Source: a virus. From it: a DNA stretch of 31,018 nt. Positions 1 through 31,018 of this stretch are shown piece by piece. The stretch lies in IMG/VR virus record IMGVR_UViG_3300018078_000004, positions 1 to 31,018 of that record; one strand, given 5' to 3'. The notes below the pieces were generated by a model. The model saw nothing but the letters and a program-made list of their open reading frames with translations. It did no database searches and was not told the origin of the DNA. How positions within the stretch are numbered: the stretch's first letter is position 1; the number at the start of each line of letters is the position of its first letter. Position numbers and translations under genes: made by a program.

Positions 1-1
1 A

Positions 2-982
2 GATGTATTCATACCCTATATCATCTCATACGATGTACGAGTTACATCGGCGTTCGACGTTCAACTAACCTATACGCAGCAAATACCTAATCCCGATCCA
101 ATCGAACTGAGCGTCACGATCCCGGCTGAAGAGAAAGTACAGACTGGCATGATCCATGCTGAGATGGTAAACACGACCAAGTCTGGCTACGTTCGGCTTA
201 ACGGTCGAACTCTCGGTAACGGTTCCTCGAGTGGAACCGAACGCGCGAACGCAGATACTTCGGCCCTGTTTGCCTATCTGTGGGATAACCTTACTGACGC
301 TATCGCCCCAGTCTCTGGCGGACGTGGTGGCACTGCCGCGGCGGACTACGCAGCCAATAAGACCATTACATTGGTCAACTGGCAAGGCGCAGTGCCTGCT
401 GGTCTTGATGACATGGGGGCGAGCGCCGGGAGTTTCTTTAGTGGACTGACATTCGGCACTGGAAATGCTACTACCGCTGGTTCTCGGATAGGCACGAACG
501 GCGTAACACTTATAACTGCCAACATTCCAGCACATACTCATGCTGGTACTACCGCCGCAGAAGGGGCGCATACACATACTGGTACGACTGGGACTGAGAG
601 CCAGTCGCATACACACTCTGGTACATCCTCGTCGGACGGAGCACATACTCATACAGTCAACATCACCGATCCAGGGCATTTTCACAGCATTTTCAGCTCG
701 GTCCCCGTGGGCGCTGGCGGCGGCGAGGGCGTGACGAATGACACTGGGAGCGCTCAGAACACCGGGTCGGCCACTACTGGCATTACCGCCTCCAGCGTCT
801 CCAACGGAGCCCATACTCACACTCTTACCACTGGAAACGCGTCTCAGACGCATACCCATAGTTTCACTACCAGCGCTGGTTCAGCCCATTCTCATACTTT
901 CACAACCGACTCTGTCGGTTCTTCGACAGCATTCAACAACCTGGCACGTTCGATACTGGTGACTTGGTATATCAAACTCTAG
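2..982 (+). CDS. Tail fibre / tail-collar protein, His-rich (5' end outside window)
   Basis: The reading frame is open from base 2, so the gene begins before the window; an internal ATG at 149 is probably not the true start. The visible 326 residues contain a beta-rich lead-in, then a segment like the phage tail collar domain (GYVRLNGRTLGNG followed by TSALFAYLWDNL). The C-terminal half is Gly/Ser/Thr-rich and carries eight HxH motifs (HTH, HFH, HSH) between about 532 and 898. In T4 gp12-type short fibres, HxH motifs of a trimer bind metal inside the receptor-binding tip. The protein is therefore probably a trimeric distal fibre that contacts the host surface. It lies upstream of another tail-type gene and the lysis block. 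Family-level call is good; the receptor is unknown. Confidence 0.8.
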   Translation, partial: DVFIPYIISYDVRVTSAFDVQLTYTQQIPNPDPIELSVTIPAEEKVQTGMIHAEMVNTTKSGYVRLNGRTLGNGSSSGTERANADTSALFAYLWDNLTDAIAPVSGGRGGTAAADYAANKTITLVNWQGAVPAGLDDMGASAGSFFSGLTFGTGNATTAGSRIGTNGVTLITANIPAHTHAGTTAAEGAHTHTGTTGTESQSHTHSGTSSSDGAHTHTVNITDPGHFHSIFSSVPVGAGGGEGVTNDTGSAQNTGSATTGITASSVSNGAHTHTLTTGNASQTHTHSFTTSAGSAHSHTFTTDSVGSSTAFNNLARSILVTWYIKL

Positions 983-991
983 AGGTTCGTG

Positions 992-1324
992 ATGCATACT
1001 GGCTCGCTCCCATCCACTTCGATATACGGTACCTGGTCCGAGAATGTCGAGATCTGGAGTATCGACGATGACACTCTTATGGACTTATCGAGCGTGGTCG
1101 AGGCCACTCTTATCCTCCGTGACCCGTACACTAAAGATACCGAGCTTACACTCACATTGTCTAACGGAGACATAGTCTTTCCCTCGACTGGTATCGTACA
1201 GTGGCGGGCCGAAATGGGTGTTATGGGGACTCTCAAGAGTAAGACCTATACGGTCGTTTTGACACTTGAAGATGCCGATGATGTAGTCCCTATAATCCTC
1301 GGATCAATCTCAATCGTGGAGTGA
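992..1324 (+). CDS. Small tail-associated beta-sandwich protein, BppU-N-like
   Basis: This 110-residue protein has alternating hydrophobic beta-strand patterns and no membrane segment. The layout (an LRDPYTKD turn, then IVFPSTGIVQWRAE, then a strand-rich end) resembles the N-terminal baseplate/fibre-attachment domain of BppU-like phage proteins; this is a pattern match only. ATG at 992 is preferred over GTG at 989 because AGAGG at 981-985 sits 6 bases before it. AGAGG overlaps the stop of the fibre gene, so the two are probably co-translated. The position after the fibre gene suggests a tail accessory or attachment role. It could also be an unrelated small structural protein. Confidence 0.55.
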   Translation: MHTGSLPSTSIYGTWSENVEIWSIDDDTLMDLSSVVEATLILRDPYTKDTELTLTLSNGDIVFPSTGIVQWRAEMGVMGTLKSKTYTVVLTLEDADDVVPIILGSISIVE

Positions 1325-1327
1325 TCA

Positions 1328-1414
1328 GTGCCTCAGATCGTTGTTCTCACACTAGCTGTGACGATCATGCTGATGGCTATGACAATAGGACAGAAGGTAA
1401 TGGTGTGCCCATGA
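1328..1414 (+). CDS. 28-residue hydrophobic membrane peptide upstream of the endolysin
   Basis: GTG at 1328 follows GGAG (1318-1321) at 6-base spacing and opens a 28-residue frame. It reads as one hydrophobic helix (IVVLTLAVTIMLMAM) followed by a short polar tail. Its TGA (1412-1414) overlaps the ATG at 1411 of the amidase as ATGA, a normal translational coupling arrangement in this window. Position and size would suit a tiny holin-like or regulatory peptide, but no family is recognised. Its existence also argues for the shorter amidase start. The case rests on Shine-Dalgarno, hydrophobicity and coupling only. Confidence 0.5.
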   Translation: MPQIVVLTLAVTIMLMAMTIGQKVMVCP

Positions 1415-2550
1415 CGTACTCGCTGACGTGGCTGCCGCAAGTATTGCGCAACGCTGGACTGAAGGTTCAGGAGCAGCCTGGATGGAAAACTCGAGGTCAC
1501 GGTGACGCTGATCCGACCAAGGGTGTGATCTGTCATCACACTAACGGGGCCAAAAGTGGCAATATGCCAACTCTAAACGTGCTGATTAATGGACGGCCAG
1601 ACCTCAAAGGTCCGTTGTCGCAGCTTGGACTTGGCCGGGATGGAACCTATTATGTTATAGCGGCAGGTCTCTGTTGGCACGCTGGTCCAGGAAGCTGGCA
1701 GGGCCTGACAAACGGCAACTCCAGCTTTATCGGCATCGAGGCCGAGAACGTTGGTGACAGTTCAGACCCCTGGCCAACCGCTCAGATGGACGCCTATCGA
1801 CGAGGGGTGGCGGCAATCCTCAAGCACATTAAGGCGCCCTCCATCATGTGCTGTGGGCACAAGGAGTGGGCACCTAGTCGGAAAGATGATCCAAGCTTTA
1901 ACATGACTGTGTTTCGGCAGATGGTCGCTGCATTGTTGGTGGAGGTGCCGTTGCCCCCGAGGCCTCCAGCGAAGCCTTCGCTGTTCTACGCCAGCGGCAG
2001 AATATCTACGTTCGGTGGACCAGGCGACACTGGGATGTCCCCGATTGAGGGACTGGCGCTGTTTGAGACCTCTGACGAGATGAAACACTATCTCGGTGCC
2101 GACTGGGTGCTGTCTCCGGCATTGGCTGGGGCTAGCGGCCTCGGTCGTCGACTCAATCCGAGAAAGCTCTATGTTGCCTGCCGTTGGGACTATGCCAAGA
2201 CAAGCAAGAAGTTTCTTAAAAGCGCTGTGGCACTGGTAGAGGCTAATGGTAAGACAATCGCTATGCGTCCGGTTGACTGGGGACCGAATATCAAGACCGG
2301 TCGGGTAGCTGACTTGTCGCCTGAAGGTGCAATCGCGCTCGGACTCAGAACAGATGATGAGTGTACTGTTACAATAGCGGGCGATATCCCGCCACCTCCG
2401 ACGGTGCCTATCGTAGTGTCTACCGGCATTGGAGCGGTGCTTGGTGCAACTCTTGCCTGGTTCGGTGCTCATCCACTCTTGATAGCGGGGGTGTTCGTTG
2501 GGGCTACAATCGGTATCTACTTCATAGTTAAAAAGATGAGAGGAGACTGA
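1411..2550 (+). CDS. Endolysin: N-acetylmuramoyl-L-alanine amidase + DPBB-like domain + C-terminal membrane hairpin
   Basis: This 379-residue protein is predicted to cut the amide bond between MurNAc and L-Ala in peptidoglycan. Residues about 35-175 look like an Amidase_2/PGRP domain: VICHHTNG (His42/43), CWHAGPG, GIEAEN (Glu110), and GHKEWAPSRKDDPSF with likely zinc ligands His150 and Asp160. A proline-rich linker follows (about 179-190). Residues about 192-322 include DWGPNIKTGRVADLSPEGA, like the double-psi beta-barrel of RlpA-type proteins. Two hydrophobic helices (about 333-351 and 353-373) and a basic tail end the protein, so it may be membrane-anchored. A frame-open GTG at 1321 would add 30 residues with no domain character. 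ATG 1411 is chosen because it overlaps the stop of the upstream peptide. Confidence 0.85.
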   Translation: MTYSLTWLPQVLRNAGLKVQEQPGWKTRGHGDADPTKGVICHHTNGAKSGNMPTLNVLINGRPDLKGPLSQLGLGRDGTYYVIAAGLCWHAGPGSWQGLTNGNSSFIGIEAENVGDSSDPWPTAQMDAYRRGVAAILKHIKAPSIMCCGHKEWAPSRKDDPSFNMTVFRQMVAALLVEVPLPPRPPAKPSLFYASGRISTFGGPGDTGMSPIEGLALFETSDEMKHYLGADWVLSPALAGASGLGRRLNPRKLYVACRWDYAKTSKKFLKSAVALVEANGKTIAMRPVDWGPNIKTGRVADLSPEGAIALGLRTDDECTVTIAGDIPPPPTVPIVVSTGIGAVLGATLAWFGAHPLLIAGVFVGATIGIYFIVKKMRGD

Positions 2551-2551
2551 T

Positions 2552-3034
2552 ATGTGGGCTCTAGCAATATTCTTAATGGTGCTATCAGGGCTGATCCTGT
2601 TCTACGTCATAGCCGGTCGCCCCTGGCTTAAGCGGCAGTCGTGGACTGGCAAGTTCTTCGATCTGATAGAGCCGTTCGAGATCTTGCTGTGGCAGAAGTC
2701 GGAGACTATTCTCTGGGCACGGTTCAAGCAGTTCATAGGAATTCTGCTGACTGTTCTGACCCAGATCGGAGCTATCGACTTGTCACCAGTTATGCCGTTT
2801 CTGCCATCAGGGTTTCAATGGATACCAGCACTCTTACCACTCATCATTACACTAGTCGGGCTGCTTGATGAGTACCTTCGTCGCGGCACGACAAAGCCCG
2901 TCGAGTTCGTGGCGCTACCGGACGATGAGAGCAAGCTGCCGCCCGGCACGGCTGAGGCTCTGGCAATAGCCGACACCGCCAAGCAAGATGCTGTAATGCT
3001 TGTTGAGTCTGACAAGAGAGCGGGGCTCATATGA
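2552..3034 (+). CDS. Lysis-block membrane protein, possible holin
   Basis: This 160-residue protein has an N-terminal hydrophobic helix (about 3-21), a second hydrophobic segment around 61-80 and a third around 90-108. An acidic, Ala-rich soluble tail follows. AGGAG at 2541-2545 lies 6 bases before the ATG, inside the end of the endolysin gene. Its location directly after an endolysin and before another membrane protein suggests a holin or holin-regulator role, because holins are usually small multi-pass proteins beside the endolysin. It is longer than most holins and matches no family I can name. Membrane location is well supported; the holin label is inference. Confidence 0.6.
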   Translation: MWALAIFLMVLSGLILFYVIAGRPWLKRQSWTGKFFDLIEPFEILLWQKSETILWARFKQFIGILLTVLTQIGAIDLSPVMPFLPSGFQWIPALLPLIITLVGLLDEYLRRGTTKPVEFVALPDDESKLPPGTAEALAIADTAKQDAVMLVESDKRAGLI

Positions 3035-3366
3035 TTAACGAAGCCATTCAAAGCTTTATCAACGCTATCACCGATAAACTCGGGAGCTTCTGGCTCGACC
3101 TCTGGTCGCCCATTAGCGACGCCTGGCCGTTCTGGTGGAGTTGGGGAGTGTTCATTCTGATCCTGCTTGCGTGCTTCGTGATCGGGTTCTTTCTGCAGTT
3201 CAAATGGATCAGGCTTGTTTTGGGCGTGATCGTGCTCGGTGCGGCCGCGTGGCTGACAGGTAGAGTTACGATGTATAATGAGATGAAAAAGAAACTCGAG
3301 GCTGAGCGGAAGAAGAAATCTGTCCCCAAACCCCCACCAAAGCCTCCGTCTGATGGATGGCGATAA
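3031..3366 (+). CDS. Two-helix membrane protein of the lysis block, possible holin
   Basis: ATG at 3031 overlaps the stop of the preceding gene (ATGA), so translation is probably coupled. The 111-residue product has a Trp-rich amphipathic N-terminal part (about 10-35), two hydrophobic helices (about 36-52 and 56-74), then a Lys/Glu-rich and Pro-rich cytoplasmic-type tail ending in KPPPKPPSDGWR. Two helices plus a charged tail is the class II holin layout, making this the better holin candidate of the neighbouring pair. No family is recognised with certainty. The tail is unusually long and proline-rich for a holin. Confidence 0.6.
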   Translation: MINEAIQSFINAITDKLGSFWLDLWSPISDAWPFWWSWGVFILILLACFVIGFFLQFKWIRLVLGVIVLGAAAWLTGRVTMYNEMKKKLEAERKKKSVPKPPPKPPSDGWR

Positions 3367-3867
3367 GTGACACGACGATCAACAGCTATGTCTCACAGAA
3401 CCGTAGCTAACGGACTATCCGTCCCTTGGAGTACACTGATTAGCACGATGGCGTTCGGAGTGATCGTAGCGGGAGCCGGTTGGTCGCTGTTCCAGACTCA
3501 GTTTGCTTCCCAGGCTGAAATCGTCAAGCAGAACAAAGAGAGCGCAGAGCGGATGATTACCAACCTGCGTCGCGATCTTGAGGCGCGTGACACCGACCTC
3601 AGGACTGAGCACAGTTTTCTGCGCGGCAGATTGATAACTATTCAGGGCGAACTGGTCCACGAGAAGGATTTCAGTCAGTTCAACATTGGCTTGAGGGACC
3701 GACTAGACCGGCTCGACAAGCAGCTGCAGCAACTAGAGACGACGCGGCCGTCGAGCCCTGAGCTACAATCGACCGCGAAGGCACTCGACAGTCAGGTCAA
3801 TCGAGTTGAGGAGAGAGTTCGACAACTTGAGATGTTCCTGCGAGGGTCACCTCCGACGGCACATTAG
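3367..3867 (+). CDS. Membrane-anchored coiled-coil protein, possible inner-membrane spanin
   Basis: Begins with GTG at 3367 directly after the previous stop; ATG at 3388 is an alternative. Neither has a strong Shine-Dalgarno. The 166-residue product has one N-terminal hydrophobic helix (about 25-42), then a long charged coiled coil (about 50-160) rich in Arg, Asp, Glu and Leu (EARDTDLRTEHSFLRGR, RDRLDRLDKQLQQLE). One short cytoplasmic N-terminus, one helix and a long periplasmic coiled coil is the i-spanin (Rz) topology. With the adjacent endolysin and holin-like genes this is the likely role. No outer-membrane lipoprotein partner was found, so the label stays tentative. The 3' end overlaps the convergent gene by 4 bases. 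Confidence 0.55.
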   Translation: MTRRSTAMSHRTVANGLSVPWSTLISTMAFGVIVAGAGWSLFQTQFASQAEIVKQNKESAERMITNLRRDLEARDTDLRTEHSFLRGRLITIQGELVHEKDFSQFNIGLRDRLDRLDKQLQQLETTRPSSPELQSTAKALDSQVNRVEERVRQLEMFLRGSPPTAH

Positions 3868-5105
3868 TCGCTCTGACCGCTCAGTCGTTCTTCTCGCGTT
3901 GTGGGCTGATAGCCCTGGAAGCTGTTGCCCTGGATGCTTATCTTGAGCATTCGGGACTTGACCATAATATCGAGTACTCGCATGATCGAATGAGCGGGTA
4001 CGCGCTCGCGCAAGAAGTGGACTACGCGATGTTCCCCGACTGGCTTATTTTCTTTGGAGTAGATCATCCACACATAGTTCCAGGCCTCTTCCATTGCGGC
4101 CGAGTCTCCTCCAGTCATCATTGACTTGAAGATGTCTGGCATGTACCGCTCGGCCTCGGTAAGCCAGTTTAAGGCCTCGCTGTAGTGTTCAATCCCGATA
4201 ACTCTGTCGCTCGAGTGGGATATGCTTGATATCATGCATAGTTTCAGCAGATGAGCGACTCGCCGAGAGTTATAGTACTGTAGCTTTTGATGGGCGGGCT
4301 CGGGCTTACAGCCGCCACTTACCCAGGCTTTGACTGCCTTGGCTGCGGGGGTGGTGAAGGCCATTTGTCCATATTCAGTGGCGATCGTCTTGAGATCGTG
4401 AAGGAGATCTCCTCGGAGACGACCGGTGAGGACGGTGATGTCAGCGTCACCGAAAGGGTCTTTAAGTACCCTATCACCTGAATAGATGAGTATCGTTCTG
4501 GAAACGAAGCCTTGATCCCAAGCCCCCGCAGGCATAACCTCGTTAAGATATGAAGGAGTACACGCTCCCAGTAGGTTGATCTGCGGATGAGCGATTTTGA
4601 TCCTAAGATCCTTCCCGCGTCTCTTCTGATCCAGCGTAAAGCCATCGTATATGTCCGTCAGGTTGTTCATGAGCGAGTTCTCCCAGGCTGGGATCAGCAC
4701 GCCAAGCTCACGAGAGATGACTGTAAGAGAGTTGAACTCCACGTAGGGGTCTGGCCCCGCGAGTAGGGTCAGTCGTCTGACTGACTCGTTCAGGGCGTCA
4801 ATAAGACTCGCCGAGGTCATATCCGAGGGGCCGACTTTTAGCTCTGGCACCTCCCGTAACATAGACTCTCCGAAATGGATCGCCTGTCCCTTGCCAATTC
4901 CGGGGGGTCCCACTAAGAGCACGTAGAGGCCCGGATATAGGTTTGAGCCCATAGTCCGAACCCAGAGTTTTCGTTCCATCGCGGCTGCTATGAAGAAGAT
5001 CGCCACCCACTTGCGGAATAACGGAGGGGAAGGTAGAATTTCCGTGTACTCTTGGTATGCGTCGATCCAGCTGCCGAGTCGCCTAGTTACGGGAGCGGCG
5101 CTCAT
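3864..5105 (-). CDS. P-loop ATPase, DUF3987-like replication protein
   Basis: A 413-residue protein with a clear Walker A motif, LLVGPPGIGKGQA (about residues 62-74), followed by an Asp/Glu-rich segment and an acidic VISRELGVL stretch likely to be the Walker B/sensor region. The arrangement (N-terminal WIDAYQEYTEILPSPPLFRKW, then Walker A, then helical C-terminus) resembles phage and prophage DUF3987/YfjI-type proteins linked to primases or helicases. Its place after the DNA polymerase suggests helicase-like or loader function in replication. The start ATG overlaps the polymerase end by 23 bases in another frame. Enzymatic activity is inferred, not shown. Confidence 0.65.
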   Translation of the reverse strand: MSAAPVTRRLGSWIDAYQEYTEILPSPPLFRKWVAIFFIAAAMERKLWVRTMGSNLYPGLYVLLVGPPGIGKGQAIHFGESMLREVPELKVGPSDMTSASLIDALNESVRRLTLLAGPDPYVEFNSLTVISRELGVLIPAWENSLMNNLTDIYDGFTLDQKRRGKDLRIKIAHPQINLLGACTPSYLNEVMPAGAWDQGFVSRTILIYSGDRVLKDPFGDADITVLTGRLRGDLLHDLKTIATEYGQMAFTTPAAKAVKAWVSGGCKPEPAHQKLQYYNSRRVAHLLKLCMISSISHSSDRVIGIEHYSEALNWLTEAERYMPDIFKSMMTGGDSAAMEEAWNYVWMIYSKENKPVGEHRVVHFLRERVPAHSIMRVLDIMVKSRMLKISIQGNSFQGYQPTTREERLSGQSD

Positions 5106-6570
5106 CTGGCCACTTTGAAAGTCCGCCGGGATTATCTTTTGTTGCCTTACTCCAGTTCCATCCCACTTGGACTTCTACGGGGACGACGAACTGTCTACCT
5201 CCCTCCAGTTCGATCGGAACCCGCATGGCCGAGAGTATCTGCGGCAAGATTTCATTCTCCCTCTCCTCTGAGTATTGCATCAACAGTGAGTCATGACCTT
5301 GTAACAGAAGTTGAACTGTGTTCAAGCGCCACACGTTCATCATAGCGTTGTTCATCTCGTCGGCTGTCATGGACTGCCCCATATGGGCTACAGCCTGTTT
5401 AAGGGTATCTCGTTCGTCGCGCTTACCAAAGAACCAGCGCTTGCGCCCGAGCGGTGTAACGAGGTTACCCGTCTCGATTAGCTGCGTTTGTATCCATGCG
5501 TGCAGTCGTGGGATCGCCGGAAAAGTCTTGAAATAAAGCGTCTGAAACTCTTTAATAACGTCTTGGTCGATCTTGGTGTGCTTCGACATCTCATAGGGGC
5601 TTCCCAGGTAATTCGTACCGTGGCCAAGCACCTTACACATATGGCGCAGTCCATAATGGCGGTAGTAGGGCTGTTCCGCGATCCTCCGATCCTCACTGAG
5701 TGAGTTAGTCCAGGGCAGATCGGGTCTTGACATTCTAGCGACCGTAGTGTGGAGATCACCCGACTCACAGGCATCCAGATATTTTCCATCTCTGAACACA
5801 TTCCAGCACAAAGCTCCTATGTTGCGGCTATCAGCCTGTTCAAGATCGACGTTAGCGAACTTCATCCCTGGGTCGGCAACGACTATTCTTCGTAATCGCT
5901 CCTCAATGTTCTGAAGATTTCCGCCTGTACCAAAGTCATTGAGGCTAGAAGAAAATCTACCTGTTGTTGTTCCGGCAATGTTATAACTCGTCCTGAGCCT
6001 GCCATCTGGATCAATTTTCGTTTCAAGGACACCAATCTTTTTTCCAAAGTCTCTAAGAGCGAGAATATGTCCAATAATTGGCTGTGCGATAAAGTGTATC
6101 TGTAGTCGCTCAAGTGCGTCACGGTTGACTGTTCGGGCGAGTTGCCCGGTAGCGTTTCGCTTTCTAATCTCCGGAAGCTTGAGAATATCATAGAGTAGAA
6201 TAGCGACAAGGGCATTCGATCGCCATGCTCGAGTTCTTCCCGAATTTCTGAAATCGGTATATCCGACTCCATCATGAACGATGTGATAGAGGTTCCGTTC
6301 GAGTCTCTCAGTATCACGTGTATAAGAGTCGATTGCCAGTCGTCGTTCTCGCTCATCTATCAATACTCCATGAAGGTTCATCTCCATAACCGGAGCCTGA
6401 AGCGACCGCGACAACGCGTAGGTACCGCCGGTTAGATTATCCAACTGCGGAAGCAGCGCCTCAAGGACTTCGAGGGTCACACAACAGTCGAGGCCATTAT
6501 AGATCCACAAGCGCTCAGTTTCGGACTTTGGGTCGCCGGGGCGCAGGGCGTCGGTGCGAGTGACTTTCAT
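5083..6570 (-). CDS. Family A DNA polymerase with only the last motif of the 3'-5' exonuclease
   Basis: A 495-residue PolA-type polymerase. Visible motifs: TTTGRFSS...NLQN (201-221), motif A VDLEQADSR with catalytic Asp242, motif B with Arg309, Lys313 and Tyr321, and motif C QGHDSLL with His426-Asp427. The position matching E. coli Phe762 is His317, which is unusual. The position matching Glu710 is Asp247. At the N-terminus, IYNGLDCCVTLE (Tyr24, Asp28) matches Exo III of a DEDDy proofreading domain. Exo I and Exo II are in the separate upstream protein at 7059-8090. The start is ATG 6570, not the open-frame ATG at 6603, because it overlaps the stop of the 38-residue membrane peptide (ATGA). 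The role is phage DNA synthesis. Confidence 0.9.
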   Translation of the reverse strand: MKVTRTDALRPGDPKSETERLWIYNGLDCCVTLEVLEALLPQLDNLTGGTYALSRSLQAPVMEMNLHGVLIDERERRLAIDSYTRDTERLERNLYHIVHDGVGYTDFRNSGRTRAWRSNALVAILLYDILKLPEIRKRNATGQLARTVNRDALERLQIHFIAQPIIGHILALRDFGKKIGVLETKIDPDGRLRTSYNIAGTTTGRFSSSLNDFGTGGNLQNIEERLRRIVVADPGMKFANVDLEQADSRNIGALCWNVFRDGKYLDACESGDLHTTVARMSRPDLPWTNSLSEDRRIAEQPYYRHYGLRHMCKVLGHGTNYLGSPYEMSKHTKIDQDVIKEFQTLYFKTFPAIPRLHAWIQTQLIETGNLVTPLGRKRWFFGKRDERDTLKQAVAHMGQSMTADEMNNAMMNVWRLNTVQLLLQGHDSLLMQYSEERENEILPQILSAMRVPIELEGGRQFVVPVEVQVGWNWSKATKDNPGGLSKWPDERRSRN

Positions 6571-6683
6571 TCGGCAACCATAACTATGGCTATGATCCAA
6601 CAAAGGATGAAAAATAGAACAGATACTGCGATCTGCCCTAGCAGAATAACGTCGAGCCAGTCATTTATCCAGGGCCGCTTCAT
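6567..6683 (-). CDS. 38-residue membrane peptide between exonuclease and polymerase genes
   Basis: A short gene with a polar start (MKRPWINDWLDV), one strongly hydrophobic helix (about residues 13-36) and a GTG-free coding frame ending in VAE. Its ATG overlaps the stop of the 38-residue gene upstream and its stop overlaps the polymerase ATG, both as ATGA. The double coupling is the main evidence that it is translated. No family is recognised. It sits in an insertion-like position inside what is normally one gene (exonuclease-polymerase), so it may have no replication role at all. Confidence 0.6.
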   Translation of the reverse strand: MKRPWINDWLDVILLGQIAVSVLFFILCWIIAIVMVAE

Positions 6684-6796
6684 TGCCACTCCAGCCACAG
6701 TGCCTCGCCCCATGTGATAGACATTGTGACTATGTCACAGCCAACGAGATATTCGGCGTAACAACTGGTATTGCAGTAGACTCGAAGGAGGATCAT
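6680..6796 (-). CDS. 38-residue peptide of unknown function
   Basis: The frame starts MILLRVYCNTSCYAEYLVG and ends in a Trp-rich stretch (ITWGEALWLEWQ). Three cysteines lie in the first half. Its ATG overlaps the TGA of the KTSC gene and its TGA overlaps the ATG of the next membrane peptide. Translation support is the coupling chain and the absence of any gap. I do not recognise it; the sequence is too short for fold inference. Confidence 0.5.
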   Translation of the reverse strand: MILLRVYCNTSCYAEYLVGCDIVTMSITWGEALWLEWQ

Positions 6797-7056
6797 CGGC
6801 GCACCTGAAAGTGACTGTTGAAGAACTCACCCTTCGACGGGGCTGCTACGAAAGCGTCGAAGAGTTCTCGATCGCCCTCATAGCTATAGCTGCCGCCACG
6901 AATGAACTCTACAGTGATAACGTTATCCGAGCGCCACCCGATCGTGCGAATGGCAGTGGACGAGACAGGGATAGTTATATCCTCGTGCTCTTCGTCATCG
7001 TCCTCTGTGAGGGCCTTTTTTAGAAGGCCGACCGCGATTAGTCGAGCTAGTGACAT
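6793..7056 (-). CDS. KTSC-domain protein
   Basis: An 87-residue protein whose C-terminal part (about 30-86) matches the KTSC pattern: SSTAIRTIGW, then VEFIRGGSYSYEG, then FVAAPSKGEFFNSHF. KTSC domains are small beta-rich modules common in phages and sometimes fused to nucleic-acid enzymes; their biochemical role is not settled. The N-terminus has a short hydrophobic start and an acidic run (EDDDEEHED). A strong AAGGAGG sits inside the last codons of the glycosylase/exonuclease gene just upstream. It is placed between the two halves of the proofreading domain, so a structural link to that enzyme is possible but unproven. Confidence 0.8.
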   Translation of the reverse strand: MSLARLIAVGLLKKALTEDDDEEHEDITIPVSSTAIRTIGWRSDNVITVEFIRGGSYSYEGDRELFDAFVAAPSKGEFFNSHFQVRR

Positions 7057-7058
7057 TG

Positions 7059-8090
7059 TCAGTCCTCCTTTTTGATAGTACCTTTGTGTTTAAGACGAAT
7101 ACCGAGCTTCCATGCGCTTTCATTTGTATATACTGATCCAAGATAGTCAAGCCCTTTTGGAGCTTCCGGCTGCAGAGCGTGGTGTAAAAGCATCGTGTCG
7201 TGGACAGCGTTCCTGACAGGAACCCCGTACGTCTTCCACAAGCGGGACATATCAAATATACCATTCTGGAACACCTTTGCTACAGGAGAGTCTAGCACCT
7301 TCCGCACCCAGGCCCAGGCGGCCATCTCGGCCTCGAGTGAGGGCCAATAGTTTCCGCCCGGCTTTCGTAGGTCCTCGAACGGCACTACGAGTGCTATGTC
7401 GATCGCGGGCGAAAAGCCTATGCAGGTTATTCGATCCCCTCTGGTTTCGATATCCACAGAGAGATAGGTAGCTCTTGCGATGAACTTTTCGGCGAACCAG
7501 TCGAGTTCTGAGAGGAGCGGTTCGGTATATATGGATCGCTGAGGGCGTCGTATCTCTGGGTATTCACTTTCGCGACGTGCTTTTTGTAGATCGAGGATAG
7601 TCACATGCCTAGACTCGTAGCTACCTTGGAGGATATAGGAGGGGTGGAATGTTGGGAGGCACTTTTTTCCTGCCAGAATGGAGGAACTTGCGACTGCCCC
7701 ACGAAGTTTCGATATTCTACCGTCACGTAGTATTGCCCAGGCGGCAGTTCCCCCGAGACAGACAATGACATTTGGATCAGCTTTAGTAAGTTCTGCGTAA
7801 AGTCTGTCGAGTTCAGGGAGAAATTCATCGCGGATGTACTTGCCAGATGATAGCGGCGGGAGCGCATGACGAACCTCCTTACGGGTTGCACATAGGTTCT
7901 CGATCTTATTAGTCGGGCGCGGCCGCAAGTTGAAGCAGTTCGTGAGAAAGCAATCGGCTCGGACGATCCCGGCCTCGGTCAACATAGAGTTCAACTGCCA
8001 GCCCGCAGGCCCGACGAATGGCATCCGTGCACGCTCCTCGTGCTCGCCCCAGGCCTCTCCGACGAGGGCTATTTTATACTTTGTTGACAT
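7059..8090 (-). CDS. Uracil-DNA glycosylase-like domain fused to the N-terminal part of a 3'-5' exonuclease
   Basis: This 343-residue protein has two parts. Residues 1-170 look like a family 4/5-type uracil-DNA glycosylase: VGEAWGEHEE (10-19), MPFVGPAG (23-30) and FHPSYIL (148-154). Residues about 195-343 look like a DEDDy exonuclease: Exo I YLSVDIET with Asp213/Glu215, Exo II AKVFQNGIFDM with Asp280, and then the HDTMLLHHAL...GLDYLGSVY segment that usually precedes Exo III. The protein stops before Exo III, which is found in the polymerase protein. A related arrangement, glycosylase plus polymerase, is known in SPO1-like phages. The start overlaps the upstream gene by 17 bases. Proofreading would need assembly with the polymerase. 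Confidence 0.8.
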   Translation of the reverse strand: MSTKYKIALVGEAWGEHEERARMPFVGPAGWQLNSMLTEAGIVRADCFLTNCFNLRPRPTNKIENLCATRKEVRHALPPLSSGKYIRDEFLPELDRLYAELTKADPNVIVCLGGTAAWAILRDGRISKLRGAVASSSILAGKKCLPTFHPSYILQGSYESRHVTILDLQKARRESEYPEIRRPQRSIYTEPLLSELDWFAEKFIARATYLSVDIETRGDRITCIGFSPAIDIALVVPFEDLRKPGGNYWPSLEAEMAAWAWVRKVLDSPVAKVFQNGIFDMSRLWKTYGVPVRNAVHDTMLLHHALQPEAPKGLDYLGSVYTNESAWKLGIRLKHKGTIKKED

Positions 8091-8295
8091 TTGTCATAGA
8101 CCGAAGAACTTGCTCGCGAATGGCTATGGCAAAACAAGCTACAAGGCCTTCCATATCTTCACTTAGGTTGGCCGTCAGCGATCTGCCTCCTTCGTGCCGC
8201 TTGCGGTACATAGCGGCTCGCAGTTCGAGATACTCCCAATCAAGATACTCGATCTCGCCAACAGAGTTTATCTTACACCACATTCTGCCTTGCAT
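8074..8295 (-). CDS. Small helical protein of unknown function (73 residues)
   Basis: Starts at ATG 8295, which shares a base with the stop of the HTH gene (TAATG), and has GGAG 6 bases upstream. A GTG at 8307 in the same frame is less likely. The product is charged and helical, with EYLDWEYLELRAAMYRKRHEG and a C-terminal hydrophobic/amphipathic stretch (GLVACFAIAIREQVL). I recognise no family. It lies directly before the glycosylase/exonuclease gene and overlaps it by 17 bases, so it is part of the same translation-coupled run. Confidence 0.6.
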   Translation of the reverse strand: MQGRMWCKINSVGEIEYLDWEYLELRAAMYRKRHEGGRSLTANLSEDMEGLVACFAIAIREQVLRSMTNVNKV

Positions 8296-8468
8296 TATGG
8301 TCTCCACGGGACGCCACGGAAAACTCGATAGGCCAATCTATGCCCCGCTTTTTGGCAGACTATATAAGCATTCTGTCTTGACATTTCGAGTATTCGTGCG
8401 ATTTCCGCATAGCTCTTGCCTTCAAGGAACAGATCAAGGGCCTTTGCGCGTTTCTCCCAATCGTGCAC
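8295..8468 (-). CDS. Small helix-turn-helix protein, start uncertain
   Basis: The segment ALDLFLEGKSYAEIARIL followed by EMSRQNAYIVCQKAG reads as a classic helix-turn-helix of the resolvase/sigma type, where recognition residues follow the A-E-I-A turn. The frame stays open far upstream inside the methyltransferase gene. I chose GTG 8468 (57 residues) because AGAAG/GGAAG precede it and it limits overlap with the methyltransferase end to 35 bases. It is likely a small DNA-binding regulator, perhaps of this gene block. Its C-terminus overlaps the next gene's ATG. Confidence 0.6.
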   Translation of the reverse strand: MHDWEKRAKALDLFLEGKSYAEIARILEMSRQNAYIVCQKAGHRLAYRVFRGVPWRP

Positions 8469-9774
8469 CCGCTTCCGCTTCTGTGGCTTTTCGAAGTCTT
8501 CTACTTTTTTCCAGGGCCTCTTTTGCCAATAGGGCGAATTCTGAGCTGACTTCAATTCCCAAGCAGTTTTTACAGCCAAGAGATTCAGCCGCTCGCAAGG
8601 CACTGCCACTTCCACAAGTGGGATCGAGCAGAACCGTATTCTCGTCGCACAGCATCCCAAAGAAGTGGCGCAGCATTGGCTCGGGTTTTTCTGACATATG
8701 GCGGTCCCGTACTGTTGGAGCAGCGTAAGCGTTAGCCACTGCTCGAACGATCTTGCGGTCTCCGCGGCTTCCAAAAAGGCATGTTTCATATATCTGTCGA
8801 GGGCCACGTTCTGGGTCAGGGAGGATACCAGCGCCATCGCTTTTCATCCATATTAGAGGTTGGGGATTGATATTCCAGCCCATACGTTCGAGGGCGCGTG
8901 CAGTGGGCTCGTAGAGTCTGCTGTCGCCCTTGCGCATAGCGAACCAAAACATCAGATGGCATGACTGCGCCGTTAGGCGCTTGGTGGTTATCTCGAGAGC
9001 TGTCATGAGACGCTCCCACGTCTCGCGAGTATCGGTATAGCCTCCATGCGAGGCTGCTCCGCCCTGATTGAACTCATTAGCCTCGATCCCATAGGGAAAG
9101 TCACAGTGGATAAAGTTGAATCTGGAGCCCGTGGCTCTTTCCGACTGAGACCACTCTACGAAATCAGCAACCTGGATACTTTCCTGCGGCTGCTCGCCTT
9201 CGAGTTTCACGCCACCAAAGGTATTATGAAGCTTTTCTATCCCCTCCTGATAACGACGCTCAAGCGCCCGTTCGGTTATGCCAGCGGCTGTGGAGAGCTT
9301 TGGTGCTTCCAGCACGAGCTTGTTCCCACGTCTCATTTCCTCGTCGATCTGAAGAAGCCGACCAGTATGCTGTGGGGATAGACCAATAGCGCTAGCAGTA
9401 TCATTTTGCCCCCAGTTGGTTTCCTCGCGCGCGCGAATAGAGTGATATCGAGCTACGGCGCGGACTTGGTCTTGCCAGGATATGTCCTGGCGTTTGATGT
9501 TCTCTTCGAGTTCGATAGCCTCGAGTTTCGCGGGCTCGAGTTCATCCACAAATTGAACTGGGATATTCGTCCATCCGAGCTTCGTACAGGCGGAAAGTCG
9601 CCGCTCGCCAGCGACCAGATCGCGCTGACGGGTTACGACGATAGGGTGAATAAGTCCGAGACGACGGATGGAGTCCATCAGAACGTCGATGTCCTTGAGT
9701 TCCCGTCGTTGGCGCTCGTCCCGCTTGACTGTGATGCTGTCAAGCGGGACCATATGGAAAATTCCAGAAGTCAT
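8434..9774 (-). CDS. ParB-like nuclease/partition domain fused to DNA methyltransferase
   Basis: A 446-residue fusion. Residues about 5-145 match the ParB/Srx fold: VPLDSITVKRDERQR, LGLIHPIVV, LVAGERRLSA (GERR 56-59) and ELEENIKRQDISW, then an HTH-like stretch ASAIGLSPQHTGRLL. Residues about 218-425 form an amino-methyltransferase with motif IV as DFPYG (225-229; the usual form is DPPY) and motif I as DPTCGSGS (384-391), in the order seen in beta-class enzymes. SEKPEPMLRHF is also typical. It probably methylates adenine or cytosine N4 at a specific site, for self-marking or regulation. ATG 9774 overlaps the upstream stop (ATGA). No partner restriction enzyme is visible. Confidence 0.85.
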   Translation of the reverse strand: MTSGIFHMVPLDSITVKRDERQRRELKDIDVLMDSIRRLGLIHPIVVTRQRDLVAGERRLSACTKLGWTNIPVQFVDELEPAKLEAIELEENIKRQDISWQDQVRAVARYHSIRAREETNWGQNDTASAIGLSPQHTGRLLQIDEEMRRGNKLVLEAPKLSTAAGITERALERRYQEGIEKLHNTFGGVKLEGEQPQESIQVADFVEWSQSERATGSRFNFIHCDFPYGIEANEFNQGGAASHGGYTDTRETWERLMTALEITTKRLTAQSCHLMFWFAMRKGDSRLYEPTARALERMGWNINPQPLIWMKSDGAGILPDPERGPRQIYETCLFGSRGDRKIVRAVANAYAAPTVRDRHMSEKPEPMLRHFFGMLCDENTVLLDPTCGSGSALRAAESLGCKNCLGIEVSSEFALLAKEALEKSRRLRKATEAEAGARLGETRKGP

Positions 9775-9914
9775 GGTACGTCTACCTTCTGTAGCGCTTC
9801 TTCTACATCCCTCATCATATCGAATGCTCGAAGTTTCTTTTCTTCTGTGAGTGACATTTGCTGAGCCCATATAGCGAGCAAGGACATAAGCGCTAGCAGC
9901 TGCGTAAGAGTCAT
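9771..9914 (-). CDS. 47-residue peptide with hydrophobic N-terminus
   Basis: The gene encodes a hydrophobic stretch (LTQLLALMSLLAIWAQQ) followed by a charged amphipathic helix (EEKKLRAFDMMRDVEEALQ). ATG overlaps the stop of the coiled-coil gene upstream and its stop overlaps the ATG of the ParB-methyltransferase, both as ATGA. AGAAGG near its end can serve as the Shine-Dalgarno for the fusion gene. No known family. It could be a membrane-associated helical adaptor, but function cannot be assigned. Confidence 0.65.
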   Translation of the reverse strand: MTLTQLLALMSLLAIWAQQMSLTEEKKLRAFDMMRDVEEALQKVDVP

Positions 9915-10393
9915 TTCAGCGCTTCCTCAACAGCCTGATGGGCCTCTTCAGAATGGTCTTCGGTAAGATTGGGCAACTCCTCGCGGTTCAGATCGAGTAT
10001 GATCTTGGTGGCGACACTGAGCTTGGCCCGTTGGGAGTTGAGCTTATCCTGATTAGCCTCACCTCGTACCCGCAGCGTCTCGCAATCGACGTTGAGGATC
10101 TCGTTCGCCTTTTCGACAGTGGCCAGTCGGCCCTTAAGTTCGTAGATCTCGGTCTTAAGTTGAGTGACTTCGATCTCGTAACGGGCTTTTGCATCACGTA
10201 GTTCGTTCTCGAGTTCCTCCCACTGCTGTGCAGCCTCGGCAGCGCGCTCGGATCGAGCAGACGCACGAGGGGGTCTGGCGATGGCCCCTGGAGTGTTGAT
10301 AAAGCTTGGAACTGCCATGTTTTCATCAGCCATGAGGGGTTCCTTTCTTCTGTTGGGCTTGCGCTTTCCGTACAGGTCTAGAATGCTACTCAT
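9911..10393 (-). CDS. Coiled-coil protein of unknown function
   Basis: A 160-residue protein. A basic N-terminus (LYGKRKPNRRKEP) and a Pro/Ala/Arg linker (about 38-50) lead into a long coiled coil (about 50-140) with heptads such as WEELENELRDAKARYEIEV. The acidic C-terminus ends EDHSEEAHQAVEEALK. AAGGAG lies 7 bases before the ATG, and the start overlaps the stop of the Cys-rich gene (ATGA). It is probably a scaffold or DNA-associated oligomer; no family is recognised. Confidence 0.7.
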   Translation of the reverse strand: MSSILDLYGKRKPNRRKEPLMADENMAVPSFINTPGAIARPPRASARSERAAEAAQQWEELENELRDAKARYEIEVTQLKTEIYELKGRLATVEKANEILNVDCETLRVRGEANQDKLNSQRAKLSVATKIILDLNREELPNLTEDHSEEAHQAVEEALK

Positions 10394-10644
10394 GATTTTC
10401 TCCTTGGGTTCCGGGACTGTATGGGTGGTACCGTTTCGGTATCATACCGATTATTCACTATATCGGTATGACCGTTCACTGCCGCACGCCACTCTCCACA
10501 CCAGGCTTCGTGCCGAAGGAGTGGAAAGAAAGTCGTAACTTGCTTGCCATCGACCCTGGTGATGGCTGGAGGATATCTACAGCAGGTGATCGAAGTCTCG
10601 TCGTTTGCCCGACTGTAGTAACAGTTTTCACAACACTCTGCCAT
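10390..10644 (-). CDS. Cys-rich, probably zinc-binding small protein
   Basis: An 84-residue protein with cysteines grouped as CCENC near residue 4, a CC pair at about 21 and a CGEW at about 49, consistent with a four-cysteine zinc site. Similar short Cys-cluster proteins are common in phage early regions, usually without known function. A very good AGGAGG Shine-Dalgarno lies 5 bases before ATG 10644. The tail is polar and likely flexible. Zinc binding is inferred from spacing only. Confidence 0.7.
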   Translation of the reverse strand: MAECCENCYYSRANDETSITCCRYPPAITRVDGKQVTTFFPLLRHEAWCGEWRAAVNGHTDIVNNRYDTETVPPIQSRNPRRKS

Positions 10645-10734
10645 ATCGACCTCCTGGGAGGAAACCGGAGAGCCTCAACGAATGTCCAGCGCTGGACTCC
10701 CCGGTCCTCGATACACAGTCTGAGGAGTCAGCAC
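10645..10734 (-). other. Short untranslated spacer with two hairpin-forming sequences
   Basis: This 90-base spacer is one of the few gaps in the minus-strand gene run. It contains a perfect 14-base palindrome, GTCCAGCGCTGGAC (10684-10697). It also holds most of a 7-bp hairpin, GTCTGAG/CTCAGAC, whose two arms are at 10718-10724 and 10734-10740 and reach into the stop of the upstream gene. No T-run follows either, so neither is a standard terminator. They may act as an RNA stability element, a regulator site or a weak attenuator. No convincing promoter was seen. Confidence 0.45.
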
Positions 10735-11424
10735 TCAGACGTGTGCAGTCGACTCGACCCGGTGATACACCCGCTTGCCGTCTTGCGACAGTTCATGACG
10801 GAGTTTCACCAGTAACTGTTTGCCTGGAGCCTCGGCAACAATCTGCGTAAGAGTTTTGTCGCCCTCCGCGATACCGAGATGTTCTACGAGCATCTCCTTG
10901 AGCCGATACGCAGCCGCCTCGGTAATGTAGAAATCTGACTCGATGATCTTCCCGACGATCTGCTGCTCTGCAGCCTGACCCGCATCAACTCCATCGAACG
11001 GCGCCAGGATCTTGAACTTGAACTTCAGAAAATCAGTCTGCTTCTGACTGGACTTTCCGGGCGCAGGAGGCCCATCCACAAGACAGTGATAAACTCCGAC
11101 CGGATAGGCCGGTGGCGCCTTGATCTCTGATGCAGGCTTATTCAGGATTTCCTCAAAGCTCGCCATTTTTACCTCCATGGCAGTATTGTTAACGGGACGA
11201 GGCGCTAGGGCCTCTATATCTATCTTATCCCACACTGGTGTGGGCGTTAGTAGTATAGCATCCACGACCAGCCTTTTCAGTGGGGCAAGTGGGAAGCGAT
11301 ACAGGCTTCCAATTTTTACCACTGGGATTTCTCCATTGCGGGCAGCTTTGTAGACAGAAGCTATACTAATACCAAGTAGTTCACTCGCCTCCTTTGCACT
11401 GATGGTTTTTGGAAAGCTAGACAT
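10735..11424 (-). CDS. HTH (excisionase-type) N-terminus fused to ssDNA-binding-like domain
   Basis: A 229-residue frame. Residues about 7-60 match helix-turn-helix family 17/excisionase proteins: TISAKEASELLGISIASVYK, then GEIPVVKIGSLYRFP. Residues about 87-229, beginning MASFEEILNKPASEIK, look like a separate phage protein of the DUF669/ssDNA-binding kind (YPVGVYHCLVDGPP...KFKFKIL...RLKEMLVEHLGI). An internal ATG at 11166 has GGAGG 5 bases upstream, so the second domain may also be made alone (143 residues). AGGAG lies 7 bases before the first ATG. A recombination-linked role fits the adjacent Sak4-like and nuclease genes. Confidence 0.65.
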   Translation of the reverse strand: MSSFPKTISAKEASELLGISIASVYKAARNGEIPVVKIGSLYRFPLAPLKRLVVDAILLTPTPVWDKIDIEALAPRPVNNTAMEVKMASFEEILNKPASEIKAPPAYPVGVYHCLVDGPPAPGKSSQKQTDFLKFKFKILAPFDGVDAGQAAEQQIVGKIIESDFYITEAAAYRLKEMLVEHLGIAEGDKTLTQIVAEAPGKQLLVKLRHELSQDGKRVYHRVESTAHV

Positions 11425-11433
11425 TTCTGACTC

Positions 11434-11751
11434 CTATGACCGAGGGTGATTATGGAAGTATCTTCTCATGTTCTCGGCCTGACTAACATTGAGAAGATTT
11501 AGAACTCTGTTATTAGACTTGTTCTCATCGAGATGATCTATAGTGATAGGCCACTTTCCGTGGATATAAAGCCAGACAAGAACATGAGCGTAGTAGCTGT
11601 GTCCATTTATCTTTAGATGAACATAGCCATCTTTTCTTTGGTGACCGGCTCTCATTCCATATATGACTCTTGATTTTGGCTGCTTCCAGTGAAAATGTCC
11701 GGTACAAGGATTGTACCGTAGCATTCTTCTGAGTCTAATCTGCGTAAGCAT
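11434..11751 (-). CDS. HNH homing endonuclease 1
   Basis: A 105-residue HNH protein with the usual small-phage layout: N-terminal LRYNPCTGHFHWKQP, central GYVHLKINGHSYYAHVLVWLY, then the HNH core ITIDHLDENKSNNRVLNLLNVSQAENM. Such enzymes nick or cut DNA and spread by homing. It is inserted between the Sak4-like gene and the HTH gene, and its stop lies within the Shine-Dalgarno of the next gene (TAGGAGTCAG). Codon composition is more A+T-rich than the neighbours, consistent with mobility. No intron is evident. Confidence 0.9.
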   Translation of the reverse strand: MLTQIRLRRMLRYNPCTGHFHWKQPKSRVIYGMRAGHQRKDGYVHLKINGHSYYAHVLVWLYIHGKWPITIDHLDENKSNNRVLNLLNVSQAENMRRYFHNHPRS

Positions 11752-11752
11752 T

Positions 11753-12547
11753 CTACGACCTCACTGTATCAAAAAATGTAGCTAGTCCCGTTTCGATAGG
11801 TAAAGTTGGAAGCATCTTGAAACTCGCAGGGTTCGCCAGGTCGATCATGGCAGTCGCCGCCGTTTGTATTTGGCGCTTGCCGCCCGGGCCGGTCTGCGCG
11901 AGTGCGACAGAATTGAAGTAAGTGGGTATCTGCGGGGAGAGAGCGGACCCCACAGCCGTCGGATATCCTTTTTTCGTCCCGTCTGGATTATCAACGTAGC
12001 GCACGTGGCTGATAACAATAACGTTTGTTCTGAATGTTTCAGATGTGAGTAGGGCGAGCACATTCTCAACAGCGTCTTGAGCATCTTTATAGACTGCGCG
12101 TACGTCATATTTACCATCCTTCGAGCGCGGGACCAGAGGCTCTCTGAACCGGAATGCAGCATCGGACATGAATGTCAGGGAGTCGACGACGAGGATCACC
12201 TCCTCGCCCCAGTTGGCCGGAATGCCCATATCCACTGTTTCGTATTTCCAGTGATCGAGCATTTTCAGCCCTTCGATAAAGGCCGTGGCGGTCCCATCCA
12301 CCACAGTTCCGATGGGGGTGGCCTTTAGCTTGTCGCGGAGCGTACGAAACTCGACGCGGTCAAGCAAAGTCGGGTTCTCTCGCTTGATGACCTGCGCGAG
12401 GGCGTCGAGCCCATTATCAAAATCGAGTATGCGAAGCTTGTATTTCTTCACAAGCGACGCAAGTCCGCCGGTCTTGCCGGACTTGGAGTCCCCGATCAAG
12501 AGGAGCTTCGTAAACTTACTCGACTGATGTTGCGTCAGGTTTGGCAT
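11753..12547 (-). CDS. Sak4-like RecA-fold ATPase (AAA_24 type)
   Basis: A 264-residue ATPase. Walker A is LLIGDSKSGKTGG (about 16-28), and Walker B is VILVVDSLTFM with Asp122. An acidic LDFDNGLDAL follows Walker A, as in phage AAA_24/Sak4 proteins. Sak4 proteins are RecA-like phage recombinases that act with an SSB to anneal or exchange single strands. The neighbours support this: a Cas4/RecB-like nuclease upstream and an ssDNA-binding-like protein downstream. The start overlaps the preceding gene by 32 bases. Confidence 0.85.
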   Translation of the reverse strand: MPNLTQHQSSKFTKLLLIGDSKSGKTGGLASLVKKYKLRILDFDNGLDALAQVIKRENPTLLDRVEFRTLRDKLKATPIGTVVDGTATAFIEGLKMLDHWKYETVDMGIPANWGEEVILVVDSLTFMSDAAFRFREPLVPRSKDGKYDVRAVYKDAQDAVENVLALLTSETFRTNVIVISHVRYVDNPDGTKKGYPTAVGSALSPQIPTYFNSVALAQTGPGGKRQIQTAATAMIDLANPASFKMLPTLPIETGLATFFDTVRS

Positions 12548-12728
12548 TTGGTGGATTTTCCTCTACATCTATGACCAGTTGCATCTTCGCCCAGATAATA
12601 GTCTTGATCCAGTTTGGCGCGCTCGTTGTGAGTCTGACACCGTTACCGAGTTCGACTCGCAACTGGCCGTCCACGAGCGTCACCGCGTCCGGTTCCAGCG
12701 GGAACTCCATTATAACACTACCGCTCAT
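12516..12728 (-). CDS. 70-residue protein of unknown function
   Basis: A small beta-rich protein (SVIMEFPLEPDAVTLVDGQL, RVELGNGVRLTT) with a polar tail. Its ATG overlaps the stop of the 27-residue membrane peptide (ATGA), and its 3' end overlaps the Sak4-like gene by 32 bases. No family is recognised. Being directly upstream of the ATPase, it may be an accessory factor, but that is context only. Confidence 0.6.
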   Translation of the reverse strand: MSGSVIMEFPLEPDAVTLVDGQLRVELGNGVRLTTSAPNWIKTIIWAKMQLVIDVEENPPNAKPDATSVE

Positions 12729-12808
12729 TTGAATATCACCAGTATTACCATTAGGATAGCGAGTGCCAAGAACACCCTACAGATTATCTTGGAATAAGCT
12801 GGTCTCAT
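12725..12808 (-). CDS. 27-residue membrane peptide
   Basis: MRPAYSKIICRVF followed by a hydrophobic run LALAILMVILVIF and a terminal Lys. AGAGG precedes the ATG by 6 bases and the stop overlaps the next gene's ATG (ATGA). A longer frame extends upstream to 12973 but conflicts with the better 54-residue gene there. Function unknown; likely a single-pass inner-membrane peptide. Confidence 0.6.
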   Translation of the reverse strand: MRPAYSKIICRVFLALAILMVILVIFK

Positions 12809-12816
12809 TTGCGCCT

Positions 12817-12981
12817 CTATACGGGGGCTCCCCGGCCGCAGCGCGGACAGTAAGCATATGGCCTGAGACTGCCATCGCTGAAAGGACAGTCCCTGTACTC
12901 GAGCGGAGGCGGCCCGAACAGCCAGCACAGCCAGCGCGGACAGTTGTACTGCAACAGTTTCTCGGGTGTCCACTTACTCAT
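12817..12981 (-). CDS. 54-residue Cys-containing protein
   Basis: The protein has five cysteines, including a CPRCG pair near the C-terminus, an NCPRWLC pair near the start and a single DCP. A zinc-ribbon-like fold is plausible. Its ATG at 12981 overlaps the stop of the nuclease gene (ATGA); an upstream ATG at 13002 would require extra overlap with that gene. No known family. It is probably co-expressed with the nuclease. Confidence 0.65.
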   Translation of the reverse strand: MSKWTPEKLLQYNCPRWLCWLFGPPPLEYRDCPFSDGSLRPYAYCPRCGRGAPV

Positions 12982-13928
12982 CTCGGCACCAGGGGGTTCC
13001 ATTCGCGCCGCTCAAAGCTACTTTCGAGGAACTTGCCCCTGACCATAGGGCTCTTCGAGCAGATACCCCTAAAGATACAGCCGCCATACTTATGGCAGGA
13101 CTTGTCATTCTGCGGCCAATAGCCCTTATCGACATAGGACTCGGCCTGACGGATGTGGATCTGTGTGTCCTTCATCCACTCGTCGATCTGATCGGCGGTC
13201 TTGAACACGAACGAGCGAACAAAACGGCTGAAGCCGACCGCGATCTGTGCAGCGTCCACGATCACGCCTTTGACAGGGGTGTGGAAGGCGACTTGCGAGG
13301 CCACGGTGTAGAAGGACATTTGATTGTCTGGTTCGTACTGCTCGAAATAGTAGGAGCCGAGCGTGCTCGTGGTGGTCTTACGGTCCATCACAAAGGGCTG
13401 TTCTTGAAAGTCTACAACGCGATCGAGATAACCGCACATAGCGTAGGGAGTATTGAAATTGTAGTTGAACCCGGCGTCGAATTGGAAGTGCAGTTCGATC
13501 ATAGGCTTACCAGAGTCAGAACTCATTCGGGTCTTGGCGGGATCGTCGCGGAACTTGTCCAGATACCAGACGACGGTGCGAACGAGAAATTCACGACACT
13601 TGAGCGAGGTTTTATCCTCAATGGACAGATCTTTACTCGCACGCCAGGGCTTTCCGTCGCGCCAAGTGCGCTCAAGAACGCGCCTGACTGTATGAAGCAT
13701 TGCGCCATCGTGATCCAAGCCACTAAAACGGCTGCGCTCATAGCCTTCCAATGCCTCGTGATAGAGGATACCGAATTCAAGGTGAACGGACTCACCGCGC
13801 CCGACCCAACCCTCGATCATATGATACTGGTACTTGCGGGGGCACTCTTTGAGCCAACCGAGGGACGTGGAGTCCCAAGCCCACTGGGCTCGTGTACCAT
13901 CTACGAATGGCGAAGGCCATTTTTCCAT
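12978..13928 (-). CDS. PD-(D/E)XK nuclease with Fe-S cysteines, Cas4/RecB-like
   Basis: A 316-residue exonuclease-like protein. Motifs: KECPRKYQY with Cys29, FGILYHEALEGY with His57, MCGYLDRVV with Asp169, VMDRKTTTS with Asp182/Lys184, and DNQMSFY with Gln203. Three C-terminal cysteines (278, 284, 290; SCHKYGGC and FRGIC) plus Cys29 could hold a 4Fe-4S cluster as in AddB/Cas4 enzymes, though the spacing C-x5-C-x5-C differs from the usual form. It likely resects DNA ends for recombination. GGAGTCAG precedes the ATG. No CRISPR genes are present, so a Cas role is not implied. Confidence 0.85.
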   Translation of the reverse strand: MEKWPSPFVDGTRAQWAWDSTSLGWLKECPRKYQYHMIEGWVGRGESVHLEFGILYHEALEGYERSRFSGLDHDGAMLHTVRRVLERTWRDGKPWRASKDLSIEDKTSLKCREFLVRTVVWYLDKFRDDPAKTRMSSDSGKPMIELHFQFDAGFNYNFNTPYAMCGYLDRVVDFQEQPFVMDRKTTTSTLGSYYFEQYEPDNQMSFYTVASQVAFHTPVKGVIVDAAQIAVGFSRFVRSFVFKTADQIDEWMKDTQIHIRQAESYVDKGYWPQNDKSCHKYGGCIFRGICSKSPMVRGKFLESSFERREWNPLVPR

Positions 13929-13954
13929 TTTCTGACTCCATTAAAAGACAGCTT

Positions 13955-14137
13955 CTAAAGTCCAAGGTCCTTCAGTAGGTCATCGGTCTTAGATGACTTT
14001 TTCCTAGGCGCCACTGGCGCCTTAACTCCAAGTTCGTACTGGGCTTGCGCCTCGCGCATACGAGTGATGATCTTCGCGATATCCTGATCGGTGAGCGTCA
14101 AGGGATCGCGATCAAAGAGTTCACTGAGGTCGCTCAT
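13955..14137 (-). CDS. 60-residue helical protein
   Basis: The sequence is acidic at the start (MSDLSELFDRDPLTLTDQD), helical in the middle (IAKIITRMREAQAQYELG) and basic before the end (APRKKSSKTDDLLKDLGL). ATG overlaps the stop of the upstream Cys-rich gene (ATGA). It could bind a partner via the C-terminal DDLLKDLGL helix. No family is assigned. It directly precedes the nuclease gene. Confidence 0.65.
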   Translation of the reverse strand: MSDLSELFDRDPLTLTDQDIAKIITRMREAQAQYELGVKAPVAPRKKSSKTDDLLKDLGL

Positions 14138-14364
14138 CGGTTTTTGTCTCCGTATTCACACTGACAGGGCTCTAAGTGCATCGAACCATCAACTACCTTC
14201 CCGTCTTTGGTCACGACACAGTACGCCCAACCAGTACCACCACACCTATTGCACAGACTGTAGTCAATCTCCTTGGGGCGCTCAAGCAGGGATTTCGATA
14301 TCGAGGGTATCGACGATGGGGATCCTCTGAGCAGCGCTCTCTTCAATCTGGCGAATATGTGCAT
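14134..14364 (-). CDS. Small zinc-finger-like protein, start uncertain
   Basis: The C-terminal part carries CNRCGGTGWAYC and EPCQCEYG, which resemble the paired CxxCxGxG zinc motifs of DnaJ-type proteins. The frame starts at 14364, overlapping the previous gene by 83 bases; AGGGA lies before this ATG. A shorter product with a non-ATG start near 14280 is possible. Zinc binding is inferred from the cysteines, and the partner is unknown. Confidence 0.55.
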   Translation of the reverse strand: MHIFARLKRALLRGSPSSIPSISKSLLERPKEIDYSLCNRCGGTGWAYCVVTKDGKVVDGSMHLEPCQCEYGDKNR

Positions 14365-14491
14365 GGATTATATCCCTGATGATCTTGGCAGCACCTATGC
14401 GGGGCGGATAGAGCGCCTGCAGCTTGGCATAGTCGCCAGCATACAGGTTCAGGGTGTGTTTAGTGATATCACGATCTTCACGTCTGCGCAT
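14282..14491 (-). CDS. Ribbon-helix-helix-like protein
   Basis: A 69-residue protein: basic N-terminus (MRRREDRDI), a short strand KHTLNLYAGDY, then two helices (AKLQALYPPR and AAKIIRDIIHAHIRQIEE). This strand-helix-helix order fits ribbon-helix-helix DNA-binding proteins. The ATG lies inside the end of the preceding Arc-like gene (14-base overlap). Two successive ribbon-helix-helix genes suggest a small regulatory pair. Confidence 0.65.
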   Translation of the reverse strand: MRRREDRDITKHTLNLYAGDYAKLQALYPPRIGAAKIIRDIIHAHIRQIEESAAQRIPIVDTLDIEIPA

Positions 14492-14666
14492 TACTGTTCA
14501 CCTCGATACCCCACTCAATGAAGGTAAGAACCTGCTCATTGAGACTGTTGTTATCTTTCGTAGCGGCATCTCGAAGCTCCCGCATAGTAGCGTGCGGTAC
14601 ACGAAGAAGAAGGTAGTGGTTCTCCTTTCGATTTTGCTTATATCGAACGGTATTAGACTGTCTCAT
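14478..14666 (-). CDS. Arc-like ribbon-helix-helix protein
   Basis: A 62-residue protein with a basic start, a strand HYLLLRVPHATM and helices RELRDAATKDNNSLNEQVLTF, the layout of Arc/Mnt-type repressors. AAGG lies about 6 bases before ATG 14666. An in-frame ATG at 14690 is upstream but lies inside the previous gene. It probably binds DNA as a dimer or tetramer; its target operator is not known. It overlaps the next gene by 14 bases. Confidence 0.75.
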   Translation of the reverse strand: MRQSNTVRYKQNRKENHYLLLRVPHATMRELRDAATKDNNSLNEQVLTFIEWGIEVNSNAQT

Positions 14667-14880
14667 TCTTCGCCTTTTTATTCTTGACAAGCCATAGCTT
14701 CATAGGATCAAATGGAGAATTGCAAATACTGATCTGGTTGAGGTCGGGGTCTTTGGCCTCTTTCCGCGCGGTATAGAGTCGATTTCGCGCCCCCTCTACG
14801 TCCGAACATACAATGGCAATGCCATCGGGAGAGTGGAGCGCCCGATACCAATAGTTTAGGATAGGTTCCTTAACTAACAT
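14653..14880 (-). CDS. Small protein, paralogue of the gene at 17106-17423
   Basis: The 75-residue product shares a pattern with the larger protein at 17106-17423: A-x-x-SP-x-GI-x-I-x-C, then a Tyr/Arg-containing segment and an LWLVK/LILRI strand. ATG 14880 with GGAG 6 bases upstream is better than the frame GTG at 14892. The shared pattern suggests a phage family of small proteins of unknown role that occurs twice here. Nothing visible indicates an enzyme. Confidence 0.65.
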   Translation of the reverse strand: MLVKEPILNYWYRALHSPDGIAIVCSDVEGARNRLYTARKEAKDPDLNQISICNSPFDPMKLWLVKNKKAKNETV

Positions 14881-14909
14881 TGAGCGCTCCACTTACGCTT
14901 ACGCCACCC

Positions 14910-15416
14910 TTACAGCCCTAGCGACTCTAGCTTATCCACTAGCAGAGTCATATCCGCCTTGAACAGTACCGCCCCACCGTAAACTGTTTCATAAGTACTG
15001 ACTGACCAATATCGAGGCGCCCGCGGATCGTACTTGTCTAGATAATGCAAGCCCGACCAAACGTCTCCCATTCTGAATGCGTCGAGGGCAAGCATGCTAT
15101 CAGCAACCTTGCCGCCATATCTCTTCCTGACAGCACAGACATTCAAGAACTCGCCAGGATCGGTATTAAGGGACATAGCAAGTACGGCACCAGCAAAACA
15201 AGTCTGACACCGCCCGTCTCCGTAAGCCGCTGAGAGAGTAGGATCTAGCGAGGAACTAACGCGCCCGGCTGCATCGTGCCACACTTTCATATTGACTTTG
15301 TGATGAGGGCTCTGCTCGATCTTTTCCAGATCGGCAAGAGCAAGCCTGATCAGAGCAGAAGGTGTGTCTGGTAGTACTGACTCGACTTTGTATTCCTTAC
15401 TCGGATCGTATAGCAT
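14910..15416 (-). CDS. Conserved-looking phage protein of unknown function (168 residues)
   Basis: Starts at ATG 15416 with GGGAG 7 bases upstream, right after a terminator hairpin and T-run. The frame is open further upstream but that part has low-complexity Pro/Ser sequence. The protein has CQTCFAGAVLAMSLN and FLNVCAVRKRYGGKVADSM segments and a Trp/Tyr-rich C-terminal half (DVWSGLHYLDKYDPRAP). Cysteines could be structural. I do not recognise a function. Confidence 0.7.
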   Translation of the reverse strand: MLYDPSKEYKVESVLPDTPSALIRLALADLEKIEQSPHHKVNMKVWHDAAGRVSSSLDPTLSAAYGDGRCQTCFAGAVLAMSLNTDPGEFLNVCAVRKRYGGKVADSMLALDAFRMGDVWSGLHYLDKYDPRAPRYWSVSTYETVYGGAVLFKADMTLLVDKLESLGL

Positions 15417-15421
15417 CTTGG

Positions 15422-15521
15422 TTCTCCCGAAGCTGGAAAAAGTGGGAGCATTTGCGCTCCCCAAGTTCCAAGAAGGAGTGGGGGAAGGTGTCACGCTTCT
15501 TTGGCTCCTTCTTGGGGGCGT
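15422..15521 (-). terminator. Minus-strand terminator region with two hairpins
   Basis: On the minus strand the order after the 15522 gene is a perfect 11-bp inverted repeat (CCAAGAAGGAG at 15468-15478 and its complement at 15505-15515), then a GGGAGC/GCTCCC hairpin (15444-15461, loop 6) followed by ACTTTTT (15437-15443). The second is a good Rho-independent terminator. It matches the terminator near 22552-22580 in loop and tail. It should end most transcripts from the 16412 promoter, with downstream genes relying on read-through or a missed promoter. Confidence 0.75.
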
Positions 15522-16031
15522 TTACGCGCTGGCACCAAGCAGTTCGTTGACCGAAGCCATAGCCTCCTTCGCGGCTTCCTTCTCGGCCTCGACCTGGCGG
15601 CGCGCAGTCTGAATGATCTTGCCGTCGTCGCCCTGAGAGTCGAGAAGGCCCTTCGCAGCCTGAGAGATACGAGCTGCGGGCCAGTCGTCTTGATCGAGGT
15701 TCTTCTGCTTGATCGCGGTGCGAACCATCTCGCGAGCAATACCCATTGCGAGAGTCATCACCGGATCGCCTCGGAAGCCGCCGCCACCAGTGCGAACACC
15801 GAACTGGTAGTCATTAGCGTAGTCGTCGAGTTGCTGCTGGAGGGTCTCGTTCGGAACTCCAGCCTCTTGACCCTCTGAAACCTTCTTGGCGAAGTTGTTG
15901 CGAAGGTTCTCATGCAGGGTCTGGTTCAGCGCGCCCGCCTCGCCGTCGGTCAGTACGTGCCCGGCCGCATAGCGGATAGGGACTTTGAACGTCTGTCCCT
16001 GGATAGTAATCTGGTCGTAGCCATTCGCCAT
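15522..16031 (-). CDS. Abundant-type phage protein of unknown function (169 residues)
   Basis: Starts at ATG 16031 with GGAGG 5 bases upstream. The protein has a beta-rich start (QITIQGQTFKVPIRYAAGH), an Asn/Gln-rich middle (LNQTLHENLRNNFAKKV) and a helical Ala-rich end (QVEAEKEAAKEAMASVNE). It has its own consensus promoter upstream, interrupted by an HNH gene, and a terminator downstream, so it is probably made in quantity. Similar layouts occur in phage early proteins of unknown role. No enzyme motif was seen. Confidence 0.75.
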   Translation of the reverse strand: MANGYDQITIQGQTFKVPIRYAAGHVLTDGEAGALNQTLHENLRNNFAKKVSEGQEAGVPNETLQQQLDDYANDYQFGVRTGGGGFRGDPVMTLAMGIAREMVRTAIKQKNLDQDDWPAARISQAAKGLLDSQGDDGKIIQTARRQVEAEKEAAKEAMASVNELLGASA

Positions 16032-16033
16032 AG

Positions 16034-16372
16034 TTACCTCCATTGGTTGGTAAGAAACAGTGAGTAGTTAGCTTGTCTGCAGGCCTTGACATTCTGAGAG
16101 TGAGTTAGCTCTCGAAGGTTCTCTATTCTGTTGTCGCCTTTGTCTCCGTTGATGTGGTCTACCTCATACCCTTCTCTTGGCTCTCTCCCGTAGTAAAGAT
16201 ACCAGGCGAGTCGATGAGCCTGATATTGTCTCCCACCTATGGTAACACTGATGTAAACTCTATCTCCGGACCTTACTTTCTTCCCAACAGTTGTATGCTT
16301 CGTGAAGTATCCTGTTACTGGGTTATATGATAGAGTTTTTTGTAGCTCTTCCAGTGGAGGGTGTCTTTTCAT
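16034..16372 (-). CDS. HNH homing endonuclease 2
   Basis: A 112-residue HNH protein with LSYNPVTGYFTKH, QYQAHRLAWYLYYG and the HNH core YEVDHINGDKGDNRIENLRELTHSQNV. ATG 16372 is chosen because the promoter's -10 lies just upstream (16412-16417), which excludes the longer frame to 16441. AGGAG is present 10 bases before ATG. It sits between a strong promoter and the 15522 gene, and its last codons overlap that gene's GGAGG. It is probably a selfish homing gene using an existing promoter. Confidence 0.9.
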   Translation of the reverse strand: MKRHPPLEELQKTLSYNPVTGYFTKHTTVGKKVRSGDRVYISVTIGGRQYQAHRLAWYLYYGREPREGYEVDHINGDKGDNRIENLRELTHSQNVKACRQANYSLFLTNQWR

Positions 16373-16411
16373 TCGAGTCAGACTCCTACGGGTGTTCGAA
16401 CCATACGGGGG

Positions 16412-16441
16412 ATTATATGCATATTTCACTAGCCTTGTCAA
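16412..16441 (-). promoter_or_regulatory. Consensus sigma-70-type promoter (minus strand)
   Basis: Reading the minus strand, TTGACA (16436-16441) is separated by 18 bases from TATAAT (16412-16417). Both hexamers are perfect consensus. Transcription would begin near 16405 and run into the HNH gene at 16372 and then the 15522 gene. This is the strongest promoter match in the window. Confidence 0.85.
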
Positions 16442-16448
16442 GTAGATT

Positions 16449-16622
16449 TTACACAGCTTCGTTATTTATTTTTGAGTTCTCCGTCTGGAGGCGCTCGATC
16501 TCGGCGCGCAGCCGCTCGATTTCATTCAATAATGTGATGATCTCGTGCCGTGACAATATCGCATTGTCCTCGTGATCGGCATTGCGCCACATCTGCCATT
16601 TGTCGTAAACGCTCACGCTCAT
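16449..16622 (-). CDS. 57-residue coiled-coil protein
   Basis: MSVSVYDKWQMWRNADHED then a coiled coil (ITLLNEIERLRAEIERLQTEN). It is a shorter relative of the upstream coiled-coil protein: both contain the IERLRAE repeat. ATG overlaps the previous stop (ATGA) and the gene ends just upstream of the promoter at 16412. Function unknown; it could hetero-oligomerise with its neighbour. Confidence 0.65.
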   Translation of the reverse strand: MSVSVYDKWQMWRNADHEDNAILSRHEIITLLNEIERLRAEIERLQTENSKINNEAV

Positions 16623-17101
16623 TCCTTCCCTCCCTTTGCCTTTGCTCTGGCGGCGCGGGCTAACGCCACAACGTCATCACTGACCTTCGAACTCATTCGG
16701 TGCTCGGCTCGGTCAATGATGGCTGTGAGCGCCGCCAGCAGCTCGGCTTTGCTGACGCGTAGCTGCCCGATCTCGACCGCACGATCTCCAAGAATTTCGC
16801 GGACCTGTTCAAGCTCCGCGCGCAGCCGCTCGATCTCCTGCCGCTGGTCTTCGTTCTCGCGCCGCATGTCTCTATCAAGTTCCGAAATCTTGGCCATGCG
16901 CAGCCGCTCGATCTCGGCCTGTTGCTGGTTCCATCGCTCTGACAGAGTGGACGCTCCAGCTTCGGTGAGCCTCCGTTTCAGCCGCTCGTTCTCGGCCTCC
17001 AGATGCCTGATCGTATCAATGCTGATCCGGTGCGCACCGACGTGGTTACGCTTTAGCCGCTCGTTTTCTTCGGAGAGGGCGGCGCATTTATCGCACTTCA
17101 T
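16619..17101 (-). CDS. Coiled-coil protein with N-terminal CxxC
   Basis: A 160-residue protein starting MKCDKCAALSEENERLKRN, followed by long heptads (EAENERLKRRL, IERLRMAKISEL, QEIERLRAELEQV) and an Ala/Arg-rich basic end (LARAARAKAKGGKE). The repeated Glu-Arg-Leu-x-Arg pattern shows internal repeats. The CxxC pair could bind metal in an oligomer. It is followed by a second small coiled-coil gene with similar repeats. No family assigned. Confidence 0.7.
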   Translation of the reverse strand: MKCDKCAALSEENERLKRNHVGAHRISIDTIRHLEAENERLKRRLTEAGASTLSERWNQQQAEIERLRMAKISELDRDMRRENEDQRQEIERLRAELEQVREILGDRAVEIGQLRVSKAELLAALTAIIDRAEHRMSSKVSDDVVALARAARAKAKGGKE

Positions 17102-17105
17102 GGCT

Positions 17106-17423
17106 TCACTCTATCTCCTCTATGTTCATATCAGCAACCGAGCGGGGCTCTATGTAGAGTGTTGTTTCCTCTTCGCTTCCCTTGGAGGGAATGCGCAGGA
17201 TTAACCTATCGTAGGCCGAGCGGTTCCACATCTGATGGTCTGGTGGATAAGTTCGTTTGTTCTCCTCTCGATCCATCTTACGATAGTAGTTGAAGCGCGA
17301 CCGCAGCACGACCGCTGCACCGTAGCTCTCACAGGATATGCGAATGCCCTTTGGAGAGTTGACAGCGCGGTCGAATGCCTCGCGAATATCGTCGAACGCC
17401 AAGGGCGAGCGATTGAAGCTCAT
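17106..17423 (-). CDS. Small protein, paralogue of the gene at 14653-14880
   Basis: A 105-residue protein with FDRAVNSPKGIRISCESYGA, a Tyr/Arg-rich helix (LRSRFNYYRKMDREENKRTY) and a C-terminal strand LILRIPSKGSEEE. Shares the SP-x-GI-x-I-x-C pattern with the gene at 14653. GGAGG lies 8 bases before the ATG, and it starts directly after the helicase stop. Probably a conserved phage accessory protein of unknown role. Confidence 0.7.
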   Translation of the reverse strand: MSFNRSPLAFDDIREAFDRAVNSPKGIRISCESYGAAVVLRSRFNYYRKMDREENKRTYPPDHQMWNRSAYDRLILRIPSKGSEEETTLYIEPRSVADMNIEEIE

Positions 17424-18917
17424 TCACAGGTCCTCCATGAGTCCATCAAGCCGGACAAAGAACAGTGACTCTTTCGCCCGTGTCTCTATGACGTAACGGA
17501 CATTAAACTCTTGCTGGAGCGCTTCCCCCTCTTTGGACCACGGGCTCGGAATTCTATGGGGGTCCAGGTGATAGACAGTTTGCCATTCAAGCCCTTTAGC
17601 CTTATGTCCCGATAGCAGCTGTATTGGACCTTTGGACGAAAAAAGGCGCTCGCAGTAAGCAATAGCCGCTCCGAGAGTAGGTCCGAATTCAGCGAAAACA
17701 CGTAGGCACTCAGCTTTATCCGCCACGGTTCCTGGGTTACGCGCCTTGCGGAGTTTGTCCGCCTCCCAGACATTGATCGCCTCATAGACCTTCTCCTGCG
17801 GAAGTTGCATATCGTCGCTCAGTTTCTTAAGAGCCCGCACAAGCTGAGGACCAAGGTCAGTGCCAACAAGGTGGACACCTCTTCCGGCCCTAAGAAGTGC
17901 GAGAGCGCAGCTAAGTAGAGGAGCATTGTTGCGACAGATAATAGCGCTATTGTCTGGTATGTCATTGGCCTTCCACTCCTCTAGAGTTGTGACCTGACCC
18001 TCCTTGGCCCACTCGGGCCAGCGCATATGAGGGACACGCTTGTGAGCGTTGCGGACCACGGAACGTGGACAGCGGAATGAGACGCTGAGCGTCATCTCGT
18101 GCATCGAGAAACGCTCGCGGAGATAACCCATCGACCTCGTGTCCGCGCCCCGGAAAGCATAGATGCTCTGCCAGGGATCACCGACTGCACCGAGCCAGGT
18201 GCTCGGCCCAACGAGCTTATCGAGCATGGCGTGGTTCAGCGGGCTGAAGTCCTGCACCTCGTCAGCCATGACGCGACGGTGCTGAGGAAACGATCCGCCG
18301 AAGAGTGTAGACATATAGATCTGGTCGTCGAAGTCAATCAATCCACCGTAGGACTGCCTGATCCCCGCCGCGAGCACATTGTTGATTATCTCGCAGAACC
18401 AGTCATCGGGCTCCTCTTCGAGCCCACCGAAGAACTCTTCGTTAGTCAGGATGGACTTGCCCTGAACTGAGTTCGGCGGCACGTAGCCTGAGAGCTTCGC
18501 GCGCGCAACAGTTTTGATGATGTCTCCCATGATCTCATAGGAGGCCTCACGATCGCGCTTTGGCAGGCGGTCGATAGCCTCTTTGACGAGGTTATAGTTC
18601 TTTTTGGTGTCGAGCACGAGGCGTTTGCCAACTGCGGCACCCCAAACCCTGTGCCCGATCGAGTTCATAGTGGCGCACCTAACGTGACCGGGCAAGACCT
18701 TGCCCATCTCTTCGGCAATGCGCTTGTTGAACGCCAACGAGACAGTAGGCTCGATCGGCAGATACTTGCACAGGAACCGCAAGGTGCTGGTCTTGGCCGC
18801 GCCCGCTAGAGCACTGATCAGTAGGTTCTGACTGTTCCCGAGCGCGAAGTCTATGATTGCGGTCTGTTCCTCGGTGGCCTCAAGGACCTTGCCGTCTGTT
18901 TCGAGTGTATAGGTCAT
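17424..18917 (-). CDS. UvrD/PcrA-like superfamily I helicase
   Basis: A 497-residue helicase. Visible motifs: LISALAGAAKTSTL (33-46), the Walker A region with Ala where Gly normally precedes the Lys; RVMADEVQDFSP (motif II, Asp218-Glu219); LGAVGDPWQSIYAFRGAD (motif III, 241-258); LSVSFRCP (motif IV); LLSGHKAKGLEW (motif V) and VRYVIETRAKESL (motif VI). It translocates along ssDNA and unwinds DNA during replication or repair. Its ATG overlaps the upstream stop (ATGA). It is shorter than bacterial UvrD, with reduced accessory domains. AGAAKT may be a family variant; activity would depend on the flanking residues. Confidence 0.9.
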   Translation of the reverse strand: MTYTLETDGKVLEATEEQTAIIDFALGNSQNLLISALAGAAKTSTLRFLCKYLPIEPTVSLAFNKRIAEEMGKVLPGHVRCATMNSIGHRVWGAAVGKRLVLDTKKNYNLVKEAIDRLPKRDREASYEIMGDIIKTVARAKLSGYVPPNSVQGKSILTNEEFFGGLEEEPDDWFCEIINNVLAAGIRQSYGGLIDFDDQIYMSTLFGGSFPQHRRVMADEVQDFSPLNHAMLDKLVGPSTWLGAVGDPWQSIYAFRGADTRSMGYLRERFSMHEMTLSVSFRCPRSVVRNAHKRVPHMRWPEWAKEGQVTTLEEWKANDIPDNSAIICRNNAPLLSCALALLRAGRGVHLVGTDLGPQLVRALKKLSDDMQLPQEKVYEAINVWEADKLRKARNPGTVADKAECLRVFAEFGPTLGAAIAYCERLFSSKGPIQLLSGHKAKGLEWQTVYHLDPHRIPSPWSKEGEALQQEFNVRYVIETRAKESLFFVRLDGLMEDL

Positions 18918-19246
18918 GACCCCTCCTCGATATCGTCTATTAGTTCCATGAGATTGGCAAACCTCAGTTGTAATTTCTCTGTGTGCTCAATAAGTTTTAG
19001 TATAGCTACAGAGAGAGCCGGCCGAAGTAGTTGATCCTCTTGCACCTCGAACACTTTATCGAGTATGCCGATCGTGAAAACATAGCTACTGAGCTTCATC
19101 CCAGCATCCAGCATGTCACCGAACTTATCTCTAGGTAGTGCTCTCGCTATTATCAGGGCCATGTAGACAGAGACCTGGATTTGTTTGGCTGGACCGAGTG
19201 CCTCGAAGCGAGACTTGAACTGTTGAAAGTTTTCATCCGTTTCCAT
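18914..19246 (-). CDS. Helical protein of unknown function (110 residues)
   Basis: Sequence is helical throughout (QFKSRFEALGPAKQIQVSVY, LSSYVFTIGILDKVFEVQED, RFANLMELIDDIEEGS) with an amphipathic pattern and no membrane segment. ATG 19246 with AAGGAGTCAGTG upstream is preferred over GTG 19249. It precedes the helicase with an ATGA overlap. A helicase-associated role is possible from position only. Confidence 0.65.
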   Translation of the reverse strand: METDENFQQFKSRFEALGPAKQIQVSVYMALIIARALPRDKFGDMLDAGMKLSSYVFTIGILDKVFEVQEDQLLRPALSVAILKLIEHTEKLQLRFANLMELIDDIEEGS

Positions 19247-19505
19247 CACTGACTCCTTTCAGGCCAAGAACTGTGTCTATAGCGGAGGCGAACTCCTCGG
19301 CCTGAGATTTGGTAAGGCCGAGTACATCGAGGTCGAGAAGGGGGCGCGCTCGCGCACGCGCCCACTCGATGTCGATCTGGTGGCGAGTATCGTAGAGCAA
19401 CTGCGAGGCTTCGCCAAGGGCTTTGTCTAGAGCGAGTGTGTCGGGGCTGTACTCGAGCCCCGACACGTACAGTTTGAATTTGTCGAAGGCCTCGCGAGTG
19501 TTCAT
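19233..19505 (-). CDS. Helical protein of unknown function (90 residues)
   Basis: A 90-residue protein with LALDKALGEASQLLYDTRHQ, a short Arg-rich stretch (WARARARPLLDLD) and a C-terminal helix AEEFASAIDTVLGLK. It overlaps the following gene by 14 bases. No motif or family is recognised. It is part of the coupled small-gene run upstream of the helicase. Confidence 0.6.
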   Translation of the reverse strand: MNTREAFDKFKLYVSGLEYSPDTLALDKALGEASQLLYDTRHQIDIEWARARARPLLDLDVLGLTKSQAEEFASAIDTVLGLKGVSDGNG

Positions 19506-19509
19506 CTCA

Positions 19510-19593
19510 TCACCAGATAAGTGCCGCCACTACGCAGGCCACAGAGGCTGCAAGCAGAGCGAGCACGACTAGATAGGGAATGTTAACGTCCAT
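19510..19593 (-). CDS. 27-residue membrane peptide
   Basis: A micro-gene encoding MDVNIPYLVVLALLAASVAC, then more hydrophobic residues and a terminal Trp. Its ATG shares a base with the stop of the deoxyribosyltransferase-like gene (TGATG). It ends 4 bases before the next gene. Single-pass membrane topology is clear; function unknown. Confidence 0.6.
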   Translation of the reverse strand: MDVNIPYLVVLALLAASVACVVAALIW

Positions 19594-20030
19594 CACTCGT
19601 CCCACTTAAAGACGTATGCCAAGACTCCTGGCATTGACTCGTCCATCGGCTCTATGATACCGGCCTTGAGCAGGTCTTCAACCTCTGGCGGAGGTACGAT
19701 ACCCGATCGGTACGGTGTAAACCTGCGCACCTCGGTCGGGCGCTTGAGCAATCTCGCCATCTTGAGTGCCTTGAGCATTCCGGGAGACCAACCGAGATCT
19801 ACGTAAAAGACTATTTTGTCTGCGGCGTACATCCACTCGTATCCAGCTTGGATACCGCGCTCGCGCTCGGCTGGGATCGAGTCATCGAGGACATCCGGCT
19901 GAGTGTACAACAGATGGCTTGCCAGAGGCGCCTCACCTCTATCGAGACAATGCCGAAGGCACCGCCGAGCGTAGGCGGTGTTGCGCTCGATGTCGCCTGC
20001 GTAGGGCGACTCGACTATAACGAGGTTCAT
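19593..20030 (-). CDS. Nucleoside deoxyribosyltransferase-like protein (DUF7768/DUF4406 type)
   Basis: A 145-residue protein with the usual landmarks of this family: ESPYAGDIERNTAYAR, GEAPLASHLLYTQPDVL, RERGIQAGYEWMYAAD, and VFYVDLGWSPGMLKAL. The fold is related to nucleoside 2-deoxyribosyltransferases and is common in phages, probably acting on nucleotides or as a degenerate binding domain. The conserved Ser/Tyr/Asp residues are kept, but the reaction is not known. ATG overlaps the previous stop (ATGA). Confidence 0.8.
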   Translation of the reverse strand: MNLVIVESPYAGDIERNTAYARRCLRHCLDRGEAPLASHLLYTQPDVLDDSIPAERERGIQAGYEWMYAADKIVFYVDLGWSPGMLKALKMARLLKRPTEVRRFTPYRSGIVPPPEVEDLLKAGIIEPMDESMPGVLAYVFKWDE

Positions 20031-20221
20031 GATGCCACCTCCGCGGTAGCGTTCACAGAGTCAGCAAAGCGCTTGGCGATAAGATCGTTCTGAAAGAAGA
20101 CAGCAAGCTCGAAATCGCGGCCACGGCCGTCTACGAAAGTGAGATCAACCCAGCTAGATCGCTCGCCCGCGGTATGGACGGCGCGAACGGCCTTGCAGTT
20201 GTGAATGGTTATGCTTAGCAT
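20027..20221 (-). CDS. 64-residue protein of unknown function
   Basis: A beta-then-helix protein: MLSITIHNCKAVRAVHTAG, SWVDLTFVDGRGRDFELAVF and FQNDLIAKRFADSVNATAEV. Its ATG shares a base with the upstream stop (TAATG), with AAGGAGTCAG 4 bases before. Its stop overlaps the next ATG. No family is recognised. Confidence 0.6.
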   Translation of the reverse strand: MLSITIHNCKAVRAVHTAGERSSWVDLTFVDGRGRDFELAVFFQNDLIAKRFADSVNATAEVAS

Positions 20222-20466
20222 TAGTCTGACTCCTTGTTAATACGAAACCAGCGGTCGATCTCGCCGTTGTTGAAGTGCTCCGAGCGAACGCGCATAGTGT
20301 CGCGCAGCCGGAACTTGATAGGGATCTCGAAGCGCGAGGAGTCGCGCTTCCACATCTGTGTTCTGCCGTTGCGGCGGCAGTTGTACCACTTTGTGCCCTC
20401 GCGATAGACGATGGCAGTTTGTAACTGGCCAGCGTCGAGCGCGGCCTCGAATGCACTCCGGGTCAT
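20221..20466 (-). CDS. 81-residue protein of unknown function
   Basis: An Arg/Trp-rich protein with TAIVYREGTKWYNCRRNGRT, QMWKRDSSRFEIPIKFRLRD and a C-terminal DRWFRINKESD. The balance of basic and aromatic residues would suit a nucleic-acid-binding beta-sheet, but no family is recognised. ATG overlaps the preceding stop (ATGA) and GGAG lies 5 bases upstream. Confidence 0.6.
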   Translation of the reverse strand: MTRSAFEAALDAGQLQTAIVYREGTKWYNCRRNGRTQMWKRDSSRFEIPIKFRLRDTMRVRSEHFNNGEIDRWFRINKESD

Positions 20467-20789
20467 TTGATCTCCTCAATGTCGAGAGAGTTCTGATGGG
20501 GCCTATTGGCCGCCATCAGTTCGTCCATTCTGGCTCTGGCGTGGGCCTCAGTGCGATAGTAGCCACGCACGATCTCGAAGTCGCGAGAAGTCTCGATCAC
20601 GAGCCACTGGTCGCCGATCCGGCCACGGGAAGCTTCCGCCATCGCACAGAAAACGGCTTTTACAGCCACGCGAAGCGACTCAATAGGCTCGTTGTCGAGG
20701 CCATAGCCGCGACGCTGTAGCGCCTCGACCCCAGCGTCGATCATCTCGGTGGTCAACTCGTGCGGACCCACCACGGAGAGTTTAGCCAT
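20463..20789 (-). CDS. Small protein of unknown function (108 residues)
   Basis: Starts at ATG 20789 with AAGGGG upstream. Contains LTTEMIDAGVEALQRRGYGL, AVKAVFCAMAEASRGRIGDQ and FEIVRGYYRTEAHARARMDE, suggesting a small alpha-beta fold. No enzyme motif was identified. The start lies inside the end of the upstream gene (8-base overlap). Confidence 0.6.
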   Translation of the reverse strand: MAKLSVVGPHELTTEMIDAGVEALQRRGYGLDNEPIESLRVAVKAVFCAMAEASRGRIGDQWLVIETSRDFEIVRGYYRTEAHARARMDELMAANRPHQNSLDIEEIK

Positions 20790-20991
20790 TTTTGAACCCC
20801 TTAAAGAAGTTCGAGCCACAGTGGATCAGGAACATTCCTCCCTTGTCCGCCATCTCGAACGCGCAGTACATATAGCCATCAGAGTCGTGGATGATGGCTG
20901 CGACTTCACCCTCGAGAGTGCCTTCGGTGCTGTCCCGGTCGAAGAACTTTGGGCTGATCAAGACCTGAGATGGTAAGCTATACGTTGACAT
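20782..20991 (-). CDS. 69-residue protein of unknown function
   Basis: Start ATG 20991 with AGGAGG at 6-base spacing. The protein is beta-rich (VLISPKFFDRDSTEGTLEGE, MFLIHCGSNFFKGFKNG) with no membrane helix. It overlaps the end of the next upstream gene by 14 bases. No family is recognised. Confidence 0.6.
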   Translation of the reverse strand: MSTYSLPSQVLISPKFFDRDSTEGTLEGEVAAIIHDSDGYMYCAFEMADKGGMFLIHCGSNFFKGFKNG

Positions 20992-21175
20992 CGCTGACCT
21001 CCTCGACGAGTATTCGATTGATGTTAGTGATGCCATAGCCGTCGGCCCACTGAACTCGAACTTCGCCCGCGCGAGTGTACTCGCTGGGCTCGAGTACGCG
21101 CCCGCGGACCTGATTGGCGCCGAGGCGCAAGCGATACTCGAAGAGCACCTTGGTGCCGGGGACGAGGGTTTTCAT
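20978..21175 (-). CDS. Small SH3/KOW-like beta-barrel protein
   Basis: A 65-residue protein: LVPGTKVLFEYRLRLG, VRGRVLEPSEYTRAGEVRVQ and WADGYGITNINRILVEEV. The strand-turn-strand spacing resembles an SH3/Tudor-like barrel, common in small phage and ribosomal proteins. GGAGTCAG precedes the ATG at 21175. An ATG at 21187 (TAATG overlap) would add four residues but has no Shine-Dalgarno. Binding partner unknown. Confidence 0.55.
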   Translation of the reverse strand: MKTLVPGTKVLFEYRLRLGANQVRGRVLEPSEYTRAGEVRVQWADGYGITNINRILVEEVSDVNV

Positions 21176-21186
21176 TGCTGACTCCA

Positions 21187-21306
21187 TTAGTCGTAGCGAT
21201 CAAAGTCGCGGTAGATCTGTCGCTTGGTGAGATGCACGAGAATACCGAGGACTATGAGACACAGTAGCCAGGCCGCTATGCCGAGCGCGACGACTATGCC
21301 AGACAT
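21187..21306 (-). CDS. 39-residue membrane peptide
   Basis: MSGIVVALGIAAWLLCLIVL followed by a basic/aromatic tail (HLTKRQIYRDFDRYD). Its ATG shares a base with the upstream stop (TGATG), so translation is likely coupled. One clear membrane helix with a positive cytoplasmic side. No function is known. Confidence 0.65.
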   Translation of the reverse strand: MSGIVVALGIAAWLLCLIVLGILVHLTKRQIYRDFDRYD

Positions 21307-21554
21307 CAGGGATGCCCCTTGCGGGCAAGGTGCTGAGCGATACGGCCGAACGGGACCATCCGGTTACAGGTGCAAGTGTAGAAGATGCGGTGGCCTTTGT
21401 AGCCCTTAGATTTGATAACTGTGACCTTGACCCCGTCGATCTCCTCGACCGAAGCGTGCTCGGGCGGGATATGCTGGCCGCGACGAAAGCCGAGAAGGTT
21501 GAGCATCTCGTCGGAGTTGACTGGGCGACCCCAAGCGTTGCGAAGGTAGTTCAT
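21306..21554 (-). CDS. Small zinc-finger-like protein
   Basis: An 82-residue protein whose C-terminal half carries YTCTCNRMVPFGRIAQHLAR and KGH, giving a C-x-C...H...H pattern like a compact zinc finger. The N-terminal half is helical (SDEMLNLLGFRRGQHIPPEH). ATG overlaps the HNH gene stop (ATGA) and AAGGAGTCAG precedes it, inside the HNH coding end. Likely nucleic-acid binding, but that is inference. Confidence 0.65.
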   Translation of the reverse strand: MNYLRNAWGRPVNSDEMLNLLGFRRGQHIPPEHASVEEIDGVKVTVIKSKGYKGHRIFYTCTCNRMVPFGRIAQHLARKGHP

Positions 21555-21952
21555 TGGGCTGACTCCTTAAGTGGTTGTGGACTCCAGTATTTGAGCTGTT
21601 TGAGAGCCTCGATATACTCTTGCTCTCTCCGTGTTTTCCAACTGTTAGCAACATTGCGGCTGTTGGAAATAACGCGTAGGTTACAGAGACGGTTATCGCG
21701 AGTGTCACCATTGATATGGTCTACGACAAGACCCGGAGCCGGCCATTGGCCGTGCACGAGTGCCCATATGATTCGACTAACTGAATGAGTTTTGCCCTCG
21801 AACCTAATCCGAGCGTATTCACTTTTACGGCGCTGATTGGTGCTGGTTCGCGCGCTCGGACCAGATAGCACAACGCCAGTTCGCCTGTATGCGAAGCGGC
21901 CTGTGTTGGGCTCGTAGTCGAATGTCTCGACGAGTTTTGGTATTAGGGACAT
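21551..21952 (-). CDS. HNH homing endonuclease 3
   Basis: A 133-residue HNH protein with FDYEPNTGRFAYRRTG, SVSRIIWALVHGQWP and HNH core LVVDHINGDTRDNRLCNLRVISNSRNV. ATG 21952 is used; the frame is open to 21997, but that section is low-quality. No strong Shine-Dalgarno. Its stop is within the start signal of the zinc-finger-like gene. It lies at the end of the control region, after the hairpin. Confidence 0.85.
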   Translation of the reverse strand: MSLIPKLVETFDYEPNTGRFAYRRTGVVLSGPSARTSTNQRRKSEYARIRFEGKTHSVSRIIWALVHGQWPAPGLVVDHINGDTRDNRLCNLRVISNSRNVANSWKTRREQEYIEALKQLKYWSPQPLKESAQ

Positions 21953-22043
21953 TTTTCGATTATGGCATCGAATGTGGACAAAATTGTGGCGGGACACGCC
22001 CGCTCGAAGATTTATTTTGCAGCGAGATCAGGCTTCATTCGCT

Positions 22044-22342
22044 GGGTATGGCTCTGTCATGTCTTCCTCAACCTATGATATGCCCTTCCTAGTGCTACTA
22101 TGCCTATGTTTACGGTTTTGCGACGCGCATTGGGGTGGCTCCAGAGAGGAGGCAAGGGTCGAGTGGGGTGCTCTTAGTCTTAGTCTATATATATATATTT
22201 ATAAGGGTAGTAGGGGCAAACTGGGGCCTTGGGGTCCATCCTCTGAGCCATACCAATACGCGTCGCAAAAGCCGAAATGTAGGCATAGTAGCGTTAGGAA
22301 GGGTATATCATAGGTTGAGGAAGACGAGACGTAGCCATACCC
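22044..22342 (+). repeat. Long imperfect inverted repeat (hairpin), arms about 105 bp
   Basis: Left arm 22044 to about 22150 pairs with right arm about 22238 to 22342, leaving a loop of roughly 87 bases. Perfect stretches include 22063-22080 with 22306-22323 (18 bp) and 22094-22106 with 22280-22292 (13 bp). By hand alignment, arm differences include eight that are G-U wobbles in a plus-strand RNA and one that is A-C. A minus-strand RNA would instead have eight A-C mismatches. The tips read GGGTATGGCT and AGCCATACCC. No target-site duplication was seen. Confidence 0.9.
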
Positions 22343-22415
22343 GGGGCTGAGCCCCCCGCGAGACACTCCACGAGACGCGTGGCTAAGCCCCCTGATGCTC
22401 CCGCAGCAACGAGTG

Positions 22416-22451
22416 AAAAATGGGTACGATACCGATTGGGTATCGTACCCA
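22416..22451 (-). terminator. Strong minus-strand terminator hairpin
   Basis: The 13-bp stem (22421-22433 with 22439-22451, loop 5) is followed on the minus strand by TTTTT (complement of 22416-22420). GAGTGA/TCACTC can extend the stem beyond the A-run. This is a classic Rho-independent terminator located right after the 26-residue membrane gene. It should stop minus transcription before the long hairpin. Confidence 0.85.
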
Positions 22452-22455
22452 TCAC

Positions 22456-22536
22456 TCACTGTTCTACCGCCGTACCAACTATGAAACCGCAGCAGAAACC
22501 GAACCAAACTACCACAATCAGGACTAGGATTTCCAT
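22456..22536 (-). CDS. 26-residue membrane peptide between two terminators
   Basis: MEILVLIVVVWFGFCCGFIV, then GTAVEQ. It is a single hydrophobic helix. GGGGAG lies 8 bases before ATG 22536, starting just after the T-run of the 22552 terminator, and the second terminator begins within a few bases of the stop. The bracketing by two terminators suggests that read-through past the first one produces it at low level. Unknown function. Confidence 0.6.
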   Translation of the reverse strand: MEILVLIVVVWFGFCCGFIVGTAVEQ

Positions 22537-22551
22537 TGTAGTGTCTCCCCG

Positions 22552-22580
22552 AAAAAGTGGGGAGGCATTCGCGCCTCCCC
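22552..22580 (-). terminator. Minus-strand terminator after the 22591 gene
   Basis: An 8-bp stem GGGGAGGC/GCCTCCCC (22559-22566, 22573-22580) with a six-base loop, followed on the minus strand by ACTTTTT. Loop and tail closely match the terminator at 15437-15461. It starts 11 bases after the stop of the 22591 gene. Confidence 0.85.
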
Positions 22581-22590
22581 GATTGTCACA

Positions 22591-22941
22591 CTACGCGGCG
22601 ACGGCCACGGGGACTCGGACCAAACCCAACTTGGCCAGCTCCTCGTCGGTCATTTCGCCGGCCTGCTCGGCCAGGGTCTTGACCGGAGTCTTGGTCGTGG
22701 TGCGAGTGCCCGGAACGTTGCCACTCACGATTTGATCCCAACGCTTCTGGGCCTTGGCGAGTGCGGCCGCGTTGAACTCTGCGTCGGTTTTGAACTCTGT
22801 TCGCTTCACTCCCGCAGTCGTATCGACCACGGCTTGGGTCGCGCCGTAGCGGATGATGTATTCGAGTGACACAGGCGGAAGCGACTCGATCTCGATCGAG
22901 AACGTGTGATCAGCCTTCGGGACGTTGACGTTGAGCAACAT
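22591..22941 (-). CDS. Independently transcribed 116-residue protein of unknown function
   Basis: Starts at ATG 22941 with GGAGTCAG 4 bases upstream. Sequence: a beta-rich start (MLLNVNVPKADHTFSIEIES), a Lys/Ala-rich helix (AALAKAQKRWDQIV), a Thr-rich linker and a C-terminal EMTDEELAKLGLVRVPV. It has its own promoter (22988-23016) and terminator (22552-22580), so it is expected to be abundantly made early. No family is recognised. It may be a DNA- or RNA-binding early protein, but nothing in the sequence proves it. Confidence 0.7.
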   Translation of the reverse strand: MLLNVNVPKADHTFSIEIESLPPVSLEYIIRYGATQAVVDTTAGVKRTEFKTDAEFNAAALAKAQKRWDQIVSGNVPGTRTTTKTPVKTLAEQAGEMTDEELAKLGLVRVPVAVAA

Positions 22942-22987
22942 GGTTCTGACTCCATTTCGGCTGGGATCATTCCCAAACCGTGAGTGG

Positions 22988-23016
22988 ATCATACATCCGC
23001 GCCACTCCATTGTCAC
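22988..23016 (-). promoter_or_regulatory. Sigma-70-type promoter for the 22591 gene
   Basis: Minus-strand -35 GTGACA (23011-23016) and -10 TATGAT (22988-22993) are separated by 17 bases. Each hexamer has one mismatch to consensus. The predicted start lies about 40 bases upstream of the ATG at 22941. Confidence 0.65.
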
Positions 23017-23068
23017 GTGCTATTACAGCATGGCTGTCATGCACTCACAGCATACCCAAACAACCGAG

Positions 23069-23117
23069 TGTTGTATTCATTTGTTATTAAAAACTGAATG
23101 AAGAAATGAATACAACA
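23069..23117. repeat. 14-bp inverted repeat with AT-rich loop
   Basis: Arms TGTTGTATTCATTT (23069-23082) and its complement (23104-23117) are perfect, with a 21-base AT-rich loop. It lies in the divergent control region beside the leftward promoter. It could be a repressor operator, an origin element or a terminator-like hairpin; there is no T-run directly after it. Confidence 0.7.
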
Positions 23118-23341
23118 GTGTTGCGCTTGCGCTGCAGTGTGGCATGGTGGAGTGTGGCCTGCGGGAGACTGTTGCAAAGCAATTATAGAAGGGGGAGGGG
23201 GCAAAAAACGAACTTTTCTTGCTGGGCGCTTCAACCCCGCTAGAAAAATCCCCTCCCTACAGCCATATCCGGGCCTCCGGCCCTGAGCCCTCGGGGGCCG
23301 GTTCATCCGCCAGTTCTGGTCCCCTCTGGGACCGATTTCAC

Positions 23342-23370
23342 TTGACTCGCTCCGGCAAAAACGGTATCAT
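23342..23370 (+). promoter_or_regulatory. Sigma-70-type promoter for the rightward packaging block
   Basis: TTGACT (23342-23347), a 17-base spacer and TATCAT (23365-23370). Each hexamer differs from consensus at one base. It points at the genes from 23416 onward, including terminase, sponge and fibre genes. Confidence 0.65.
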
Positions 23371-23415
23371 GCTCGCGCGGGGGAAGAGCCCCGACTGTTG
23401 GACGAGCCATATCAG

Positions 23416-23589
23416 ATGGGCGACAGAGTTCATCCGCTAGGGCGCCCGGCCAAGGTGGAACTGGAGCCGCTTAACGACGCGGACTATGTCCGGGCGCGGA
23501 ATGCTCAAGACGCCGAGGGCTGTGACGGGCTGCTTGAGCGCCTGCGAAAACATCATCCCGAGAGGGACCCATGTCCGACGACGAACTAA
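23416..23589 (+). CDS. Small protein before terminase, existence uncertain
   Basis: 57 residues from ATG 23416 (TTG 23398 is possible). It has LGRPAKVELEPLNDADYVRA then RLRKHHPERDPCPTTN and overlaps the small terminase start by 19 bases. There is no strong Shine-Dalgarno. It begins about 40 bases after the promoter's predicted start. No family is recognised, so treat it as a candidate gene. Confidence 0.4.
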   Translation: MGDRVHPLGRPAKVELEPLNDADYVRARNAQDAEGCDGLLERLRKHHPERDPCPTTN

Positions 23590-24191
23590 TTGAATCTCTG
23601 GATCTCTCTGGTCCCATCGAGCGGCACCGCACTGTCGGAGCGATGCACAAGGAATTCTACATTGCCTACGAGAAGGATTTGTCCGCGGCGGACCTCGCGG
23701 CGCTCGAGCTTCCACGACCTCGGGCGCCGCGAACTCTTCAACGCATCCACGCCAGTCACCACTCGCTCGCGCGGTGCCTTGCTGTAGGGATGAAACAGAG
23801 CGAAGCCTCGCTGATCACCGGATACAGCTACACCCGAATGAAGCAACTCGAAGAGGACGCGGCCTTCAAAGACCTTGTTGCGGACTATCGCCAAGAGGCC
23901 AAGTCAGTCGTCGCGGATATGACCGAGCGGATGAACATCATGTCCCTCGACGCGATGGAACTTCTGCAGGAGCGAATGCAGGATAATCCCGAGCTGCTGA
24001 CCGTTCCAGTCCTGCTGGACATCATCAAGGCCTTCGCCGATCGAACTGGCCACGGGCCGGGACAAGAGGTCAAACTGACCCTCGATCGAGATCTTATAGA
24101 TCGACCGCCGCGCGAAACTGCTGAAGAGTGGAGCGCCCGTCGCGCGCGGGAACTTACGGGCGAGTCCACTGAAGTGAAGAAACTCAACTGA
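23571..24191 (+). CDS. terS: Probable terminase small subunit
   Basis: A 206-residue protein with a central HTH-like segment (RCLAVGMKQSEASLITGYSY, then RMKQLEEDAAFKDLV), typical of small terminases, a helical oligomerisation stretch (ADMTERMNIMSLDAMELLQE) and a polar C-terminus with basic end. Small terminases bind the packaging site and regulate the motor. The gene lies directly ahead of the sponge and large terminase genes. GAGAGG precedes the ATG. Family assignment is from pattern and position. Confidence 0.75.
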   Translation: MSDDELIESLDLSGPIERHRTVGAMHKEFYIAYEKDLSAADLAALELPRPRAPRTLQRIHASHHSLARCLAVGMKQSEASLITGYSYTRMKQLEEDAAFKDLVADYRQEAKSVVADMTERMNIMSLDAMELLQERMQDNPELLTVPVLLDIIKAFADRTGHGPGQEVKLTLDRDLIDRPPRETAEEWSARRARELTGESTEVKKLN

Positions 24192-24201
24192 GGAGCATCT
24201 A

Positions 24202-24423
24202 ATGACTGATGTCGTGGAGCAAACACTGGGACAGGAGCGCGTTCGCACGGGCTTCAATCCCTCCACTGAGAACATGGTCGATGTTATCAAGACCAAAACG
24301 GCCGAGTTGATCGACCTCTGTGAGGAGATCAAACACAAAGATCCGCGACTTGCGTCGCTCGCCCAAACGCACTACGAGGACGCAGCTATGTGGGCCGTTA
24401 AGTGCGCGACTGCGAAACGTTAG
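24202..24423 (+). CDS. Acb2/Tad1-hairpin-type cyclic nucleotide sponge (anti-CBASS/Thoeris)
   Basis: A 73-residue protein built from two helices, with FNPSTENMVDVIKTKTAELI (18-37) and LAQTHYEDAAMWAVKCAT (53-70). These landmarks (an NPS turn, a Val-Asp-x-Ile-Lys helix and a terminal AAMWAVK-x-AT) match the Acb2/T4 Vs.4 family pattern as I know it. Acb2 proteins form hexamers that sequester cyclic di- and trinucleotides and so block CBASS and some Thoeris defences. GAGGAG lies 6 bases before ATG. It sits between the terminase genes. The assignment is by eye and ligand preference is not predictable here. Confidence 0.75.
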   Translation: MTDVVEQTLGQERVRTGFNPSTENMVDVIKTKTAELIDLCEEIKHKDPRLASLAQTHYEDAAMWAVKCATAKR

Positions 24424-24433
24424 GGAGGCATAA

Positions 24434-24646
24434 ATGCCGAGGAAGAAAGCTGTAAAGTCAGTGCCAAAGGCCAAGGCCCCACCTCCGGCTCCACCGCAAC
24501 GCGAGTGGACTCGACCGCGGTTAACCTCGAGAGAACAAGAGGCCCTTGTCACGCTCAAAGAGATCGAGCACTGGCACATTGACCGCGGCGAGCGTGACGA
24601 TCCCCATGTAGCAGCGCTGACCGCGCTGATACGCAAGTTCCAGTAG
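24434..24646 (+). CDS. 70-residue basic/Pro-rich protein
   Basis: N-terminal 30 residues are Lys/Pro/Ala-rich and likely disordered (KKAVKSVPKAKAPPPAPPQ). The C-terminal part is a helical LTSREQEALVTLKEIEHWHI and ends in a short helix. GGGAGG lies 5 bases before the ATG. It could be a DNA-binding or terminase-associated accessory factor, but no family is recognised. Confidence 0.6.
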   Translation: MPRKKAVKSVPKAKAPPPAPPQREWTRPRLTSREQEALVTLKEIEHWHIDRGERDDPHVAALTALIRKFQ

Positions 24647-24654
24647 GCACTTCT

Positions 24655-26130
24655 GTGCCTGTCGCGCCCCGTAGCGCAGCTTGGAGTCCACAGCCGGGGC
24701 CTCAAACCGAGGCCATAATGGCTGATTGGTGCGATGAGCTGTTCTACGGCGGCGCGGCTGGAGGGGGAAAGAGTGATTTTCTGTTAGGTGATTTTCTGCA
24801 AGATGTACCCACCTACGATAAACGGTGGCAGGGGATATTGTTCCGTCGGACCTACAACGAGCTTGAGGACTTGATCCGCCGCGCGCGCGAGATCTACCCC
24901 GCGTCTGGCGCTGTTTGGCACGAACAGGCCAAGACTTGGACCTGGCCAAACGGCGCCAGTCTGCGTATGCGCTATGTTGAAAGGGACGCAGATGCCACAC
25001 GCTATCAGGGTCACCAATATACCTGGATCGGATGGGATGAGCTTACGCAGTGGCCCTCCGACTACGCATATCGCTTCCTCCGAGCGCGATTACGCAGCGC
25101 TCATGGAGTCCCTACAAAACGTATTCGGGCTGCGGCTAACCCCGGCGGAGTGGGCCATCACTGGGTCAAAGCTTATTTCGTCGATCCGCATCCAGGGGGC
25201 TACATTCCCATTGAGGACTCGATCGTCAAGTCCAAAAGGATGTTCGTTCCCGCTAAACTACGAGATAATCAGATCCTATTATCCGCCGATCCCACCTACG
25301 GAGATCGACTCCGCGGGCTTGCGTCCGACGCTATGGTGCGAGCGTGGCTCGAGGGCGACTGGACCGTGGTCGAGGGCGCCTATTTCGACTGTTGGCGCTA
25401 CGATTTACACGTTTTGGAGCCCTTTGACATCCCGCGGGAGTGGCCACGGTTCCGTTCGATGGACTGGGGCTCGTCCAGACCGTTTTCAGTCGGCTGGTGG
25501 GCTATCGTAACAGAGGACTTTTGGGCTCAGGGGCAGCGGACCGAGAAAAAGACTCGTTTGGTGCCTCGCGGCGCGCTTGTGCGGTGCCGAGAGTGGTACG
25601 GAATGACCTCTGCGTTCAACGTAGGGCTGAAATTGACCGCTGAGGGGGTCGCTGAGGGCATCAAAAAGCGCGAAAAAGAGGCAAAAGACCCTCAAATGCG
25701 ATATGCAGTGCTCGATCCTGCCTGTTTCAAGGAGGACGGCGGGCCGAGCATCGCTGAACGCATAAACAAGGTGCTTTTAGGTGCTCGCCTGAAGCCTTTT
25801 CACGCTGCGGAGAACGCTCGGGTCCCGCAGCGTGGCGCAATGGGGGGCTGGGATCAAATGCGGGCGCGCTTAGTTGGGCATGATGGTCTACCAATGATCT
25901 ACTGCCTCAGTACGCACGCAGCATCTATCCGAACGATCCCAGCCCTCCAGCACGACCCCGCTCGAATGGAGGACGTGAACACAGAGTCTGAAGATCACGC
26001 GGCGGATGAGTGGCGCTACGCCTGTATGTCGAGACCCTACGCCCCGGTCCCGGTCAAAGTTACTATGGCGAAGAAAATCGGTTACACTGCTAAGACCTCC
26101 AAGGCCGCGGGCGACTGGATGATCTACTGA
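24655..26130 (+). CDS. terL: Terminase large subunit
   Basis: A 491-residue packaging motor. Residues 11-19 give the SPQPGPQTE signature, then Walker A FYGGAAGGGKSD (about 30-41) and Walker B TWIGWDEL with Asp128/Glu129. The RNase H-like nuclease has RSMDWGSS (Asp270), YAVLDPACF (Asp354) and EDHAADEWRY (Asp447/Asp451). It powers DNA translocation into the procapsid and cuts concatemers, in the Terminase_6 style. GTG 24655 is used because the conserved QPGPQT stretch lies before the first in-frame ATG (24718). The Shine-Dalgarno is weak. Confidence 0.92.
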   Translation: MPVAPRSAAWSPQPGPQTEAIMADWCDELFYGGAAGGGKSDFLLGDFLQDVPTYDKRWQGILFRRTYNELEDLIRRAREIYPASGAVWHEQAKTWTWPNGASLRMRYVERDADATRYQGHQYTWIGWDELTQWPSDYAYRFLRARLRSAHGVPTKRIRAAANPGGVGHHWVKAYFVDPHPGGYIPIEDSIVKSKRMFVPAKLRDNQILLSADPTYGDRLRGLASDAMVRAWLEGDWTVVEGAYFDCWRYDLHVLEPFDIPREWPRFRSMDWGSSRPFSVGWWAIVTEDFWAQGQRTEKKTRLVPRGALVRCREWYGMTSAFNVGLKLTAEGVAEGIKKREKEAKDPQMRYAVLDPACFKEDGGPSIAERINKVLLGARLKPFHAAENARVPQRGAMGGWDQMRARLVGHDGLPMIYCLSTHAASIRTIPALQHDPARMEDVNTESEDHAADEWRYACMSRPYAPVPVKVTMAKKIGYTAKTSKAAGDWMIY

Positions 26131-29100
26131 TGGCGCATAAGATCGAGGATCGCATCAGAGATACTACCACGTCAAGTGGTGTAGGTCCCCTTACGGTCAC
26201 CGGAACTGCTCCAACTCGGTATCGAGCCTTCAGTGCTGTTTGCGCTCCGGCAGATACTATCTGGATCGCCACTGTTCACCAGACCGCGAACGAGTGGGAA
26301 GTAGCGCTTGCCACCTCCGACGGGGGAACAGGGCTAACTCGGACGACCATTCTCAGTTCATCCAACGGCGGTGCGGCAGTCAGTTTCTCGGCGGGGACTA
26401 AAGATGTTTTCGCAGTTCATCCAGCGGCCGAAATCTATCCGTTTGTCTTCACAGACGTAGTCAAGGGCCTCGTTCCGGCCTCTGGCGGCGGCAGCACGAA
26501 CTTTCTTCGCGCCGATGGCACTTGGAATACCCCCGGCGGGAGCAGCACTAACGCATTTGGAACTATCGTTGTCAGCGGTCAGAGTGACGTGGTCGCTGAG
26601 ACAGCTCCGGATACTTTGACCCTTGTCGCCGGAACTAACATAACTATTACCACCGATGCCGGAACAGATACGATCACTATTAACGCCTCTGGCGGTGCCT
26701 CTGCCGGTGGAGCCGATACCCAAATCCAGTTTAATGATGGCGGCGCGTTCGGGGCTGATGCGGATTTCACTTGGAACAAGACCACCAACGCGCTGTTCGT
26801 GAACGGGACTATTGAACTCGGTGCCGCGAGCGATACTACCCTCGCGCGGGTAAGTGCCGGAGTGGTGTCGATCGAGGGCGTTACGATCCTTACCACGGCC
26901 ACTGGTCAACCGCTCGATGCCGATCTGACCTCGTGGGCGTCGGTCACTAGGGCGGCCGGATTTGATGCCTTCGCGGCCACACCCTCCAGCGCTAATCTCG
27001 ACACTTTAGTGACAGACGATACCGGCTCTGGCGCGCTGGTCTTTGCCAACACACCTACGCTCGTATCGCCCCTTCTGGGAACTCCAACATCTGGCGTGCT
27101 GACCAACTGTACGGGCCTTCCGAGTATCGTGGTGGCGAACGAAGGCACTGATACAACGTGTTTTATAGCCTTCTTCACTGGCGCCACGGGCGAACTCGGA
27201 CCCAAGACCAACGCGAACCTGACCTACAACTCCAATACTGGTGCCTTCTCCATAGGCACGGCTGCGGCCTTTACGGCCGGAACTATCGAACTAGGCGCCG
27301 CTTCAGATACGACGCTGGCACGCGTTTCTGCGGGCGTAGTGTCCATCGAAGGCGTGACCATTCTAACCACCGCAACGGGGCAACCCCTGGATGCGGATTT
27401 AACTTCTTGGGCTGGAGTTACTCGGGCGGCTGGCTTCGATACCTTCGCCACCACCCCGTCTAGTGCCAATCTTATCACGTTAGTCACCGACGAAACCGGA
27501 ACTGGGGCGTTGGTGTTTGCCAATACTCCATCCCTGATTACGCCAAAGATCGCTGATAGTGCTGGTGGGCAGTTTTATAATTTCGCAGTCAGTAATCTCA
27601 CGGCTGATCGAATAGTGACGCTGCCATTGCTTACGGCTGGTGACACCTTTGTATTTGAGGCCCATGCGCAGACGCTCACAAATAAAACCATTGCTCTGGG
27701 CAGTAACACAGTCTCCGGCTCGGTGGCCGAGTTCAATGCCGCCCTGACTGCAGCGGACTTCTACACCACAGGCGGCACCGACGTATCCCTGGCCGATGGT
27801 GGTACTGGGGCCTCGCTGGTTGACCCTAACCTCGACCGTTTTCTCTTCTGGGACGACAGCGCGGGTACCATCAAGTTCGCCATCCTGGCTGACCTCATCA
27901 CGGAAGCCGCCCCCGCAGCGGGAGACTTCATCCTGGTGCAGCGCGCGGAGGATGACCTTGTTAAAGTTAACTGGTCCTCGCTCCCTGTCGGTGGGGTGCC
28001 AACCCTCATCACGGTGGCGAACGAGGCCACCGATACTACGTGCTTCCCGGCGTTCTTCACCGCTGCGACCGGAGACCTCGGGCCGAAGACCAATACGAAC
28101 CTCACCTACAATTCTAACACTGGGGCCTTCTCGATTGGCACTGCGGCAGCCCTCACTGCTGGCACGATTGAACTCGGTGCTGCCTCTGATACAACTCTGG
28201 CCCGCTCTGGCGCTGGTGATGTGACCATCGAAGGTAACACGGTCTATCGCGTAGGCGGCACCGATGTTGCTTTGGCCGACGGCGGAACCGGTGCATCACT
28301 GACAGATCCTAATCTTGATCGTGTCTTGATGTGGGATGACAGTGCAGCGACTATTAAGTTTGCTGACCTCGCTTCACTAACTACTGAAGGTGCTCCTGCT
28401 GCGGGAGACTTTTTGTTGGTGCAGCGAGCTGAGGATGACATTGTCAAAGTGAATTGGTCTTCTCTTCCTGGGGTGGGCGGCGGCATCTCTAACGTGGTCG
28501 AGGACAGCACGCCCGAGTTGGGCGGCGACCTGGAGACCAACAACTTCGACATCAAGTTCGAACAATACAGCGCCGACGCGGTAGACGCGGAAGCAATCTT
28601 CCAGAAGTCCCGCAACGCGGCTATCGGATCGCACACCATCGTCCAGGACGGCGATGACCTGGGTACGCTCCGCTTCCAAGGCTCCAACGGCACCACCTTC
28701 GACACCGCCGCTTTAATCCTTGCTGAAGTGGATGCCACGCCTGGTGCCTCCGCTGATATGCCGGGCAGGCTTAGCTTCTGGACTACACCAGATGCTTCGG
28801 CAACGCCACTAGAGCGGATGCGGATTTCAAACGCTGGGGGCGTGGCCATCGGAGGCGGCGGGGCGGGGGTGTTTGGAACCATATTCACAGTCCAGGGCAA
28901 CAGCACACTCCCTGTTGTGGTGGACTTCGGCCATTGGGAGGCGAGCAACGTCGGTCCTACCCAGCGGTTTATAAAGAGCCGCAGTGCCTCAATTGCTGGC
29001 GTTACTATCGTCAACGATGGTGACACTCTCGGGGTTATGCACTTCTACGGTGCAGATGGTACGAGTTATTCACTCGGCGCTCAGCTTGGCGTTTTCGTGG

Positions 29101-30329
29101 ACGGCACGCCCGGTGTAGGCGATATGCCTTCACGCTTCGTGTTCTCTACGTCCCCAGATGGGAGTGGAACGCCCAGCGAGCGGATGCGGATCGACAGCGC
29201 TGGAAAAGTTGTTATATCTCAGCTTGGTTCTGGTGCTATAACCGGGCACGCAAACACCCCGCAAATTCAGTTTCATTCCTCTAGCATAGCTAATAATACA
29301 TTAATGCTTGCCATGTGGGAAGCTGGTGTTAATGGACAGCGATTGGAGTTTGCGAAGTCCCGCCACACTACGTTTGGCAGTCACACGGCTCTGAACAGTG
29401 GGGACACTATTGGAGAGATTGTCTTTTCGGGGTCGGACGGAGTAAACTTTGAGAAGTTCGCAAAGATCGAATGTCTTGTAGAGAGTACTGTAGCTAGCAA
29501 CGACTGTCCGGGAGGACTGTATTTCTACACTACGCCGGATGGAAGTGCGACGACCACCGAACGTCTGAGGATCAACAACGCTGGTGTTGTAATCGTCGGC
29601 GGGGCTGCTTCGGTTGCCTCAGTTGACCAAACGGGCGCTGCTATTACCCCCGCTTTGCAAGTTCTGGGTACCAATGCTAGTACCTCGGCTATGGAGGTAC
29701 TGCGCTTTGAAAGCGGTAACAACGCCGCGCGGTTGATACTCGGACGTAGCGCCAATGCTACGATTGGCAGCCACACTGCTGTTGCAAACAGCGAGGCAAC
29801 GGGAGCGATCATATTCGTCGGCTCGGACGGCACTGACTTTGAACCATTGGCGGCGATCTTCGCCTTCACCGATGGCACTGTCGGGGCCGGTGATATGCCA
29901 GGATCGCTTGTGTTTGCTACTACACTAGACGGAGCGGAGGCCACCACCACCCGGCTTACTATCAAGAACGATGGGCGTATCGTAGCAGTCAACGGCGCGG
30001 TCCCGCACTTCTGGTGCTACTGGACAGCCAACAGTACCACCATTCTGGCCAGCTACAACATGACCTCCATTGCCGACACCGCAGTCGGTGACGCCGATGG
30101 GACTATTGGAGTGGACTTCTCGTCGGCCAACTGGGCCGGGCACGTAGACACCAGCGACTCCACCGCCGCTGGTTGGGACACGGACAGTATTCAAAGCTCG
30201 GGCTTCAACGCCAAGGCTGCTGGTACCTTTGGTGTTCTGTGTGGAAATATGATCGACGGCACTACGGCCGTAGGTGGTCTAGTGGATCCTCAACAATGGA
30301 GCGTGACAGGATTGGGGGTTTCAGCATAA
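26130..30329 (+). CDS. Very large repetitive tail fibre-like protein (1399 residues)
   Basis: ATG shares a base with the terminase stop (TGATG). The sequence is Gly/Ser/Thr/Ala-rich and beta-repeat rich. Two kinds of repeats are visible. The first has ELGAASDTTLAR, ADGGTGASL and AAPAAGDF-type blocks (about residues 225-780). The second, C-terminal half, has at least four modules that run KSR...IGSH..., GSDGT, DMPG and ERMRI..AG, as in trimeric tail-fibre shafts. No peptidase S74 chaperone motif was seen at the end. It is likely a long side or tail fibre for adsorption. The first repeats keep their protein sequence while codons differ heavily. Confidence 0.8.
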   Translation: MAHKIEDRIRDTTTSSGVGPLTVTGTAPTRYRAFSAVCAPADTIWIATVHQTANEWEVALATSDGGTGLTRTTILSSSNGGAAVSFSAGTKDVFAVHPAAEIYPFVFTDVVKGLVPASGGGSTNFLRADGTWNTPGGSSTNAFGTIVVSGQSDVVAETAPDTLTLVAGTNITITTDAGTDTITINASGGASAGGADTQIQFNDGGAFGADADFTWNKTTNALFVNGTIELGAASDTTLARVSAGVVSIEGVTILTTATGQPLDADLTSWASVTRAAGFDAFAATPSSANLDTLVTDDTGSGALVFANTPTLVSPLLGTPTSGVLTNCTGLPSIVVANEGTDTTCFIAFFTGATGELGPKTNANLTYNSNTGAFSIGTAAAFTAGTIELGAASDTTLARVSAGVVSIEGVTILTTATGQPLDADLTSWAGVTRAAGFDTFATTPSSANLITLVTDETGTGALVFANTPSLITPKIADSAGGQFYNFAVSNLTADRIVTLPLLTAGDTFVFEAHAQTLTNKTIALGSNTVSGSVAEFNAALTAADFYTTGGTDVSLADGGTGASLVDPNLDRFLFWDDSAGTIKFAILADLITEAAPAAGDFILVQRAEDDLVKVNWSSLPVGGVPTLITVANEATDTTCFPAFFTAATGDLGPKTNTNLTYNSNTGAFSIGTAAALTAGTIELGAASDTTLARSGAGDVTIEGNTVYRVGGTDVALADGGTGASLTDPNLDRVLMWDDSAATIKFADLASLTTEGAPAAGDFLLVQRAEDDIVKVNWSSLPGVGGGISNVVEDSTPELGGDLETNNFDIKFEQYSADAVDAEAIFQKSRNAAIGSHTIVQDGDDLGTLRFQGSNGTTFDTAALILAEVDATPGASADMPGRLSFWTTPDASATPLERMRISNAGGVAIGGGGAGVFGTIFTVQGNSTLPVVVDFGHWEASNVGPTQRFIKSRSASIAGVTIVNDGDTLGVMHFYGADGTSYSLGAQLGVFVDGTPGVGDMPSRFVFSTSPDGSGTPSERMRIDSAGKVVISQLGSGAITGHANTPQIQFHSSSIANNTLMLAMWEAGVNGQRLEFAKSRHTTFGSHTALNSGDTIGEIVFSGSDGVNFEKFAKIECLVESTVASNDCPGGLYFYTTPDGSATTTERLRINNAGVVIVGGAASVASVDQTGAAITPALQVLGTNASTSAMEVLRFESGNNAARLILGRSANATIGSHTAVANSEATGAIIFVGSDGTDFEPLAAIFAFTDGTVGAGDMPGSLVFATTLDGAEATTTRLTIKNDGRIVAVNGAVPHFWCYWTANSTTILASYNMTSIADTAVGDADGTIGVDFSSANWAGHVDTSDSTAAGWDTDSIQSSGFNAKAAGTFGVLCGNMIDGTTAVGGLVDPQQWSVTGLGVSA
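26805..27413 (+). repeat. Codon-scrambled direct protein repeat inside the large fibre
   Basis: The 45-codon block at 26805-26939 and its copy at 27279-27413 encode identical residues (GTIELGAASD to LTSWA), but 33 of 45 codons differ. The offset is 474 bases (158 residues). Later portions of the unit also repeat with some residue changes. Related copies of TYNSNTGAFSIGTAA and GGTDV-x-LADGGTGASL occur further downstream at about 27220/28100 and 27770/28255, also with synonymous divergence. Confidence 0.85.
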
Positions 30330-30949
30330 TGACTGATTTGATTAAACCAGATGTAGTTACAGTAGCGGTTACTCGTGCGGACGGAGGTCTTACGATCCTC
30401 AAAATAATTGAAGCTGAGTATATACAAGACCCGGAAGACAAGTCTAGACGACTTCTGAATAAGAGATATGATGTAACTTCAGAGTACATAAAGGAGATAA
30501 TCTCTAAATACGGTTGGCGAGGAGATCTTGCTCCAGTGAGCTGGCGTATTGTACCGGATGACTTCGTGGATGAGACGGTGGACCGAACCTTTAGGAATGC
30601 CTGGAAGGACGTTCCAGGCCGAAAAAAGCCTGACCACGATATGAAAAAGGCTAAAGAAGTACAGAGGATTTACCTCCGAAGGGCTCGATTGGCAGAGTTC
30701 TGTCGGTTGGACAATGAACTCCGTCTCGCCGAGGCCGCCGAGGACGTAGAGGCCAAAAAGGTCATCATCAAGGAGCAGCAGAAGTTCCGCGACGTGACTG
30801 ATGATCCTCGGATTGAGGCCGCCGAGACAGTAGAGGACCTGAAAAAGCTGCGGCTAGACGCTCTGGTTCCAGAGACCAAAGGCGAGAAGTACATGGACAA
30901 GATGCACTGGAATACGGCCGTCAAACTCCTGAAGGAAAACGGAACATGA
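30329..30949 (+). CDS. Phage protein of unknown function (206 residues), possibly fibre- or tail-associated
   Basis: ATG shares a base with the stop of the fibre gene (TAATG). The protein has a short beta-rich start (VVTVAVTRADGGLTILKIIE), a central SWRIVPDDFVDETVDRTFRN and a long Glu/Lys/Arg-rich helical region (LAEFCRLDNELRLAEAAEDV). The central DDFVDETVDRTFRNAW segment could fit a tail-fibre-associated or assembly protein. I do not recognise a defined family. No Shine-Dalgarno is obvious, which fits coupled translation. Confidence 0.65.
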   Translation: MTDLIKPDVVTVAVTRADGGLTILKIIEAEYIQDPEDKSRRLLNKRYDVTSEYIKEIISKYGWRGDLAPVSWRIVPDDFVDETVDRTFRNAWKDVPGRKKPDHDMKKAKEVQRIYLRRARLAEFCRLDNELRLAEAAEDVEAKKVIIKEQQKFRDVTDDPRIEAAETVEDLKKLRLDALVPETKGEKYMDKMHWNTAVKLLKENGT

Positions 30950-31018
30950 CTTGGGATCAATTTGGGGCTTTGGGGCTCAGCACTGGGCAGAAGAGCGTTC
31001 TCGCGCAGTTCGAGGCTA
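30946..31018 (+). CDS. Start of next gene (3' end outside window)
   Basis: ATG 30946 overlaps the stop of the upstream gene (ATGA). The first 24 residues (MTWDQFGALGLSTGQKSVLA and on) are visible. This is too short to identify. It continues the rightward block. Confidence 0.6.
   Translation, partial: MTWDQFGALGLSTGQKSVLAQFEA

Follow-up and report, generated by a model that had tools for sequence, protein, structure and literature searches.

A phage family A DNA polymerase with its predicted proofreading site divided between two genes

What becomes of a proofreading exonuclease when its catalytic motifs are encoded by two genes, with further genes lying between them? This question is raised by a locus in the IMG/VR record IMGVR_UViG_3300018078_000004, which was analyzed over its entire 31,018 bases (hereafter, the window). 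A sequence-only reading had placed the Exo I and Exo II motifs in a uracil-DNA glycosylase (UDG) protein and Exo III in a polymerase protein, and the translations confirmed this arrangement (D213/E215 and D280 in the former, Y24/D28 in the latter). The split exonuclease is real, and the coordinates, gene sizes, and residue numbers given in that reading are all correct. It had also described a KTSC gene and two 38-residue genes between the halves, all joined by ATGA overlaps. The three genes are present, but ATGA overlaps occur at just three of the four junctions, the first one, from the N-half to the KTSC gene, being TGA-CA-ATG. The features are as follows.

7059..8090 (-), N-half (UDG and exonuclease core), 343 aa; translation, PF03167 and truncated PF01612, phrog_17
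7581-8078 (-), UDG domain of the N-half, residues about 5-170
7446-7454 (-), Exo I D213/E215 of the N-half
7251-7253 (-), Exo II D280 of the N-half
7063..7070 (-), putative embedded ribosome-binding site AAGGAGGA in the C-terminal KED codons of the N-half, from the sequence; just 5' of the start codon of the next (KTSC) gene
6793..7056 (-), KTSC-domain gene, 87 aa; PF13619, E 2.1e-9
6680..6796 (-), first 38-aa cargo gene, ATGA-coupled; one relative (L002) carries a homologue (71%) in its gap
6567..6683 (-), second 38-aa cargo gene, joined to the polymerase half by an ATGA overlap; a single transmembrane-like stretch is visible by eye, and the searches gave no homologue
5083..6570 (-), polymerase half, 495 aa; translation, PF00476, phrog_17
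6499-6501 (-), Exo III Y24 of the polymerase half
6487-6489 (-), Exo III D28 of the polymerase half
5149-6219 (-), family A polymerase domain, Pfam residues 118-474

We consider it probable, at roughly 85%, that the two genes encode two subunits of a single proofreading family A DNA polymerase, the DEDDy site of which is completed in trans.

Two pieces of one ancestral protein

The first protein matched UDG (PF03167, E 4.9e-20) and a truncated DNA_pol_A_exo1 domain (profile positions 17-129 of 173), the exonuclease part with modest Pfam scores. In the last protein, a head of about 21 residues is followed by the Exo III helix and then by the family A polymerase, the core of which was identified by Pfam (DNA_pol_A, PF00476, E 1.6e-27, residues 118-474). 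Both proteins matched consecutive stretches of phrog_17 (1445 positions), the N-half at 479-788 and the polymerase half at 804-1239, indicating that both derive from a single ancestral protein. All DEDDy (DnaQ-like) motifs, namely, Exo I DxE, Exo II D, and Exo III YxxxD, are present, but they are spread over the two proteins, and neither the window nor any close relative has them in one polypeptide. In a profile (HMM) alignment, Exo III falls on YxxxD of Klenow. The UDG domain is family 4/UdgX-like, and Foldseek matched it to UdgX and family 4 UDG; the NCBIfam UDG_fam4 score for the N-half was below its cut-off. Judged by sequence, the N-half belongs to the UDG superfamily and is a predicted glycosylase of the family 4/UdgX-like type. 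The KTSC protein scored 37.4 bits against PF13619 (cut-off, 25).

Relatives were collected by searching IMG/VR with each half separately. The halves were separate genes in all 117 locus entries that contained both (75 non-identical pairs), with no fused case, and a second search from the basal branch yielded 60 more loci with both halves, all of them split. Wherever both genes could be read, they were neighbors. The split clade has a cultured member, Caulobacter phage Kuura (OQ067476), in which two genes lie between Kuura_029 and Kuura_026. As the same split recurs in every close relative, it is not due to chance, and sequencing error, already thought unlikely in the sequence-only reading, is excluded. 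Sampling was guided by similarity to the window, Kuura, and another locus (L081), and a fused clade member could therefore have escaped notice. A search of bacterial genomes for relatives as a host clue found none.

A single FastTree run on joined sequences, with 66 split pairs beside about 90 unsplit relatives, grouped the split pairs into one clade (support, 0.993) with no fused member, which fits a single split event. The unsplit relatives (113 locus entries, 94 non-identical) have a contiguous gene where that of the window is interrupted, and those of the Microcystis phage Mel-JY34 type are nearest. Within this unsplit group, the same loop was hit in two independent events: in L184, a stop is followed by a GGAGG motif and a restart, without any insert, and L254 has an extra ORF at the loop that is HNH-like by eye, without a Pfam hit. 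Splits elsewhere in the gene precede Exo I in L151 and L157 (in the latter, an HNH_3 gene causes the split) and fall within the polymerase domain in L128, L153, L154, and L159. An endonuclease at the insertion point is absent from the window, and an HNH_3-type gene was seen in 10 of the 75 split relatives. Insertion of a homing endonuclease and a simple stop and restart are both plausible causes of the split.

Conservation and predicted structure of the divided exonuclease

The catalytic residues were scored in pairs of 37 to 94% identity and were retained in every readable copy: D213 and E215 in 74 of 74 and D280, Y24, and D28 in 75 of 75. In a diverse set of 14 (37-56% identity), all five were among the invariant columns. 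The 60 further loci all kept Exo I and Exo II, and the Exo III pattern was matched in 59 of them; the sole exception (L258) retains Tyr, Asp, and Thr in YNGYDVCGT. Within the close subclade, the median dN/dS was 0.083 in the exonuclease part of the N-half, 0.070 in the Exo III segment, and 0.081 in the polymerase; these values are approximate because many synonymous distances were saturated. Both exonuclease pieces are thus under purifying selection as strong as that on the polymerase. The sequence-only reading held that a complete exonuclease elsewhere in related phages would speak against a split enzyme. In 15 long related contigs, Kuura included and some possibly incomplete, a search for the PF01612 and PF00929 families returned no PF00929 match, and the only PF01612 match was the split gene itself.

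The structure of the joined enzyme was modeled for a relative (L075) whose halves are in frame and separated by one TAG. This codon was read as Gln, so that the halves were tied in a single chain, and the alignment consisted of 84 unsplit relatives. The read-through model was of high confidence (pLDDT, 86.7; pTM, 0.87) and comprised a UDG and a Klenow-type polymerase. Residues 321-360, at the junction, formed a low-confidence loop, and the adjoining Exo III helix had a confidence of about 93. Compared with Pol I large fragments, residues 181-833 gave a Z score of 32.5 and an rmsd of 3.8 over 538 aligned residues, and the joined halves are accordingly predicted to have a Klenow-like overall fold. 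The N-half of the window, folded alone with an alignment of window and viral contig sequences only, reached a pLDDT of 90 with a disordered tail (residues 332-343). Residues 301-320 had a confidence of 75-76 in the N-half alone versus 91-93 in the joined L075 model, and since the alignments differ, this drop in the predictions without the polymerase half is only suggestive.

These data bear on two readings in which the halves do not form a proofreading enzyme. If proofreading had been lost, as the sequence-only reading offered as its alternative, the exonuclease segments would be structural relics whose sole role is to hold up the polymerase fold, like those of Bst or Taq. The division of the domain and the modest Pfam scores of its exonuclease part would agree with this, but relics such as those of Bst and Taq have lost the exonuclease carboxylates, whereas here the five catalytic residues are invariant and dN/dS is as low as in the polymerase. 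Together with the lack of a spare PF01612 or PF00929 exonuclease in the contigs searched, this argues against lost proofreading, which we regard as quite improbable; in principle, the invariant residues could also serve an exonuclease role other than proofreading. It is also improbable, although slightly less so, that the N-half acts mainly alone, by uracil-DNA binding or as a glycosylase with a stand-alone nuclease, next to an independent polymerase half. The genes are separate, the N-half is predicted to fold by itself, and its UDG domain is family 4/UdgX-like; however, it lacks the Exo III helix, its confidence at residues 301-320 is lower when folded alone (with the different alignments noted above), the two genes stay adjacent wherever both were read, and independence does not explain why the polymerase half conserves Y24 and D28.

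The gap between the halves and the origin of the proposed two-subunit enzyme

Among the 75 relatives, the gap between the halves ranged from -4 to 2083 nt. A KTSC gene was present in the gap of 29 of them, throughout one subclade, and was not seen elsewhere in the fetched stretches. Other contents included HNH genes (10), DUF1937/DUF4406-type genes (10), DUF7768 (7), and many singletons, and DUF6378 and DUF3102 were further families found there. No gap gene was present in L039/L040, L047, L050, and L075, of which L047, L050, and L075 are nested among gap-bearing lineages on the tree. Either these three lost their cargo while the halves stayed separate, or other lineages acquired cargo repeatedly. 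The space between the halves is a variable slot whose small, operon-coupled cargo genes turn over, KTSC being an optional one.

In 50 of the 75 relatives, the N-half gene has a strict Shine-Dalgarno-like word within its final 18 nt, compared with a background of 6.2%. The conserved C-terminal KKED/KRDE thus appears, from its codons, to double as a ribosome-binding site for whatever gene comes next. Selection on the KKED tail as a docking peptide was considered and is not needed, as its codons already provide the following gene with a ribosome-binding site; the tail may nevertheless have a docking role beside it.

The gap is also informative on two other explanations. The parts might be joined after transcription or translation, by an intron, intein, frameshift, or read-through, which would give a single-chain mature enzyme. 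Phage polymerase genes commonly contain group I introns, and the halves of L075 abut in frame across one TAG. Against rejoining, Rfam gave no group I or II intron hit, either at the gathering score for the window plus 19 relatives or, for the gap, with E values of up to 1, and the intron, which had been judged unlikely from the sequence, is rejected on these grounds; none of the scanned gap proteins matched an intein. Moreover, coupled genes occupy the gap, the polymerase half has a start of its own, the N-half ends in the embedded ribosome-binding site, and the junctions of L047, L050, and L039/L040, at -4 to -1 nt and in another frame, leave nothing for splicing to remove. Rejoining is therefore extremely unlikely as a general explanation, although a minority of phages with in-frame abutting halves, such as L075 but not the window, could re-join the chains by stop read-through. 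A requirement for KTSC and the small genes as assembly factors, with KTSC perhaps helping the two proteins to assemble, as had been suggested, is very improbable. They are located between the halves and translationally coupled, and KTSC occupies the gaps of an entire subclade, but gap content turns over, KTSC occurs in only 29 of 75 gaps, and the gap genes are missing where the halves abut, so KTSC is not a required partner.

The preferred reading is thus that of a two-subunit proofreading polymerase. The claim that a working DEDDy site would need assembly from two proteins is supported by the invariant residues, the Klenow fold rebuilt in the model, the lack of a second exonuclease in the search described, and the exclusion of an intron and of sequencing error. 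As every catalytic residue has been kept, proofreading very probably depends on the two proteins coming together. We infer the physical association of the halves, exonuclease activity, and the following order of events. An ancestral single protein would have contained UDG, 3'-5' exonuclease, and polymerase, and would have undergone a single cut in the flexible loop that separates Exo II from the Exo III helix. The cut probably arose from a stop and a translational restart, whether or not an HNH homing endonuclease took part. All sampled descendants would thereafter have made two polypeptides: an N-half with UDG and the exonuclease beta-sheet bearing D/E/D, and a C-half with the Exo III helix (Y, D) and the polymerase. 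Docking of the N-half on the polymerase half would resemble the placement of the exonuclease domain in Klenow and would complete the two-metal DEDDy site in trans, and the gap would afterwards have become a slot for small operon-coupled cargo genes, KTSC among them.

The split may even be adaptive, with proofreading as a detachable subunit and an N-half that can join or leave the polymerase half, but we consider this rather unlikely. If it were so, fidelity could be tuned, or uracil sensing coupled to proofreading, via the ratio of the halves, which would be set by the cargo genes and embedded ribosome-binding sites, and the absence of re-fusion even at an empty gap would reflect selection for the two-subunit state.

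Comparison with known systems

The sequence-only reading had suggested a comparison with phages that have an unsplit gene, and such UDG-exo-PolA proteins (phrog_17) are found in Microcystis phage Mel-JY34 (XAI96477), phage ctMlz233 (UOF77826), and Desulfofustis phage (WBK39748). They share with the split pairs the domain order, the catalytic residues, and the neighborhood, which consists of a ParB/methyltransferase gene upstream and a DUF3987 or primase gene downstream. In contrast to the split pairs, they form one chain of about 780-860 aa, and their loop from WK to the Exo III Tyr has 16-22 residues, compared with median tails of 15 + 23 residues in the split pairs.

Phage Kuura has the same split as the window, but with two genes in the gap. 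Its halves are annotated as a "hypothetical protein" (Kuura_029) and a "DNA polymerase" (Kuura_026). The Kuura paper names a DNA polymerase, and a term search of its text returned no mention of an exonuclease or glycosylase (PMC9959647). If our reading is correct, the N-half and the seemingly exonuclease-free polymerases of such phages are misdescribed.

Split phage enzymes that work in trans are known, namely, NrdA of Aeh1, gp43 (43A/43B) of Aeromonas phage 25, and the T4 topoisomerase (gp39/gp60), which are likewise essential, split, functional, and associated with homing endonucleases (PMC2988022). They differ from the present case in being a family B polymerase or other enzymes rather than a family A DEDDy site. 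Closer in one respect are the OM43 phages MEP401 and MEP402, in which a family A phage PolA lies in two ORFs with a small ORF between them and for which the authors suspected an intron; unlike in the window, the cut is inside the polymerase domain, and the exonuclease is intact in one ORF (PMC10580990). In the searchable literature, mostly papers available without subscription, we found neither a family A polymerase described as split within its DEDDy exonuclease nor an account of such a split fixed throughout a clade. Such an enzyme would make family A proofreading separable by gene, with an N-half that can be added, left out, or titrated; it would offer a natural split point for engineered polymerases and show a route from a phage polymerase to a multi-subunit enzyme. 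The Klenow fragment of Escherichia coli Pol I, other Pol I large fragments, and the phiLo family A polymerase (9qhs), which also matches the N-half, have the same exonuclease and polymerase fold in a single chain, whereas the enzyme described here appears to represent a natural, clade-wide proofreading active site divided between two proteins.

Cuts between UDG and Exo I and divergence of the UDG segment

In two relatives of the unsplit type, L157 and L151, a cut in the gene separates UDG from Exo I, and in the former this cut harbors an endonuclease gene:

L157:4626-4967, HNH_3 endonuclease gene in the UDG/Exo I cut

The HNH_3-bearing cut of L157 is a split at a site other than that of the split clade, in which the cut lies between Exo II and Exo III. 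The median dS was 0.85 in the UDG part (window 7581-8078 and relatives), as compared with about 2 in the exonuclease and polymerase parts. Recombination of the UDG segment is possibly a cause of its lower dS.

Splits in or near the polymerase domain and gap cargo

The polymerase domain was also cut internally in the relatives L128, L159, L154, and L148/L152, and another split was located just 3' of Exo III:

L128:3663-4217, split inside the polymerase domain, small gene in gap
L159:5923-6573, split inside the polymerase domain, methyltransferase-like small gene in gap
L154:5686-5958, split inside the polymerase domain, small gene in gap
L130:1727-4364, split just 3' of Exo III, phage ctLwi270

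The small gap genes of L128, L154, and L159 are unrelated. Since the cut in phage ctLwi270 lies just past Exo III, its UDG half retains the full exonuclease. The longest cargo among the gaps examined was found between the halves in L014:

L014:7415-8983, 522-amino-acid ORF without Pfam match

Genes flanking the polymerase locus

Two genes flank the locus:

window 8434-9870, upstream of the polymerase, gene in which ParB_N is fused to an N6/N4 methyltransferase
window 3864-5105, next gene downstream of the polymerase half, DUF3987 ATPase-like

In several relatives, the polymerase is followed by a gene annotated as DUF3987 or primase, and unsplit relatives likewise carry methyltransferase or ParB-annotated genes upstream of the polymerase.

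Follow-up and report, generated by a model that had tools for sequence, protein, structure and literature searches.

To our knowledge, only a few phages have mapped replication origins. The herpes simplex origins oriS and oriL are located between divergent genes. In oriS, inverted boxes surround an AT-rich spacer, (TA)n (PMC12543377). RepA_N iterons, e.g., those of the PLE satellite of phage ICP1, are inverted repeats that converge on a poly-A tract (PMC7145576), and in mitochondrial OriL a hairpin loop with a T-stretch on one strand is the start of primer synthesis (PMC4256270). Our literature search found no relevant report of a phage hairpin of the kind described below, and the family-wide element appears undescribed. 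Here, we report a long imperfect palindrome in a phage contig and its counterparts in related phages, which we regard, with moderate confidence and by analogy of layout, as a conserved cis-acting DNA element of the phage group and most likely its DNA replication origin.

The window (the whole stretch of DNA analyzed, 31,018 nucleotides) is a 31-kb phage contig. Its rightward genes include those for a putative small terminase, a large terminase, and an amidase endolysin, and its leftward genes those for DNA polymerase A, a DUF3987 protein, a methyltransferase, an AAA protein, a PD-(D/E)XK nuclease, and a UvrD-like helicase. The hairpin is flanked by leftward genes, and the small terminase gene is about 1.2 kb away (Table 1). 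Judging from the sequence, the start of the small leftward gene to the right of the hairpin is probably nearer 22943. We infer that the AATTGTGG/AATTGTGGCGGAATTATG motif left of the palindrome probably serves in the control of the leftward genes.

Table 1. Coordinates of the palindrome, its sites, and the neighboring genes in the window
Feature	Position	Strand	Basis or remark
Complete element (long, imperfect palindrome that folds on both strands)	22031..22356		Folds, inverted-repeat search, and alignment
Left arm of palindrome	22044..22141		85% complementary to right arm
Right arm of palindrome	22245..22342		Inverted-repeat search
Central (TA)n tract	22186..22198		Corresponds to the A10-27 run of most relatives
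GGTATGGCT site, left base of palindrome	22045..22053	+	
AGCCATACC site, right arm near apex	22246..22254	-	
AGCCATACC site, right base of palindrome	22333..22341	-	
AATTGTGG, just left of palindrome	21982..21989		Part of motif (AATTGTGGCGGAATTATG in close relatives)
HNH endonuclease gene (HNH_3), left neighbor	21551..21997	-	Outside element
Small leftward gene right of element	22591..23016	-	Kept in close relatives
Rightward sigma-70-like promoter TTGACT-17-TATCAT	23342..23370	+	Ahead of terminase genes
Putative small terminase gene, right landmark	23571..24191	+	Named from position before large terminase
Large terminase gene	24655..26130	+	
UvrD-like helicase gene, left landmark	17424..18917	-	

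The two arms (98 nt, ungapped, spaced by 103 nt) form an inverted repeat far longer than any other local one of the window. An earlier, sequence-only reading of this DNA had proposed a hairpin with arms aligned nearly end to end and enclosing a TATATA tract; both features stand, the tract being TATATATATATAT, and the perfect stretch of 18 bp claimed in the same reading exists but is slightly longer, at 21 bp (GTCTTCCTCAACCTATGATAT, by alignment). Folded as RNA, positions 22030-22360 gave -208.4 kcal/mol on the plus strand (shuffles, -111.9; sd, 5.8; z, -16.5) and -178.5 kcal/mol on the minus strand (z, -15.1), far beyond shuffles on each, and none of the shuffled sequences of this interval reached the stability of the real fold. 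An identical copy of the hairpin is present in another metagenome record (IMGVR 3300018053_000004); within its own record the inverted repeat is single copy.

Loci of relatives (mostly uncultured soil phages, represented by metagenome contigs) were fetched by large terminase and helicase and scanned for inverted repeats blind to sequence; a second, tract-anchored pass was chosen after the first had been seen. In about 30 related phages, a long imperfect palindrome (arms of about 60-200 nt) lies between the replication genes, which run leftward, and the small terminase gene, which runs rightward; the stems mostly share no sequence despite the same location. The center is a run of 10-27 A's in most relatives and (TA)n in a minority that includes the window. 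Poly-A runs share one orientation, with the A's on the strand that leads into the terminase genes; the exceptions are a second tract of L151 and a tract of the distant L079. Of 27 loci that reach from the helicase to the small terminase gene, all but L017 (i.e., 26) contain a homopolymer-A or (TA)n tract in this interval, with no such tract elsewhere over 282 kb. The hairpin around the tract was significant in 22 of the 27 (P<0.05, beyond the 95% level of random positions, a null made up mostly of coding DNA), and the tract lies at 0.38-0.54 of the element length; four of the 26 tracts (L105, L110, L115, and L127) had no hairpin by the symmetric test.

One circular genome, phage ctMlz233 (MW202489.1; 40,250 bp), carries the element, centered on A9, at about 38.4-38.6 kb, where it has no annotation as such. 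The same record has a 180-bp frame (39992-40171) annotated as class D beta-lactamase OXA-58, which looks like a misannotation. A DNA search of named phages returned no match, and an exact 18-mer search returned the window's twin and two unrelated coding matches (L003 and L005). Phages Pam5 and ctLpZ231, which are close by terminase only, lack the element. Bacterial genomes yielded only eight distant helicase relatives, none of which has it.

Because most relatives have, in the corresponding place, a long hairpin of differing sequence whose tip bears a unique A or TA run, the element points to a DNA control site rather than an RNA gene, and it would be a case of conserved DNA shape rather than sequence. 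It sits at or near the point where early genes, running left, and late genes, running right, part. It is also recognizable from sequence, as the sole A/TA tract of the region, inside a long palindrome, between the early and late blocks.

Conservation of pairing was assessed between the window and L090, whose helicases are 85% identical versus 55% for the hairpins. Between these two, 16-17 pairs are altered on both sides yet still paired and 28-39 are broken, and 64-70% of comparable pairs are kept, compared with 37-43% with partners slid. Compensatory changes, which the sequence-only reading had suggested as a check, are present in this pair; other pairs of relatives gave 0 to 8 two-sided changes. 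The conserved position in relatives and the two-sided changes show that the foldback is not due to chance. A foldback or MITE-like mobile element, or a functionless inverted duplication, would explain the inverted-repeat architecture, and a foldback element had been among the candidates listed earlier; it is scarcely credible for a structure that is single copy in its record, sits at the same place in phages with unrelated stems, and shows compensatory changes.

The arms are rich in short repeats (repeated 7-mers number 3.95 per 140 nt, as against 1.29 for random windows, which are mostly coding DNA), so part of the pairing may reflect inverted arrays of repeated sites. In 24 element regions, AAAAAAAA occurs in 17 (0.03 expected) and AGCCATAC in 15 (1.06 expected). 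The motif (A/G)TATGGCT / AGCCATA(C/T) is found at window positions 22045, 22246, 22333, 23261, and 23405, and in close relatives it recurs, in either orientation, within the palindrome region and also 10-550 bp ahead of the small terminase gene. It is probably a binding site of a phage protein.

The sequence-only reading had counted by hand eight G-U wobbles against one A-C pair and had taken this bias as a possible sign of a selected plus-strand RNA. The count was fair, and exact alignment keeps the bias: in plus-strand terms, G-T:A-C in the window is 9:1 in a strand-neutral core fold without G-U pairs and 13:1 to 16:1 in strand-symmetric gapped local alignments of different extents. Both neighboring genes lie on the minus strand (Table 1), and a plus-strand transcript would be antisense to them, as had been proposed. 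Across 30 nonredundant related hairpins, strand-symmetric alignment gave 224 G-T versus 209 A-C (237:210 in all, less 13:1 for the L004 hairpin, which is identical to that of the window). Were a plus-strand RNA selected, the relatives should favor G-T on the plus strand, and 224:209 therefore speaks against such selection as a family property, whereas equal G-T and A-C pairing is as expected of a DNA element. Individual hairpins lean either way (L114, 16:4; L147, 2:11; MW202489, 4:13). Local strand composition was rejected as the source of the window's G-T excess, since flanking composition and mismatch bias did not correlate across 28 hairpins. The excess is real but private to the window, and the origin reading does not account for it; a G-U bias in a single hairpin need not signal a selected RNA.

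A noncoding phage RNA, i.e., a transcribed hairpin whose long double strand and A-rich or TA-rich loop act as regulator, protein sponge, or decoy, would nonetheless fit the very stable folds in the window and its relatives, the strong G-T bias of the window together with the like leaning of L114, and the two-sided changes between the window and L090. It is made unlikely by the family-wide equality of G-T and A-C, by a stabler fold strand that changes between phages, plus or minus, with no consistent side, and by the lack of any matching Rfam family. Nor are promoters toward the hairpin enriched, and in distant relatives the hairpin lies upstream of the leftward promoter, not behind it. A selected plus-strand RNA was accordingly rejected as a property of the family.

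Within 250 nt to the left of the element, leftward sigma-70 promoters scored above the 99% level of random windows in 7 of 34 cases, three of the seven being TTGACA-17-TATACT, versus none above that level in both controls (rightward promoters on the left side and leftward promoters on the right side). The left-edge promoters read away from the element. In distant relatives, the terminase promoter reads right further on, and in five roughly full-length records of 47-49 kb (those behind L104, L125, L132, L148, and L149), gene direction diverges at the tract; the window's clade has one further small leftward unit between the element and the late promoter. The cumulative T-A skew of the window peaks in the bin starting at 22000, but some GC-skew poles lie away from the element. 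Skew turning points are thus in partial agreement with an origin, a test that is confounded, as gene direction alone would give them.

Promoters that abut the element, AGCCATAC sites at the element as well as shortly before the small terminase gene, and the position between divergent units in distant relatives would also suit a divergent-promoter control region, with repressor or activator sites and a palindrome that, extruded as a cruciform, absorbs supercoils or loops DNA. That explanation is on the unlikely side: alone, it leaves the A/T tract and the great length unexplained, and the extra leftward gene before the late promoter in the window's close relatives also weighs against it. A packaging or terminase recognition site (pac) is quite improbable. 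The small terminase gene is 0.4-2.5 kb away in most loci and AGCCATAC sites lie on both sides, but this spacing is variable (as much as 4.8 kb) and takes in whole genes, and contig ends at the tract with exact 127-bp overlaps look like assembly breaks of closed genomes.

Contigs end in or near the A-run in L101, L113, L148, L132, L104, and L125. A physical genome end at the tract was rejected, as three near-complete contigs (the records behind L104, L125, and L149) close by such overlaps, as in circular-graph assembly; such records, though labeled linear, probably represent complete genomes that were split during assembly. A hairpin telomere was rejected because contigs cross the center and have different genes on each side.

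A replication origin is the most probable function, since the layout, with inverted arms around an A/T-rich tract as in oriS and a position between divergent units in distant relatives and in the five roughly full-length records, resembles that of viral origins; the "origin structure" among the earlier candidates is now the best reading. Herpes simplex oriS and oriL are alike in having palindromic arms around an A/T tract among divergent transcription units. They differ in their much shorter stems, fixed sequence, and known origin-binding protein, whereas in the phage element the stem sequence is not conserved, the tract is mostly a one-sided A-run, and the initiator is only postulated. RepA_N iteron origins likewise have repeats as inverted halves converging on poly-A, but these halves are 3-13 bp and tandemly repeated. 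The element is instead one large palindrome with one tract; tandem direct-repeat iterons with inverted halves on poly-A are not present, and no RepA_N protein was found among 20 window proteins scanned in Pfam (part of the window proteins). Stems of 100 bp and more also exceed the needs of known iteron origins, which counts against the origin reading. Mitochondrial OriL shares the hairpin loop and one-strand T-stretch, a likeness of anatomy only, and differs in its short stem, single-strand activation, and mitochondrial polymerase. The oriS, RepA_N, and OriL likenesses are layout analogies that do not establish membership. Intrinsic terminators also combine an inverted repeat with an A/U tract, but there the U run directly follows the stem, whereas here the tract lies inside the apex and the stem is many times longer.

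If the element is an origin, a phage initiator would bind the repeated sites in both arms, the A/T tract would then open, and one or both strands would fold into the hairpin. Primers would begin in or beside the exposed tract, and two forks would leave along the two gene blocks. More tentatively, and as a possibility that we rate below the origin reading itself, the element could represent a type of phage origin that is so far undescribed but widespread among uncultured soil phages: a single, very long imperfect palindrome tipped by one A-run. In such a class, folding of the DNA itself (into a hairpin or a cruciform, one strand of which has a T-loop) would recruit the initiation or priming machinery, the shape being conserved while the stem sequence drifts. 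The origin reading offers a testable prediction for a large phage group without a cultured member.

Further features were seen near the element. A short, strong palindrome, ATGGGTACGATACC-GATT-GGGTATCGTACCCAT, lies just to its right at 22412-22460, with a related half-site at 19693-19712, and may be a terminator or operator. A 26-codon frame (22456-22536, minus strand) for a small membrane-like peptide (MEILVLIVVVWFGFCCGFIVGTAVEQ) separates the element from the small leftward gene, and relatives seem to have similar short frames. Upstream of the small terminase gene, a block at 23195-23250 (GGGGGCAAAAAA...GGGCGCTTCAACCCCGCTAGAAA) is recognizable in several relatives (L010, L023, L026, L029, L030, L051, and L016) and is a candidate packaging or control site.

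Elsewhere in the window, one minus-strand gene (7059-8090) combines a uracil-DNA glycosylase domain with a DNA-polymerase-type 3'-5' exonuclease domain, and the polymerase gene (5083-6603) matches the polymerase domain only. Another minus-strand gene (8434-9870) encodes a DNA methylase fused to a ParB N-terminal domain. A 1,399-codon gene contains, at 27126-28470, two pairs of 220-nt direct repeats that are 72-74% identical.

Follow-up and report, generated by a model that had tools for sequence, protein, structure and literature searches.

Why should the repeats of a single phage gene be almost the same in protein and yet be written in different codons? The question is raised by a tail-fibre gene in the window, by which we mean the whole 31,018-nucleotide stretch of viral DNA analyzed here (IMG/VR record IMGVR_UViG_3300018078_000004, positions 1 to 31,018). 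An initial annotation, made from the letters alone, had read these repeats as the product either of purifying selection on the protein combined with saturated silent change or of selection to avoid DNA repeats that would recombine. The first of these readings is upheld by our analysis, and the second finds no support. Most probably, the repeats are very old modules of a tail-fibre shaft whose protein is under purifying selection and whose silent sites have long been randomized; near identity in protein with codons matching at chance would then follow from the age of the copies of a protein-conserved module. Nothing suggests purposeful codon rewriting.

The repeat-bearing open reading frame (ORF) lies immediately 3' of the terminase large subunit gene and therefore among the virion structural genes (Table 1). 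By tblastn, it matches annotated cyanophage tail fibres, and its PHROG tail-fibre calls (phrog_9942 and phrog_18345) rest mostly on the C-terminal half. It resembles modular phage tail-fibre shafts (phrog_9942, phrog_18345, and phrog_6002) in its position next to terminase, its PHROG tail-fibre matches, and a module order and number that vary. The repeat modules themselves differ from these shafts in having neither a Pfam nor an NCBIfam model (both searched) and in giving weak PHROG matches.

Table 1. Features of the window referred to in the text (coordinates are those of the whole stretch).
Feature	Coordinates	Strand	Details
Sak4-like single-strand annealing protein	11753..12547	-	phrog_124, E 5.8e-12
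Exonuclease, probably part of one recombination system with the Sak4-like protein	12978..13928	-	phrog_1218, E 9.9e-10
Terminase large subunit (yardstick gene)	24655..26130	+	PHROG and Pfam terminase matches; dS 0.72 against relative L003
Tail-fibre gene, 1399 aa, repeat bearing	26130..30329	+	open frame; phrog_9942, E 2.8e-80; phrog_18345, E 2.5e-78
Repeat A, copy 1 (A1), 84 aa	26805..27056	+	78/84 residues identical to copy 2; 55/78 codons differ
Repeat B, copy 1 (B1), 74 aa	27132..27353	+	64/74 residues identical to copy 2; 39/64 codons differ
Repeat A, copy 2 (A2), 84 aa	27279..27530	+	closest protein relative of the core is one of the L003 copies, 92%
Single stretch between A2 and C1	27531..27770	+	part of a 150-aa stretch found twice in L003
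Repeat C, copy 1 (C1), 72 aa	27771..27986	+	GC3 0.72; 61/72 residues identical to copy 2
Repeat B, copy 2 (B2)	28014..28235	+	pairs with B1
Repeat C, copy 2 (C2)	28254..28469	+	GC3 0.40, composition island; 38/61 codons differ from copy 1
Weaker C-terminal repeat, copy 1	28746..28838	+	21/31 residues identical to copy 2; 14/21 codons differ
Weaker C-terminal repeat, copy 2	29493..29585	+	partner of 28746..28838

The repeats of pairs A, B, and C occupy the middle of the fibre in the order A1, B1 overlapping A2, C1, B2, and C2. They are interspersed, with a single-copy stretch between A2 and C1, and do not form a head-to-tail array. The last 25 residues of B1 overlap A2, and the last 25 residues of B2 (28161-28235) match A1 as well. 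Identity is 93% in protein and 73% in nucleotides for pair A, 86% and 74% for pair B, and 85% and 71% for pair C; the longest exact DNA run is 8 nt in pair A and 8 to 11 nt inside any of the pairs. The protein likeness of paired copies far exceeds chance, among repeats that were detected through protein similarity, a procedure that favors slow-evolving ones. In the fibre of the relative L003, the 150-residue stretch lies at residues 524-673 and 1005-1154. The description given in the initial annotation is accurate: pair A begins with 45 residues that are all identical, 33 of them written in different codons, both of the Ser codon-family switches it listed (AGC/TCA and AGT/TCT) are present in pair A, and the repeats at about 27770 and 28255 (pair C) show the same pattern.

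For comparison with chance, codons were drawn independently for each identical residue from the fibre gene's own usage. Codons were shared at 23/78 identical residues in pair A, 25/64 in pair B, and 23/61 in pair C, against expectations of 24.4, 22.1, and 21.9; in statistical terms, codon choice in one copy of a pair is independent of that in its partner. The comparison of synonymous and nonsynonymous divergence that had been proposed for the repeats agrees with this. By codon maximum likelihood, the 95% lower bound on dS is 2.5 to 2.7 for single pairs and 4.2 for pairs A to C pooled, with a dN of about 0.08 for repeat pairs and a pooled dN/dS of at most 0.02, which bears out purifying selection on the protein with saturated silent sites. 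Recent duplication or whole-repeat gene conversion was considered as a source of the copies and rejected, given codon matches at chance, longest exact runs of 8 to 11 nt, and the same saturation between phages; the earlier exclusion of recent gene conversion thus holds for whole repeats.

The same pattern recurs well beyond this gene. Two scans of IMG/VR yielded 118 loci, and one pass over sequenced genomes of bacteria and archaea yielded a single locus (L120, in a Devosia metagenome-assembled genome). Roughly two dozen fibres in the IMG/VR loci have internal repeats that are 66 to 97% identical in protein, with a DNA identity of at most 0.80. The 22 fibre ORFs that bear modules, named phage records included, contain 56 repeat pairs, with a median protein identity of 0.87 and a maximum DNA identity of 0.83; repeats of high nucleotide identity in related phages, the observation that the initial annotation had named as telling against its reading, did not appear among them. 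Codon memory, scaled so that 0 is random and 1 is identical, had a median of 0.07 over these pairs and exceeded 0.5 in none.

A profile of the A module retrieved 57 copies of a 50-residue core in 39 loci. Among the 48 alignable copies, whose GC3 spans 0.12 to 0.98, the same-codon fraction was 0.362 within genes (0.353 expected) and 0.328 between phages (0.311 expected), and the between-phage fraction stayed at the random level, 0.361 (0.339 expected), when only pairs sharing 85% or more of their residues were counted. An invariant Ser is encoded, among the 35 closest copies, by TCN 25 times and by AGY 10 times; thus, a switch of Ser codon family is routine in the module family. Data from isolates are few, and Mycobacterium phages with a related motif were left out because they have too few repeats. 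In cultured P-RSP2, the same codon was used at 30/54 residues (30.5 expected), and codon matches were random or slightly above in cultured S-CBP1, S-CBP3, PfAn1, and Octadecabacter virus DB2. Likeness in protein with randomness in codons is therefore general in one widespread, unmodeled class of phage fibre modules. In the literature searched, no account of pan-phage codon saturation in phage fibre modules was found.

Selection against DNA repeats, which would have pushed silent sites apart and so spared the modules from recombinational deletion, is a highly improbable explanation. Within the window, codon matches lie at the random level, so that the copies are as far apart at silent sites as random draws would make them, and no farther. 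The shortage of long DNA matches that this explanation had been taken to predict was not seen in comparison with synonymous codon shuffles of the fibre gene, where repeated 12-mers numbered 11 against 5.7 ± 4.7 and the longest exact repeat was 14 against 14.2. Pooled module fibres match slightly above random (0.414 versus 0.375), their longest runs slightly exceed expectation (13.8 versus 11.6), and copies in separate phages, where avoidance cannot act, are saturated just as much. Avoidance would fit the 0/56 module-fibre pairs with a codon memory above 0.5, set beside other repeat proteins of which some retain memory, as well as the window phage's possession of its own recombination proteins and the lack of repeated 12-mers in relative L032 (10.2 ± 7.5 expected; P 0.04). 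As a force beyond saturation, it is already largely refuted. In L032 (3711-5759), near-tandem 44-residue repeats (ELNILDGATLTTTELNYVDGVTSAIQTQLDGK) are 94% identical in protein and have a longest exact repeat of 11, which makes this locus the best single candidate for genuine repeat avoidance.

Between the window and L003, dS is about 1.7 for the fibre N terminus and about 2 for the gene after the fibre, compared with the terminase value in Table 1, while the modules show a codon memory of about 0 to 0.17. On these values, the modules date back at least to the time when the two genomes separated. This comparison was also considered as proof of module exchange, a reading that is not required, since the next gene is itself at a dS of about 2. 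The low terminase dS beside saturated modules could likewise be taken to favor a fast, active rewriting of fibre codons by some mutational mechanism, which we regard as barely credible. The divergence of that same 3' gene weighs against it, and the window fibre is found unchanged in two further contigs (L001 and L002). Silent rates in close relatives argue against it as well: fibre dS was 0.00 for L003/L004, 0.03 for L081/L082 (neighboring genes, 0.01 to 0.11), 0.65 for L020/L021 (0.25 to 0.74), and 1.08 for L077/L078, somewhat above its neighbors (0.42 to 0.72). Fibre silent sites in close relatives are not markedly faster than those of neighboring genes, and rapid rewriting was rejected on this ground.

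Great age must still be reconciled with so little protein change. In two close pairs, dN/dS of the fibre ORF was 0.13 and 0.26, well over the ceiling of 0.02 for the repeats; thus, a plateau with few free positions and small residue sets is needed rather than uniform constraint. Among the 35 closest copies of the A core, a single residue makes up 90% or more of the column at 28/50 positions. Roughly half of the positions in the module would tolerate essentially one residue and the others would vary within a small set, so that protein divergence could level off while silent divergence went on to saturation. Old copies that ancient duplication, module shuffling between phages, or both may have brought into one gene would then appear identical in protein yet rewritten in codons. 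Tail-fibre shafts are elongated, usually trimeric, and beta-rich, and repeated modules in the shaft probably determine how long the multimeric fibre is and what periodicity it has. AlphaFold2, run on the A module as a single chain, gave a model with a mean pLDDT of 61 (low confidence), and PDB searches retrieved no convincing solved relative. As the fold is not a confident one, we infer the structural constraint on the modules rather than read it from a model.

How the copies came to share one gene is a separate matter. They may have been imported independently from different phages bearing the same module, without ever having been duplicated in the window gene, an account that we hold to be possible but short of probable. 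Composition provides evidence for it. GC3 steps sharply within 28254-28649, from its value in C2 to 0.87 directly downstream, and C2 is also abnormal beside C1; at the same residues, C2 exceeds C1 in A/T-ending codons by 26:5 (sign test, P=0.0002), and the GC3 minimum falls at C2 (permutation P=0.012). These figures suggest that C2 was imported from another sequence background. Furthermore, the A2 core is closer in protein to one of the L003 copies than to A1 (88%), with codons at chance, and phages across the whole GC3 range given above bear the same module. Against independent import, GC3 does not differ between the copies of pair A or pair B (P 0.3 and 0.86), and no DNA-identical donor was found. 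In addition, 3/5 within-gene core pairs, from three phages only, reach or exceed the 97th percentile of protein identity among between-phage pairs, a hint that copies inside one gene may be more coherent in protein while their codons are equally random. Same-gene copies are no closer in DNA than copies from other genomes, so the pattern expected of concerted evolution is not seen.

The window phage encodes proteins that could carry out such shuffling (Table 1). Sak4 is a member of the Rad51-like group, and the Sak4-like annealing protein is a plausible agent of module shuffling. Phage recombinases recombine DNA that is about 20% diverged (PMC2327257, PMC3945230), and homeologous recombination by lambda Red or Rad52-like enzymes provides a route by which modules sharing about 70 to 78% DNA identity could be shuffled (PMC2327257, PMC3945230). 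The measured cases concern Rad52-like enzymes and DNA about 22% diverged or less, whereas the enzyme of the window phage is Sak4-like and no exchange was observed.

None of the 56 module-fibre pairs was a young, DNA-identical duplicate within a gene, even though relatives differ in how many modules they have and in what order. Such duplicates may have been lost in assembly or deleted by recombination, or the copies may have been imported already diverged. The whole pattern might accordingly reflect survival, in that fresh DNA-identical duplicates are removed by recombination, or drop out of short-read assemblies, so that what persists or is observed is only copies whose DNA had diverged beforehand; the missing young pairs fit this account, which we nevertheless judge unlikely. 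A control set of other repeat proteins was mixed, some being fibre-like with few motif hits, and its clear members are L122 (7366-9520), L056, L071, and L127. The first three of these are repeat proteins with partial codon identity that were assembled in like data, which argues against survival, as does the retention of a 39-nt exact run and partial codon identity in L010; intermediates therefore exist. In the L010 fibre repeats (4353-7550), the same codon is used at 24/35 residues (14.6 expected), and these repeats are possibly younger or patch-converted.

A related proposal, which we put forward tentatively and consider rather unlikely, is that phages draw their fibre modules from a common protein vocabulary, which is turned over only by exchange of DNA-diverged copies: recombination would remove identical duplicates, and selection on the fibre, not homogenization of DNA, would keep the copies alike. 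Under such a vocabulary, with DNA-identical duplicates removed by the phages' recombination, only repeats already diverged at silent sites would, in effect, be able to persist. That young duplicates are missing raises a testable question, namely, how repeats can be added to and dropped from modular fibres without being deleted by phage recombinases.

Great age under purifying selection, our preferred explanation, has its nearest precedent in polyubiquitin, where the repeats of one gene are nearly identical in protein and silently different under purifying selection on the unit. In the account of Nei et al. (2000), as relayed in PMC10457151, these protein-identical repeats with many silent differences evolve by birth and death under purifying selection, a view disputed by later work favoring concerted evolution (see PMC10457151). 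Polyubiquitin differs in that its repeats are head to tail and are usually closer in DNA within a species than between species (PMC10457151). The window modules, in contrast, are interspersed, they share codons as often as chance predicts, whether the copies come from one phage or from two, and they bear no trace of homogenization at the DNA level. The pattern in the window is thus ordinary molecular evolution in a widespread, poorly modeled fibre module, and what looks like deliberate recoding is explained by ordinary means. Searches for repeats or homologs at the DNA level are poorly suited to such modules, and protein profiles are well suited.

Some further observations concern the surroundings of the repeats. 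Over its first ~100 residues (26130-26430), the fibre has relatives, probably prophage-like, at 36 to 45% identity in records of plasmids or secondary replicons from Burkholderia, Caenibius, and Planctopirus. Apart from a localized patch of ~73 bases (23268-23340) with 28 differences, ~9.2 kb of the sister contig L001, the fibre included, match the window exactly; the patch is either hypervariable or exchanged. Finally, HNH endonuclease ORFs at 11434-11751 and 16034-16441, on the minus strand, both match phrog_99 and are possibly homing genes.
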